DNA from: Betaproteobacteria bacterium RIFCSPLOWO2_02_FULL_63_19
GTDB lineage: Bacteria > Pseudomonadota > Gammaproteobacteria > Burkholderiales > SG8-39
Reading direction: 5' to 3'
DNA length: 53,914 nt
NCBI GenBank assembly: GCA_001770415.1
Contig: MEQX01000064.1
Location: 1 to 53,914 of the forward strand
A program made the translations under genes and the position numbers. Positions 1-53,914 of this stretch are shown piece by piece. The notes under the pieces are model-generated. The model saw only the letters and a list, made by a program, of their open reading frames with translations, was not told the DNA's origin and made no database searches. Position 1 is the stretch's first letter. Each line of letters begins with the position of its first letter.

Positions 1-437
1 TGGATGCGGTGTGGGGCGCGACCTATGCGCGCTACAAGCACGTGATCGTGGTCGACAAGGACATCGACATCTGGAACTACGACAGCGTGCACTGGGCGCT
101 GTCGACGCGCGTACGCGCCGACCGCGACGTCAACATCCTGCCGCGGCGCGCCGGGCAGTGGCTGGACCCTGCGGTTGCGCTGCGCGAAAAGGGCTGGCAG
201 ACCGGGTTCGGCATCGACGCCACGATGCCCGACGACGAATACCGCTTCTGGGGCGAGAAACCGCCCCGGACCGTCGACGATCCGCAGATCGTGGAGAAGG
301 TGCTGAAGAAATGGGGGGCGAAGCTGCACTGGGTGAAGTCGGCTCCGGCGGCGCGGGGCACGAAAGCCGAAGGCAAGCGCGCCGGCGGGCAGGGAGTGCG
401 AGCGGGAAGGACCGCCCAGTCACGTGGCGTGATGTGA
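1..437 (+). CDS. UbiD family decarboxylase, C-terminal part (cut by window edge)
   Basis: The open frame runs in from the left edge (first whole codon at base 3) and ends at TGA 435-437, giving the last 144 or so residues of a protein. The stretch HVIVVDKDIDIWNYDSVHWA matches the conserved late region of UbiD-type, prenylated-FMN-dependent (de)carboxylases. The complete UbiD at 9412-11037 has the equivalent IVIAVDSDIDPWDLESVFWG. The family non-oxidatively (de)carboxylates aromatic or unsaturated acids in the cytoplasm. The last 35 residues or so are Ala/Gly/Arg-rich and look like an unconserved tail. The catalytic glutamates lie outside the window, so activity and substrate cannot be judged. 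Confidence 0.85.
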   Translation, partial: DAVWGATYARYKHVIVVDKDIDIWNYDSVHWALSTRVRADRDVNILPRRAGQWLDPAVALREKGWQTGFGIDATMPDDEYRFWGEKPPRTVDDPQIVEKVLKKWGAKLHWVKSAPAARGTKAEGKRAGGQGVRAGRTAQSRGVM

Positions 438-495
438 GCGCGGCCGAATCGATGAACCTTTCGCGCGAGTGTGTTCGAGTCTCGGTCCGACTTGA

Positions 496-1233
496 CTAAG
501 CGAACAGGCAGGCGTGGCCGGGCGCTCGCGTCGCCATGGTCCATTCCAGCTTTCGGCAGAAGTAGTTCCAGGAGTGCTCGATGTGCGCCGGCGTCATGAT
601 CTGCGCGTGCCGCCTTGCGCGGGTGGCCGGTCCGGGCATCGAAGTCTTGCCGCCGGCCGCGGCACCGAGAATATGGGCGCGTGCCGCGCGCTCCAGGAAC
701 ACGCCGACGCAGGTGGCGTGTTCGATCGATGTGCCGCAGAACGTGACCCCGTGATTGGCCATCAGCACGGCAAAATGCCGTCCCAGGCTCGCCGCGAGCG
801 CCGCACCCTCGTCCTTGGTCGTGATCAGCGCGACTTCGTCGCGATGGCGCGGCAGCGCCTCGAAGTAATCCGCATCCAGGGTATAGGGCAGCAGGGGCTC
901 GTCAAAGGCCGAGAGGACGCTCGCGTGCACCGGGTGGGTATGCGCGACCACGAAGACGTCGGGCCGCCGGCGCAGGATCTCGGAATGAATCGGCCATTCC
1001 GAATGACGGCCTCCGTCCCCGGACAGCTTTTCGCCGTCGAAATCCACGAGCACGAAGTCTTCCGGGGCCCCGATTTCCCCCAGGCCGACGCGGTTGCGCT
1101 TCATCCAGAAGCCCCGCTGCTGCGGATCGCGAAGCGAAACGTGCCCGAGCGTCATGTCGCCGTGCCCCTCCATTTCGAGTATCCGGCAGCAGAGAACAAG
1201 GCCCGCCAGTGAATCCGTAAGCGCGTGGTTCAC
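496..1233 (-). CDS. class II aldolase/adducin family protein
   Basis: This 245-residue protein has the zinc-site signature of class II (fuculose-1-phosphate type) aldolases: a Ser-Glu pair in SEWPIH (about residue 79), the metal ligands His98 and His100 in AHTHPVHA, and a third His161 in ANHGVTFCG. The N-terminal GHGDMTLGHVSLR is the usual GN-type substrate loop. Family members cleave sugar phosphates, or decarboxylate or epimerise related compounds. I chose GTG 1233 because GGGGGAAACGA lies 2 to 13 bases upstream; a GTG at 1248 is in frame but has no ribosome site. It is last in a minus-strand run behind a sugar-type ABC transporter, so it probably acts on the imported compound. The substrate is unknown. 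Confidence 0.85.
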   Translation of the reverse strand: MNHALTDSLAGLVLCCRILEMEGHGDMTLGHVSLRDPQQRGFWMKRNRVGLGEIGAPEDFVLVDFDGEKLSGDGGRHSEWPIHSEILRRRPDVFVVAHTHPVHASVLSAFDEPLLPYTLDADYFEALPRHRDEVALITTKDEGAALAASLGRHFAVLMANHGVTFCGTSIEHATCVGVFLERAARAHILGAAAGGKTSMPGPATRARRHAQIMTPAHIEHSWNYFCRKLEWTMATRAPGHACLFA

Positions 1234-1323
1234 GCTCGTTTCCCCCACAAAAAACCGCTCGCGCAGCCGGGGCGCCGGAAATCGGCACCCGCGCGCCGGC
1301 GATCCCGACTTCTGCGCGACCCG

Positions 1324-2250
1324 CTACTTCTTCTTGGGCGGCATGTACTTCGCCGCGTTTTCCTTCGTTGCCAGGATGTGCTTGATGAACACCTTCTGCT
1401 TGGGCCGCTCACCCTTGAGCCAGCCGGCCATCACGTCAACGCCCAGGCGCCCCCAGATCATCGGGCTCAGCACGACGGTCAGATCCATGTCGCCTTTGGT
1501 CACCGACGCGAGCGCCGGCGGAATGCCGTTCAAGCCGGTGATCAGGACACCGCGTTTCTTGCCTGCCGCGGCGACCGCCTGGGCCGCGCCCAGAGCGAGT
1601 TCGTCGTTGCCGGCATAAATGACGCGCACATCAGGATGTGCCACCAGCAGGTCCTCGGCCTGCTTGAGACCCTGCTCGCGGGTGAGCGCGACGTGATGTT
1701 CGAACACGATCGGCATACCCTTGTGCATTGCCATTTGTTCCTTGAAGCCCTGCGCCAGTTCCTCGAACACGTTGGCGCCGGCCGGACCGGCGATCATGCC
1801 CACCTTGCCCTTACCGCCGGCGCTCTTGGCGGCCCAGGCGGCGATGTCGCGGCCGATCTGGACCGAGTCCATTGCCACGAACAGCGTCTGATAGGTGGAC
1901 TGTGCGCCGCGCGCAATCGATATGATCGGAATGTTGGCCTTGTGCGCCGCCTCGTATGCTGCGCCGGTGGCGACGGCATCGATAGGCGAGATCAGGATGC
2001 CGTCGACCTTCTGTGCCACCAGATCCATGACGCCGTTGACCTGCTTATTGACGTCCTCGTTGGCGGTGACGACGCGAACCTCCCAGCCGAGTTCCTTGGC
2101 GCGTATTTCCACCCCCCTGCGCATGACGATGTAGAACGGGTTGGTATCGGATGCGAGCGCGAGGCCGATCACTTTCTTCTGAGCGTGGACGGGCATAGCG
2201 TTCAGCGCCAGTACAAAGACGGCCGCGAACATGGCCAATAATCGCTTCAT
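1324..2250 (-). CDS. sugar-type ABC transporter substrate-binding protein (periplasmic binding protein type 1)
   Basis: The 308-residue precursor begins with a signal peptide (two basic residues, a hydrophobic stretch, then MPVHA|Q near residue 22). The mature protein starts KKVIGLALASDTNPFYIVMR, the typical first strand of RbsB-like proteins, and later has the QKVDGILISPIDA ligand-loop pattern. It should bind a sugar or similar polyol in the periplasm for the permease and ATPase encoded upstream in the same operon. ATG 2250 is preceded by GAAGGAGAA at good spacing, whereas an upstream in-frame start at 2328 would bury the signal peptide. The C-terminus is very basic (MPPKKK). The ligand cannot be read from the sequence. 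Confidence 0.9.
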   Translation of the reverse strand: MKRLLAMFAAVFVLALNAMPVHAQKKVIGLALASDTNPFYIVMRRGVEIRAKELGWEVRVVTANEDVNKQVNGVMDLVAQKVDGILISPIDAVATGAAYEAAHKANIPIISIARGAQSTYQTLFVAMDSVQIGRDIAAWAAKSAGGKGKVGMIAGPAGANVFEELAQGFKEQMAMHKGMPIVFEHHVALTREQGLKQAEDLLVAHPDVRVIYAGNDELALGAAQAVAAAGKKRGVLITGLNGIPPALASVTKGDMDLTVVLSPMIWGRLGVDVMAGWLKGERPKQKVFIKHILATKENAAKYMPPKKK

Positions 2251-2371
2251 CGTTTTCTCCTTCCCTGTCCGGGTAGTTGGTTTTCCCACTGATGTGTCTT
2301 CATTGCCGAAAGGTGCCGCTTGCTTCACAGGTTCCTCCCTCGACTCGTTGTTGCGGTTGGTTCATCGAGCG

Positions 2372-3340
2372 TCACGTATTGCGCGACTTGATCTGATCGG
2401 CGGCCGCGGCGGCGATGATGACGAGGCCTATCGCCACGCGCTGCCAGTAGGAGTGTACATTGAGAAGGTTCAGGCTGTTGGCTAGAACCACCATGATGAA
2501 CACGCCGATCATCGACTTGTAGAGCTTGCCGTCGCCGCCGCGCAGGGACGCTCCGCCCAGAACCACGGCGGCGATTGCCGTGAGCTCGTAGAACTCGCCC
2601 ACCGTCGGCTGGCCCGATTGCAGCCTCGCGGCGAGCATGACCCCCGCGACGCCGGCGAGGGTGCCGCACCAGGCGTATGCGGAGGCCGTAACGCGCTCGA
2701 CGTCGATGCCGGCAAGGAATGCGGCGTCCCGGTTGCCACCGGTGGCGAAGATGCGTTTGCCGTAGGCCGTCATGTGCAGGAGCCAGCCGAACACCGCGAA
2801 CAGAACCAGCGGCAGCCAGACCAGCAGGTGTACGCCGAAAAGCCTCCCGCGCCCCAGTTCGAGAAACGTATCCGGGAGGCCTTCGTCGCCGACGATCGGA
2901 CGGCCGTCAGTGATCAGCAGCACGATGCCGCGCACCACGACCATGCTGCCCAGGGTGGTGATGAAGGGGTTGACCCGCAGGCGGGCGACGATCAGGCCGT
3001 TGAGGTAGCCGACCACGGCGCCCGAGGCGATGCCGGCTGCCGCCCCGAGACTCCAGTGGGTTTCGAGCATGACCCAGGCAGAGACCGTTCCGGCGAGCGC
3101 CACGGTCGAGCCGACCGACAGATCGAACCCTCCGGCGATGATTACGAAGGTCATGCCAATCGCGATCACGGCCATAACACATCCCTGCAGCAGGATGTTG
3201 TTCAGGTTGACCGGAGAGAGAAACCGCTCCGAGAGCACTGCCGTGGTCGCGCAGACGGCCACCAAGGCGAGCAGGGGCACCTGATCGCGCAGGAAGCGGG
3301 AGTAGGGACGTGCGGCATTAAGGCCCTGGCGCATCGTCAT
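2372..3340 (-). CDS. sugar-type ABC transporter permease (RbsC-like)
   Basis: A very hydrophobic 322-residue protein with 8 to 10 predicted membrane segments. It carries the family hallmark AGGFDLSVGSTVALAG near residue 70 and the late loop VVLGGASLRGGDG. It would form the inner-membrane channel, most likely as a homodimer, of the importer whose ATPase lies directly upstream. Its ATG overlaps the ATPase stop codon (ATGA, 3337-3340), which suggests translational coupling. The gap to the binding-protein gene downstream is 121 bases, enough for an internal promoter or processing site, though I see no clear one. Confidence 0.92.
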   Translation of the reverse strand: MTMRQGLNAARPYSRFLRDQVPLLALVAVCATTAVLSERFLSPVNLNNILLQGCVMAVIAIGMTFVIIAGGFDLSVGSTVALAGTVSAWVMLETHWSLGAAAGIASGAVVGYLNGLIVARLRVNPFITTLGSMVVVRGIVLLITDGRPIVGDEGLPDTFLELGRGRLFGVHLLVWLPLVLFAVFGWLLHMTAYGKRIFATGGNRDAAFLAGIDVERVTASAYAWCGTLAGVAGVMLAARLQSGQPTVGEFYELTAIAAVVLGGASLRGGDGKLYKSMIGVFIMVVLANSLNLLNVHSYWQRVAIGLVIIAAAAADQIKSRNT

Positions 3341-4818
3341 CCCGCGAGTGCGGTCCGCAATGCGCCTTCGTTGTAGCCCGCGCTGCCGCGCGTCATGCGC
3401 GCGACGACCTCGCCCGAGCGCATCGCTACGACCGCATCGCTGATATTCATCACTTCGACCATGTCTGACGACGCGAAAAGTATGGCGCCCGCGTTTTCGA
3501 CGAATTCGCGCATCAGGTGGTGGATGCGCGCCTTGGCGCCGATATCGATGCCATGAGTCGGCTCGTCCAGCAGCAGGGTATCGACGTGGCTGGCGAGCCA
3601 GCGCGCGAAAATGACTTTCTGCTGGTTGCCACCGGACAACTGGCTCACCGGCATCGACGGATCGCGCGGCCGGATGTCGAGCGTTTCCATCAGGTCACCT
3701 ACCAGCCGGTCGATCTGCGCAATGTCCAGGCGCAGGAACCGGCGCAGCTTGTCAAGGCTCGGCAGGGCAATGTTGTCGCGCACCGAGAAGTTCATCACCA
3801 GGCCGAGGCGGCGTTCCTCGGGCACCAGGCCAACGCCTGCGGCGATGGCCTGGGAGGGGCGAGCGACAGTAAACATCTTGCCGCGCAGGAAAATGCTTGC
3901 AGGTTCGATTCCGGCGCCGAAAATGCGCTTCAGTACGTCGCTGGTGCCGCTGCCCAACAGCCCCGCGAGCCCCATCACTTCGCCGCGACGCACGGCGATT
4001 TCGCCCCCGCCGGGCCCCGTATCCAGGTGGACCGGGCCGAACTCCGTCTTGTGCGGTCGGAGCAGTTCGTCGAGATCGCGCCCCGTCATTAAACGGACCA
4101 GTTGATCGGTCCCGAATTCGCCCCGGCGATACTCCCCGACGATGCCGCCGTCCCGCAACACAGTGCATCGGTCGGACAGGGCCACGACCTCGTCGAGCCG
4201 GTGGGACACGTATATGATGCCTACGCCGCGCTGCTTCAGGGCCGCCACCACGCCGAACAGGCGCTCGGTTTCGCGCTGCGCGAGCGAGGCGGTCGGTTCG
4301 TCGAGCACGAGCACGCGTGCCTCGCGCGCCAGGGCGCGGGCGATGGCGACCAACTGCCGTTCCGCGAACGACAGGGTATCGACCCGCGCATCGAGATCAT
4401 GGTGAAAATCGAGTTGGGCCAGCACGTCGCCGGCGCGCCGGCGCATGGCGGCCGCGTCGACGACCGGGAGGCATCCAAAGGCTCGTTTCTGCGGCCATGC
4501 CCCCAGGGTGACGTTCTCCGCAACCGTGGCTGCGGGCACCAGATTCATTTCCTGTGGAATAACGACGATGCCGGTTTCCTGGGCTTCGCGCGGCCCGCGG
4601 AAATGCACCGGCCCGCCGTCAACGCGAATATCGCCGGCGTCACGCTCGTAAACGCCGCCGAGGATCTTGATCAGCGTCGACTTGCCGGCGCCGTTCTCGC
4701 CGACGAGGGTGTGCACTTCACCGGCATCCAGTTCGAAGCGGACTGAGTCGAGTGCCTGCGTGGCATCGAAGCGCTTTGACAAGCCTTCAATGGCAAGTAG
4801 GGGATTCCCTTTCGTCAC
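3337..4818 (-). CDS. sugar-type ABC transporter ATP-binding protein (RbsA/MglA-like, two ATPase domains)
   Basis: About 493 residues with two fused nucleotide-binding domains, the usual layout for monosaccharide importers. The N-terminal domain has Walker A GENGAGKST and Walker B VLVLDEPTAS. The second domain has a degenerate Walker A (LLGSGTSD) but an intact signature LSGGNQQKV and Walker B LLLDEPTHGID. This asymmetry is normal for the family. The start is uncertain: GTG 4818 gives the usual family length and begins just before the conserved PLLAIEGLSKRF, while an ATG at 4923 would add 35 unconserved residues without a clear ribosome site. It heads the operon with permease, binding protein and class II aldolase. 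Confidence 0.9.
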   Translation of the reverse strand: MTKGNPLLAIEGLSKRFDATQALDSVRFELDAGEVHTLVGENGAGKSTLIKILGGVYERDAGDIRVDGGPVHFRGPREAQETGIVVIPQEMNLVPAATVAENVTLGAWPQKRAFGCLPVVDAAAMRRRAGDVLAQLDFHHDLDARVDTLSFAERQLVAIARALAREARVLVLDEPTASLAQRETERLFGVVAALKQRGVGIIYVSHRLDEVVALSDRCTVLRDGGIVGEYRRGEFGTDQLVRLMTGRDLDELLRPHKTEFGPVHLDTGPGGGEIAVRRGEVMGLAGLLGSGTSDVLKRIFGAGIEPASIFLRGKMFTVARPSQAIAAGVGLVPEERRLGLVMNFSVRDNIALPSLDKLRRFLRLDIAQIDRLVGDLMETLDIRPRDPSMPVSQLSGGNQQKVIFARWLASHVDTLLLDEPTHGIDIGAKARIHHLMREFVENAGAILFASSDMVEVMNISDAVVAMRSGEVVARMTRGSAGYNEGALRTALAG

Positions 4819-5138
4819 GATACGTCCGATTTCCCCGCAATCCCCGCGTTCCGTCCGGCCGCCAGCGCCGATACATGCGATTGCGGCCGCCCCCTCTCTT
4901 TTGTCCGGAGGAATTATATTCACTAATTAATGGTCTGGGCGAACAGAACGACACGCGATGGTATCCGGCGGAACATCTGTGCGATGGGAGCGATCGTGGC
5001 GAAATCAAATGCCGTCCCGATCAGGGGTCATCTGATTCCTTGACTTAGGCCGGATTCGAACGTACGCACCCTGGTTCGCAGGGTCGATCGACGTTTTCGC
5101 GAACCGGGACTCGCGCAGACGTCGATTGGCCGCCCGCA

Positions 5139-6344
5139 CTACACGCCAAGGTGAAACGGCCCGCGCGGCGCCGTGTGCAGGCTCTCGGCGCCGTTGTCTG
5201 TCACGAGCACGAGTTCCCCGGTCTGCACGCCTGCGGTCTGATCGGTCGTGATCACGTTCGGCTGGATCACCAACATCATGCCCGCTTCGAGCGTCCGGTC
5301 GGGCAGGGATTCATTTCCTCGGGTCGGCGAACCGAGGATCGGCATCAGGTATCCGCCGCCGAATCCGTGCACGAGGTCGTCATAGAACGTGAGCCCGGCG
5401 TCCTCGATGATTTTCGCCCCGACCGCGAGTTCGCGCATGTGCACGCCCGGGCGCAGCACATTGAAGATCGCGTCGTACGCCGCATCCGCCGTGTCGTGGA
5501 GCTTCTGATAGATGGGCGTAAGCGGCTCACCCAAGGTGAACGTCCGCAGCACCTGTCCACCGTGATTCCAGAAATTCGCGGTGATCTCGCACGAAATCAC
5601 GTCGCCCTTTGCGAGCTTGCGCCGCGTCAAGTGCTGCCGCGGCACGAAAACCTGCGGATCGTGCATCGAGGTCGTGCCGAAGAAATGGATGACGTTGCTG
5701 CCGCGCCACGGCAACCACGCGCCTTCGGTAATCGCGCCCAGATCGCCTTCGTCCAGGCCGGGACGAATTTCACGCCGCAATGCCTCGATGGCGAGATCGC
5801 CGAAGCGGGCCGCGATGCGGTACCAGTCGACCTCCTCTTCCGACTTGATCAGTCGCAGGCCGAAATACGCGGGGTTGAGATCGACCACATCCTCGAACGT
5901 GCCGGCAAGTGCCTTGAAATATCCCATCGGCAGTCCGCCGACCGCGCCGACGCGCCGAGCACCCGCTCCGCGTTGCTTGAGTTCGGTGATGGCGCTCTGA
6001 AGGGTCGACGGGCCACCCCAGCGTATATCGACCTCGGGCATCAATGCCCGGGCCTGCGGCAGGTGGTTGTAGAACTGGATAAAGATCGTATCGCGCCGCC
6101 CCGGCGTAAAAATCAGAACCGCTTCGTAGGTGGTGCACCAATCCGACAGCCAGTGCACCGGCCCGCCGCTGAAGAAAGCTGCGTAGGCGACCAGATGGTC
6201 GACGTCCGCCCTGGCCATCGCCTGGGCCATCAGTGTGCGCCGGCGATCGATTTCGTTTGAGCTGAACTTCGGGTAGTCCTGGTCGATGATCGCCGCCTGG
6301 CGCGGCGTCAGTTTCAGGTCTGGCTTCTGGCCGTAGTTGAGCAT
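5139..6344 (-). CDS. M24 (pita-bread fold) peptidase/creatinase-like protein, metal ligands not conserved
   Basis: A 401-residue protein with an N-terminal creatinase-type domain and a C-terminal M24 domain from about residue 185 (IKSEEEVDWYRIAARFGDLA). Active aminopeptidases of the fold use two Asp, one His and two Glu as metal ligands. Here the matching positions read EITANF and GGQVLRTF (no Asp), then HGFGGGY (His kept), then MLVIQPNV and VQTGELVLV (Glu replaced or shifted). That pattern resembles metal-free creatinase more than aminopeptidase P. AGGAGGGG lies 8 bases before ATG 6344. It is co-oriented with the alpha/beta hydrolase upstream (44-base gap) and the sugar ABC operon downstream. 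The reaction is probably hydrolysis of a C-N bond in a small molecule, but this is inference. Confidence 0.8.
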   Translation of the reverse strand: MLNYGQKPDLKLTPRQAAIIDQDYPKFSSNEIDRRRTLMAQAMARADVDHLVAYAAFFSGGPVHWLSDWCTTYEAVLIFTPGRRDTIFIQFYNHLPQARALMPEVDIRWGGPSTLQSAITELKQRGAGARRVGAVGGLPMGYFKALAGTFEDVVDLNPAYFGLRLIKSEEEVDWYRIAARFGDLAIEALRREIRPGLDEGDLGAITEGAWLPWRGSNVIHFFGTTSMHDPQVFVPRQHLTRRKLAKGDVISCEITANFWNHGGQVLRTFTLGEPLTPIYQKLHDTADAAYDAIFNVLRPGVHMRELAVGAKIIEDAGLTFYDDLVHGFGGGYLMPILGSPTRGNESLPDRTLEAGMMLVIQPNVITTDQTAGVQTGELVLVTDNGAESLHTAPRGPFHLGV

Positions 6345-6388
6345 GCGTATCCCCTCCTAGACTTGTGTCGCGAGCATTCGAAATATCG

Positions 6389-7639
6389 CTATCGGTAGGG
6401 AACGGCCGTGGCCTGCCCCAGCGAATTGATGAAAACCCGCTCATTGGGTGCCGGCTTGCCGTCGACGCGCTCCAGGCACCAGTCCGCGTGCGCGGTCGAC
6501 CAGTTTTCGCCCAGGAACGACGACGTGTTGTTGCCGCCTATCGCATGGCGTTCGCCTTCGTAGACGACGAATCGCTTGGGCGCTTTGACCTTCTTCAGCA
6601 GCTCGTCGGTCTCCTCGACCGGCGAAAGCTCATCGTCCTCGCCTGCCTGGATCAGCAACGGGCATTTGATCTTCGCCGCCTGGCGCTGCAGCGTGAACTT
6701 CTTGCGGAACTGGTCGAACAGTCGTTCGTCGGCGATGCCCGCCATGTACATGAAACGCATCTTGAACGTCGGCGAGGACATCTCCATGAGCGCATTCATG
6801 CCCGGTTCGTGGCACACGAAGCTCACCGCCGCGCCTCGGATCCGCGCGCCGAGCGCCGCGGCCGCCTGCAGCCCGAAATAGCTCCCGAAGCTCACGCCGC
6901 GAACCACGAGGCGGTCCCTGTCGATATGCGGGTGGCGGGCAAGCCAGCCGTAGACCGCGAGTGCTGCTTCCCTGTGATTGTCCTCGGTGACGAAGATTTC
7001 GCGGATCGTGCACTCACCCTGGCCCGGGCCATCGTAGATGAAATTGGCCATGCCACGCTCGAGAATCTTGTCACCGTACATCGAGCACATGATCTCCTTG
7101 GAGGCGTCCATGCCGTCGATGCTGATCGCGCAGGGAAATTTCTCGCCCCGTTTTGGCTCACGCGGAAGATGAAGATAGCCTGGCAGTGACTGGCCTTTGG
7201 CGGCGAACGGGATTTCCACGCGCTCGATCGGCCGGTTCATCAACGCCGCGAAACGCTCGTAACAGGCGACCATGCGCGTGTTGTAGCGAACCGTCCTTTC
7301 GTTGTTTTCGAATATGGGCCAGCGCGCCGCCGAGTACAGCAAAGCCGCGATGAAATAGCTCTCCCTTGCCGCGACGCGTCGTCCCTGTTTTTCAAACTGC
7401 TCGGCGCAGACCTCGCGCCGGCGCGCAGCCGCGGCGAACTCGCGGTGCATGTCGGCGAATTTCTTGATCCTCGCGCCGACCGCGCGAAAATCCGGGAGCG
7501 CATCGATGCCGGCCGGGTACATCGTATAGGCGAGTCGCGGCTGGTCCCACTCCGCCCCGATGGTCTGGATCACCGCATCCAGAATCCAGCGCTGTTCGTT
7601 CCAGCGCTTTACGTTAGGTTGAGTCTTCGCTCGCTTCAT
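6389..7639 (-). CDS. alpha/beta hydrolase (prolyl-oligopeptidase-like / dienelactone-type)
   Basis: A 416-residue soluble alpha/beta hydrolase. After an N-terminal helical part of about 130 residues come the oxyanion strand (CAISIDGMDASKE), the nucleophile elbow GVSFGS (Ser near 250), the acid loop GEDDELSPVEETDE and the catalytic His in YEGERHAIGG, so the triad is complete. The long N-terminal cap and overall layout resemble enzymes such as 2,6-dihydropseudooxynicotine hydrolase, which cleave C-C or C-N bonds in ring-degradation pathways. Start ATG 7639 follows GAAGGAGAC. It lies 44 bases upstream of the creatinase-like gene and is likely first in that transcript. The substrate is unknown. 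Confidence 0.8.
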   Translation of the reverse strand: MKRAKTQPNVKRWNEQRWILDAVIQTIGAEWDQPRLAYTMYPAGIDALPDFRAVGARIKKFADMHREFAAAARRREVCAEQFEKQGRRVAARESYFIAALLYSAARWPIFENNERTVRYNTRMVACYERFAALMNRPIERVEIPFAAKGQSLPGYLHLPREPKRGEKFPCAISIDGMDASKEIMCSMYGDKILERGMANFIYDGPGQGECTIREIFVTEDNHREAALAVYGWLARHPHIDRDRLVVRGVSFGSYFGLQAAAALGARIRGAAVSFVCHEPGMNALMEMSSPTFKMRFMYMAGIADERLFDQFRKKFTLQRQAAKIKCPLLIQAGEDDELSPVEETDELLKKVKAPKRFVVYEGERHAIGGNNTSSFLGENWSTAHADWCLERVDGKPAPNERVFINSLGQATAVPYR

Positions 7640-8174
7640 GTCTCCTTCTCCTTTGCGGCAGCGTCTAGGCAGGTCCGAAGCTGCACGACGCCGAACTGCG
7701 AAGCTTGTGTTGAAGTCAGCACAGCGAGGATTCCGGCTGGTCCGTTGCGCCTTCGACGGTCCATGAGCAAATATAGACCAAAATTACCCACGAAAACATT
7801 AGTGATCGCGCCGCAACGGACCACGACAGCATCATCCCTAACGGATGTGGTTCGGAAGGGAAACCTGCAGGACTGCACGCGAATAGACGAATAGGGAAAT
7901 TCAACATCAGCCTCGTCCCGCATTGAATATCGCACGGCCAATGCGGGCGAGTTCAACTGAGTACTATTCACGTGACGAATAGCCATTATTAGGCATCTTC
8001 TATATCATTACACGACTCGGTGCGCGATGATTCCGCCATTTGCCGATTGCACCGCAAAATAAAAGGCAATAGGAGGAAGCGTCGTCGGGTAGGCTTTCCT
8101 GCGATAACGTCCCGAGTGCGGGACGGGCGAGCCGGCCGCGTATTCACCGCTGCAGATTCTAGAGGAGACACAGT
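7640..8174. other. divergent intergenic region with no supported gene
   Basis: This gap separates the minus-strand hydrolase operon from the plus-strand TRAP binding protein and must hold promoters for both. It is richer in A+T than its surroundings around 7765-7800 and 7990-8075. A minus-strand frame of 116 codons crosses it and ends on the hydrolase ATG, but its product is unlike any family I know and has no ribosome site, so I do not call it. Clear -35/-10 pairs or operators are not evident. AGAGGAGA at 8161-8168 is the ribosome site for the TRAP gene. Confidence 0.4.
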
Positions 8175-9176
8175 ATGCCTATTAAGCCGATTTGCGCTGC
8201 AATCGTCACCGCGGTTACCGCCGCTCTTCTGGCGGCATCACCATTCGTTCAGGGCGAGGAAGTGGCGCTCAAGGCGGTCACCGCGTGGCCGAAGAGCAAT
8301 CCGGGCAGCCAAAGCTTCCTCCGATTCATCGACAAGGCGAACAAGGCAGGCAAGGGCTTGTTCCACATCAATTACATCGGCGGCCCGGAAGTCACCAAGC
8401 CGCGCGAGCAGCCCAACGCGATGCGCAACGGCCTGTTCGACATGATGTACGGGCCGGGGCCGTACTATTCCGGACTATTCCCGGAGGTTGACTTCATCCA
8501 GTTCACGACGCCGGCCGAGGCGCATGCGAGCGGCGCCTTTGAAATGATCCGGGGCGTGATGAAGCAGAAGATGGCCGCCCGGTTCATGGGGTGGTTCGAC
8601 AGCGGTCTTGGACTGTATCTATTCACGATCAGCGAACCCAAGCGCACGCCTTCCGGCGGCATCGATCTGACCGGGCTGAAGATGCGCTCCTCGCCGGCCT
8701 ACCGCAACTTTATCAAGGACCTGGGTGGAACCGCGATCGTGATGAGCCCACGCGACATCTACACGGCGCTGCAGCGCGGAACCATAGACGGCCTGGGAAC
8801 CGGCTTGCAGGTGTTAGTGGACGAGAAGCTGGAAAAATTTGTCAAGTACCGGATCGAGCCGCCGATGAGCCACACCGGAATTTTCATGATCATGAACCAG
8901 AAGGTCTATGACGGCCTGCCGAAACAGGCCCGGGATCTGCTCGACAAGTTGTCCGCCGATTGGGAAGTGGAATCGAGGGCGTTCCAGGCGAAAAAAGAGG
9001 GCGAGCACAAGGCCAACTTGGCGGCTGCGGGCATGAAGACCATTACGCTGCAAGAACCCGAGGGCAAGAAGTTCGTGGCGCTGTTCCGCAAAGGCGTTTG
9101 GCAACGGATGGTAAAGAACGAGAAGATCAAGATCGACCTCAACAAACTCAAGAAGATGCTCAACTACGAAGGATAG
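8175..9176 (+). CDS. TRAP transporter substrate-binding protein (DctP family), solitary
   Basis: A 333-residue periplasmic protein with a signal peptide ending near residue 27 (AASPFVQG|EE). It has the DctP-family features: an early LKAVTAWPKSNPG strand, LTGLKMRSSPAYRNFIKDLG with the Arg that usually grips the ligand carboxylate, and SPRDIYTALQRGTIDG close to the domain hinge. TRAP receptors bind organic acids and deliver them to a DctQ/DctM membrane pair, driven by an ion gradient. No DctQ or DctM gene lies in this window, so the receptor must share a transporter encoded elsewhere or have another role. AGAGGAGACACAGT precedes ATG 8175. Its position beside a UbiD gene hints at an aromatic or other carboxylate ligand. 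Confidence 0.88.
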   Translation: MPIKPICAAIVTAVTAALLAASPFVQGEEVALKAVTAWPKSNPGSQSFLRFIDKANKAGKGLFHINYIGGPEVTKPREQPNAMRNGLFDMMYGPGPYYSGLFPEVDFIQFTTPAEAHASGAFEMIRGVMKQKMAARFMGWFDSGLGLYLFTISEPKRTPSGGIDLTGLKMRSSPAYRNFIKDLGGTAIVMSPRDIYTALQRGTIDGLGTGLQVLVDEKLEKFVKYRIEPPMSHTGIFMIMNQKVYDGLPKQARDLLDKLSADWEVESRAFQAKKEGEHKANLAAAGMKTITLQEPEGKKFVALFRKGVWQRMVKNEKIKIDLNKLKKMLNYEG

Positions 9177-9411
9177 GTCGGCAATTCGCCGTCGACTTCG
9201 TGATCCCGAGTTCGCGAGTAACGCCTGGTAGGTGCGGCCGAGTACGCTTGGCCGCACCCACGATGACCCGATCGCCGTCCGAGCGGTGCTGCATCCCGAC
9301 CCGGCCCGCGAGCTAACCCTTGTTCAGCCTGCCCGTCCTCTTCCCGCCTCGCGCCCGAATGCCGGTCGAACGCTCCTGACCATCGAGCGCTTCGCTGGCG
9401 ACGTCGCCCGA

Positions 9412-11037
9412 TCAGATCTCCTTTTTCTCCCGCATCAATTCCTCGGCAATCTTGTCGTATTCGCCCCGGCCAGCCATCTCGGCGTGCCGCTGATATTTAT
9501 CCGGCCATTCTCCCCAGGACACGCCGTACCACGGCTCCATCGGTTTCAATGGCGGCAGTCCGATCTCTTCCCAAAGCTCCCTCCCCCGATCCATATAAGG
9601 TTTGGTCGGCAAAGATGTCGGTGTATAGGGCCACTTGCGCGTGGCGTCGATCAGGATGGAAGAATTTCCCGACAGCCCGGTACGGGTGCTGGGGTATTCC
9701 TGTTCCTCCAGGGAAAGATTTCTCGGACCGCCCGACTGGTCGGCCGTGGCGCCGCGGCCCTGGATGATCTGCGTATCGCGATGCGGTTGATAACGGAACG
9801 AAACACCCCAGAAAACGGACTCAAGATCCCAGGGATCGATATCCGAATCCACTGCGATGACGATTTTCGGCCATTCGGAGGAGACCGCTATCGAGGCATG
9901 AAGTGCGCGCCAGACCGTACGGGGCGACGTGCGCGTGGTGCCTATGTCCTGCAGGCGAATGACACACAGGCGGCGGGAACCGCCGCAGTGATGAAACGCG
10001 ACATCCTTCACTTGCGGTATCCCGCAGGACGTTCGCAGAAAACTCGTCATCAGCGCTTCTCGCGTCAGATTCCCCATGACGCTCGATTCGCTGGGAGGAA
10101 ACTGATCCACGAGGTCGTGCCAGATCGGATTCTTGCGGTGTGTAATGCAGTGCACGTTAAACCCGAAAACCATGCGGTCGATGAATGTGTATCCCGTGTG
10201 CTCGCCGCTCGGAGGGTCGGGAATCAGAAAATCTGTCGGAATTTCCCCCTCAAGAACGATCTCAGCGGTCGCAGGCACCTCGATATCCATGGTCTCGCAG
10301 CGGACGACGTCGAGCGCCTCGCCCGCGAGTCCGCCCGCCACCTCGAGTTCGCTGACGCCGTAGGGCATCTCGGTGATGCTGGTCGCGGCCACCACCGGCA
10401 CCGCCCCGATCACCGCGGCCACTGGCAGCGGCAGGCCTTTGGCCTTGTATTTCTGCCAGTGCACTCGGAGGTCCGCGCGCGGCGACACGCGTGCAGAACT
10501 TTGCCCGGGACCCATCACGACACCGTTGTAGGTCCCCACATTGACCGATCCCGTGTCGGGGTCGCGCGACATCCAGCAGACTCCGGTCAGCCGCGGCAGC
10601 GACTCCCAACCGTTTGTCGTCATTGGAATCGGAAATTCATGCAGTCCCCCGTGCTCCAGCAGACCGTCACCCTTGTGAATCTCCTCCTTGACCGGTCCCG
10701 TGCTCACCTTCCGTGTTGGAATCGGTTGCTTGTACGCCTGAGCCCATCGATCGATGATCGCCTTGCGGTTCGGCTCGCATCCCAGCGCCAGCGCATAACT
10801 CTCCATACAAGGCGCAATGACCGCGGAAGCCACGGCGCCGCGATAGCGCTCGCCGTGAATCCCGGTCAAATTCTCAAACATGAAACCGAAACGTTCCGAT
10901 TCCGGGAGCCCCCTGAAATTCCAGCGCACAACCGGGTGAAGCTCGGTGTCCTTGTTGATTTCCCGGGCGATTCGTCGCAGCTTGCCGATCCCCTCGAGAG
11001 CGGTCAGAAATTCACGGAGATCCTTGAAATACGCCAT
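9412..11037 (-). CDS. UbiD family decarboxylase
   Basis: A 541-residue protein, close to the normal UbiD length of 490 to 550. Recognisable blocks are the N-terminal DLREFLTALEGIGKLRRI, the prenylated-FMN contact region GTYNGVVMGPGQSSARVSPR, the catalytic Glu segment ATAEIVLEGEIP followed by PSGEHTGYT, and the late VAVDSDIDPWDLESVFWG. The enzyme would (de)carboxylate an aromatic or unsaturated acid using prFMN made by a UbiX partner, which is not in this window. ATG 11037 has AGGAGTTGAC just before it; the frame stays open to 11145 but without a ribosome site. It is convergent with the TRAP binding protein and divergent from the LVIVD protein. This is the second UbiD gene in the window. Confidence 0.92.
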   Translation of the reverse strand: MAYFKDLREFLTALEGIGKLRRIAREINKDTELHPVVRWNFRGLPESERFGFMFENLTGIHGERYRGAVASAVIAPCMESYALALGCEPNRKAIIDRWAQAYKQPIPTRKVSTGPVKEEIHKGDGLLEHGGLHEFPIPMTTNGWESLPRLTGVCWMSRDPDTGSVNVGTYNGVVMGPGQSSARVSPRADLRVHWQKYKAKGLPLPVAAVIGAVPVVAATSITEMPYGVSELEVAGGLAGEALDVVRCETMDIEVPATAEIVLEGEIPTDFLIPDPPSGEHTGYTFIDRMVFGFNVHCITHRKNPIWHDLVDQFPPSESSVMGNLTREALMTSFLRTSCGIPQVKDVAFHHCGGSRRLCVIRLQDIGTTRTSPRTVWRALHASIAVSSEWPKIVIAVDSDIDPWDLESVFWGVSFRYQPHRDTQIIQGRGATADQSGGPRNLSLEEQEYPSTRTGLSGNSSILIDATRKWPYTPTSLPTKPYMDRGRELWEEIGLPPLKPMEPWYGVSWGEWPDKYQRHAEMAGRGEYDKIAEELMREKKEI

Positions 11038-11294
11038 GTCAACTCCTTTCGGACTACCTTGCTTAATCGGTTGAAAACGCCGTTGAAAAAAATCGCGCCT
11101 GCGTCGTTCCAGATAAATATGCGCGCCCGAATTATCGCTCATCACGGCAGCGGGCGCGGCGCTCGCCTGGATCGATCACGAAATCGGTCTCGATGCTTTC
11201 GCCGGCCGATGCGCGGTATAGCGCCCATGAGTGCAGGTTTCGAGTTAGACTTTCGAGCGCCGCGAAAATCGCAATCAACGAGGAGGAAAGGGTA

Positions 11295-12434
11295 ATGCCG
11301 CAAGCAAAGGGATTTCGCCAAGTAGGGTACCTCGATTGCCCCGGTGGCGGGCAGGTGGTGGTCGACGGCACGACGGCATACGTCGGACACATGAAAGGAC
11401 CCGAGGCGACTTCGGTTATCGACGTCAGCGATCCCGCGCACCCGCGAATCACGACGCAATTCAACGTTGACTACCCATCGGGGGTGCATTCGCACAAGGT
11501 GCGCGCCAAGAACGGCCTGATGGTCGTCAACGTGGAAGGAGCCGCGCATGTCGGCAAGATTCCGGACGACTACATACCTGGACTGAAGATCTACGATTCC
11601 AGCGATCCGCAGCATCCGAAATACTTGACGACCTGGCGCTGCGCGCGCCAGGGTGTGCATCGCTTCACATTCGACGGTCGTTATGTGTATCTGTCGCCCT
11701 GCGTCGAAGGCTACCTGCAGAACATCGTGATGATCCTCGACCTGAAGGATCCGATGCATCCGCAAGAAGTCGGACGCTGGTGGCAGCCGGGCCAGTGGGC
11801 CGCCGGTGGAGAAACGCCCGCCTGGAAGCCTTCCGACGCGCCGCGGGTCCCGCGCTGTCATCACCCGATACGAATGGGCGATCGCCTCTACACCAGTTAC
11901 TGGCACGGCGGGTTCCACATCATCGACATCTCCAACATGGCGAAACCGAAAGCGGTGTCGGGCCTGGACTGGACTCCGACGTTCGGTTATCCGGTGCACA
12001 CCTGCCTGCCGATTCCGTTCGAGATCGGCGGCCGCAAGCTGATGCTGGTCACCGACGAGGATGCACTGTCGCGCTGGCCCGCGGCGGGCTCCATGCTGTG
12101 GATGGTCGACATCACCGACGAGACCAGGCCGACGCCGATTTCGACGCTTCGCATCGGGCACGACGCCACCGGCAAACCGGTGCCGATGCACTCGACCTGC
12201 CACCAGCCCGCGGAGGACGTGAAGGGAACTGAAATTCCGGTCGTCTGGTTCGATCAGGGATTGCGCATGATCGACATTTCGGACCCGCACGCGCCGCGCG
12301 AGGTCGCGCATTACGTTCCTGATCCGCATCCTACCGGGACGCGCGTGCAATCCAATGACTGCTGCTGGGATGATCGCGGGCTTGTCTACGTGCTCGATCG
12401 CATCGGCGGCCTGAGCATCGTCGAGCGCTGCTGA
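11295..12434 (+). CDS. LVIVD-repeat beta-propeller protein
   Basis: A 379-residue protein built from repeats of the LVIVD type: SVIDVSDPAHP, LKIYDSSDPQHP, MILDLKDPMHP, HIIDISNMAKP, WMVDITDETRP and RMIDISDPHAP, spaced about 55 to 70 residues apart. Such repeats form blades of a beta-propeller. There is no signal peptide, so it is probably cytoplasmic. Several conserved His (VHSHKVR, CHHPIR, VHTCLPIP, MHSTCHQP) sit at blade tops and could bind metal or a ligand, but the family has no established single reaction. ATG 11295 follows AGGAGGAAAGGG; the frame is open further up without a start signal. It is divergent from UbiD and upstream of the NitT-type ABC genes. Confidence 0.8.
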   Translation: MPQAKGFRQVGYLDCPGGGQVVVDGTTAYVGHMKGPEATSVIDVSDPAHPRITTQFNVDYPSGVHSHKVRAKNGLMVVNVEGAAHVGKIPDDYIPGLKIYDSSDPQHPKYLTTWRCARQGVHRFTFDGRYVYLSPCVEGYLQNIVMILDLKDPMHPQEVGRWWQPGQWAAGGETPAWKPSDAPRVPRCHHPIRMGDRLYTSYWHGGFHIIDISNMAKPKAVSGLDWTPTFGYPVHTCLPIPFEIGGRKLMLVTDEDALSRWPAAGSMLWMVDITDETRPTPISTLRIGHDATGKPVPMHSTCHQPAEDVKGTEIPVVWFDQGLRMIDISDPHAPREVAHYVPDPHPTGTRVQSNDCCWDDRGLVYVLDRIGGLSIVERC

Positions 12435-12779
12435 ATCCCCCGGGAAGGCGCGATGACATTCCGCTTGATGCGCGTGCTTCGCGGCACGCGCGCATCTGCG
12501 CGTTTACGGATTCCCCTGCTGCCACAAGCCTCCTTTTCCCCGCCGGCGCGACAAAGACTCGTTCGCCGCCCCCGATCGTGCGAAACATGCGCCGCACCCA
12601 TCGTCGAATCGAGTGCAGCGAAGCATTTCCGCTTTCATTTGCCGATCTTCTCATGTAGGATTTTCGCGATAGGTGCCAAGCACTCAGAACAATCGGCGTC
12701 ACTCGAAACGTTCCCGGGAGGGTTAAGCGATTCGGATCGCGGTGCTGCAGCACACGGCACAACGTGAATGGAGGAAAAC
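12435..12779. other. intergenic region upstream of the NitT-type ABC operon
   Basis: About 345 bases without a convincing gene. It should hold the promoter of the ABC operon that starts at 12780, but I cannot point to a good -35/-10 pair. GGAGG at 12770-12774 is the ribosome site for the binding protein. An ATG at 12768 in the same frame overlaps that site and is probably not used. Confidence 0.4.
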
Positions 12780-13790
12780 ATGTTAAAGAGACTGACACTG
12801 ACCGGTCTGCTATCGGCGGCTCTGGTGATTATCGGTGTAGGCGTCGCTTCCGCGGAACCGGTGAAGATACGCATCCAGTGGTCGACGACTCCGTCGCATA
12901 TGACCCCGCTTATTCCTCTGGCGCCGAAAGGAATCTACAAGCACTGGGGCAAGTCCTACGTGGTCGAAGATGTACGCATGCCCGGCAGCGGTCCGGCGCT
13001 GCAGGCGATCGCGGCCGGCGAGATCGAATTCGGCGGCTTGAGCGCGCAGGCGCTGACGATGGGTGTCAAACGCGCCAAGCTCGACCTGCGCGTGATCGCG
13101 CAGGTCATGTCCACGGGTGTTGAAGGTTATAACGCGACCCCGTTCATGGTGCGCGAGAACGATGGCATCAATACGTTCAAGGACCTCAAGGGCCGGGTCG
13201 CAGCCATCAATGCGTTCGGCGGCACGGTCGATGCGGCGCTGCGCGCGATGGCGGCCCGCGAGGGCATGAAGCCGGGAACGGATTTCCAGATCGTCGAGGT
13301 GCGCATGGCCGCGATGCTTTCGGCGCTCGAATCCAAGCGCGTCGACATGGCGTTCCTGGTCACCCCGTTCAACCTGATTGCAAAACGCAAGGGCGGATAC
13401 AAGGTGCTGTTCGACATGCGCGACGCGCTCGGCCCGACGGAAACGGTGTCCTGGATCGGCAAGGCCAGCTTCGTCGAAAAGCATCGCGCCGCGCTGGTCG
13501 ACTTTCTGGAAGACAACCTGCGCTATCGCAAGTGGCTCGATGACCCGAAGAACAAGCAGGCGCGCGCGGAAATCATTGCCAAGGTCACCAAGCGCCCGGC
13601 GAAGAACTACGTGGCATGGGCTTTCACGCACGAGGACAACTACCGCGATCCGGACGCCATGCTCGATGTCGAGCGCATGCAGAAGAATATCAACGACCTG
13701 AATAGACTTGGCATTCTCAAGGAAACAATCGAGGTTTCGAAGTACGTCGACATGAGTCTGGCCAAGGAAGCCGCCGCTCGGCTCAAGTAA
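12780..13790 (+). CDS. NitT/TauT-type ABC transporter substrate-binding protein
   Basis: A 336-residue precursor with a signal peptide ([20 protein letters not shown] then GVASA|EP). The mature start [20 protein letters not shown] and the block [20 protein letters not shown] match SsuA/TauA/NrtA-type binding proteins, which carry sulfonates, nitrate, taurine, pyrimidine precursors or aromatic acids. [19 protein letters not shown] is the conserved hinge strand. It lies 2 bases before the ATPase gene and clearly belongs to a four-gene importer operon. I chose ATG 12780 because GGAGG sits 5 bases upstream. The ligand is not deducible; neighbouring UbiD, M24 and epimerase genes make an organic acid or amide reasonable guesses only. 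Confidence 0.9.
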
Positions 13791-13792
13791 CG

Positions 13793-14635
13793 ATGGGCAG
13801 CGTAGCGCGAAGCCCCCTGGATCAAAGAGAAAGGTCACAGGGCGCGTCGGGCGGCATCACGATTTCCGGCGTCAATCACGAATACCGGCCGCCGCGCGGG
13901 CGGCCGGTCCTGGCGCTGGATGGAATTTCCCTGGAAGTTGCCGATCGTGAATTCATCGCCATGCTCGGCCCGTCCGGCTGCGGCAAGTCGACCCTGCTCT
14001 ACCTCGTGGGCGGGTTCATGCCGCTGCAGCAGGGTCGAATCGTCGTCAACGGCAAGCAGGTCACGGGTCCGGGGCCGGACCGCGGCATCGTGTTCCAGAA
14101 TTTCGCCCTGTTCCCGTGGAAGACAGTGCGCGACAACGTCCTTTACGGACTGGAGAAGCAGCGCCTGCCCAAGAGCGAACGCGAGGAGATCGCCCAGCAC
14201 TATATCGACATGGTTCACCTCGCCGGTTTCGAGGACAGCTATCCGTCGCAGCTTTCCGGTGGCATGAAGCAGCGGGTCGCGATTGCACGCACGCTCGCGA
14301 TCAAGCCCGACACCCTGCTGATGGACGAACCTTTCGGCGCGCTGGATGCGCAGACTCGAAGCCTGATGCAGGAAGAACTGGTTTCCATCTGGACCCAGTC
14401 GCCGACTACTGTCGTTTTCGTCACCCACGACGTGCGCGAAGCAGTATTGCTGGCCGACCGTGTGGCGGTGATGACGGCGCGGCCGGGACGGTTGAAGGAA
14501 ATCGTCGACACGAAGATGGACGATCTGCCGCAGAGCGAAGTGATGAAGACCCGCAAGTACCTCGACATGGTGGACTACACGTGGAATCTGGTCCGCGAGG
14601 AAGCGATCGCGGCCGATTCGGAGAAGGACAGATGA
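13793..14635 (+). CDS. NitT/TauT-type ABC transporter ATP-binding protein
   Basis: A 280-residue single-domain ATPase with Walker [10 protein letters not shown] (about residue 60), Q-loop [11 protein letters not shown], signature LSGGMKQRV, Walker [13 protein letters not shown] and switch His in [11 protein letters not shown]. These match SsuB/TauB/NrtD-type subunits. An unusual N-terminal stretch of about 20 residues ([20 protein letters not shown]) precedes the first strand; a later start is possible but none has a better ribosome site. It begins 2 bases after the binding protein and overlaps the first permease by 4 bases (ATGA, 14632-14635), so translation is coupled. Confidence 0.93.
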
Positions 14636-15369
14636 TCGCGAGTCTGTGGCGGTTCACGCCGCTGCTGATCCTCGCCGTCGTGTGGGAAGCCGTGACGTGG
14701 ATGCACCTCATATCCGAATTCGCGCTGCCGCGCTTCACCGACGTGCTCACATCGTTCGCGACTCTGGTCCAGGAACTCGCCTACCAGGCGGGGCGCTCCA
14801 TGCTGCGCGGCGGAGTCGGGTTCCTGAGCGCGGTCGTCTTCGGCGTGTTGTCCGGCGTGCTCATGGCGTGGTACAGGCCGGTGCGCATCCTGATAGACCC
14901 GTTGATGCGGTGCCTATACCCGATGCCCAAGTCGGCTCTGATTCCGTTGACCATCATGTGGATCGGCCTCGGCGACGCATCCAAGATGACGCTCATTTTC
15001 ATCGGCTGCCTGCTGCCGATCGTGCTGAGTTCCTACAACGCCGCACGCGGGGTGGAAAAGATCCTGCTGTGGTCGGCCCGCGGCATGGGCGCGACGGAAC
15101 GCGAGGTGCTTTGGGAAATCGCCGTGCCCGCCTCGTTGCCGGAGATTCTCAGCGGCATCCGTATTTCCCTCGCGTTGTCCTTTATCCTGATGGTCAGTGC
15201 CGAAATGATCATCGCCAACAACGGCATCGGCTACCTGATCAGCGTGCTCGGAGAAGGCGGCGACTATGCGGGCATGTTCGCCGGCGTCATCACGGTTTCG
15301 GCGATCGGGTTCTTCGCCGACCGCGTCTTCGTGATGCTGACGAACCGCATCCTGGCCTGGAGGGAATAG
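14632..15369 (+). CDS. NitT/TauT-type ABC transporter permease, first copy
   Basis: A 245-residue inner-membrane protein with six hydrophobic segments and the family EAA loop ([20 protein letters not shown]) that docks on the ATPase. The conserved [20 protein letters not shown] before it matches SsuC/TauC. The start is fixed by the ATGA overlap with the ATPase gene. It is followed at once by a second, clearly different permease, so the importer probably uses a heterodimeric channel, which is less common in this family than a homodimer. Confidence 0.92.
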
Positions 15370-16214
15370 CCACGGCGCCCAATCCGCATGCCGGAGCATC
15401 GAGCGCCGCGGCACCTTCGGCGGGGACGCGGAAGTTCGCTCTACTGCGCCTCGCCTTCGACCGCGTCGGACCGTTCCTGACGCTGGGCACGCTGCTGATC
15501 GCATGGGAACTGGCGTCGCGCCTCGAATGGGTGATGGCGTTCCTGCTGCCGCCGCTGACCGGCGTGGTGACGCGCATGTTCCACGACCTGTTCAACGGCC
15601 GGCTCGCAATCGATATCGGAATCACGCTCTTCCGCGCGATATCTGCATTCTCGATCGCCGCGATCAGCGGCATAACGCTCGGAATACTGATCTCGCGGGT
15701 GAGACCGATCCGCTGGTTCTTCGACCCGCTGCTGTCGATAGGGCTGCCGATGCCCAAGGTCGCGCTGCTGCCGATCTTCATGCTGTGGTTCGGACTGTTC
15801 GATGCCTCGAAGATCCTGATGGCGGCGTTCTCGGCGTCGTTCCAGATCGTCGTCACCACCTGGGCCGGCACCCGCGGCGTCGAGAGGGAACTGGTGTGGT
15901 CGGCGCGCAGCCTCGGAGCATCGGAGCGCCAGATTCTGTGGGAGGTGATCTTCAGGGCCGCAATGCCGCAGATTCTGACCGGGCTGCAGATTGCCATGCC
16001 GATTTGCGTTATCGTGGTGCTCGTCACCGAAATGGTCATGGGTGGGCAGGGCCTCGGCGATTCGATGCTGCGCAGCGCGCGCTATGTCGACTCGCCGGGC
16101 GTGTTCGCAGGCATTGTGGAGATAGGCCTGCTCGGCTTTTGCGTGATGAAGACCATGGAAGTCGTGCGCCGGCGCCTGCTTGCCTGGCACCAGGAAACCC
16201 AAAAAGACCACTGA
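15366..16214 (+). CDS. NitT/TauT-type ABC transporter permease, second copy, non-canonical start
   Basis: About 282 residues. After an Ala/Ser/Pro-rich N-terminus (residues 1-22 or so) come six membrane segments, IGLPMPKVALLPIFMLWFGL and the EAA loop WSARSLGASERQILWEV, so it is a full permease. No in-frame ATG, GTG or TTG occurs between the first permease's stop and GTG 15528/ATG 15531. Starting there would delete the first membrane segment (GPFLTLGTLLIAWELA). The likely start is therefore ATA 15366, which overlaps the previous TAG stop as ATAG, or CTG 15357, both near GGAGGGA. A one-base error that links it to the out-of-frame ATG 15388 is the alternative. The function as partner of the preceding permease is clear even though the start is not. 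Confidence 0.85.
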   Translation: MATAPNPHAGASSAAAPSAGTRKFALLRLAFDRVGPFLTLGTLLIAWELASRLEWVMAFLLPPLTGVVTRMFHDLFNGRLAIDIGITLFRAISAFSIAAISGITLGILISRVRPIRWFFDPLLSIGLPMPKVALLPIFMLWFGLFDASKILMAAFSASFQIVVTTWAGTRGVERELVWSARSLGASERQILWEVIFRAAMPQILTGLQIAMPICVIVVLVTEMVMGGQGLGDSMLRSARYVDSPGVFAGIVEIGLLGFCVMKTMEVVRRRLLAWHQETQKDH

Positions 16215-16323
16215 ACGGGTCACCCGGTCGGATAAGTTTTTTCGCCCTCGCTCAGGCGCCCCGGGTTAACGCTGCGCGCCGAGGCCCAGAATTGTCGCGC
16301 GAACGATCGAAGACGGAGAAGCC

Positions 16324-16464
16324 ATGTCGGAGCAGACCCTCAAGCGGATTTGCCGCGTGGTCACGGGACACGACGCGAACAAGATTGCCAAGGTGCTGAT
16401 CGGCGCCACGCCGCTCGGCATCGGCAAGCCGGTCACCGGTGCCTCGACCGCCAGCGACCGCTAG
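16324..16464 (+). pseudogene. truncated cupin-like N-terminus (46 codons)
   Basis: A short frame with a good ribosome site (GGAGAAGCC before ATG 16324) encodes 46 residues: an opening SEQTLKRICRVVTGHDANK followed by IAKVLIGATPLG. The RRVVTGHDANGK-type opening is familiar from small cupin proteins found in aromatic-degradation loci, but the cupin barrel with its metal-binding His is absent and the next gene starts 27 bases after the stop. I read it as a gene remnant that may still be translated. A genuine small protein cannot be excluded. It sits between the ABC permease and the epimerase and would be co-transcribed with both. Confidence 0.45.
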
Positions 16465-16491
16465 TGGGGCCGGCCGGGACAGCGAGCAGCG

Positions 16492-17442
16492 ATGAAGGTT
16501 CTGATCACGGGAGGAATGGGGGTCGTCGGCTCGGAAGCGGCGCGCAAATTCGTCCTGGAAGGCATCCGCCCGGTCATCTACGCACGTCATCGGGATGAGA
16601 GTCTGATCGCGGATATCAAGGACGGAATCGACATAGAACTCGGCGACATCCTGGATCTGCCGAACCTGCTTCAAGTCTTCAGGAAACACCGCATTACGCA
16701 TGTCGTGCATACGGCGGCCTTCGTCGGCGCGGTGTCGCAGCAGAACCCGCCGCTCAGCATCCAGGTCAACGTGATGGGCACGGTCAATATGCTGGAGGCC
16801 TCACGACTGTTCGAGATCAAGCGCTTCGTGTATACGAGCGCCAAGGGCGTCTACGGACCCGTGACCGGCGAACACGGCCACCCGAAATTCAAACCTCTGC
16901 CCGAGGATTATCCGAAGAATCCGGTGCGCATCTACGACTCGGCGAAACTGATGGGTGAGCACACCTGCCTTTATTACCAGGCCAACATGGCGATCGACAT
17001 CGCCGTCCTGAGGTTCGCAACGACCTACGCGCCAGGAAAGACCGCGCGCCATGGCGACAAGGGAGTCACCAGCCAACTCATCGAGAGCGTCGCCGCAGGC
17101 AAGCCGTTTCGTCTGGCCGCAGGCGGCGACAAGAAGGACGACCACATCTACATCAAGGATTGCGCGCTTGGAATCTACCTCGCCTGCGTCGCCGAGCATC
17201 CAAGGAGCCGCGTCTACAACATCGGCACCGGCGTCGGCGTCACGCTTCAGGATTTCGCGCGAGTGTTGCGGCGTCATTTTCCGCAGGCGGATATCGAGAT
17301 CGGCCCCGGATTCAGCCCCTCCAACGTCTACGACATTTCGCGCGCGCGCGAGGAACTCGGCTACAGTCCCCAGTTCGACCTTGAACAAGGCATCGCCGAT
17401 TATCTGCAACGCCTGAAGCGGCGGCCCGCAAACACCGTCTGA
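16492..17442 (+). CDS. NAD-dependent epimerase/dehydratase (extended SDR family)
   Basis: A 316-residue extended short-chain dehydrogenase. The N-terminal MKVLITGGMGVVGSEAARKF has the GxxGxxG dinucleotide motif. The catalytic Ser lies in VYTSAKGVYG (about residue 118) and the YxxxK pair in YDSAKLMGE (about residue 149). The C-terminal half keeps the family pattern (VYNIGTGVGVTLQDFA, ELGYSPQFDLEQGI). It would oxidise or epimerise a sugar nucleotide or hydroxy acid with NAD(P). It follows the NitT-type ABC operon on the same strand and is flanked by two gene remnants. The substrate is unknown. Confidence 0.87.
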   Translation: MKVLITGGMGVVGSEAARKFVLEGIRPVIYARHRDESLIADIKDGIDIELGDILDLPNLLQVFRKHRITHVVHTAAFVGAVSQQNPPLSIQVNVMGTVNMLEASRLFEIKRFVYTSAKGVYGPVTGEHGHPKFKPLPEDYPKNPVRIYDSAKLMGEHTCLYYQANMAIDIAVLRFATTYAPGKTARHGDKGVTSQLIESVAAGKPFRLAAGGDKKDDHIYIKDCALGIYLACVAEHPRSRVYNIGTGVGVTLQDFARVLRRHFPQADIEIGPGFSPSNVYDISRAREELGYSPQFDLEQGIADYLQRLKRRPANTV

Positions 17443-17473
17443 TGGACAGTGCAAGACGCTTCGACCAGGGCCT

Positions 17474-17701
17474 GATGACATTCAGCGCACGAGAACGACG
17501 GAGGCGGCGATCAAGGCGATCGGCGATGAGTTCCACGCCGGCATGGTGTTCGCTTTCAAAATCGACCTGTTCGATCCGACGTGGATGAACGGCGCAACAG
17601 GCTGTGTGTTCGCGAAGACCATTGCGATCACCGAGACCGGCGCGCGCCGCACGCACGGTTATCCGACCGAGTTCCAAGCACTGTGCGTCTGCGCAACCTG
17701 A
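17474..17701 (+). pseudogene. C-terminal remnant of an M24/creatinase-like protein
   Basis: A frame without a usable start ends at TGA 17699-17701 and reads DEFHAGMVFAFKIDLFDP, then TGCVFAKTIAITETGARRTH and GYPTEFQALC. This is the C-terminal pattern of M24-fold proteins (the MVFxxEP and GVxxEDTVxVTExG blocks), with the Glu ligands replaced as in the intact copy at 5139-6344. The N-terminal 300 or so residues are missing because the epimerase gene ends only 30 bases before. It looks like the debris of a second creatinase-like gene and is presumably not functional. Confidence 0.6.
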
Positions 17702-17756
17702 ATCTGGGCTAGGTTCGACCCGGACACCCGACGATCGCAACGCGATTTTCGCCTGG

Positions 17757-19034
17757 CTAGAGCGACAGTACCAGTCTTACGCCGATCACCTTCGCGTCCG
17801 GCACGGCGCGGTCCGCGCCAGGATTGCGATACCACTGTAGCACGGGCTGTACGGCGAGCCAGTTGTTCGCCTGGATGCGACAGGTGACTTCGGTGGCCGA
17901 TTCCGCCGCCGTCGCATCGATTCCGGCAGCCGCCTGGCGGATGCGGAACTTGTCGCCGATGTTCCCGCGCGTATGCGCGAGCCCGCACGCGTCCTCCGGC
18001 CTGCCCGGCAACAGGCCGCGCACGCGCACACCGACGTTGTAGTAATGATCGATTGCAGTGGAGTCGCCGTCCGTAGCGCCAAAACGGATGAAGCCGGCGA
18101 GGTTGCCGGCCTTCCAGCGCCACAACATGCGTTCGGCGAGCGCGTACCAACCGCTGCTTCTACGCAGTTCCGGGACGCCGCTGGGATTCATATCCACTAG
18201 GTCGTTCACCTTCGCGCTATAGCGCCAGTGCCCCAATGCATACTTCCCGAAGAATTCCCCTGTCGCGGCAGCCGGGATACCCGGTGCCACGGGCGACCGG
18301 TATCCGATTTCCGCTATGTGCATCGTTCCGTCACCGGCCCGGAAACGGATGTGCGTGCCTTTCGGGTGATCCGGATCACCGGGGATGCCGTCGAGCACCG
18401 CGGCCATGGCATAGGGTCCCGGTTCCGCCGCCCACTTCGCTCGCACACCAAACGCCGGGTTGTTGAATATCGACGGACCGCGAGTCAACGCGACGTCCGG
18501 TGCCGCGCCATACGGCGGCTGCACGAACATGGCGGCCGATTCGACAGCCTGGAATTCGCTATCGATCGGATAGAGTCCGGCGAGCACGGCCGCGTCGCCT
18601 CCGGAGAACGACTGTTCGATCCAGGCTTGATAGAAGCGCGCCGTGCTCACAGGCACCTCGATATTGGAGGCACCATGCAGGCTGCCCAGATAATCGGTAT
18701 TGGTCTTGCCGCCACCGTCGTATATGTAATTGACAAAACCCGTCGCGCCGGCCCAGCCGGCCAGTTTTTCCAGATCGCCTTTCGCGCCGAGATCGAAGTG
18801 CCCGATCGGTCGACCGCCCTGGTGCAGCCCCCCTTTGGCGACGCGCAACGCGTCCAGCTTGAAGCTCACATCCAACGCCAGACCGTGTCGATACAAGTCG
18901 CCGCGCAGCCCGCTCCAGTCACCGCTCGCCCTGTCGCCCGCATTGCGCGGCGAGGGATCGTCGCCAAAAGCGGCGGAACAGCCGGACGCGACGAACAGCG
19001 TCAAAGCCGCGAACCGCGAGATCCCCAATGGCAT
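17757..19034 (-). CDS. OprB-like carbohydrate-selective porin
   Basis: A 425-residue outer-membrane protein with a signal peptide (SRFAALTLFVASGCSAAFG|DD). Features of the OprB family include WSGLRGDLYRHGLALDVSFK near the mature N-terminus, WIEQSFSGGDAAVLAGLYPI, and alternating short strands throughout. OprB porins let sugars and other neutral or acidic small molecules diffuse across the outer membrane. It ends IGVRLVLSL; the terminal Leu is unusual because most such porins end in Phe. ATG 19034 follows GGGGGAACGGG; the frame stays open upstream to 19277 but with no start signal. It stands alone in orientation, so it may serve the sugar-type ABC importer nearby. Confidence 0.82.
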   Translation of the reverse strand: MPLGISRFAALTLFVASGCSAAFGDDPSPRNAGDRASGDWSGLRGDLYRHGLALDVSFKLDALRVAKGGLHQGGRPIGHFDLGAKGDLEKLAGWAGATGFVNYIYDGGGKTNTDYLGSLHGASNIEVPVSTARFYQAWIEQSFSGGDAAVLAGLYPIDSEFQAVESAAMFVQPPYGAAPDVALTRGPSIFNNPAFGVRAKWAAEPGPYAMAAVLDGIPGDPDHPKGTHIRFRAGDGTMHIAEIGYRSPVAPGIPAAATGEFFGKYALGHWRYSAKVNDLVDMNPSGVPELRRSSGWYALAERMLWRWKAGNLAGFIRFGATDGDSTAIDHYYNVGVRVRGLLPGRPEDACGLAHTRGNIGDKFRIRQAAAGIDATAAESATEVTCRIQANNWLAVQPVLQWYRNPGADRAVPDAKVIGVRLVLSL

Positions 19035-19319
19035 CCCGTTCCCCCGTGGCCTAAACCGTGCGCCCCTCGCCTGCACAGCGGCAGAGTCCCCTCGTAACAT
19101 ACCGTCCGCTCCTTGAAGATGCCTGCATTCCCTGCTCCATACGCATCGCGCTGCGCTAAGCGGGGAGTTTGCCCAAGTTCCAGGACCCGTGCTGTCGGTT
19201 GCACGACCATCGCAGCGCGGCAGGTCCGTCGGGGGCGGGGTTCGCCACCGTCGCCTGTTGCGCTGTCGCCTTCTCATTGAACGACCGTGGAGTCAGAGTT
19301 ATCCGGCCGTCCGCGACGA

Positions 19320-19325
19320 TATAAT
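19320..19325 (+). promoter_or_regulatory. possible -10 element for the histidine kinase
   Basis: A perfect TATAAT lies 38 bases before the TTG start at 19364. The -35 region at 17 to 18 bases spacing is poor (AGTTAT or GAGTTA), so this is a suggestion only. The remainder of the 329-base gap 19035-19363 shows no gene. Confidence 0.35.
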
Positions 19326-19363
19326 GGCGTCACATTCATGTCGATACGGAAGTAAGAGATTCC

Positions 19364-20164
19364 TTGACAAGCGCACCCAAAGACGAGCAAACGCTGCTGG
19401 CCCGCATCGCCGAGCTGGAGCAGAGCGTCATCGACAGCGCGGCGCAGCTCAAGGAGACTGCGAGCGAACTCGAAGCCTTCGGCGCCGCCCTCTCTCATGA
19501 TTTGCGCGCACCACTGCGAGCCATCGATGGCTTTTGCCAGCTGCTGCTGGAACCGCCTTACATCGAGCAACTCGATCCCACGGGCAGGGACTATCTGCAG
19601 CGTATACACCGCGCGGGCAAGAAACTTGCGCAAATGATGGAAGATTTGCTGCAACTGGTACGCCTCGGGCGAAGCGGTGTCAGCGCGGAGCGCGTCGACC
19701 TGAGCCGCTTGGCGCGCGAGATACTTGACGGGTTTCAGGCTGCCGAACCGGGGCGCAGGGCACAGACTGCAGTGGAATCCGGAATCGTCGTCGTGGGAGA
19801 TGCACGCCTGCTGCGCCTGGCACTGGAAAATCTTCTCGGCAACGCGTGGAAGTTCACGTCCAAGAAGGACGTCGCCGATATTTCCGTTGGCCGCGCGACT
19901 GACGAAGGGGCGGCGGCAATCCGCGTGCGCGACAATGGCGATGGCTTCGACTCCCAGTACGCGGACAGGCTCTTTCGGCCTTTCCAGCGTCTGCATAGCG
20001 AATCGGAGTTTGAAGGTGTCGGCATCGGCCTGGCCAAAGTAAGAAGGGTGATGCGCGTTCATGGCGGCCGCGTCTGGGCGCGTGCGCTACGCGGCGCCGG
20101 CGCCAGTTTCTATTTCAGCTTGCCGGTGATCGACGCGCCACAGGCACCCTCAACCGACCGTTGA
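19364..20164 (+). CDS. sensor histidine kinase without sensor domain (phytochrome-type kinase core)
   Basis: A 266-residue soluble protein made almost only of kinase core. A short coiled coil (residues 8-40) leads into the H-box SHDLRAPLRAIDGF, followed by the N-box ENLLGNAWKF, G1 VRDNGDGFD, an F-box (RLFRPFQRLH) and G2 GVGIGLAKVRRV. The H-box and FQRLHSESEFEGVGIGL are typical of the kinases that follow PAS or phytochrome sensors. No membrane segment or input domain is present and no response regulator lies nearby. The start is TTG 19364, with GGAAGTAAGAGA upstream. It may be regulated through a partner or be a truncated derivative of a larger sensor. Confidence 0.82.
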   Translation: MTSAPKDEQTLLARIAELEQSVIDSAAQLKETASELEAFGAALSHDLRAPLRAIDGFCQLLLEPPYIEQLDPTGRDYLQRIHRAGKKLAQMMEDLLQLVRLGRSGVSAERVDLSRLAREILDGFQAAEPGRRAQTAVESGIVVVGDARLLRLALENLLGNAWKFTSKKDVADISVGRATDEGAAAIRVRDNGDGFDSQYADRLFRPFQRLHSESEFEGVGIGLAKVRRVMRVHGGRVWARALRGAGASFYFSLPVIDAPQAPSTDR

Positions 20165-20238
20165 CCCGCGCTAGCTGCCGGAGCAAGGCCCGCTGGACGA
20201 CAACCGTCGGTTCACTCTGATTTATCGACCGCATTTTC

Positions 20239-21498
20239 CTAGTCCCGCACTGCGCCCCTTGCGGCTTCGCGCCTTTGTGTACCGATCCATAACATCAAGC
20301 TGACCAGCGTGACCGCCACGATCAGGGCGAAGTACATGCGCAATCCCAGTGCCGGGCCGATGATGCCGGCGAAGAAGGCTGCCGATCCCATCGCGATGAA
20401 CTGGAACGCGCTCGCGTAGGCAATCGCACGCGCATCCATGCCGCGCGGCGCGTGCAACTTGATCAGCTGCATATAAGCCGGTTGCATCGCTGCGGCAGTG
20501 AAACCGAAGGCCACTCGCGCCAGTACCAGCTGCAGCGGCGACTGCAGCACGATGAGCAGCACGTGCGTAACCGCCGCCGCACCGGTCGCGAACACCAGTA
20601 CCGGCGCCGGCCCGAATCTGTCCATCACCTTGCCCCACAAAGGCAGCGCCACGACGCTCGAGACCGCCAGTCCCATCGCCGCGGCACCGACCCAGTACGC
20701 CTCGTTGAAACTCTCCGGCTGATCGGCGATGAGCTGCAACATGTATAGCGTGACGACGGGAACATTGCCAGCCCACAGTGCAGCGAACACGAAGCTGAGC
20801 AGGAACAGCGGCCCCATGCTCGGGACCACCAGCAGCTCGCGCAGGCTTCCCATCCATCGCGGCCGCCACGGGCCGGGAGCCGGTTGCCTCACCTCACCCA
20901 TCAGCAAGGCCACCAGCGCACCGCCCATCATCAGCAGCGCGCCGCTGATCCAGAAAAGCCAGTGCTGTCTTGAAATCAGCGCTGCCAGTGCGGCACCCAC
21001 GGCCGGGCCCAAGGTCTGTCCGATCAGCGAACCGGTCAAAGCGAGCGAAAACGCCGTGCCGAGGCGGTTCGGCGGCGTGTTGGCAGCCAGCAGCGAGATA
21101 CCCGCCGGCGTGTATCCGTTGAAAAAACCGACCAGCATGAACAGGCCGGCAAACCAAATCGGCGTCGTGGCGAACGGCACCAGGGCCATGAAGAAACCCA
21201 TGCCCAGCATGGCCCGCAACACCATCAGTTTTCGCCCGAAGTGGTCGGCAACGCTGCCCCAGATCGGGTTCATGATGAAACCTATGACGTAGAACCCCAG
21301 CATCATGTAGCCGACCCAGGTCGCGAGGTTCTCGTGCACGCCCAGCCCTCGCACCATGAGAGGCAGAAACGGCCATGAGATCGCGAAACCGAGGGAGCAC
21401 AGCAGGTTCGCGACGGGCAACACTTGCAGATTGCGGCGCCAGTAAGGGTATTGCCGCGACTCTTCCGCCGCGGCCGCATCAGTGGATTGGGAAGACAT
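20239..21498 (-). CDS. MFS transporter, drug-efflux-like (DHA1, MdtG-type)
   Basis: A 419-residue membrane protein with 12 predicted helices. The loop between helices 2 and 3 has the family motif WGSVADHFGRKLM, and helix 5 has the export-associated pattern GPAVGAALAAL preceded by TGSLIGQTLGP. This suggests proton-driven export of small hydrophobic or aromatic compounds. ATG 21498 begins a charged N-terminus (MSSQSTDAAAAEESRQ) before the first helix. The frame remains open to 21657 without a start signal, and no strong ribosome site is seen for 21498 either. It converges on the histidine kinase gene. Confidence 0.87.
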   Translation of the reverse strand: MSSQSTDAAAAEESRQYPYWRRNLQVLPVANLLCSLGFAISWPFLPLMVRGLGVHENLATWVGYMMLGFYVIGFIMNPIWGSVADHFGRKLMVLRAMLGMGFFMALVPFATTPIWFAGLFMLVGFFNGYTPAGISLLAANTPPNRLGTAFSLALTGSLIGQTLGPAVGAALAALISRQHWLFWISGALLMMGGALVALLMGEVRQPAPGPWRPRWMGSLRELLVVPSMGPLFLLSFVFAALWAGNVPVVTLYMLQLIADQPESFNEAYWVGAAAMGLAVSSVVALPLWGKVMDRFGPAPVLVFATGAAAVTHVLLIVLQSPLQLVLARVAFGFTAAAMQPAYMQLIKLHAPRGMDARAIAYASAFQFIAMGSAAFFAGIIGPALGLRMYFALIVAVTLVSLMLWIGTQRREAARGAVRD

Positions 21499-21694
21499 AA
21501 CGTCGGTGCGCTTGGAACCCGGGTTCTTGGAACCCCTGCATTTTAGAGAATTGCCGGCAACGGATCGAAAACGGTTTGCGGTGAGCCGTGACTGGCGCGC
21601 GAAAGTTCGTGTGCAGCCCTGTCCGCGCCGGCCGCACGGTCGCCAAAAACGAACCACTCGTACTGCACCGCGGGTGCGACCGTGCGAACCCTCG

Positions 21695-21830
21695 TCAGAC
21701 AGGAATCGCGCGCTCCTTCACCGGCGGATCCATTGCCTGCGCCAGCGCCGCCATCGCCTTGGAGACGGGCGCCTGCGGCGAATCCATGAACAGAGGCCGG
21801 CGTGTGCGGGCCGCTTCGCGCACGGCGGGA
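21695..21830 (-). pseudogene. possible C-terminal fragment, MinD/ParA-like tail (uncertain)
   Basis: Behind the P-type ATPase stop the minus strand keeps an open frame that ends at 21695 and reads GIDPAVREAARTRRPLFMDS then PQAPVSKAMAALAQAMD. The composition is protein-like, and the pattern recalls the last helices of MinD/ParA-type ATPases (REAxRxxRPL...SPxSxAxxALA). There is no start of its own, and further upstream the frame only mirrors the ATPase gene. It could be debris at the island edge or chance. The stretch 21499-21694 contains nothing else I can support. Confidence 0.25.
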
Positions 21831-24326
21831 TCAATGCCCTGCGTCCAGCGCATCTTTCGATTCAGCGAGTTTCTCGTCTCCGAAGGCGGCATCGCCCGAT
21901 GGAGCACCGCCCACGCTGCGCACGGCATTGAAGAACAAAGACGCCTTTCCCCACAGCGAATTGAAGAATATCGCGGTGACGCTGCCGGCCATCGCAGCCA
22001 TCGCCCACACGGGGTAGATCAGGCCTGTCGCGGCAACCGGGATGCCGATGCCGTTAAAGCAGAACGCGAGTACTACGTTTTGCACCATTTTTCGATATCC
22101 GCGGCAGCTGATGTCGCGGGCAACCAGAATCGATTCGAGGCGAGTACGGAGAATAATGATGTCGGCCGACTCGATCGCGATATCGGTGCCACTGCCCATG
22201 GCTACACCCACGTCCGCCTGCATCAGCGCCGGTGCGTCATTGATGCCGTCTCCCACCATCGCGACTTTGCCTCCCTGCTGCAACCGTCGGATGATTTCCG
22301 CTTTTCGGTCGGGCAGCACGCCCGCGTACACTTGGTCGATGCCGGCCTCGCGCGCGACACGTTGAGCGGCGCGCTCGTTGTCGCCGGTCAACAAAATGGG
22401 GGTGATGCCGGCTTTGCGAAGTGCGGCGACTGTTTCCCCCGCATCGGCGCGCAGCCGGTCGCCAAGCGCGATGATACCGAGGGCGCTACCGTTGCTCGCG
22501 ACCGCGATCACGGTGCGCCCGAGTTCCTCCAATGGCTGAATGCGGGAAGAAAGAGAACCCAATTCGACGCCTTCTTCCTCCAAAAACCTCGGACTGCCAA
22601 CCAGAATAACGGCCCCCTTGATCCGGGCCCTCACGCCGCGGCCGGGAACCGCTGCAAAATCCGTAACCTCAACCGGCGTCACCTTGCGCTCGAACGCAAC
22701 GTCTACGATCGCCTGAGCCAGGGGATGCTCCGACGATGTTTCTGCTGCGGCCGCTATTCCCAGCAATTCTTCTTCGGAGGCGCCCAGGCTCAGGACTTCC
22801 CGCACGAGCGGCTGCCCTTCCGTCAGCGTACCCGTCTTGTCCAATACGACAAACTTGACCAGCCGATAGGCTTGAAACGCTTCACCGGTGCGCATCAGAA
22901 TCCCGCGCTCCGCCGCTTCCCCCGCGCCGCGCACGATCGAAAGTGGCGCCGAAATCCCCACCGCGCAGGGGTAACCCATGACGAGCACGCTCAATCCCGC
23001 GAAGACGGCGCGCTCAATGTCGACCTGTCCGGTCACAAACCATGGGCCGATGACCCAGCCGACCACCGCCAGGATCGCAATCGCCAGCACGACCGGCGTG
23101 TAGACCCGCAGCACACGATCGACCAAGTGCAGGAGCCCCGGTTTCAAGGCACGCGCATCCTCGACGTGCCGAATCACCTGCTGCAGGAAGCTATCTTCAC
23201 CGATGGCGGTGACACGCACCAGCAGGGTCCCAATGCGGTTCATCGAGCCGCCGACAACTTTGCTGCCCGGCGCTTTCTCGACAGGTATCGGCTCTCCGCT
23301 CACCAAGGATTCATCGACTGCGGAATGGCCGCCGATGACCTCTCCGTCCACGGAGACGCGCTCGCCAGGGCGGATCCGCACGCTGTCGCCTACCTTTACT
23401 TGTTCGATCGGAATTTCCTCATCACGCTCTCCGCGCGCCACCCGCGCAGTCTGCGGCTGCAGGTCCAGGAGCTTCTTGACGGCCTGCGAGCTTCTTGTCT
23501 TGACGATCAGGGACAGCCACTCCGAGAAAACATGATAGGTAACCACCATCACGGAGACGGCAAAAAAAGATGCGGTCGGATATTCCACAGGTTGCGCCAC
23601 GAGACCGATGAGCCCACCGGCGATGCCGGCGAACGCCCCGATTTCGAGCAATACGTGCTGGTTGAGAATCCCGCGTTTCAGCGCCTGAATCGCCATCACC
23701 AGGATGTGATTGGCGAGAGCGAAGACCATGATCAGCGCCAAGGCTCCCGTAATCCATGGGGTCGCCGCCGCCAACCAGCCCCGAGATCGAGCGTAGTACA
23801 AAACGGCCCCGAGCAGACATAAGCCAACGCCCCCTGCAATGGCGATGCCGAGTCCGCGGGGAGTCAGAACCACGAAGAACAGCGCGACCAGGCTTGCGAT
23901 GACGATCAGTGCGAGCAGTGCAGACCAGAACCCGGCCGGGTCCGCGATCAGCGCAATCGCCGCCAGACTAAAGCCTATGGCTGCGATAAAGCGCCGCCCC
24001 TCGCGTACCAGCGCCGCCTCTTCCTCTTCGAACGGCCGCAGCTTGCGCGGATCGGAAATCGTATAGCCGATGTCCTTGAGCGTTTGCAGCAGCTCTTCGG
24101 GACGCGCAAGCTTCGGGTCATACTCGATGAGCGCCTGCTCATGGGTCAGACTCACGGCGACCTTTGCGACACCGGGTTTCTTGCCCAGCGCCTTCTCGAT
24201 CGTTCCGGTGCACAACGAGCAATGCAGCCCGCCGATGCGGGCGCGGATTCGGGCCCGATCGGGACGATTCGACGGTTCCTCACTCCAGTAGCGGGGTAAA
24301 GATTCCATAATGCTCGCGGTGCTCAT
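21831..24326 (-). CDS. heavy-metal-translocating P1B-type ATPase with YPC transmembrane motif
   Basis: An 831-residue pump with an N-terminal HMA domain (GGLHCSLC, Cys36 and Cys39), several membrane helices, the actuator loop VSGEP, phosphorylation motif DKTGTLTEG, SEHPLAQA, and hinge GDGINDAP. The metal-binding helix reads VMGYPCAVGIS (Tyr452-Pro453-Cys454), whereas Cu, Zn, Cd and Pb pumps normally have CPC. The last helices carry FNGIGIPVAATG and MAGSVTAIFFNSL, closer to copper-type pumps than to Zn/Cd pumps. It is last in an operon with a CcdA-like protein (19-base gap) and an HMA chaperone, reading away from merR. Start ATG 24326 follows AAAGAAAGG. The exported metal is uncertain; Hg(II), Cu(I) or Pb(II) are possibilities. 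Confidence 0.9.
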   Translation of the reverse strand: MSTASIMESLPRYWSEEPSNRPDRARIRARIGGLHCSLCTGTIEKALGKKPGVAKVAVSLTHEQALIEYDPKLARPEELLQTLKDIGYTISDPRKLRPFEEEEAALVREGRRFIAAIGFSLAAIALIADPAGFWSALLALIVIASLVALFFVVLTPRGLGIAIAGGVGLCLLGAVLYYARSRGWLAAATPWITGALALIMVFALANHILVMAIQALKRGILNQHVLLEIGAFAGIAGGLIGLVAQPVEYPTASFFAVSVMVVTYHVFSEWLSLIVKTRSSQAVKKLLDLQPQTARVARGERDEEIPIEQVKVGDSVRIRPGERVSVDGEVIGGHSAVDESLVSGEPIPVEKAPGSKVVGGSMNRIGTLLVRVTAIGEDSFLQQVIRHVEDARALKPGLLHLVDRVLRVYTPVVLAIAILAVVGWVIGPWFVTGQVDIERAVFAGLSVLVMGYPCAVGISAPLSIVRGAGEAAERGILMRTGEAFQAYRLVKFVVLDKTGTLTEGQPLVREVLSLGASEEELLGIAAAAETSSEHPLAQAIVDVAFERKVTPVEVTDFAAVPGRGVRARIKGAVILVGSPRFLEEEGVELGSLSSRIQPLEELGRTVIAVASNGSALGIIALGDRLRADAGETVAALRKAGITPILLTGDNERAAQRVAREAGIDQVYAGVLPDRKAEIIRRLQQGGKVAMVGDGINDAPALMQADVGVAMGSGTDIAIESADIIILRTRLESILVARDISCRGYRKMVQNVVLAFCFNGIGIPVAATGLIYPVWAMAAMAGSVTAIFFNSLWGKASLFFNAVRSVGGAPSGDAAFGDEKLAESKDALDAGH

Positions 24327-24345
24327 GGCGACCTTTCTTTCACGA

Positions 24346-25020
24346 CTACGGCACGATTGAAACGTTCAAGCCGAACCATATCGACCACAGACCCAGGACA
24401 ATAAATGCGATTCCGCTCCAGAGCGGCATGCGCCGCGACAGTCCGGCCAGCCAATCGAGAACGCCACGGGCGCGCGGAAACAGCGCTACCACCATGATAG
24501 GCAGCGAGAGCGCAAGCCCGAACAGCGCGAGCGAGAGGAAGCCCGCAGCGAGTGAAGCACCGCCGGCGCCGCCCGCGATCGCCATTCCCACCAACGCCAG
24601 GATGAACGGCGCGGCACAGGCGGGAATGTTGAACGCAAACACGGCGCCGAGCGCGGCAGCGCCGTTGACGCTGGCTAGCCGCGACAGGCCGGGACCGAGA
24701 GACCGCAGCATGAATCCGATCTTGCCGGTGAGGTACAAGAGCCCTATCAGCGTGTAGGCTGCACCGAAAACTATCCAGGCCGCCTTCTGCAGCCCGAAGA
24801 AGGCGGTGCCGGCCGCAACCGCAGAAAGACCCAGCGCCCCCATGGCCAGCGCGCGCGTGCTCATGAATACGCCGACCTGCGTGAGCTGCCTCGAAGCGTT
24901 TTTACCTTCCAGCGTTTTAATAAAGATCAGGCTGGAACCAATGGAGCATGGCTCGATAAATCCCACCAGTCCCAGCCCGATGGGAAGAGCCACTAAACGC
25001 ACGAGATCGGCTTCAGCCAT
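24346..25020 (-). CDS. CcdA/DsbD-type transmembrane thiol-transfer protein
   Basis: A 224-residue protein that is almost wholly hydrophobic, with six predicted helices. It carries one Cys in each symmetric half: EPCSIGS (Cys25) and IPACAAP (Cys135), the arrangement used by CcdA and the DsbD membrane domain to pass electrons from the cytoplasm to the cell exterior. It overlaps the HMA gene by 8 bases (start 25020, HMA stop at 25013) and precedes the ATPase by 19 bases, so all three are one operon. It may keep the cysteines of a metal-binding partner reduced, or take part in metal transfer itself. A role in cytochrome c maturation is less likely here because no such genes are near. Confidence 0.8.
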   Translation of the reverse strand: MAEADLVRLVALPIGLGLVGFIEPCSIGSSLIFIKTLEGKNASRQLTQVGVFMSTRALAMGALGLSAVAAGTAFFGLQKAAWIVFGAAYTLIGLLYLTGKIGFMLRSLGPGLSRLASVNGAAALGAVFAFNIPACAAPFILALVGMAIAGGAGGASLAAGFLSLALFGLALSLPIMVVALFPRARGVLDWLAGLSRRMPLWSGIAFIVLGLWSIWFGLNVSIVP

Positions 25021-25234
25021 CGCTGCGGCCGGTGACGCGAAAGCCGCTTTTTTCGATCGCCGCCGTCAACTGCGCTTCGGTGACGCTGCGGGGATCGTAA
25101 AGCACCCGGGCGTGGCCGTCGTTGAACGACACCGCCGCCTTGTGAACACCGGCATTTCTCTCGAGCAGCGCCTGGATCGTCGCAGCGCAACCGTCGCAAT
25201 GCATGCCGTCGAGCTTCAATGTGACGCTGTGCAT
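25013..25234 (-). CDS. small heavy-metal-associated (HMA) domain protein, CopZ/MerP-like chaperone
   Basis: A 73-residue cytoplasmic protein that is a single HMA fold: VTLKLDGMHCDGCAATI holds the metal site (Cys13, Cys16), and TAAIEKSGFRV is the conserved last helix. It lacks a signal peptide, unlike MerP at 26296. AGGAGT lies 7 bases before ATG 25234; an ATG at 25240 is in frame but touches the ribosome site. It is the first gene behind the MerR-type promoter at 25298-25329, followed by the CcdA-like and ATPase genes. It probably hands metal to the N-terminal HMA domain of the pump. Confidence 0.88.
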   Translation of the reverse strand: MHSVTLKLDGMHCDGCAATIQALLERNAGVHKAAVSFNDGHARVLYDPRSVTEAQLTAAIEKSGFRVTGRSDG

Positions 25235-25297
25235 AGCCATACTCCTGTCGGGTTATTGCCTGACAATCCGGTCAGCCAAAAGCTGGAATTGAATTGG

Positions 25298-25329
25298 AGT
25301 CTAGACCCTGGAGTTAACTACAGAGTCAA
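25298..25329 (-). promoter_or_regulatory. MerR-family metal-responsive promoter, 20-base spacer
   Basis: On the minus strand TTGACT (25324-25329) and TAGACT (25298-25303) are separated by 20 bases, with an imperfect dyad CTGTAG-TTAA-CTCCAG in between. Overlong 19 to 20 base spacers with a central dyad are the mark of promoters twisted open by MerR-type activators; 20 bases is typical of Zn, Cd, Pb and Cu responsive members. It lies 64 to 95 bases before the HMA start and should drive the HMA, CcdA-like and ATPase genes. Confidence 0.7.
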
Positions 25330-25439
25330 GCACTTTTTGCGCGCGGTAGCGCGCCGTTGGGCTACGCAGCCGGGCCTGGGCGCGTTTGCGGTGCATGGGC
25401 ACCGGTCCGAAGAGATACGGACGCTCCAGAGGCAGCTGC

Positions 25440-25859
25440 TTACGACTCGTCCTCGATCAGGGCATCGATAACCGGGCAGCCGCAGCCGCGGCTGCCTTTG
25501 GAACACTTCGCGACCAGGCCCTTCAGCGCCTCCCGAATGGCCGCCAGGTCGGCGATTTTCTCCTCGACCACGGCCAGCCTGGTCTCGGCCAGGGCTTTGG
25601 TCTCTGCACAGTGCTTGCCGTCCGATAGCCCCAGCAGCACGGCGACATCATCCAGCGAGAACCCCAATTTCTGCGCCCGCTTGATAAAGCGAACGCGTTT
25701 CAGATCGTCCACCGAATACCGACGGATACTGCCGTAATCCCGGCTCGGCAGTGGCAGCAATCCGATTCGCTGGTAATAGCGCACCGTTTCGACATTCACC
25801 GCTGCGGCCCGAGCAAGCTGGCCGACCTTGATCCCGCTCATCGCAGTTTGTCGTGACAT
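25440..25859 (-). CDS. merR: mercury-responsive transcriptional regulator MerR
   Basis: A 139-residue MerR protein. The N-terminal winged helix (IKVGQLARAAAVNVETVRYY) is followed by a dimerisation helix and the three Hg(II)-binding cysteines at Cys84 (GKHCAE), Cys119 (AKCSKG) and Cys128 (CGCPVI). Spacings of 35 and 9 residues equal those of the well-studied Tn501 MerR, which argues for mercury rather than Zn or Cd sensing. The start is ATG 25859; ATG 25841 is an alternative, and neither has a strong ribosome site. It diverges from merTPFA across the operator at 25865-25895, so it would repress itself and activate mer when Hg(II) is bound. Confidence 0.93.
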   Translation of the reverse strand: MSRQTAMSGIKVGQLARAAAVNVETVRYYQRIGLLPLPSRDYGSIRRYSVDDLKRVRFIKRAQKLGFSLDDVAVLLGLSDGKHCAETKALAETRLAVVEEKIADLAAIREALKGLVAKCSKGSRGCGCPVIDALIEDES

Positions 25860-25864
25860 GAGGC

Positions 25865-25895
25865 TTGACTCCGTACTTGAGTACGGAGGTAACGT
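25865..25895 (+). promoter_or_regulatory. merT promoter and MerR operator
   Basis: TTGACT (25865-25870) and TAACGT (25890-25895) are 19 bases apart. Between and overlapping them lies a perfect dyad with 8-base arms CTCCGTAC and GTACGGAG around TTGA (25869-25888). This is almost base for base the classical mer operator-promoter, where MerR-Hg untwists the long spacer. It serves merTPFA to the right, and the divergent merR start lies only 5 bases to the left. Confidence 0.93.
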
Positions 25896-25930
25896 TACAC
25901 CATTCGTTGCATACGCGGAAGGAGAAATGG

Positions 25931-26281
25931 ATGGCCGAACAGCGAGACGGGCGCGGCGCGCTCGCAACCGGCGGGCTCGCCGCGATCCTGGCCTCGACCT
26001 GCTGCCTGGGTCCGCTGGCGCTGATCACGCTCGGCTTCAGCGGCGCCTGGATCGGCAATCTGACGCTGCTCGAACCGTACCGCCCGATCTTTATCGGCGC
26101 GGCGCTGGTCGCGCTGTACTTCGCGTACCGGCGCATAGGGCGCCCCGCCACGGCGTGTAAGCCGGGAGAGGTCTGCGCCATTCCGCAAGTCAGATTCACC
26201 TACAAGATCCTGTTTTGGTTAGTGGCCATCCTCGTGGCGATCGCGCTCGTCTTCCCCTATGTCGCACCGCTGTTCTACTGA
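25931..26281 (+). CDS. merT: mercuric transport protein MerT
   Basis: A 116-residue inner-membrane protein, exactly the usual MerT length, with three helices. The metal pair Cys24-Cys25 lies in helix one (STCCLGP) and a second pair, Cys76 and Cys82, in the cytoplasmic loop ACKPGEVC, matching known MerT positions. It takes Hg(II) from MerP and passes it to MerA inside the cell. ATG 25931 follows GGAGAAATGG. It is first in the mer operon, 36 bases behind the -10 element. Confidence 0.95.
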   Translation: MAEQRDGRGALATGGLAAILASTCCLGPLALITLGFSGAWIGNLTLLEPYRPIFIGAALVALYFAYRRIGRPATACKPGEVCAIPQVRFTYKILFWLVAILVAIALVFPYVAPLFY

Positions 26282-26295
26282 CCAAGGAGTCAAGC

Positions 26296-26577
26296 ATGAA
26301 GAAACTCGCCATTGCCGTCGCTCTCACCGCCGCCGCCTTCAGCTTGCCTGTCTGGGCCGCCTCGAAAACTGTCACGCTATCGATCCCCAGCATGTACTGC
26401 GAGGTGTGCCCGATCACGGTAAAGAAAGCGCTGACCAAAGTCGACGGCGTCGCCAAAGTCGAGGTGAACTTCAGCAAGCGGCAAGCCACGGTGACTTACG
26501 ACGACGCCAAAGCCAGCGTCGAGACCTTGACCAGGGCGACCGCGAATGCCGGCTACCCTTCCACGCTGGAGCGATAG
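26296..26577 (+). CDS. merP: periplasmic mercury-binding protein MerP
   Basis: A 93-residue precursor with signal peptide (MKKLAIAVALTAAAFSLPVW then A|A) and a single HMA fold. The metal site is Cys35 and Cys38 in IPSMYCEVCPITVKKAL. Most MerP proteins have GMTCAAC here, so Ser, Tyr, Glu and Val are replacements around conserved cysteines. It binds Hg(II) in the periplasm and gives it to MerT. AAGGAG lies 8 bases before ATG 26296, and the gene is 14 bases behind merT. Confidence 0.93.
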   Translation: MKKLAIAVALTAAAFSLPVWAASKTVTLSIPSMYCEVCPITVKKALTKVDGVAKVEVNFSKRQATVTYDDAKASVETLTRATANAGYPSTLER

Positions 26578-26580
26578 ACC

Positions 26581-28526
<1,946 letters not shown>

Positions 28527-28530
28527 TCGA

Positions 28531-28890
28531 TCACAAACAGCGGCCGGTCGGCACCGGCGGAGTCGGGAGGAGGTATCGCATGAGGTCGAACACGTTCTTC
28601 AGGTCGTATTGATCGCCCAGACGTTCCACGCAGTAGCCAATCACCCTCTTGCGGTCTTCGGCCGTGAGTCCGACCGGACGGCAGATCCGCAGGTGCAGAT
28701 CCGAAAAGGCCGAAAGCGGAACAGCGCGTACTCCGTCCTTGACGTCGGCCTCGATGAAGCAAGCTCCCTCTCGGTCTACAGGCGTCGCTCCAAGCGCGTC
28801 GCCGACGTAGAGGGCGGCATGTGACCAGGTCGATTGGGTCAAATACTTGATCGCCGTACTCAGGCGCGACGGGACTGCCATCCGGGAGTC
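28531..28890 (-). pseudogene. YiiX-like permuted papain-type hydrolase fragment, both ends missing
   Basis: This minus-strand stretch encodes about 118 residues including STAIKYLTQSTWSHAALYVG, which carries the catalytic-type His of YiiX/DUF830-like permuted papain folds, then FIEADVKDGVRAVPLSAFSD and LGDQYDLKNVFDLMRYLLPT. The frame ends abruptly in PPVPTGRCL, 4 bases past the merA stop. The segment that normally bears the catalytic Cys (the ICST-type motif after PPVP) is gone. Its N-terminus is joined in frame to an EAL-domain fragment. Loss exactly at the mer boundary suggests the mer segment replaced its 3' end. Confidence 0.6.
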
Positions 28891-28904
28891 GCCATTGCAA
28901 GTTG

Positions 28905-29109
28905 CATTCGCGTTGGACTCCTTGCCGATGTCCTCCACGGACGACTCGTCGATCTCGATCGCGTCGATCGGCAGCCGGCGCAGGCAACTCAGCGAGGAAT
29001 ATCCGGTGTCGAAATCATCGATGGTTATGTGCACCCCGAGCGAAAGCAGCGCGTCCAGTGCGCAGGCCGGGACCGTCCCCCAACGTCTTGGGTCGCGGAA
29101 AATGTCGAG
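28905..29109 (-). pseudogene. EAL-domain (c-di-GMP phosphodiesterase) fragment
   Basis: The frame opens after a TGA at 29110-29112 and reads CALDALLSLGVHITIDDFDT then GYSSLSCLRRLPIDAIEID, the DDFGTGYSSL and LPIDxLKID blocks of EAL domains. The EVLLR/ExL start and most other catalytic residues are absent. It runs in frame into the YiiX-like fragment with no stop, possibly translated from GTG or ATG near 29034. Only some 60 residues of a domain of about 240 remain, so no enzyme activity is expected. Confidence 0.6.
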
Positions 29110-29139
29110 TCATTACCTGCACTGCGTCGTAGACCGACA

Positions 29140-29688
29140 TCAGTCAGGCTTGCCGCAGAACCCCTGTGCCGGAATACCCAACGCCGAATTGAACTTGCTG
29201 GATAGATTCTGGAAGGCGATGAGCGCCGTGAGCTCGATCAGCGCGTCGTCGCTGAAGTGGGCTCGCAGGTGTTTTGCAAGCGCATCGTCTATCCTGCAAT
29301 CGGTATTCGTCACCGCTTCCGCAAAGCGTAAAGCCGTCTTTTCGCGTTCGCTGTAGCGCGGAGACTCGCCGAATCGCGGCAAGTCTGCGAGTTTCTCCGG
29401 CGAGACGGCGCGCTCAAGTGCGATGGCCGAATTGAGATCGACACAATAGGAACACCAGTTGATCTGCGACACCCTGACCGTAATCAGTGAGCGCAGACCG
29501 GGCTCGATCGGCGACGTGTGGCGGTCAATGGCCCGGTAAAGCAACGTCAGGGCAAGGAAAACTTTGGGCATGCGCCCCCACAGTCGAGCCGATTCGAGTT
29601 CGACGCCGTATTTGCGACGTTGCAGCCAGAAGATAAATCGCACGTACCACGGGTAGCGGATACCAGCCTCGCCCTTGATCATTACCAT
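29140..29688 (-). CDS. carboxymuconolactone decarboxylase/AhpD-like protein
   Basis: A 182-residue all-helical protein. The core VSQINWCSYCVDLNSAIA holds the CxxC pair (Cys79, Cys82) used by AhpD-type proteins for peroxidase recycling or thiol chemistry, and TALIAFQNLSSKFNSALGIP is the usual C-terminal helix. I chose ATG 29688 because GGGAGG lies 7 bases upstream; TTG 29703 is less likely. It lies 30 bases downstream of the Pit gene on the same strand, so the three genes arsM-like, pit and this one may be one transcript. It may relieve thiol or oxidative stress. The partner is unknown. Confidence 0.82.
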   Translation of the reverse strand: MVMIKGEAGIRYPWYVRFIFWLQRRKYGVELESARLWGRMPKVFLALTLLYRAIDRHTSPIEPGLRSLITVRVSQINWCSYCVDLNSAIALERAVSPEKLADLPRFGESPRYSEREKTALRFAEAVTNTDCRIDDALAKHLRAHFSDDALIELTALIAFQNLSSKFNSALGIPAQGFCGKPD

Positions 29689-29718
29689 CAGCCGGCCTCC
29701 CAATCTGCGCTCGAATTA

Positions 29719-30810
29719 TTAGGCGACCGCTTGCAAAACTCGAAAGGTTGCTGCCGCGACGATCAAGGCAAACGGCAGGGTCACCACCCAAGACAACAAG
29801 ACGTTGGAAAGAGTATGCCAGTTCAGCGTTTTCGCGCTGGCGCCCACCGCGGCGATGGAGCCGAGCGCCACGTGGGTAGTCGAGACAGGCATGCCAATTC
29901 TGCTGGCAAACAGTACCAAAGCTGCCGTGATCAGATTGGCGGCGAGGCCCTGGGCATGATCCATCCGCGTCACGCGCTGACTCATCGTCTCGGCGACTTG
30001 CCTTGCGAACAAGATCCCACCCACCGCCATTACAACGGCGACTACGGTGATGGAGACCTGAGCATTGAGGAAATTGGCGGCGACGAACAACGCCATCAGC
30101 TTCGGCGTGTCGTTTACGCCACGCGCAAAGCAGATCGACATCGCCGACAAGACATGCAAACGATCCAGGCTGCGCGACACCGATACCCGGACCGGCGTTT
30201 CCAGGCGTTCGCACGCGGCATCCGAAGCCAATACGATACTCAGCGCCGAAGACCCGCTCACCAAGGCGCCGTCCGCGGCCGGCATCAGGGTTTGCGTTGG
30301 CGCGATAAGGCAGGCGCAATCTTTTTCGGCCGGATGCAAACGAATCAGCCGGTGGGCCAGCATTCCGAAACCGGCCGCCACCATGGGGCTGACCAGGAGC
30401 GGCAACAGAAACGCGCTCGCCAACCTGTCAAAATGTACCGCGCCCTCGCTTTGCGCCAACCCGGCACCGACCAGTCCGCCAACAAGGGCATGGGTGGTTG
30501 AGACCGGGAAGCCTAGCCGCGTGGCGAGTAAGACGGTCACGGCTGCACCGCCGGCAACGCTCACGATGAAAGCCGGTGCACTGGCAACCGCGTCCGGGAC
30601 CAGACCTGCGCCGGTAAACTGCTGCACCAGGGTCCCGGCCAGCATCAGCGACGCCAAGCTCCCCGCCACCGTCGCAAGGGTCGCCAGGGTAAGCGCCTGC
30701 CGGTAGTTCAGCGTGTCCGAGCCCCAGACCGTGGCAAAGCCTTTGAAATTGTCGTTCGCGCCGTTGCCGAAGGCGAGAAACAGCGCGACGGCGATCAGCA
30801 GCCATTCCAT
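29719..30810 (-). CDS. inorganic phosphate transporter, Pit family
   Basis: A 363-residue membrane protein with the duplicated PiT signature: FGNGANDNFKGFATVWGSDT in the first half and ARGVNDTPKLMALF in the second, plus the paired FPVSTTHALVGG and MPVSTTHVALG. Pit proteins import phosphate as a metal-phosphate complex with protons and also let arsenate in. The start ATG 30810 follows GGGGAAGAAC; the frame is open far upstream but overlaps the methyltransferase. The placement between ArsM-type and AhpD-like genes may be an arsenic link or just island packing. Confidence 0.9.
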   Translation of the reverse strand: MEWLLIAVALFLAFGNGANDNFKGFATVWGSDTLNYRQALTLATLATVAGSLASLMLAGTLVQQFTGAGLVPDAVASAPAFIVSVAGGAAVTVLLATRLGFPVSTTHALVGGLVGAGLAQSEGAVHFDRLASAFLLPLLVSPMVAAGFGMLAHRLIRLHPAEKDCACLIAPTQTLMPAADGALVSGSSALSIVLASDAACERLETPVRVSVSRSLDRLHVLSAMSICFARGVNDTPKLMALFVAANFLNAQVSITVVAVVMAVGGILFARQVAETMSQRVTRMDHAQGLAANLITAALVLFASRIGMPVSTTHVALGSIAAVGASAKTLNWHTLSNVLLSWVVTLPFALIVAAATFRVLQAVA

Positions 30811-30853
30811 TGTTCTTCCCCGCTGTGTTGGGGCGGGCGCTTGCCGAAATCGG

Positions 30854-31894
30854 TCAGCAACATGCCGATGTCCCTTCCGTACTCCCGGTGGCGTCGAACG
30901 GCAGGCCGCCGCCGCAACCGGCAAACAGTCCGTAGTGACGGCTGAAATCGCCGATGAATTCGAAATGCGCCGCGAAGCGGGTCTCGCGCAACATGCGCCA
31001 AGTGTTGCCGCATACCGGAAACACCCGGCCGGCCTCGATGTCATGGTGCTTGTCGAGCACAAAGCGGCCGCTATGCCCGGGTACACTGCCGCGATAGATC
31101 ACTGCCTGTCCATAGTCTTCGCACGTGGTCTCCAGAGCGTCGAGCTTGAACAACCGGTAGGTGGCCGAGAAAAAGCGCAGGTTGCCGGTACGCGATGCTA
31201 ATTCCGGGTCGGTGATCGCCAGCGGTCGGTCGGTCACCAGGCGCGGGTCCATGAAACCCAGTCGGTGCGCGAGGCGAAGGAAGTCGTTCCAATACAGCGC
31301 GCCACCCAGGCATTCGCCATAGAGCTCCGGGTCGTTGCGAACTGCGTCCGGCACGCGCCGGTCGGCGTAAACGTCCGAGAAGTAGAATTCACCGCCATGC
31401 TTGAGCAGCCTGCGCACGCCGCGCAGCACCGCGTCCTTGTCCGGCGAAAGGTTGACCACGCAGTTGGACACGATCACGTCAAAACTGCCTGGCTCCAGGT
31501 CGAGTTCGTCGAGACGCTCGATATAGCCCCGGAGGAAGCGCACATTGGCGTAACCGAATGCGTCCGAGTGGAACGCCCGGTGCTTCTGCGCGACATCGAG
31601 TTGCGCCTCGGTCATATCGACGCCGACCACCTCGCCCGTGGTGCCGACGAGTTGCGCCAGCGCGTAGACGTCGCGTCCCGAACCGCAACCCAGATCCAAG
31701 ACCCGGCGACCTTCCAGCAGGGGCGGGCAGACCAAGCCACAACCGTAATAGCGCGAGAGCACTTCCGGGTGAATACGCGCGAGCAGTGGCTTCAGCCATG
31801 TCGGAATCTGGCTGGTGTCGCAGCAGGCGCTGGTCTTGAGATCGGCGGAATGCCGCAATTGGCGGCCGTAGTAATCCTGAACGATGTCATGCAC
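30854..31894 (-). CDS. arsM: arsenite S-adenosylmethionine methyltransferase (ArsM-like)
   Basis: A 346-residue class I methyltransferase. The SAM loop is VLDLGCGSGRDVYALA, and the conserved arsenite-binding cysteines appear as Cys145 in IVSNCVVNLS and Cys195 in YGECLGGAL. Extra cysteines lie at the N-terminus (SACCDTS, Cys24-25; YGCGLVC, Cys52 and Cys56), one of which would fill the third As(III) position. It ends with a Cys-Cys tail (GTSACC). ArsM methylates As(III) to volatile or less retained forms. No arsR, arsB or arsC is in the window. It is the first of three co-oriented genes with pit and an AhpD-like gene. Confidence 0.87.
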   Translation of the reverse strand: MHDIVQDYYGRQLRHSADLKTSACCDTSQIPTWLKPLLARIHPEVLSRYYGCGLVCPPLLEGRRVLDLGCGSGRDVYALAQLVGTTGEVVGVDMTEAQLDVAQKHRAFHSDAFGYANVRFLRGYIERLDELDLEPGSFDVIVSNCVVNLSPDKDAVLRGVRRLLKHGGEFYFSDVYADRRVPDAVRNDPELYGECLGGALYWNDFLRLAHRLGFMDPRLVTDRPLAITDPELASRTGNLRFFSATYRLFKLDALETTCEDYGQAVIYRGSVPGHSGRFVLDKHHDIEAGRVFPVCGNTWRMLRETRFAAHFEFIGDFSRHYGLFAGCGGGLPFDATGSTEGTSACC

Positions 31895-32051
31895 GATGGA
31901 TGTCCTGATACTTACGAAATGCCGTTGCGAGTCATGCCCTGTCGCAGGCTGCCCACATTGGTCGCGGAAGGCGTCGATTCATTACGAGCGCCCTCGGAAA
32001 ACTGTCGCGTCGGGTCATTGAGATGGTCGACCACCACTGAGGGAACACAGC

Positions 32052-32378
32052 ATGGCACGCACCGCGATCCATCCCGGCGAACACCTCGCCGAACAGCTCA
32101 AGGAACTCGGCATGAGCGCCGCCGAACTCGGCCGGCAGCTCGACGTGCCGACCAACAGGATTACCGGAATCCTCAACGGCCAACGGGCGATTACAGGCGA
32201 TAGTGCACTTCGCCTGGCGCATTTCTTCGGGACCAGCGCGGAATTCTGGCTGAACCTGCAGAAATTGTACGAACTACGGCTCGCGGAAGCGAAGGCGGGT
32301 GCGACGATCCGACGCCTGCCGCGACTCCGGGAACGCGAGAAATCGGCACCTCGCAGCCCAAACGCCCGTGCGGCCTGA
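32052..32378 (+). CDS. higA: HigA family antitoxin (XRE-type regulator), toxin gene missing
   Basis: A 108-residue DNA-binding protein with the HigA/VapI pattern: AIHPGEHLAEQLKELGMSAA, the helix-turn-helix LGRQLDVPTNRITGILNGQR, and FGTSAEFWLNLQKLYELRLA. HigA neutralises the mRNA-cleaving HigB toxin and represses the pair. No intact higB is upstream, but bases 14 to 40 before the start encode VIEMVDHH then stop (32014-32040), like the last residues of HigB, so the toxin may have been deleted. GAGGGAACA precedes ATG 32052. Confidence 0.82.
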   Translation: MARTAIHPGEHLAEQLKELGMSAAELGRQLDVPTNRITGILNGQRAITGDSALRLAHFFGTSAEFWLNLQKLYELRLAEAKAGATIRRLPRLREREKSAPRSPNARAA

Positions 32379-32568
32379 TTAGTGGGCAAGTTAGGTCCCC
32401 CGACGACAAGCATATCAGCCGGAATGAAGGAAGCCCGAAGCGTCCCTGTGGGATGAAGTACGGCTGGGGATAAGACCTCAGCGCAGTTGGAAGGAAGCGG
32501 TGGTGAAGTACTGGAGCTAGGCCTTCGATGTACAATATTTTCAACGTCACATCGCATTTGAAGGCACC

Positions 32569-32742
32569 ATGAACGCACCTGATGCCCGTCGTCGATTAGC
32601 ACCCGCACGCAAGCCGCCGCGCACGAAGAAGGCTCGGCACACGAAGGCTTTCGTTACTGAGTTACGCCGCCAATGTAAGCTGATCGCGGCAGCGGATCGC
32701 CGTGACACTGGCTGGCAGCAACTCATCCACTTGCCGGAATGA
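32569..32742 (+). CDS. small basic antitoxin of a MazEF-like pair
   Basis: A 57-residue basic protein (MNAPDARRRLAPARKPPRTK at the start) whose C-terminal half, FVTELRRQCKLIAAADRRD, resembles the toxin-binding tail of one MazE-type antitoxin group. Its stop overlaps the toxin start by 4 bases (ATGA, 32739-32742), the normal coupling for such pairs. Unlike the usual antitoxins it keeps little of a DNA-binding half. A TACAAT at 32531-32536 could be its -10 element. The 190 bases before it (32379-32568) hold no other gene. Confidence 0.65.
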   Translation: MNAPDARRRLAPARKPPRTKKARHTKAFVTELRRQCKLIAAADRRDTGWQQLIHLPE

Positions 32743-33074
32743 GCCTCCGACGCGGCGATATTGTCTATGTCGCGGTCAAGGGGCCTTACACCACTAAGCC
32801 GCGTCCGGTCGTAGTAGTACAAGCGACTGAGACCCTCGACCTTCTGGAAAGCGTCACGGTTTGCCCGATCACCAGCGTTGATCTCGGCGCGCATTACGTA
32901 CGTGTCGCGATCACCACGGGCCGCCGGAGCGGCTTGGATCGCGATTCGTGGATCATGGCCGATAAGGTGGTCACCGTGCCACGGTCGGCCCTCAAATCGC
33001 CTGCAGTTGGCAAATTGGACGCGCGGGAGCTATCGCGACTGGAAGGGGCGCTAAGGACTTGGCTGGATTTGTAG
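32739..33074 (+). CDS. MazF/PemK-like toxin (mRNA interferase)
   Basis: A 111-residue protein with the MazF start RRGDIVYVAV, then KPRPVVVVQ in place of the usual RPxLVVS, and SVTVCPITSVDL, the strand that follows the active site. The late part DSWIMADKVVTVPRSAL fits the dimer-forming strand and helix. MazF toxins cleave mRNA at short sequences when the antitoxin is lost. It overlaps the small gene upstream, which is probably its antitoxin. It lies in the decayed island end near tRNA-Pro. Confidence 0.8.
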   Translation: MSLRRGDIVYVAVKGPYTTKPRPVVVVQATETLDLLESVTVCPITSVDLGAHYVRVAITTGRRSGLDRDSWIMADKVVTVPRSALKSPAVGKLDARELSRLEGALRTWLDL

Positions 33075-33121
33075 CGAAAATTCCGTACGGTTATCGTTTC
33101 AGTCCTGTTTGTTCACTGTAG

Positions 33122-33388
33122 CCAAAATGTGGCTGCGCCCTGGCGCGGGCGGGGATTGCCGATTTTCGGTGGCATGACCTGCGGCACATCTGGGCGAGCT
33201 GGCATGTGCAGGCGGGAACGCCGTTGCACGTACTGCAGGAGCCTGGCAGTTGGCAATCGGTGGTGATGGTGCGGCGATACGCGCATCTCTCCATGGATCA
33301 TCTGGCGAGCTATGTGGATCGTGTATCGGGGCTTCGGCTGGTGAATGCCGGCGAAATGGCTACATTACGGCTACAGTGTCAGAAATGA
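33122..33388 (+). pseudogene. tyrosine integrase, C-terminal remnant
   Basis: After a TAG at 33119-33121 the frame encodes ALARAGIADFRWHDLRHIWA, then HVLQEPGSWQSVVMVRRYAH and LSMDHLASYVDRVSG. These are the H-x-x-R box, the third catalytic His/Trp position and the tyrosine nucleophile (RRYAHL) of phage-type integrases. The first catalytic Arg and the whole N-terminal half are missing and there is no proper start, so it is a remnant. It lies 35 bases from tRNA-Pro, a usual integration target. Confidence 0.85.
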
Positions 33389-33389
33389 C

Positions 33390-33415
33390 AAAGGGCTCCA
33401 TCGCTGGAACCCTTT
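33390..33415 (-). terminator. hairpin downstream of tRNA-Pro, probable terminator
   Basis: The arms AAAGGG-N-TCCA and TGGA-N-CCCTTT pair around a four-base loop TCGC, with one internal mismatch. It lies directly after the 3' end of tRNA-Pro on the minus strand. The following T-run is short, so the strength as a terminator is uncertain. Confidence 0.5.
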
Positions 33416-33423
33416 GAAGTGAC

Positions 33424-33500
33424 TGGTCGGGGCGACTGGATTCGAACCAGCGACCACCTGCACCCCATGCAGGTACGCTACCAGGCTGCGCTACGCCCCG
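33424..33500 (-). tRNA. tRNA-Pro(GGG)
   Basis: A 77-base cloverleaf on the minus strand with CCA encoded. The acceptor arm pairs CGGGGCG with CGCCCCG; the T-loop is GGTTCGAATCC; the anticodon stem CCTGC/GCAGG encloses ATGGGGT with anticodon GGG. It reads proline codon CCC. It ends the ihfA/merR-like block and has an integrase remnant beyond its 3' end. Confidence 0.95.
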
Positions 33501-33557
33501 AGAGCGCGGATTATATCAGAACGTCACACCGCCCCCGGCAAACCGCACCGGCGAAGC

Positions 33558-33932
33558 TCAGGCGCGCAACAGTTCGATGACGCTCTTGATTTCCCGCCGC
33601 AGGGCAGCGAGGTCGGTCGATGATTCCTGCTGCGCCTCCTTGCCCGTCCTGTTCGAAGCGGCGCCACCACTGTCGTCGAGCCGATTGCGCGCGCCGCTGA
33701 TGGTGAAACCCTGCTCGTAGAGCAGGTCGCGGATGCGCCTGATCAGCAGCACTTCGTGATGCTGGTAGTAGCGCCGGTTTCCGCGGCGCTTCACGGGTTT
33801 AAGCTGTGTGAATTCCTGCTCCCAGTAGCGCAGGACGTGCGGCTTCACGCCGCACAACTCGCTCACTTCGCCGATGGTGAAGTAGCGCTTGGCCGGAATG
33901 GGCGGCAGGCTGCTACTGCCCTTGCTTTCCAT
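33558..33932 (-). CDS. MerR family regulator of the ihfA-linked type
   Basis: A 124-residue protein with an N-terminal winged helix ([20 protein letters not shown]) and the wing [20 protein letters not shown]. It lacks the metal-binding cysteines of the mercury MerR. This uncharacterised MerR-like protein is commonly found just behind ihfA in beta- and gammaproteobacteria, as here, where it overlaps ihfA by 20 bases. Its function and effector are unknown. A Lys/Glu-rich tail follows the DNA-binding part. Confidence 0.88.
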
Positions 33933-34215
33933 GGATCTGTTCGACCAGCGCCTTCAGCTTCTGGCTCGCGTGAAAGGTCACCACGCGGCGCGCCGTAATG
34001 GGAATTTCCTCTCCGGTCTTGGGGTTGCGGCCCGGGCGCTGCGGCTTGTCGCGAAGCTGGAAATTGCCGAAACCCGAGAGTTTTACCGATTCGCCGATTT
34101 CCAGCGCCAGGCGAATCTCCTCGAAGAACGTCTCCACCATGTCCTTGGCTTCACGCTTGTTGAGCCCTACCTTTTCGAACAACATGTCGGCGAGCTCAGC
34201 TTTGGTGAGTGTCAT
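33913..34215 (-). CDS. ihfA: integration host factor alpha subunit
   Basis: A 100-residue DNA-bending protein of the HU/IHF family: [20 protein letters not shown] at the start, then the beta-arm region with [21 protein letters not shown], including the conserved RxGRNPxTG tip with the intercalating Pro. With IhfB it bends DNA at specific sites for recombination, replication and gene control. It starts 11 bases after pheT, the standard placement. Confidence 0.97.
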
Positions 34216-34226
34216 TTTCCGCCCCC

Positions 34227-36641
34227 CTAGGCACGCAATTTCGCGCCGAATTTCGCCGCGAGCACCCGGGTCAGCTCCGCCATCGCGGCGTCGGCTTCCC
34301 CGTCGGTCAAAGTTTTCGCAGTATCTTGCATAACTACCCGAAATGCAAGGCTTTTTAGTCCTCCTTCAATGCCCGTACCGCGATAGACATCGAACAGGCG
34401 GATGTCCCGCACCGCGGCCGGCCGCGCGCTTTCCAGCTCGTCCAGCAGCGTCTGCGCCGCGACACCGTCCGGCACCAGCACGGCCAGATCCCGAATCACC
34501 GGCGGAAAGCGCGAGATCTCCCGGTAGCGCGGCAATTCCAGGCGCAGCAACGGTTCTGCATCCAATTCGAACAGCACCGGTACCAGCGGAAGCTCGTATT
34601 TCTGCTGCCAGCGCGGATGCAGTTCCCCTACCCAGCCGATCGGCCTGCCGTCGAGCATCACGCGCGCGGCCCGGCCCGGGTGCAGCGCCGGATGCACTTC
34701 CGGCGTGAATCGAACGTGCTGCGTGGCAAGCAGCGCTTCGACGTCCCCCTTGACGTCGAAAAAATCCACGTTACGCTCGCGCACGCCCCACTGCTCGTCT
34801 AGCACCGGCCCGTAGGCGATCGCCGCGATGCGCGTAGGCTGGCGCACGCCCGCCACGTCGCGGTCACCGTCTTTCACTGACGCATCGCGCAGGTAAGCGC
34901 GGCCGACCTCGAACACGCGAACGCGGGAAACCTTGCGATTCAGGTTGTGCCGGACGTTCGCCACCAGGCTGCCTATCAGCGAGCTGCGCATCACGGCGAG
35001 CTGGCTTGCGATCGGGTTGAGCAATCGGATCGGCTCTGCATTACCCGCGAAATCGGCCTCCCACGCTTCGTCAACGAAGCTGAAGTTGATCACCTCGTTG
35101 TAGTCGCTGGCGGCGAGCTGCTGGCGTACGCTGTGCAGCGTCCGGTAGCGCTCCGGCTCGGCGCGCATTATTGCCGGCGCGGTGGGCGGATGCGCCGGGA
35201 TGCGCTCGAAGCCGTGCACGCGAGCGACTTCCTCGATCAGGTCTTCTTCGATTTCGATGTCGAACCGGAACGAAGGCGGCGTGACGACGAACAGCTCGTT
35301 CGCGGCGGTCCCTTCCCGCGCTGCCCCGAGTCCGAGCCGATGAAAAATGTCGGCGATCTCGTCGGCGGGCACGGGCACGCCGATCACCTTGTGCGCCCGG
35401 TTCACGCGCATCATCACCGGTTTGCGGGCAGGCAGGCGCGCGACCAGGTCCTCGACAGGGCCGGCCTGCCCGCCGCAGATATCCAGTATCAGGCGTGTTG
35501 CGCGCTCCACGCCCGCGACGTTGTTGTCGAAATCGACGCCGCGCTCGAAGCGGTGCGCCGCGTCGCTGGAAAAATTGTATCGCCGCGCGCGGCCCGCGAT
35601 CGCCTGCGGGAAAAAGAACGCGGACTCGAGAAACACGTGCCGCGAATCGAGATCGGCCTTGGTGCTGTCGCCGCCCATGATGCCGGCAAGCCCGATGGGG
35701 CCCGAGTCGTCGGTGATGCACAGCACCGTCTCGTCCACTTCGACCGTCTGCTCGTTGAGCAGCTTCACCGACTCGCCCTTGCGGCCAAAGCGAACGTCGA
35801 TACCGCCGCGAAGCTTGTCCAAATCGTAGACGTGCAGCGGCCGGCCCAGTTCCAGCATCACGTAGTTGGTGACATCGACGAGAGCCGATATCGAACGCTG
35901 GCCCGAGCGTTCCAGGCGCCGCTTGATCCACTCGGGGGTGGGCGCGCGGGCGTCGACGTCGCGGATGACGCGTCCGGTGAAGCGGCCGCAACCCTCCGGA
36001 TCAGTGATGCTCACCGGCAAGGTGTCGTCGATCGTATGCGCCACCGCGGGAATGTCGGGCGCTGTCAGCGGGGCGCGGGTCAGCGCGGAGACTTCCCGTG
36101 CCACGCCCAACACCGACAGGCAATCGGCGCGGTTGGGCGTGAGCTTGACCGTGATCAGGTTGTCATCGAGCGCGCAGTAGTTGCGCACATCGGTGCCCGC
36201 CTGCGCGTCCGCCGGCAATACCAGCAGCCCGCTGTGGTCGTCGGAAATTCCCAGTTCCCTTTCCGAGCACAACATGCCAAAGCTCTGCACGCCCCGCACG
36301 GCGACCGGCTTGATCTCCAGAACCTGGCCTGCGGATTCGCCCGGAAGCTTGGCGCCGATCAGCGCGCACGGCACCTTCATGCCCGCGACGACGTTCGGCG
36401 CGCCGCAGACGACACCGATCGGCGCACCGTCTCCGGTATCGACGCTGCAGAGCGTGAGCCGGTCGGCATTGGGATGCCTGGCAACTTTGATCACCTGAGC
36501 CACCACCACCTTGGAAAACGGCGGCGCAACTGCAACGCAGGTCTCGACCTCCAGCCCGGACATGGTCAGCAGATGACAAAGATCATCCGACGGGAGCGAC
36601 GGATCGACGAGGGTTCTGAGCCAGCGTTCGGAAAATTGCAT
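34227..36641 (-). CDS. pheT: phenylalanine--tRNA ligase beta subunit
   Basis: An 804-residue subunit, the normal length. The N-terminal tRNA-binding EMAP-like domain shows [18 protein letters not shown] and CGAPNV, the B3/B4 editing region follows ([17 protein letters not shown]), and the C-terminal anticodon-binding fold ends with [20 protein letters not shown]. With PheS it forms the alpha2-beta2 enzyme that charges tRNA-Phe and edits Tyr mistakes. It starts 11 bases after pheS. Confidence 0.97.
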
Positions 36642-36652
36642 GCCGTCAACGC

Positions 36653-37669
36653 CTACGCGAACTGCCGCAGGAAGCGCAGGTCGCCGTCAAAGAACAAGCG
36701 CAGATCGTTGATCCCGTAGCGCAGCATCGTGAGCCGTTCCAGTCCGGAGCCGAAAGCGAATCCGATATAGCGCTCCGGTTCGAGCCCGAAGTTGCGCACC
36801 ACGGTCGGGTGAACCTGGCCGCTGCCGGAAATCTCCAGCCATTTTCCCTTGTTCGGTCCATCGGCGAACATCATGTCGATCTCGGCGGACGGTTCCGTAA
36901 ACGGAAAGAACGAAGGTCGGAAGCGAACCTGCAAGTCGTCAGTCTCGAAAAACCGTCTCAGGAAGTCCGTGTATACGCCCTTCAAGTCGGCGAAACTGAT
37001 GTGTTCGTCGATCCACAGCCCTTCAACCTGGTGGAACATCGGCGAGTGCGTTGCGTCGCTGTCCACACGGTACGTCCTTCCGGGCGCGATGACCTTCACG
37101 GGCGCGCGGTGCTGGCGCGCGTAGCGCACCTGCATCGGACTCGTATGCGTGCGCAGCAGCAGTTGCAGGCCCGAGGAGTCCTTGTCCTCGATATAAAAAG
37201 TGTCCTGCATCGAGCGCGCGGGATGGTTTTCCGGATTGTTGAGCGCAGTGAAGTTGTACCAGTCGCTTTCGATCTCCGGGCCGTCGGCCACATCGAAACC
37301 GATGGAACGGAAAATCGCTTCGACGCGCTGCCAGGTGCGAATCACCGGATGGATTCCGCCACGGCCGCGACCACGGCCGGGAAGCGTGACGTCCAGAGAT
37401 TCCTCGGCCAGCCGCGCTTCGAGCGCCGCCAGCGCAATCGCCGCGCGCCGAGCGGTAAGCGCCGCCTCGATTCGTTCCTTGGCCGCGTTGATCAGGGCCC
37501 CGGACTCGCGACGGGCTTCCGGCGCGAGCTTACCCAGACCCTTGAGCATTTCGGTAAGGCGGCCTGCTTTGCCGAGGTAGCTCGCCTTGACGCGCTCCAG
37601 CTCGGCAGACTCCCGGGTGGAAGCAAACTGGTCTATTGCTTCGCTGACGATCTTCTCGAGGTCGTTCAT
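36653..37669 (-). CDS. pheS: phenylalanine--tRNA ligase alpha subunit
   Basis: A 338-residue class II synthetase subunit. A coiled coil (residues 1-85) that holds tRNA precedes the catalytic core with motif 2 ([20 protein letters not shown]), the Phe pocket ([13 protein letters not shown]), and motif 3 ([18 protein letters not shown]). It lies behind an intrinsic terminator at 37711-37736, so its expression may depend on readthrough or attenuation. Confidence 0.97.
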
Positions 37670-37710
37670 GGCGATCCTCCCGCTGCGGCGGGAAGTTTGG
37701 GGAGTCTCAA

Positions 37711-37736
37711 GAAAACGAGGGGACGTACCCCCTCGT
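37711..37736 (-). terminator. intrinsic terminator or attenuator between rplT and pheS
   Basis: On the minus strand ACGAGGGG and CCCCTCGT form a perfect 8-base stem with loop GTACGT, followed at once by TTTTC. It sits 48 bases after rplT and 42 before pheS. In several proteobacteria pheS is controlled by attenuation at this place. A 30-codon frame (37758 to 37666) crosses the hairpin and its TGA overlaps the pheS ATG, but it has a single Phe codon, so a Phe-rich leader peptide is not seen. Confidence 0.75.
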
Positions 37737-37783
37737 GCCGTGCCGATTCAATGGCCATCGCGAAACCGCCGGGATGGCCTCGA

Positions 37784-38143
37784 TCACGCTGCGATGGTCG
37801 CCTTGACCTGGTCGGCGATCTTCGCGAAGGCCGCCTTGTCCGCTACGGCCAGATGCGCAAGCACCTTGCGGTCGATATCGATCGCGGCCTTCTTCAGACC
37901 GGCCATGAAAGCGCTGTACGACAATCCGGCATCGCGCGCCGCCGCGTTGATGCGGATGATCCACAGCGAACGGAACTGGCGTTTCTTCTGACGGCGGTCA
38001 CGGTAGGCATACTGTCCCGCCTTCATCACCGCTTCCTTGGCGACGCGGTATACATTGCCGCGGCGACCACGGAAACCCTTCGCCTGCTTGATGACCTTCC
38101 TGTGACGCGCATGCGCCGTGACGCCACGTTTTACTCTTGGCAT
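37784..38143 (-). CDS. rplT: 50S ribosomal protein L20
   Basis: A 119-residue basic protein with the L20 opening [20 protein letters not shown] and later [20 protein letters not shown]. It binds 23S rRNA early in 50S assembly, and in many bacteria represses its own operon by binding the rpmI leader. It follows rpmI after 86 bases. Confidence 0.98.
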
Positions 38144-38229
38144 GATGGTGCTCCTTCGTGTTGCGGCGCGCCTCCGAAAACGGGCGGCGCGCCGTCTGGC
38201 ATTCGGTATTGTGGGTGGCCGCCTGACTG

Positions 38230-38427
38230 TTAAGCGTAAGGCATCATCGACTTCACCGCGGGCACATTGCTCGCGTCAACCTGCGTTGTGCCACGCAGGC
38301 CGCGCTTGCGGCCGGCTGGTTTTTTCGTGAGGATGTGCCGCAGGTACGCCTTGGCGCGTTTGATGCCGCCGCCACCCTGCACACGAAAGCGTTTCTTGGC
38401 GCTGCTCTTGGTCTTCATCTTGGGCAT
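38230..38427 (-). CDS. rpmI: 50S ribosomal protein L35
   Basis: A 65-residue highly basic protein: [20 protein letters not shown] then [20 protein letters not shown], matching L35. ATG 38427 follows GGAGGCTTAT; an in-frame start at 38439 would overlap the ribosome site. It lies between infC and rplT in the standard order. Confidence 0.97.
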
Positions 38428-38548
38428 ATAAGCCTCCAATCTAATGCCGACACCGGGTGGCTCCGGACGGAACGCTTCATAACCACGGCACGACTTGTTT
38501 TAACAACACCTCCGGAAGACCGGACGGTTCACTGCTACCTACGTTCGC

Positions 38549-38571
38549 CGGCGGCACCTGAACCGCCGCCG
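38549..38571 (-). other. GC-rich hairpin in the infC-rpmI intergenic region
   Basis: The arms CGGCGGC and GCCGCCG form a 7-base stem with a 9-base loop. There is no following T-run, so it is not a simple terminator. It may be part of the L20-binding leader, an mRNA-stabilising end for infC, or without function. Confidence 0.4.
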
Positions 38572-38632
38572 ATTCTACCCGATCACTGTTGGACGATCTC
38601 GTCCCCAATCAAACTACGACCGTCTCGGGTCG

Positions 38633-39286
38633 TCATGATGCCATCGGATCCGAAGTTTCCTTTGGCGCTTCCGCCGTCTTCAGCGCCGCCGTCGCTTCCT
38701 TGCGCCCGCCGGTCGCCTTTGCCGCCCCCGCCTTGGCGGACTTGGGTGCCGACTTGCCCCCCTGCACCACAGCTTTCTTCGGCGCCAGCACCATGATCAG
38801 TTGGCGCCCTTCCATTTTCGGCCACTGTTCAACAACGGCAATGGCCTCCAAATCACTCTTCACCCGCTGAATCAGCCGCACGCCGAATTCCTGATGCGCC
38901 ATTTCGCGGCCACGGTAGCGCAATGTCACTTTGGCCTTGTCGCCTTCTTCCAGAAACTTGGTCAAGTTGCGCAGCTTGATCTTGTAGTCGCCCTCATCCG
39001 TGCCGGGCCTGAACTTCACTTCCTTGACCTGAATCTGCTTTTGCTTGAGCTTGGTTTCGTGCAGCTTCTTGGCTTCGCGATACTTGAACTTTCCGAAGTC
39101 CATGAGCTTGCACACCGGAGGTTTGGCAAGTGGTGCAATTTCCACCAGGTCCACCTCGGCTTCCTCGGCCATCCTCTGTGCCTCACGCACGGGAACGATG
39201 CCGATCTGCTCGCCTTCTTGACCGATCAGCCGCACTTCTGGTGCGTTGATCTCCGTGTTGATGCGTTGCTGTCTTTCCGTGGCGAT
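38633..39286 (-). CDS. infC: translation initiation factor IF-3, with ATC start
   Basis: About 217 residues. The N-domain shows [20 protein letters not shown] and [20 protein letters not shown], and the C-domain [20 protein letters not shown] with [17 protein letters not shown]. An extra Ala/Lys-rich tail of about 40 residues follows, common in betaproteobacteria. The frame has no ATG before the domain. ATC 39286 has GAGGA 8 bases upstream and gives the usual beginning; TTG 39310 lacks a site. Rare AUU or AUC starts are known for infC and let IF-3 limit its own synthesis. Confidence 0.93.
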
Positions 39287-39313
39287 GTTGAATGTCCTCG
39301 CAAAAGTCAATAA

Positions 39314-41233
39314 TCAGGCCGCCGCGCCTTCCCGCGCGCGTGTCTCGGATTGGAGACGCGCGATGAATTCCGCGACGGACATTTGTCCCAAGTCCGCGCC
39401 ACCGCGCGCGCGTACGGCCACCTTCTCAGCCGCCCTTTCCCTTTCGCCCACAACCAGCTGATAAGGCAGTTTATGCATGCTATGTTCGCGAATTTTATAG
39501 GTTATTTTCTCATTCCTCAAGTCGGATTCGGCGCGAATTCCGGCTTGACGCAGTATTTGGGTGACATGCGTCGAATACTCGGCCTGACCTTCGGAGATAT
39601 TGAGTACCACCGCCTGGACCGGCGCCAGCCACGCTGGCATCGCGCCCGAGTAATGCTCGACCAGGATGCCGATAAAGCGCTCCATTGAGCCCAGGATGGC
39701 CCGGTGCAACATCACCGGCACCCTGCGCGCATTGTCTTCGGCGACGTATTCCGCGCCCAGGCGCCCCGGCATCGAGAAATCGACCTGGATGGTTCCGCAC
39801 TGCCAGACGCGTCCTATCGAATCCTTCAGCGAAAATTCGACCTTGGGTCCGTAAAATGCGCCCTCGCCCTTCAATTCCTCCCAGGGCAGATCCTTGCCGG
39901 TCAGCGCATCGGCGAGCGCCTTTTCGGCGACCTCCCAGGTTTGATCGGATCCGACCCGCTTGGGCGGGCGCGTTGAAAGCTTGTAGATGATGTCGCTGAA
40001 CCCGAAATCGCGATAGACCCGCTGCAACAGGTCGATGAAATCGGCAACTTCCGGCTGGATCTGAGCCTCGGTGCAGAAAATGTGGCCGTCATCCTGCGTA
40101 AAACTCCGGATGCGCATGATGCCGTGCAAGGCGCCCGAGGGTTCGTTCCGGTGGCACGAGCCGAACTCTCCCAGGCGCAGCGGCAGATCTCGATAGCTGC
40201 GCAGCCCCTTGTTGAATATCTGCACGTGCCCCGGGCAATTCATCGGCTTGATCGCGTAGTCGCGGTTCTCCGAGGACGTGGTGAACATGTTCTCCTTGTA
40301 GTTGTCCCAGTGGCCGGATTTCTCCCACAGGCTGCGATCGAGAATCTGCGGACAGCGCACCTCCTGGTAGCCGTGGTCGCGGTACACCCTGCGCATATAC
40401 TGCTCTATGCACTGCCACAGGGTCCAGCCTTTCGGGTGCCAGAACACCATACCCGGGGCCTCCTCCTGCACGTGGAAAAGGTCCAGCTGCGTTCCCAAAC
40501 GGCGGTGATCGCGCTTTTCGGCCTCGTCGAGCATGCGCAGGTATGCCTCCTGCTCCTCCTTCTTCGCCCACGCGGTGCCGTAAATCCGCTGCAGCATTTC
40601 GTTCTTCGAATCACCGCGCCAATACGCGCCCGCGACGCGCATCAGCTTGAAGACTTTCAGCCGGCCTGTGGAGGGCACGTGGGGACCGCGGCACAGGTCC
40701 GTGAAATCGCCCTGCGAGTACAGCGATACCTCCTCACCCGGAGGGATGCCCGCGATGATTTCGGCCTTGTAGTGTTCGCCTATGCCCTTGAAAAAGGCCA
40801 CCGCCTCGTCTCGCGGCATCACCTTGCGCTCGACCCGATGATCACGTTTGGCGATCTCCTGCATGCGCTTTTCGATCGCAGCGAGGTCCTCTGGCGTGAA
40901 TGGCCGCTTGAAGGCGAAGTCATAGTAGAAGCCGTTCTCGATGACAGGACCGATGGTCACCTGCGCCTCAGGGAACAGTTCTTTGACCGCATGGGCGAGC
41001 AGGTGCGCCGTCGAATGGCGCAGGATGTCGATGCCTTCAGGGTCGCGCTCGGTGATTACCGCCAGACTGGCGTCGCCCTCGATCGGGCAGGCGATATCGA
41101 CCAGCTTGCCATCGACCTTGCCCGCAAGCGCCGCGCGCCCCAGTCCCGCCCCGATGGACGCGGCCACCTCGGCAACGGTCACAGGCGCGTCGAAGGTCTT
41201 TTCAGAGCCGTCAGGTAATCGAATTACGGGCAT
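39314..41233 (-). CDS. thrS: threonine--tRNA ligase
   Basis: A 639-residue class II synthetase of standard length. It has the N-terminal TGS domain ([20 protein letters not shown]), the editing domain with [13 protein letters not shown] and its HxxxH zinc-like site, class II motif 2 ([20 protein letters not shown]), motif 3 ([19 protein letters not shown]), and a C-terminal anticodon domain. There is no ribosome-binding site: nine Ts of a terminator end 6 bases before the ATG. tRNA-Val(GAC) lies just upstream on the same strand. Confidence 0.97.
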
Positions 41234-41239
41234 GAGTCG

Positions 41240-41287
41240 AAAAAAAAAGCCAGTGAACCCAGGGAACGGCGTCCCTTGTCCGCTGGC
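41240..41287 (-). terminator. intrinsic terminator after tRNA-Val, abutting thrS
   Basis: Read on the minus strand, GCCAG and CTGGC close a hairpin whose inner part pairs AGGGA with TCCCT, and nine Ts follow directly (41240-41248). It lies 14 bases past the tRNA-Val 3' end. The T-run ends only 6 bases before the thrS ATG, so a transcript ending here stops at the start codon. Confidence 0.8.
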
Positions 41288-41301
41288 CTCGGGGCCTAAT
41301 C

Positions 41302-41378
41302 TGGTAGGCGCGATTGGACTCGAACCAACGACCCCCACCATGTCAAGGTGATGCTCTAACCAGCTGAGCTACGCGCCT
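41302..41378 (-). tRNA. tRNA-Val(GAC)
   Basis: A 77-base cloverleaf on the minus strand with CCA encoded. The acceptor arm pairs AGGCGCG with CGCGCCT; D-arm GCTCAGCTGGTTAGAGC; anticodon loop TTGACAT with anticodon GAC; T-loop GGTTCGAGTCC. It reads valine codons GUC and GUU. Confidence 0.95.
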
Positions 41379-41475
41379 GTAAGGCGGCCGATTCTACCGC
41401 AACCGTCCGCGCGGCACAAATTCGGACCCCACGTTCGCTCGGCTCGATAAAATGGCCACCGCGGTCGTCGCTCGC

Positions 41476-41847
41476 CTAGCCGCTCCACGCTTTGGTGCGC
41501 GAATCGTACCGGTAGGGATTGAGCTTGAAGATCACCTTGTCGCAACCGAGCGTGAATTCGGCCCCGCTGCGCGCGTACGAAAACGGCTCGCCCGCCGGAC
41601 ACGTGGGCAAGGCGGGGATAAACTTCGGCGCCAGCTTGGTCATCGAATCGGGGTACGCGTTGGACGCCAGTTTGTGTTTTGTCAGGCCCTGGATTATCTG
41701 CAGGCCGCGTGCCTCGGTCATGGTCATATACTTCTCGCCCTCACCGTAGAAGTCGAGCGCCACGTACCCGGCCGCGAGCAGGACGGCAACGACTATCAGT
41801 CCTATCAGTTGCGCATCACCCGCCTGCCTTCTTCTTATAGCGCGCAT
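41476..41847 (-). CDS. small membrane-anchored protein, pseudopilin-like
   Basis: A 123-residue protein with one N-terminal helix (AQLIGLIVVAVLLAAGYVAL) after RRRQAGD. The basic residues and Gly before the helix recall a prepilin start, but the usual Glu at mature position 5 is replaced by Gly and one residue is inserted, so processing by prepilin peptidase is doubtful. The rest (NAYPDSMTKLAPKFIPALPT, CPAGEPFSY, FTLGCDKV) looks like the C-terminal globular part of type II pseudopilins with two Cys that could form a disulfide. It lies 50 bases behind recN. Function unknown. Confidence 0.6.
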   Translation of the reverse strand: MRAIRRRQAGDAQLIGLIVVAVLLAAGYVALDFYGEGEKYMTMTEARGLQIIQGLTKHKLASNAYPDSMTKLAPKFIPALPTCPAGEPFSYARSGAEFTLGCDKVIFKLNPYRYDSRTKAWSG

Positions 41848-41897
41848 TGACGTCCCCCGTAAGTATCAAAAATACCACTTTACCAAAAATCAGGGCG

Positions 41898-43556
41898 TTA
41901 GCCTGCCCCGAGCATTTCCGCCGCATGCTTGCGAGTCGTCGCGGTCACTTCGACCCCGCCCAGCATACGCGCGATCTCCTCGATGCGCGCGCCCGGGTCG
42001 AGTAACCGCACGCGACATTTCGCACCTTGGCCGTCGAGCGCCTTTTCGACCGACCACTGCTGCACCGCCTGGGCCGCCACCTGCGGCAGGTGCGTTACGC
42101 ACAGGACCTGCCGTGCTGCCCCGAGCGCGCGCAGCTTCTTTCCCACCACTTCGGCGACGGCCCCGCCGATTCCGGCATCGACCTCATCGAAAATGAGCGT
42201 GGGCACGGCGGCCGCGCGGCTGGTGATGACCTGAATGGCAAGACTGATGCGCGAGAGCTCGCCACCGGAGGCCACCTTCGCCAACGGCCTGGGTTCGGCA
42301 CCCGCATTGGCGGCGACCAAGAACTCGACCTCTTCGCCGCCCGACGCGCCGCCTTCACGCAATTCGCGCAACGCGACCTGGAAGCGTCCGCCCGTCATCG
42401 CGAGTTCTCTCATGGCCGCGGTAACCTCCCTGGACAGCTTCGCGGCAGCTTTCTTCCGCCCCACGCTCAGCATGCCGGCACATTCACGGTAGCGCGCCGA
42501 GGCCGCCTGCTCCATCTCGCTCAGCGCTTCAATATCCGATGCGATCTCGAGTTGCTGCAAGCGTGCGCGCAGATCATCGAGCAGGTCGGGCAAGCCTTCG
42601 GGTTTGACGCGGTACTTGCGCGCGATAGCGTGAATGCCTTCCAGCCGCTGCTCGATCCCGCGCAGGCGCTGGGGATCGAGTTCGATGCGCCCGGAATAGT
42701 GACGAAGCGCATACACGGCTTCCCGCGCCTGCGCCTGCGAAGACTCGAGCAGTGCGAGCGCCTCTGCCAATGACTCGTCATAGGCGACCAGCGGCCTCAG
42801 CCGCGCCAGCACCCCGGACAGGCTGCCCAGCATCGCGGAATCGGACTCGGACAACGCATCGAGCGCGGCCTGCACGCCCTCGATCAAGCTCGCAGCGTGC
42901 GCCAGCCGGCTTTGCTCGACCTGGACGCTTTCCCACTCACCCGGAAGCAGCGCCAGCTTGGACAACTCGTCCACCTGCCAGGAGAGCTGCTCGCGTTCGC
43001 GGTCGCGAACAGCCGCGTGGGACTGGTGCTCCTGACGCGACTTCGCAAGCTGCTGCCACTTGCGGTAACCCTCGGACACCTCGCGCGCCAATTCCGAAAG
43101 CCCGGCGTGTGCATCGAGCACCTGGCGCTGCATCGTCTGACGCAGCAGCGACTGGTGTGCGTGCTGGCCGTGGATGTCAACCAGTTGGTCGCCGATTTCG
43201 CGCAGCTGGGCGAGCGTCGCGGGATGCCCGTTGATGAATGCGCGTGAGCGGCCATTGCGCTCGACCACGCGACGCAGAAGCAAAATCCCGGGGTCGCCTT
43301 CGAGCGCCTGGTCGCTGATCCAGCGCTGTACGTCCGCCAGGGCATCGATCGCGAACTCGGCGGTGACATCGGCCCGGTCGCACCCCTGGCGAATCTGATC
43401 TGCGTCCGCGCGCTCGCCGAGCGCGAGCGCCAGCGCATCGATCAGGATCGACTTGCCGGCCCCGGTCTCGCCGGTGAGCACCGTGAAACCCGGACCGTGT
43501 GCGAGCTCCAGCGTATCGACAATTGCAAAGTCGCGAACCGAAAGGTGAACGAGCAT
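41898..43556 (-). CDS. recN: DNA repair protein RecN
   Basis: A 552-residue SMC-like ATPase. Walker A is GETGAGKSILIDALALALGE near residue 30, long coiled coils fill the middle (about 150-380), and the C-terminal half has the signature SGGELSRISLA and Walker B LIFDEVDAGIGG. RecN acts early in double-strand break repair and is induced by DNA damage. It begins 146 bases after nadK on the same strand, a usual pairing. Confidence 0.96.
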   Translation of the reverse strand: MLVHLSVRDFAIVDTLELAHGPGFTVLTGETGAGKSILIDALALALGERADADQIRQGCDRADVTAEFAIDALADVQRWISDQALEGDPGILLLRRVVERNGRSRAFINGHPATLAQLREIGDQLVDIHGQHAHQSLLRQTMQRQVLDAHAGLSELAREVSEGYRKWQQLAKSRQEHQSHAAVRDREREQLSWQVDELSKLALLPGEWESVQVEQSRLAHAASLIEGVQAALDALSESDSAMLGSLSGVLARLRPLVAYDESLAEALALLESSQAQAREAVYALRHYSGRIELDPQRLRGIEQRLEGIHAIARKYRVKPEGLPDLLDDLRARLQQLEIASDIEALSEMEQAASARYRECAGMLSVGRKKAAAKLSREVTAAMRELAMTGGRFQVALRELREGGASGGEEVEFLVAANAGAEPRPLAKVASGGELSRISLAIQVITSRAAAVPTLIFDEVDAGIGGAVAEVVGKKLRALGAARQVLCVTHLPQVAAQAVQQWSVEKALDGQGAKCRVRLLDPGARIEEIARMLGGVEVTATTRKHAAEMLGAG

Positions 43557-43702
43557 GATGCCTTGCGCGCCGGGTCAATCCGGCATTTGCGGAAGCGAGT
43601 GCTTCATCTCGAGTCGCCGCCCATCACGTCACCTTCGGCCGCAGTTTCGATGCTGCCACCATCCGAGAACGTGCAACCCTAGCGATCCCGAGCCATGGGC
43701 GA

Positions 43703-44626
43703 TTAATGCATCTCGCTCCAATGCAGCTTCTCGCGCAGCATTGCGTAGTAGCTGTAACCCGGTGGATGCACGAACGTGATGGCGTGCTCGGCGCGCCGTA
43801 TCGTGACGCGGTCGCCTTCCTGCAGATCGCATTCAGGCCTGCCGTCGAAATGCAATCGCGCGTCCACGGCCCGCTTGAGCGTGATCTCGATGCGCGATTT
43901 GTCGCTCACGGTGATCGGTCGGTTCGACAGCGTATGCGGGCAGATCGGCACCAGCGCGAAGCCCGGCACATTGGGTTGCAGGATGGGACCGTTCGATGAC
44001 AGCGAATAGGCTGTGGAGCCAGTTGGTGTGGCGACGATCAATCCGTCCGAGCGCAGGTCGTAGACGAACTCACCGTCGATGTGGACGAGAAATTCGATCA
44101 GCCGCCCGATCGCTCCCTTGTTCACGACCACATCGTTGAGTCCGCATGTGGACACCAGGTGCTCGCCGGCACGCGTGACTTCGGCCTCCAGCATGGTCCG
44201 GTCTTCAAGCGAAAACCGGCCCGCGAGCAACTGACCCATGGTTTCGATCATGTTGCCGATCGCGATGTCCGTCATAAAACCAAGTCGACCCTGGTTTATC
44301 CCGACCAGCGGCACGCGGTGCGCAACCAGGCGGCGCGCCGCCGAGAGCATACTGCCATCGCCACCCAGCACAACCGCCAGGTCCGCCTTCGCGCCTATCT
44401 GCTCGTAATCGGCAACCGGAAACGGGGTCAGCCCGCAATTGGCGGCGGTTGCGGTCTCGATCATCAACGCACACCCCTGCCTGATCAGAAACTCCCCGAG
44501 TCGCGCCAGTGTCCTCGCGCTCTGGTCTGCGTTGTAGAGTCCGATCAGGGCGACCGACCTGAAGGCGGGAGCGACGTTTGCCGGGGGTGCCGGCTTTACC
44601 GATGAACCGGAGTTTTGTTCAGACAT
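43703..44626 (-). CDS. nadK: NAD kinase
   Basis: A 307-residue enzyme that makes NADP from NAD and ATP. It shows VVLGGDGSMLSAAR, the family GGDG loop, GINQGRLGFMTD, the LNDVVVNKG block, and VATPTGSTAYSLSSNGP. An unconserved leader of about 25 residues precedes the first strand (VALIGLYNAD). ATG 44626 is used here; ATG 44635 is equally possible because neither has a ribosome site. It diverges from hrcA. Confidence 0.95.
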   Translation of the reverse strand: MSEQNSGSSVKPAPPANVAPAFRSVALIGLYNADQSARTLARLGEFLIRQGCALMIETATAANCGLTPFPVADYEQIGAKADLAVVLGGDGSMLSAARRLVAHRVPLVGINQGRLGFMTDIAIGNMIETMGQLLAGRFSLEDRTMLEAEVTRAGEHLVSTCGLNDVVVNKGAIGRLIEFLVHIDGEFVYDLRSDGLIVATPTGSTAYSLSSNGPILQPNVPGFALVPICPHTLSNRPITVSDKSRIEITLKRAVDARLHFDGRPECDLQEGDRVTIRRAEHAITFVHPPGYSYYAMLREKLHWSEMH

Positions 44627-44789
44627 AGGTGCCATTAGATCAGAAAGGTGCTGAACTGACAAAAAGGCCACGCATTCCGCTTGCGCACCGACGCACGACA
44701 GGGTTCCCCGGGCCTCACCCGATACCTGTACTATTTCGCACTGGCGCCGGTATTTATTATCCGTGAGCGCCAATTCGGTAGAATGCACG

Positions 44790-45806
44790 ATGCTCGACCG
44801 CCGTTCCCAGATTCTTCTCAAGACGCTCGTGGAGCGCTACGTTACCGAAGGCGAACCTGTGGGCTCGCGGGCCCTGTCGCGCTATTCCGGGCTCGATCTT
44901 TCGCCGGCCACGGTTCGCAACATCATGGCGGACCTCGAAGAACTCGGCTTTATCGCCAGCCCCCACACCTCGGCCGGTCGCGTACCGACGCCGCGCGGCT
45001 ATCGCTTTTTCGTCGATACGCTGCTCAAGATCAAACCGCTGGGTCGCGTCGAAATCAGCCAGCTCGAGGGCAACCTGCATCCGGAGCATCCGCAAACGCT
45101 GACCAGTTCGGCCTCACAGCTGCTTTCGGAGCTGACGCATTTCGCCGGCGTGGTGGTCGCGCAGCGCCAGAGCGTCACGTTCCGGCACATCGAGTTCCTT
45201 GCCTTGTCGGAAAAGCGTGTCCTGCTCATCCTGGTGACCCCGCAGGGCGACGTTCAGAACCGCATCCTTTTTACGGAAAATTCCTTTACCCCGTCGGACC
45301 TGAGCACGGCCGCCAATTTCCTCAACAAGAACTACGCGGGCGTCGCGTTCGACGATATCCGCCGGCGGGTCCGGGACGAACTGAAACAGCTGCGCTCAGA
45401 CATGATGGGGCTGATGACCGCGGCGCTGGACGCCAGCGACAAAGCGCTGTCGGAAAGCGCCGAGAGCTACGTCATCAGCGGTGAAAGAAATCTGCTGGAC
45501 TCCGAGGATCTCTCCTCCAACATGTCCAAACTGCGCAATCTATTCGACCTGTTCGAGAAGAAGGCAGTGCTGATGCAGATTCTGGAACTGAGCACGCGCG
45601 CCCATGGCGTGCAGATCTTCATAGGTGGGGAATCGGGAATCCTGCAGCTTGACGAATGCAGCGTCGTTACGGCGCCCTACGAGGTCGACGGCCAGATCGT
45701 GGGCACAGTGGGCGTGATTGGCCCCACGCGTATGGCCTACGAACGCGTTATCCCGATCGTCGACATTACCGCGAAGCTCCTGTCCAGCGCGCTTTCGCAG
45801 CATTAG
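44790..45806 (+). CDS. hrcA: heat-inducible transcription repressor HrcA
   Basis: A 338-residue repressor with an N-terminal winged helix ([20 protein letters not shown], then [18 protein letters not shown]) and a GAF-like ligand region ([26 protein letters not shown]). HrcA represses chaperone genes through CIRCE elements and needs GroEL to fold. No CIRCE dyad (TTAGCACTC-N9-GAGTGCTAA) is visible in this window, so its targets, probably groESL, lie elsewhere. ATG 44790 gives the normal N-terminus [17 protein letters not shown]. Confidence 0.96.
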
Positions 45807-45819
45807 GCGCCTCGGCACC

Positions 45820-46926
45820 ATGCCCAAGTTCGCGCCGGAGCCCCGGTTCAACCACGGTTCGCCGGTTCATACCGCAGTGCTTTTGGTCAACCTGGGTACG
45901 CCGGAGGCCCCGACCACCCCGGCTGTGCGTCGGTACCTGAAGCAATTTCTCAGCGACCCGCGTGTCGTCGAAATTCCCCGTATTGCATGGCTGCCGATCC
46001 TGCACGGCATCATTTTGAATACGAGGCCGGGACGCTCGGCACAGAAGTACGCGCGCATCTGGACCGAACAGGGCTCGCCGCTGATGCTGCACACGGTGCG
46101 CCAGGCACGCCTGCTCGCCGGCTTTCTCGGCGAGCGCGTTCGCTCGCCGCTGGTGGTCGAGTTTGCGATGCGCTACGGTGAGCCGTCGATCGGCGACTCG
46201 CTTGGACGGCTCAAGGCTGCAGGTTGCGACCGGATCCTGATTCTTCCGCTGTATCCGCAATACGCGGCAACCACCACGGCCACCGCGTTCGACGAGGTGG
46301 CGAAATTTATCCATCGCGTCCGAAACGTACCTGAGATCCGTATGGTGCGGCATTTCCACGATCATCCGGCCTACATCGCCGCGCTGGCCGCCCAAGTGCG
46401 CGAACATTGGGCCGCAAACGGGCGACCGGACAAGCTGCTGCTTAGTTTTCACGGGTTGCCGCAATTCTCACTGACACGCGGCGATCCCTATCATTGCGAA
46501 TGCCAAAAGACTGCCCGGCTTCTCGCCGAAGCCCTGCAACTGCCCGAGAACCACTGGCGGCTCAGCTTCCAATCCCGCTTCGGGCGCGCTGAATGGCTCA
46601 AGCCCTACACACTCCCGACGCTGCGCGAGTACGCTCGCGCGGGCGTGCACCGCGTGGATGTCCTGTGCCCCGGATTCGTCGCCGATTGCCTTGAGACGCT
46701 TGAGGAAATCGGTGTCGAATGCAAGCAGGCGTTCCTGGCGTCGGGAGGCAAGGAATTCCATTTGATCCCGTGCCTTAACGAGCGCGACGACTGGATCCAT
46801 GCGCTTGCCGACATTGCGCTTGAACACCTCGCCGGCTGGGTAAGCGCAAGCTGGGATGCTGCGAAGGCGAAGGTCGATCGCGAACTCAGCCGCCTGCGCG
46901 CCCGCGCGATGGGCGCACCCTCCTGA
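45820..46926 (+). CDS. hemH: ferrochelatase
   Basis: A 368-residue enzyme that inserts Fe(II) into protoporphyrin IX, the last step of haem synthesis. Motifs include [54 protein letters not shown] with the metal-binding His, and [16 protein letters not shown]. It starts 13 bases after hrcA, so both are probably one transcript; haem supply and heat shock are often adjacent in this group. Confidence 0.96.
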
Positions 46927-47160
46927 CCGCGGGTCCGGAGACAATTCGCTCGCGCGTGGCCTGGCACGCCCCCGGGCGGAGATTGCGCGCCTAAGACACT
47001 GATTGTTACAATAAATTTGCCACCCGGGTCGGCAGACTCCGGATCGTGAGACCGTTGCGGCCTTCCCAAATAGGCAAGCACGCCCGCGCCAATGCAGCGG
47101 AGCCGCGTAGAGGCCCGCCCCGGGACGGACACGAAAATAGGCCCGGACCGTTGATTTCGG

Positions 47161-47187
47161 CTTGAAAAAGTCCCGATCACCCCAACC
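47161..47187 (+). promoter_or_regulatory. sigma-32 (heat-shock) promoter upstream of grpE
   Basis: CTTGAAA (47161-47167) and CCCCAACC (47180-47187) are 12 bases apart, close to the sigma-32 consensus CTTGAAA and CCCCATNT. It lies about 60 bases before grpE. The rest of the 321-base gap after hemH (46927-47247) shows no gene. Confidence 0.65.
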
Positions 47188-47247
47188 AACGAAGGCTGAA
47201 GCCTGTCCGTCGGCGAGTCGGCCACTGAGTTACGGAGCCTAGAGACG

Positions 47248-47853
47248 ATGTCAGAGGAACAGCAACGCCACGTTGCCCAAAGCAACAACACAAACAATCA
47301 CGAGAACGATGTGCGCGAAGAGCTGCAGCCGGAGCCGGAATCACCTCAGGACGCAGCCTCCGAGCAGAGTGCGGAGAGCACCGAATCCGCTCCGGACACG
47401 GAAACCCTGCTGCGCCAGGCGGAACTCAAGGCGCAGGAAAGCCACGATGCCTGGCTCCGGGCCAAGGCCGAGGCCGACAATGTCCGCAAGCGCGCCCAGG
47501 TGGACATCGCCAACGCCCACAAATACGCCACCGAAACCTTTGCCTCGGACCTGCTTCCGGTGAAGGACAGCCTGGAAGCCGCGCTGGCCGCGGAAAATGC
47601 CACCCTCGACGCGCTGAAGAGCGGTGTCGAACTGACCTTGAAACAGCTTTCGGCGGTATTCGACAAGGCGAACCTGAGAGAACTGAACCCAGCCGGGGAA
47701 AAGTTCGACCCGCACCGCCATCAGGCGATCAGCATGCTGCCCTCGGACAAGGAGCCCAATACCGTGATCAACGTGCTTCAAAAGGGATACCTGCTGCACG
47801 ACCGGGTAATCCGCCCGGCCCTGGTCACCGTCGCCCAGAACAAGGACGCTTGA
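47248..47853 (+). CDS. grpE: nucleotide exchange factor GrpE
   Basis: A 201-residue protein. A disordered acidic N-terminus (residues 1-65, rich in Glu, Asn and Ser) leads into the long coiled coil ([30 protein letters not shown]) and then the beta domain ending in [20 protein letters not shown]. GrpE releases ADP from DnaK. It is the first of grpE-dnaK-dnaJ. Confidence 0.96.
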
Positions 47854-47881
47854 GCGGCCGCGGCGCCAGAGCGGTTCGCCG

Positions 47882-47909
47882 CTTGACATCGGCCGCATCG
47901 GCCCCATAT
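47882..47909 (+). promoter_or_regulatory. sigma-32 (heat-shock) promoter upstream of dnaK
   Basis: CTTGACA (47882-47888) and CCCCATAT (47902-47909) with a 13-base spacer match the sigma-32 consensus at 6 of 7 and all scored positions. It lies 43 bases before the dnaK ATG, so dnaK can be induced by itself in addition to readthrough from grpE. Confidence 0.85.
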
Positions 47910-47951
47910 CCGGCATAGAGTCATTCGCTAATCGAAGCAGAAGGAAAGACC

Positions 47952-49877
47952 ATGGGAAAGATCATCGGAATTGACCTCGGCACGACCAACTCCTGCGTAG
48001 CCATCATGGAGAGCGGCAAGCCCAAGGTGATCGAGAACTCGGAGGGCTCGCGCACGACGCCCTCGATCGTCGCCTACATGGAAGACGGCGAGGTCATCGT
48101 CGGCGCGTCCGGGAAGCGGCAGGCCGTGACGAATCCGAGGAACACGCTTTTTGCGGTCAAACGCCTCATCGGCCGTCGCTTCGACGAAAAGGAAGTGCAT
48201 AAAGACATCGACCTGATGCCTTTCAGGATCATCAAGGCGGATAACAACGACGCATGGGTCGAAGTTCGCGGCAAGAAAATCGCGCCTCAGGAAGTCTCCG
48301 CCCACGTGCTGCGCAAGATGAAGAAGACGGCCGAGGATTATCTCGGCGAGGAAGTGACCGAGGCCGTAATCACGGTTCCGGCATATTTCAACGATTCGCA
48401 GCGTCAGGCGACCAAGGATGCAGGGCGCATAGCCGGTCTCGAGGTCAAGCGCATCATCAACGAACCAACCGCGGCCGCGCTCGCGTTCGGGCTGGACAAG
48501 AAGGAAGGCGACCGCAAGATCGCCGTCTACGATCTGGGCGGCGGCACCTTCGACATTTCCATCATCGAAATCGCCGTCGTCGAAGGCGAACACCAGTTCG
48601 AGGTGCTTTCCACCAATGGCGACACGTTTCTCGGCGGCGAAGACTTCGACCAGCGCCTGATCGACTACCTCTGCGACGAATTCAAGAAGGAACAGGGCAT
48701 CGACCTGCGCAAAGACGTGCTGGCGCTGCAGCGGCTCAAGGACGCAGCGGAAAAGGCAAAGGTCGAGTTGTCGTCGAGCCAACAGACGGAAATCAACCTT
48801 CCGTACGTCACTGCCGACGCCTCGGGACCGAAGCATCTGGCGATCAAGGTGACGCGTGCCAAGTTCGAGAGCCTGGTCGAGGCGCTGATCGAAAAGACCG
48901 TCGAGCCCTGCCGCATCGCGCTCAAGGATGCCGGATGCAAGGTTTCGGACATCGAAGACGTGATCCTGGTGGGCGGAATGACGCGCATGCCCAAGGTCCA
49001 GGACACGGTGAAGGACTTTTTCGGCAAGGAGCCGCGGCGCGATGTCAACCCGGATGAAGCCGTCGCCGTGGGCGCTGCCATCCAGGGCGGTGTGCTCAAG
49101 GGCGACGTCAAGGACGTGCTGCTTCTGGACGTGACACCGCTGTCGCTCGGCATCGAGACGCTCGGCGGCGTGATGACCAAGCTGATTCAAAAAAACACGA
49201 CGATCCCGACCAAGGCCTCGCAGGTCTTCTCCACTGCCGACGACAATCAGTCGGCGGTTACCATCCACGTGCTGCAAGGCGAGCGCGAAATGGCGGCCGG
49301 CAACAAGAGTCTCGGTCAGTTCAACCTGACCGATATACCGCCCGCGCCGCGCGGCATGCCGCAGATCGAGGTCACGTTCGACATCGACGCCAATGGCATC
49401 CTGCACGTGTCGGCCAAGGACAAGGCGACCGGCAAGGAAAACAAGATCAAGATCCAGGCCTCGGGCGGCCTCACTGAAGCCGAAATCCAGCGCATGGTGA
49501 AGGATGCGGAGGCGCACGCCGAAGAGGACCGCAAGGCGCACGAACTCGTTACCTCCCGTAATCAGTGTGATGCGCTGATTCATTCAGTGAGAAAGTCGCT
49601 CCACGAGCACGGCGACAAACTCAGCGCGGACGAGAAGAGCGCCCTCGAGACGGCGATCAAGAACGCCGAGGAAGCGCTCAAGTCCGACGACAAGGAAAAG
49701 ATCGACGCCCAGGCGCAGGCGCTCGGGCAGGCGGCGCAAAAACTCGGTGAGAAGATGTACGCCGAGGCGCAGGCCGCGCAGGCGGAGTCGGCAAAGAGCG
49801 GTGCGAAAGAGGGGTCGAAGGAAGACGACGCGAACGTCGTCGATGCGGAGTTCACCGAAGTCAAGGACAAGAAATAG
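47952..49877 (+). CDS. dnaK: molecular chaperone DnaK (Hsp70)
   Basis: A 641-residue Hsp70. The ATPase domain shows [20 protein letters not shown], the phosphate loop [13 protein letters not shown] and [11 protein letters not shown]; the linker is [18 protein letters not shown]; the lid ends with the conserved [14 protein letters not shown] tail. It folds client proteins with DnaJ and GrpE. AGAAGGAAAG precedes the ATG. Confidence 0.98.
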
Positions 49878-50132
49878 CGCCACGTGCGTCGCGGTCAGCG
49901 CGACGCCCTGAGGTGCCGGAATCAGGCGGATGCCGCAGGGCGTCCGCGGGTTCCGGCTGAGTTGCGTTTGCGGGGCCGTCCGCGCGTCAACAGACGCCGG
50001 GGGCATGGTCGAAATTGAATGGGGTTCGCCGTTTCGGCACGTTGCAGATGAGCAGCGGGGTCAAACGGCGGGAAATCGAAAGGCGAAACAGCCGTTGCGG
50101 CTGTGCAGGCCAAGAGCGGAAGAAATCGAGTC

Positions 50133-51254
50133 ATGGCGAAACGAGACTACTACGACGTGCTGGGTGTCAACCGCGATGCCAACGACGAAACCATCAAGAA
50201 GGCATACCGCAAGCTCGCCATGAAGCATCATCCGGACCGCAATCCGGACGACAAGAACGCGGAAGACAAATTCAAGGAGGCGAAGCAAGCATACGAAGTT
50301 CTCTCCGACGAACACAAGCGGGCCGTCTACGATCGCCATGGCCACGCGGGCGTCGACGCCTCCGCCGCGGGCATGGGTAGCGGCGCAGGATTTGCGAACT
50401 TCGCCGATGCCTTCGGCGATATATTCGGCGACATCTTCGGAAACGCGCGCGGCGGCCGTTCTTCCGTCTACCGCGGCGCCGACCTGCGCTACAACCTTGA
50501 AATCACCCTGGAGCAGGCAGCGCACGGTACCGACACCAAGATCCGCATTCCGACGCATGAAGCCTGCGAGACGTGTCGCGGCAGCGGTGCCAAGCCGGGT
50601 ACGCAGCCCGTCACCTGCCCGACGTGTAGCGGCCACGGCCAGGTGCGCCTGCAGCAGGGATTCTTCTCGATCCAGCAGACCTGTCCGAAATGTCATGGCG
50701 CAGGCAAGGTCGTTTCCGATCCCTGCCCCGCGTGCAGTGGCGCCGGCCGGGTAAAGAGGCAGAAGACGCTATCGGTAAGAATCCCGGCCGGCGTTGACGA
50801 TGGCGACCGGATCCGGCTCGCGGGCGAAGGCGAACACGGGGTCAACAGCGGCCCGCCCGGGGATCTCTACGTGCAGATCCAGATCAGGGCCCACCCGGTG
50901 TTCCAGCGCGACCATGACGACCTGCACTGCGAGATGCCGATAAGCTTCGCGACAGCCGCGTTGGGCAGCGAGATCGAAATCCCGACGCTCGACGGATCGG
51001 CCAAGATCAAGGTGCCCGCTGAAACCCAGTCGGGCAAAGTGTTCCGCCTGCGCGGCAAGGGCATCAAGGGAGTACGCAGCCACGCGCACGGCGACCTCCT
51101 TTGCCACGTCGTCCTCGAAACGCCGGTCAACCTCACCGAGCGCCAGAAGGAACTGCTGCGCGAATTCGAAAACGTCACGCAGAAGGACCGCGAGCGGCAC
51201 AATCCGCGTGCCAAGTCTTGGATGGACAAGGTGAAAGAATTCTTCGCGGCCTGA
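50133..51254 (+). CDS. dnaJ: co-chaperone DnaJ (Hsp40, type I)
   Basis: A 373-residue class I J-protein. The J domain has the HPD tripeptide ([10 protein letters not shown]), followed by a Gly/Phe linker, four CxxCxGxG zinc repeats ([32 protein letters not shown]) and the C-terminal client domain. It stimulates DnaK ATPase. ATG 50133 is the standard start, 255 bases behind dnaK; that gap holds no clear terminator or promoter. Confidence 0.97.
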
Positions 51255-51292
51255 CTGGCACGAAGAATTCCGCTTTGCCCGCCGCTGAGGGC

Positions 51293-52672
51293 TCAGGAGC
51301 GACGCCAGGTCGTGCCCTTTGCGCTGTCTTCCAGAACGATCCCTTTGGCGAGCAGCTCCGCGCGGATCTCGTCGGCGCGCGCAAAGTTCTTCGCGGACCG
51401 GGCGTCCCTGCGTGCAGCAATCAGCGTCTCGATCTCGGCCTCTGAAATCGATCCCTCCGCGGCACCCGCGGGCATGGCTTTGAGAAATTCTTCGCTGTCG
51501 CGCTCGAGCAGTCCGAGGATTCCTCCCAGTGCGCGCAGCTGGCGCCGCAGACCGGCCGAGCCACTTCGATTCGCCTCGTTCGCGAGATCGAACAGTGCGG
51601 CAACCGCCTCCGGCGTATTGAAATCGTCATCCATCGCCTCGCGAAAACGCTTCGCGTGAGGCTCTTCCCAATCCGGCGCGTTCGTCTCGATCGGAATCCC
51701 TTTCACTGACGTGTAGAGCCGTGCCAGGCTCTGGCGCGCGTCTTCCAGGTGCTGGTCCGAATAGTTGAGCGGACTGCGATAGTGTGCGCGCACGATGAAG
51801 AAACGCACCACCTCGGGATCGAAGCGCTTCGTAATGTCGCGAATAGTGGAGAAATTGCCCAGCGACTTCGACATCTTCTCGTTATCGACGCGAACGAACC
51901 CGTTGTGCATCCAAATGTTGACGAACGTCGAGCCGGTCGCGCCCTCGCTCTGCGCAATCTCGTTTTCGTGGTGCGGAAACTGAAGATCCTGGCCGCCGCC
52001 GTGGATGTCGATATGCTCACCCAGCAGCGCGCACGACATTGCCGAACACTCGACATGCCAGCCCGGGCGGCCTTTGCCCCACGGCGAATCCCAGGCGGGT
52101 TCACCCTCCTTCGCGTGCTTCCAGAGCACGAAGTCGAGCGGATCGCGCTTGCTCGATGCCACCTCGACCCGCTCGCCGGCACGCAATTCGTCCAGCGACT
52201 TGCCTGAGAGCTTTCCGTAACCGCCGAACGCGCGCACCGAAAAGTTGACGTCGCCGTCGGACGCCATGTAGGCGAGGCCCTGCTGTTGGAGCCTACCGAT
52301 GAGCGAAAGCATCTGCGGAACGTAGTGCGTAGCGCGAGGCTCCAGATCGGGCTTCTGCACGCCCAGCGCGGCCGCATCCTCGTTCATGTAGCGGATAAAC
52401 CGCTCCGTGAGTGCGCCGATCGTCTCGCTGTTCTCCACCGCGCGCCTGATGATCTTGTCGTCAATGTCGGTAATATTGCGCACATAGGTCAGTTTGTAGC
52501 CGCTCGCGCGCAGCCAGCGTTGCACCAGGTCGAACACCAGAAGGAATCGTGCATGTCCGAGGTGGCAATAGTCGTAGACGGTCACGCCGCACACGTACAT
52601 TTTCACGAACGGCGGCGCGATCGGAATGAAATCCTGCTTGGCGCGTGTCAGTGTGTTATAGATGCGCAGCAC
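51293..52672 (-). CDS. cysS: cysteine--tRNA ligase
   Basis: A 459-residue class I synthetase. It has the HIGH-like [13 protein letters not shown], the zinc ligands Cys in [10 protein letters not shown] and in WHVECSAMS with the His in [12 protein letters not shown], and KMSKSLGNF. The frame lacks an ATG near the normal beginning. GTG 52672 gives the expected N-terminus [17 protein letters not shown] 52720 is the other option. It converges on dnaJ and diverges from the TPR gene. Confidence 0.96.
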
Positions 52673-52797
52673 GTAAGAAAACGGAACGGCCGACCCATAC
52701 GGGTGGGCGGCATACCGCAAAAGGTTGATTATTGTGGATTTTGAAGGCTTCTTGCTAAAATCAGCAATTGTCCAGCCGTCTTAGGAAGTCTAACACA

Positions 52798-53856
52798 ATG
52801 ACAGTTGCCCTCCGGCTGCTCGCCCTTGTTCTGAGCCTTGCATTTGCGTCTTCGTCGTATGCTCAAACGAATGAACTTCAGGACATCGGCCGCCTGTTGA
52901 AACAAGGCGATCGGGCTCAGGCGCTCGAGCGCGTCGACCGATACCTCGCGTCCAGGCCGCGCGACGCTCAGGGCCGCTTCCTGAAGGGCCTGATCCTTGC
53001 CGAGCAGAACAAGGTTCCCGAGGCGATCGAAATCTTCTCCAAGCTTTCCAAGGACTATCCCGAGTTGCCCGAGCCCTACAACAACCTCGCCGTCCTTCAC
53101 GCTGCACAGGGACAGTACGAGAAGGCCCGGCAGGCGCTCGAAATGTCGATACGCACGCATCCGAGTTATGCCACGGCGTACGAGAACCTCGGCGACGTCT
53201 ACACCAAGCTCGCCAGCCAGGCTTACGACAAGGCGCTGCAGCTCGATTCCACCAACTCCGCAGCACAGACGAAACTTGCATTGGTGCGGGAAATGATCTC
53301 GGGCGCCAACCAGCCTCCTCGTGGCACCGCGTCGATCGAAACCGCCAAGCCCGCCGCGGTGGCAGCCGCCCCGAAGGCCAGCGCCGCCGCGTCCAAGGCC
53401 GCGGTGGAACAGAAGGTCCCCGCCAAGGCACCGCCCGCCGCGAAGGCCGATGAGAAGGTGGCCGCCGCCAGCCCCGCTGCCAGTCCGGTCGCAAAAGGAA
53501 AATCGCGCGCAGCGAATACGGAAGACGTGATCAAGGCGGTGCACGCGTGGGCGCGGGCATGGTCCAAACAGGATGTCGCGGCGTACCTGGCGTCGTATGC
53601 GCGCGATTTCAGGACACCCAACGGCGAACCACGCGCTGCATGGGAGAAACTGCGCAGACAGCGTGTCAGCAGACCCAAGAGTATCGAGGTGGAAATCGAG
53701 CAGATTAAAGTCGACATGATGGACGACAGCCGTGCGACCGCTAGTTTTCTTCAGCGCTATCAGTCCAATACTCTCAAGGTCAACACCGATAAGACACTGG
53801 TCATGGTGCGCAGCGGCGAAAAATGGCTGATCCAGCAGGAACGGGCCAGCAATTGA
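52798..53856 (+). CDS. secreted TPR protein with C-terminal NTF2/SnoaL-like domain
   Basis: A 352-residue protein with a signal peptide (ALRLLALVLSLAFASSSYAQ). Residues 25-165 or so carry tetratricopeptide repeats (DAQGRFLKGLILAEQNKVPE, PEPYNNLAVLHAAQGQYEKA, SYATAYENLGDVYTKLA). An Ala/Pro/Lys linker follows to about 235, then a domain of about 110 residues (VIKAVHAWARAWSKQDVAAY, LVMVRSGEKWLIQQE) of the NTF2-like type often found on periplasmic proteins. It probably acts as a periplasmic scaffold, perhaps in envelope assembly. AGGAAG lies 9 bases before ATG 52798. Confidence 0.82.
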   Translation: MTVALRLLALVLSLAFASSSYAQTNELQDIGRLLKQGDRAQALERVDRYLASRPRDAQGRFLKGLILAEQNKVPEAIEIFSKLSKDYPELPEPYNNLAVLHAAQGQYEKARQALEMSIRTHPSYATAYENLGDVYTKLASQAYDKALQLDSTNSAAQTKLALVREMISGANQPPRGTASIETAKPAAVAAAPKASAAASKAAVEQKVPAKAPPAAKADEKVAAASPAASPVAKGKSRAANTEDVIKAVHAWARAWSKQDVAAYLASYARDFRTPNGEPRAAWEKLRRQRVSRPKSIEVEIEQIKVDMMDDSRATASFLQRYQSNTLKVNTDKTLVMVRSGEKWLIQQERASN

Positions 53857-53914
53857 CTAGGCAGTCCGCTCGAACAACCCCAGCAAGGTCATCACGAAGC
53901 GGCGGATCGGCGGC
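53857..53914 (-). CDS. possible C-terminus of a minus-strand gene entering from the right
   Basis: The last 58 bases keep an open minus-strand frame that ends at TAG 53857-53859 with RRFVMTLLGLFERTA. It begins one base after the TPR gene stop, so the two would converge tightly. Too short to name a family. Confidence 0.3.
   Translation of the reverse strand, partial: PPIRRFVMTLLGLFERTA

Follow-up and report, generated by a model that had tools for sequence, protein, structure and literature searches.

A gene trio for an HMA protein, a CcdA-like membrane protein and a YPC-type P1B ATPase is tied to mercury resistance genes and may complement them with metal export and thiol reduction

Textbooks use mercury resistance as the example of a detoxification that relies on importing and reducing the metal, not on efflux. 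What part, then, might a small HMA protein, a CcdA-like membrane protein and a P1B ATPase play beside a full mer operon? This arrangement occurs in the window, i.e., the whole stretch of 53,914 nt analysed here, which spans positions 1 to 53,914 (forward strand) of contig MEQX01000064.1 (GCA_001770415.1) of Betaproteobacteria bacterium RIFCSPLOWO2_02_FULL_63_19 (GTDB lineage Bacteria; Pseudomonadota; Gammaproteobacteria; Burkholderiales; SG8-39). The relevant features are listed below.

21831..24326, minus strand: P1B ATPase gene (831 aa; TIGR01525, 562.7 bits)
24346..25020, minus strand: CcdA-like membrane protein gene (224 aa; Cys25 in EPC, Cys135 in NIPAC)
25013..25240, minus strand: HMA protein gene (75 aa; PF00403, 57.4 bits)
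25298..25329, minus strand: putative trio promoter of the MerR-family type (TTGACT, 20-bp spacer, TAGACT; dyad ACTCTGTAG-TTAA-CTCCAGGGT)
25440..25859, minus strand: merR, three-cysteine regulator (TIGR02051, 147.5 bits; cut-off 150.85)
25865..25895, plus strand: mer operator-promoter TTGACTCCGTACTTGAGTACGGAGGTAACGT (19-bp spacer; 12/12 against the mer half-sites)
25928..26281, plus strand: merT (NF010314, 203 bits; cut-off 150)
26296..26577, plus strand: merP (TIGR02052, 131.5 bits; cut-off 92.55)
26581..26838, plus strand: merF (NF033565, 106.4 bits; cut-off 50)
26835..28526, plus strand: merA, with an N-terminal HMA domain and a C-terminal LSCCAG (TIGR02053, 588.9 bits; cut-off 454.45)

The trio is divergent from merTPFA, and merR, the nearest regulator, lies on the strand of the trio and upstream of it. 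A preliminary description of this DNA had reported three coupled minus-strand genes next to a full mer operon. The three genes were recovered in the positions it gave, the HMA and CcdA-like genes overlapping by 8 bases and the CcdA-like and ATPase genes being separated by 19 bases. The neighbouring operon is likewise complete, as MerT, MerP, MerF and MerA all exceed their curated cut-offs; MerR remains narrowly under its own, though MerR is its best family, and it is the only TIGR02047 match in the assembly.

Distribution of the trio and its tie to mer genes

The set formed by MerR, HMA, CcdA-like and YPC ATPase genes is a real, recurring module that is strongly tied to mer. The trio search and the count of adjacent merA genes suggested in the preliminary description were carried out on the best 80 of 214 loci, a choice that over-represents nearer relatives. 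Forty-two of these loci are flanked by 9 kb or more on each side, and 30 of the 42 carry the whole trio. Within this best-80-of-214 set, merA is found within 10 kb in 14 of the 30 long-flank trio loci. MerA is encoded elsewhere in 14 of the 16 other genomes, giving 28 of 30 trio genomes with MerA; the two others (L032 and L038) have no MerA over the cut-off. The MerA check covered 66 of the 80 locus genomes, and MerA over the cut-off was absent from 14 of the 38 genomes searched for a copy elsewhere.

At the genome level, a tool-drawn sample of 398 Pseudomonadota was used. Strong matches to the CcdA-like profile were found in six of these genomes, all of which encode MerA over the cut-off, against 31 of the 392 genomes without such a match. 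For comparison, only 9 of the 52 genomes in the same sample that carry CadR/PbrR, another thiophilic-metal regulator, encode MerA. When the genome of the window is removed, the figures are 5/5 against 31/392 (Fisher p 5e-6). Where MerA is encoded, half of the trios (14 of 28) have merA within 10 kb, whereas the same holds for 5 of 116 other P1B ATPases over the cut-off (p 3e-8; the latter count was made by eye, and one more lies at 10.3 kb). Both p-values exaggerate the significance, since numerous loci are relatives of one another (e.g., L021/L022/L045, L023/L024, L026/L083 and L047/L048). Culturable carriers include Nitratireductor alexandrii (L024) and Thalassospira profundimaris (L045).

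In some relatives, trio and mer genes share one strand. For instance, a Desulfobacteraceae MAG (L025) that falls into the window's own clade of the tree (98/97) has the genes for MerR, HMA, CcdA-like protein, ATPase and MerA (508.7 bits) in this order on one strand. In a congeneric genome (G003), merT to merA are followed on the same strand by the HMA gene, the CcdA-like gene and the start of the ATPase gene at the contig edge. Metagenome copies with 97-100% identity (P0005-P0009) are on record as well. Two genomes (G290 and G293) carry a CcdA-like gene with neither HMA, ATPase nor mer nearby, which counts against the tie.

According to the preliminary description, a CcdA-type protein is normally absent from mer operons. 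This does not stand, as a CcdA-like gene, without the ATPase, is found inside seven mer operons, downstream of merA in five (L028, L042, L060, L067 and G412) and of merT/merP in two (L014 and L068). These cases span five separately supported groups of the CcdA-like tree. Six of them also have merT and/or merP; in the remaining one (L060), merA and the CcdA-like gene come after merR, and neither merT nor merP was detected in 10 kb. A link between CcdA-annotated proteins and mercury is, moreover, already known in actinobacteria, CcdA- and TrxA-annotated “mercury transporters” being listed in Table 4 of a 2025 review (PMC12195606). Compared by description, these genes resemble the one in the window in encoding a CcdA-annotated membrane protein linked to mercury, and differ in that the HMA-ATPase trio is not reported in the parts of that review considered here. 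No CcdA-annotated gene was found in 20,000 of the 23,319 bases of pMAB23, an actinobacterial mer plasmid. A survey that covered 272 operons recorded transport, MerB, MerG, MerD and TRASH genes, and the portions of it considered here mention neither the ATPase nor CcdA (PMC3466566). We found no description of the trio in the open-licence literature.

Promoters and protein features of the trio

The trio was also said to have its own MerR-type promoter, and the site (TTGACT-N20-TAGACT, running from 25329 to 25298) proved unique on both strands of the window at the thresholds used. When the 200-bp stretch was modelled by 20,000 first-order Markov sequences, none contained the pattern. The form of this promoter suggests that the trio is controlled by a MerR-family protein. 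The dyad agrees with the ZntR half-sites at 11/12 positions and with the mer half-sites at 7/12; the trio of the window therefore has a ZntR-like rather than a mer-type operator, which counts against the mercury reading. The mer MerR is the only candidate regulator found in this genome, and the trio dyad is not of its usual type.

In relatives, 52 MerR-type regulator genes lying upstream of a CcdA-like gene were compared. The mer half-sites CCGTAC/GTACGG fit best in 36 of the 42 promoters found upstream of them (no promoter was found for the other 10; one gene was fetched twice). The three-cysteine pattern occurs in 40 of the 52 regulators, a count in which two faulty readings of three residues (L047 and L048) are scored as misses. 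None of the four trio regulators scanned reaches the cut-off for Hg-type MerR; three rank MerR first, and one (L017) ranks ZntR first.

The HMA protein carries its CxxC as HCDGC (within GMHCDGC), and no signal-like N-terminus was seen by eye. In 54 of 56 loci, its gene is coupled to the CcdA-like gene, the offset ranging from -8 to +24 nt.

The ATPase belongs to the P1B heavy-metal superfamily, scoring 562.7 bits against a TIGR01525 cut-off of 346.25, and is the only P1B ATPase over the cut-off in the assembly. It features an N-terminal HMA domain (HCSLC; PF00403 at residues 30-89) and the DKTGT motif as DKTGTLTEG. Cu(I) pumps of group P1B-1 are defined by CPC in TM6, YN(X)4P in TM7 and MxxSS in TM8, in the section of PMC5552934 used here. 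The ATPase of the window departs from all three motifs, having Y452-P-C454, F757-N within FN(X)4P, and M779-x-x-S-V. The altered signature is conserved in relatives, with YPC in 52/52 rows, FN in 49/49 readable rows and MxxS[VI] in 48/48 readable rows (the mis-framed row L045 was left out; one gene appears twice, as L041 and L139).

The CcdA-like protein (P0002) has no Pfam or NCBIfam match, not even to PF02683 or PF13386 at E 10, and PF13386 was matched by 1 of 32 aligned relatives. As these models gave nothing, the label was tested by alignment, profile and fold. Every one of the 112 alignment rows, the window's included, shows E-P-C25 and N-x-P-A-C135. In an hhalign comparison, the profile matched a CcdA-annotated plasmid protein (96.6%, E 5e-10), Cys135 being aligned to the TPC of the latter and the first cysteine lying outside the aligned part; the comparison with E. 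coli DsbD was not significant. The first Foldseek row is a PDB CcdA (5vkv), though the match is weak (E 0.2, prob 0.97, TM 0.48). A PDB sequence-profile search gave no match up to E 10, and a deeper AF2 alignment did not improve the model. The protein shares with CcdA/DsbD electron conduits two intramembrane cysteines, that at Cys135 being in the matching place by profile alignment, and differs from them in lacking a Pfam CcdA/DsbD match and, within the trio, a gene for a thioredoxin-like periplasmic partner. ScsB, a DsbD-like protein of copper stress, is grouped with these conduits.

Possible functions of the trio

We tentatively regard the trio, at close to an even chance, as an accessory module tied to mercury resistance that adds metal export and thiol reduction to mer. 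Described mer operons work by import and reduction, and mer alone would import and reduce Hg(II). The small HMA protein may serve as a cytoplasmic ligand for Hg(II) or a different thiol-loving ion. From there, the YPC ATPase would take up the metal through its own HMA domain and expel it with ATP, Cys454 probably being the intramembrane transport site. The CcdA-like protein could relay electrons from cytoplasmic thioredoxin via Cys25 and Cys135, and these electrons would prevent the oxidation of MerP and similar CxxC proteins beyond the membrane, which could then go on binding metal. A response of the trio to metal is likewise predicted. The weak fold match to CcdA and the missing periplasmic partner count against this export-and-thiol reading, and the single cysteine at the ATPase site against Hg(II) export, as Hg(II) would prefer two.

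The main alternative, which we consider rather unlikely, is that a Cu(I)/Ag(I) chaperone-pump pair and a thiol protein are merely carried along with mer on metal islands. Co-occurrence can indeed stem from islands with several unrelated resistances, which counts against the mercury reading. The closest PDB relatives of the ATPase are copper pumps, and it also passes TIGR01511 (463.2 against 397 bits). The HMA protein and ATPase resemble CopZ-CopA, sharing a small HMA protein, a P1B pump, DKTGT and an N-terminal CxxC; the trio differs from that pair in its YPC/FN/MxxS[VI] signature, where CopA has CPC/YN/MxxSS, and in the CcdA-like gene in between. All three Cu(I)-site motifs are therefore altered in the ATPase, and most trio sensors show the three-cysteine pattern and not that of CueR. 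Copper genes adjoin the trio in NZ_CP139716, and a multicopper oxidase or CopB is encoded in 7 of the 42 long-flank loci; mer, however, is found in 19 of the same 42. A setting of mostly cbb3-oxidase or copper genes, never mer, had been named beforehand as evidence against a role beside mer, and this is not the pattern observed. The metagenomic P1B pump CopAL6, which shares the YPC motif, would speak against copper export as well: it failed to complement E. coli lacking copA and raised the copper content and sensitivity of the mutant (PMC11082258); unlike the trio's ATPase, it has two HMA domains, one at each end, and its operon is not given in the part of that report considered here. The copper increase would suit an ATPase that imports metal or feeds a periplasmic enzyme with no detoxification, which we judge very unlikely, since the mer neighbourhood and MerR-type sensors speak against import. 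To our knowledge, known P1B pumps are exporters.

It is also conceivable, if quite improbable, that the CcdA-like protein conducts metal itself. Hg(II) would then move from one of its membrane cysteines to the other and on to the coupled HMA protein, much as MerT hands Hg(II) to MerA. The coupling of the two genes, the L060 operon and the actinobacterial “mercury transporters” noted above (PMC12195606) would fit such a conduit. In contrast, merT and/or merP accompany the gene in six of the seven in-operon cases and would make a second importer redundant, and Cys135 aligns with the TPC of an annotated CcdA, whose family carries electrons. A P1B pump and a CcdA-type protein are combined in cco clusters as well. 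A CcoI-like pump with CcdA for cbb3-oxidase assembly is nevertheless scarcely credible here and was rejected, as the best CcoN match in the assembly scores 28.9 bits against a cut-off of 583.15; a motif that we take to be CcoN-like was found in none of 86 loci.

Returning to export and thiol reduction, the trio is predicted to be a second branch of mercury defence because its relatives occur mostly in bacteria encoding mercuric reductase. A bolder version, which we hold to be doubtful, sees a third mercury-resistance branch, in which a YPC P1B family exporting Hg-thiolates would work together with an HMA chaperone and a dedicated CcdA-type relay, in many cases under a MerR with a fused metal chaperone. 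Cells could then expel what MerA has left unreduced, and the relay would maintain MerP-like thiols in the open state from the inner side. If mer is repeatedly paired with an ATP-driven pump and a thiol conduit, some bacteria would both reduce and export. The module would also offer a testable substrate for YPC pumps, and it makes testable the old question of what protects the MerP CxxC from oxidation in an oxidising compartment.

Gene order and promoters in the window

The close linkage of the three genes described preliminarily is borne out. The HMA and CcdA-like genes overlap by 8 bases, and a 19-base gap separates the CcdA-like gene from the ATPase gene.

21831-24326, minus strand: P1B ATPase gene
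24346-25020, minus strand: CcdA-like gene
25013-25240, minus strand: HMA gene
25329 to 25298, between merR and the HMA gene: trio promoter, MerR-family type, 20-bp spacer
25440-25859, minus strand: merR, upstream of the trio on the same strand
25865-25895: mer promoter
25928-28526, divergent from merR: merT, merP, merF and merA

At the thresholds used, the trio promoter is the sole MerR-family-type site in the window. Its dyad is ZntR-like rather than mer-like (11/12 for ZntR half-sites, 7/12 for mer half-sites), and the mer promoter is fully mer-like. The E. coli copA and zntA promoters, which served as controls, were both classed correctly. The assembly (4.65 Mb, 92% complete) contains one P1B ATPase over cut-off, that of the trio, and no CcoN over cut-off. 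The CadR/PbrR model matches only the window merR. Since this model also scores in E. coli, other metal-responsive MerRs should be detectable with it, and the mer MerR is thus the only metal MerR found in this assembly as a possible regulator of the trio, 8% of the genome being missing. An arsenite methyltransferase-like gene lies near the mer genes (30854-31894, minus strand; PRK11873, 165.1 bits, under the 263-bit cut-off), and the region may accordingly be a wider metal(loid) island.

Recurrence and conserved features of the module

Scanning one genome per species revealed 214 places encoding a CcdA-like relative (loci denoted L). Among the best 80, the same kind of ATPase lies downstream in 60, an HMA gene upstream in 54, and both are present in 51. 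In 54 of 56 loci the HMA gene is coupled to the CcdA-like gene, with a 4-base overlap as the commonest arrangement. In L047 and L048, the ATPase gene downstream of the CcdA-like gene looks broken, as it is split into two overlapping parts that do not share a frame. When 6 further loci are included, a MerR gene lies upstream in 52 of 86, and 40 of these 52 genes encode three cysteines in MerR spacing. MerR and HMA share one reading frame in 20 of the 52 (L016, L023, L027, L030, L053, L075 and 14 more) and are separate in 22. On plasmid NZ_CP139716 (L148:8330-9004), both parts occur in a single annotated gene of 224 aa. Judged from sequence, the fusion is a putative sensor joined to its chaperone. 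None of the four trio regulators scanned reaches any curated cut-off.

No family model fits the CcdA-like protein, which has 1,057 relatives among 7,999 candidates scored. E-P-C25 and N-x-P-A-C135 show no variation across 112 alignment rows, at identities down to 36%. Profile comparison links the protein to one annotated as CcdA, with Cys135 in register; the fold match is weak. A second, Pfam-recognised CcdA/DsbD protein (PF02683) adjoins the trio at L018:520-1260, L054:9026-9766 and elsewhere, and the protein cluster it belongs to covers 12 loci. An ABC ATPase together with two permeases of the FtsX/MacB type also recurs next to the trio (L012, L013, L016, L026, L029, L038, L049, L051, L052, L077, L083).

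Association with mercury resistance genes

Within a 398-genome sample, every one of the 6 genomes whose CcdA-like match is strong has MerA, as do 31 of the other 392, which include one (G195) having both a weak match and MerA. Of 30 trios with at least 9 kb on both sides, 28 are in MerA genomes. The proposed count of trios adjacent to mer gave 14 of 30 within 10 kb of merA; half have no mer gene within that distance. Two controls were used, one for thiophilic-metal genes at large (MerA in 9/52 CadR/PbrR genomes) and one for pumps at large: in MerA genomes, merA is no more than 10 kb away from 5 of 116 other P1B ATPases, versus 14 of 28 trios. The p-values are indicative only, as rows are not independent. 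Among 38 genomes checked for want of nearby mer genes, 14 lack MerA over cut-off, and several are incomplete MAGs. Matches occur in 11 of 72,556 named plasmid records; of three plasmids inspected, two carry mer genes within 9 kb and one does not.

A lone CcdA-like gene resides within mer operons in L014, L028, L042, L060, L067, L068 and genome G412, and such genes fall into five separately supported tree groups. L014, which encodes the nearest relative of the window protein among the loci (85%), has the order merT, merP, GDCCVxC protein, CcdA-like. The GDCCVxC (seleno)protein maps to L014:9758-9982 (NF041374, 111.9 bits). In a Desulfobacteraceae MAG (L025), MerR, HMA, CcdA-like, ATPase and MerA genes are all on one strand. 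In a congeneric genome (G003), whose CcdA-like protein is only 53% identical to that of the window, this set shares a strand with the mer genes. In L021, L022, L045 and alphaproteobacterial mer loci, the operator of the adjacent alphaproteobacterial mer operons is of the CTGTAG/CTACAG type and differs from the dyad of the trio regulator (CCGTAC/GTACGG); this points to two distinct regulators next to each other.

Mercury or copper

The main alternative is that the trio is a Cu(I)/Ag(I) set carried with mer, and copper genes do occur near some trios. Also counting against a mercury role are the non-mer dyad of the window trio promoter, the regulator scores below cut-off, the half of the long-flank trios that lack mer genes nearby, and the 14 genomes lacking MerA over cut-off. 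The transport-site triplet, however, is YPC in 52 of 52 ATPase relatives, and every readable relative row features FN for YN and MxxS[VI] for MxxSS, as do two fully read plasmid copies (NZ_CP139716, NZ_CP020932). By these residues, the YPC ATPases form a coherent group failing the Cu(I) pump signature, as given in the part of PMC5552934 consulted. CopAL6, a metagenomic YPC pump, is reported to have exported no copper in E. coli (PMC11082258), which weakens the copper reading without settling the matter.

A description of the trio was not found in the literature searched, and the searched text of two mer surveys (PMC3466566, PMC8261052) mentions neither ATPase nor CcdA. Earlier evidence for CcdA-type proteins in mercury resistance comes from PMC12195606, where some actinobacterial mercury transporters are listed with the annotation CcdA or TrxA. 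The role with the most support for the trio is one in mercury resistance, given the association, the in-operon genes and the arrangement of MerR, HMA, CcdA, ATPase and MerA on a single strand. From knowledge of the families, the pump is predicted to export mercury and the CcdA-like protein to supply electrons. Speculatively, a single transport-site cysteine would suit a metal keeping one thiolate ligand, such as RS-Hg+.
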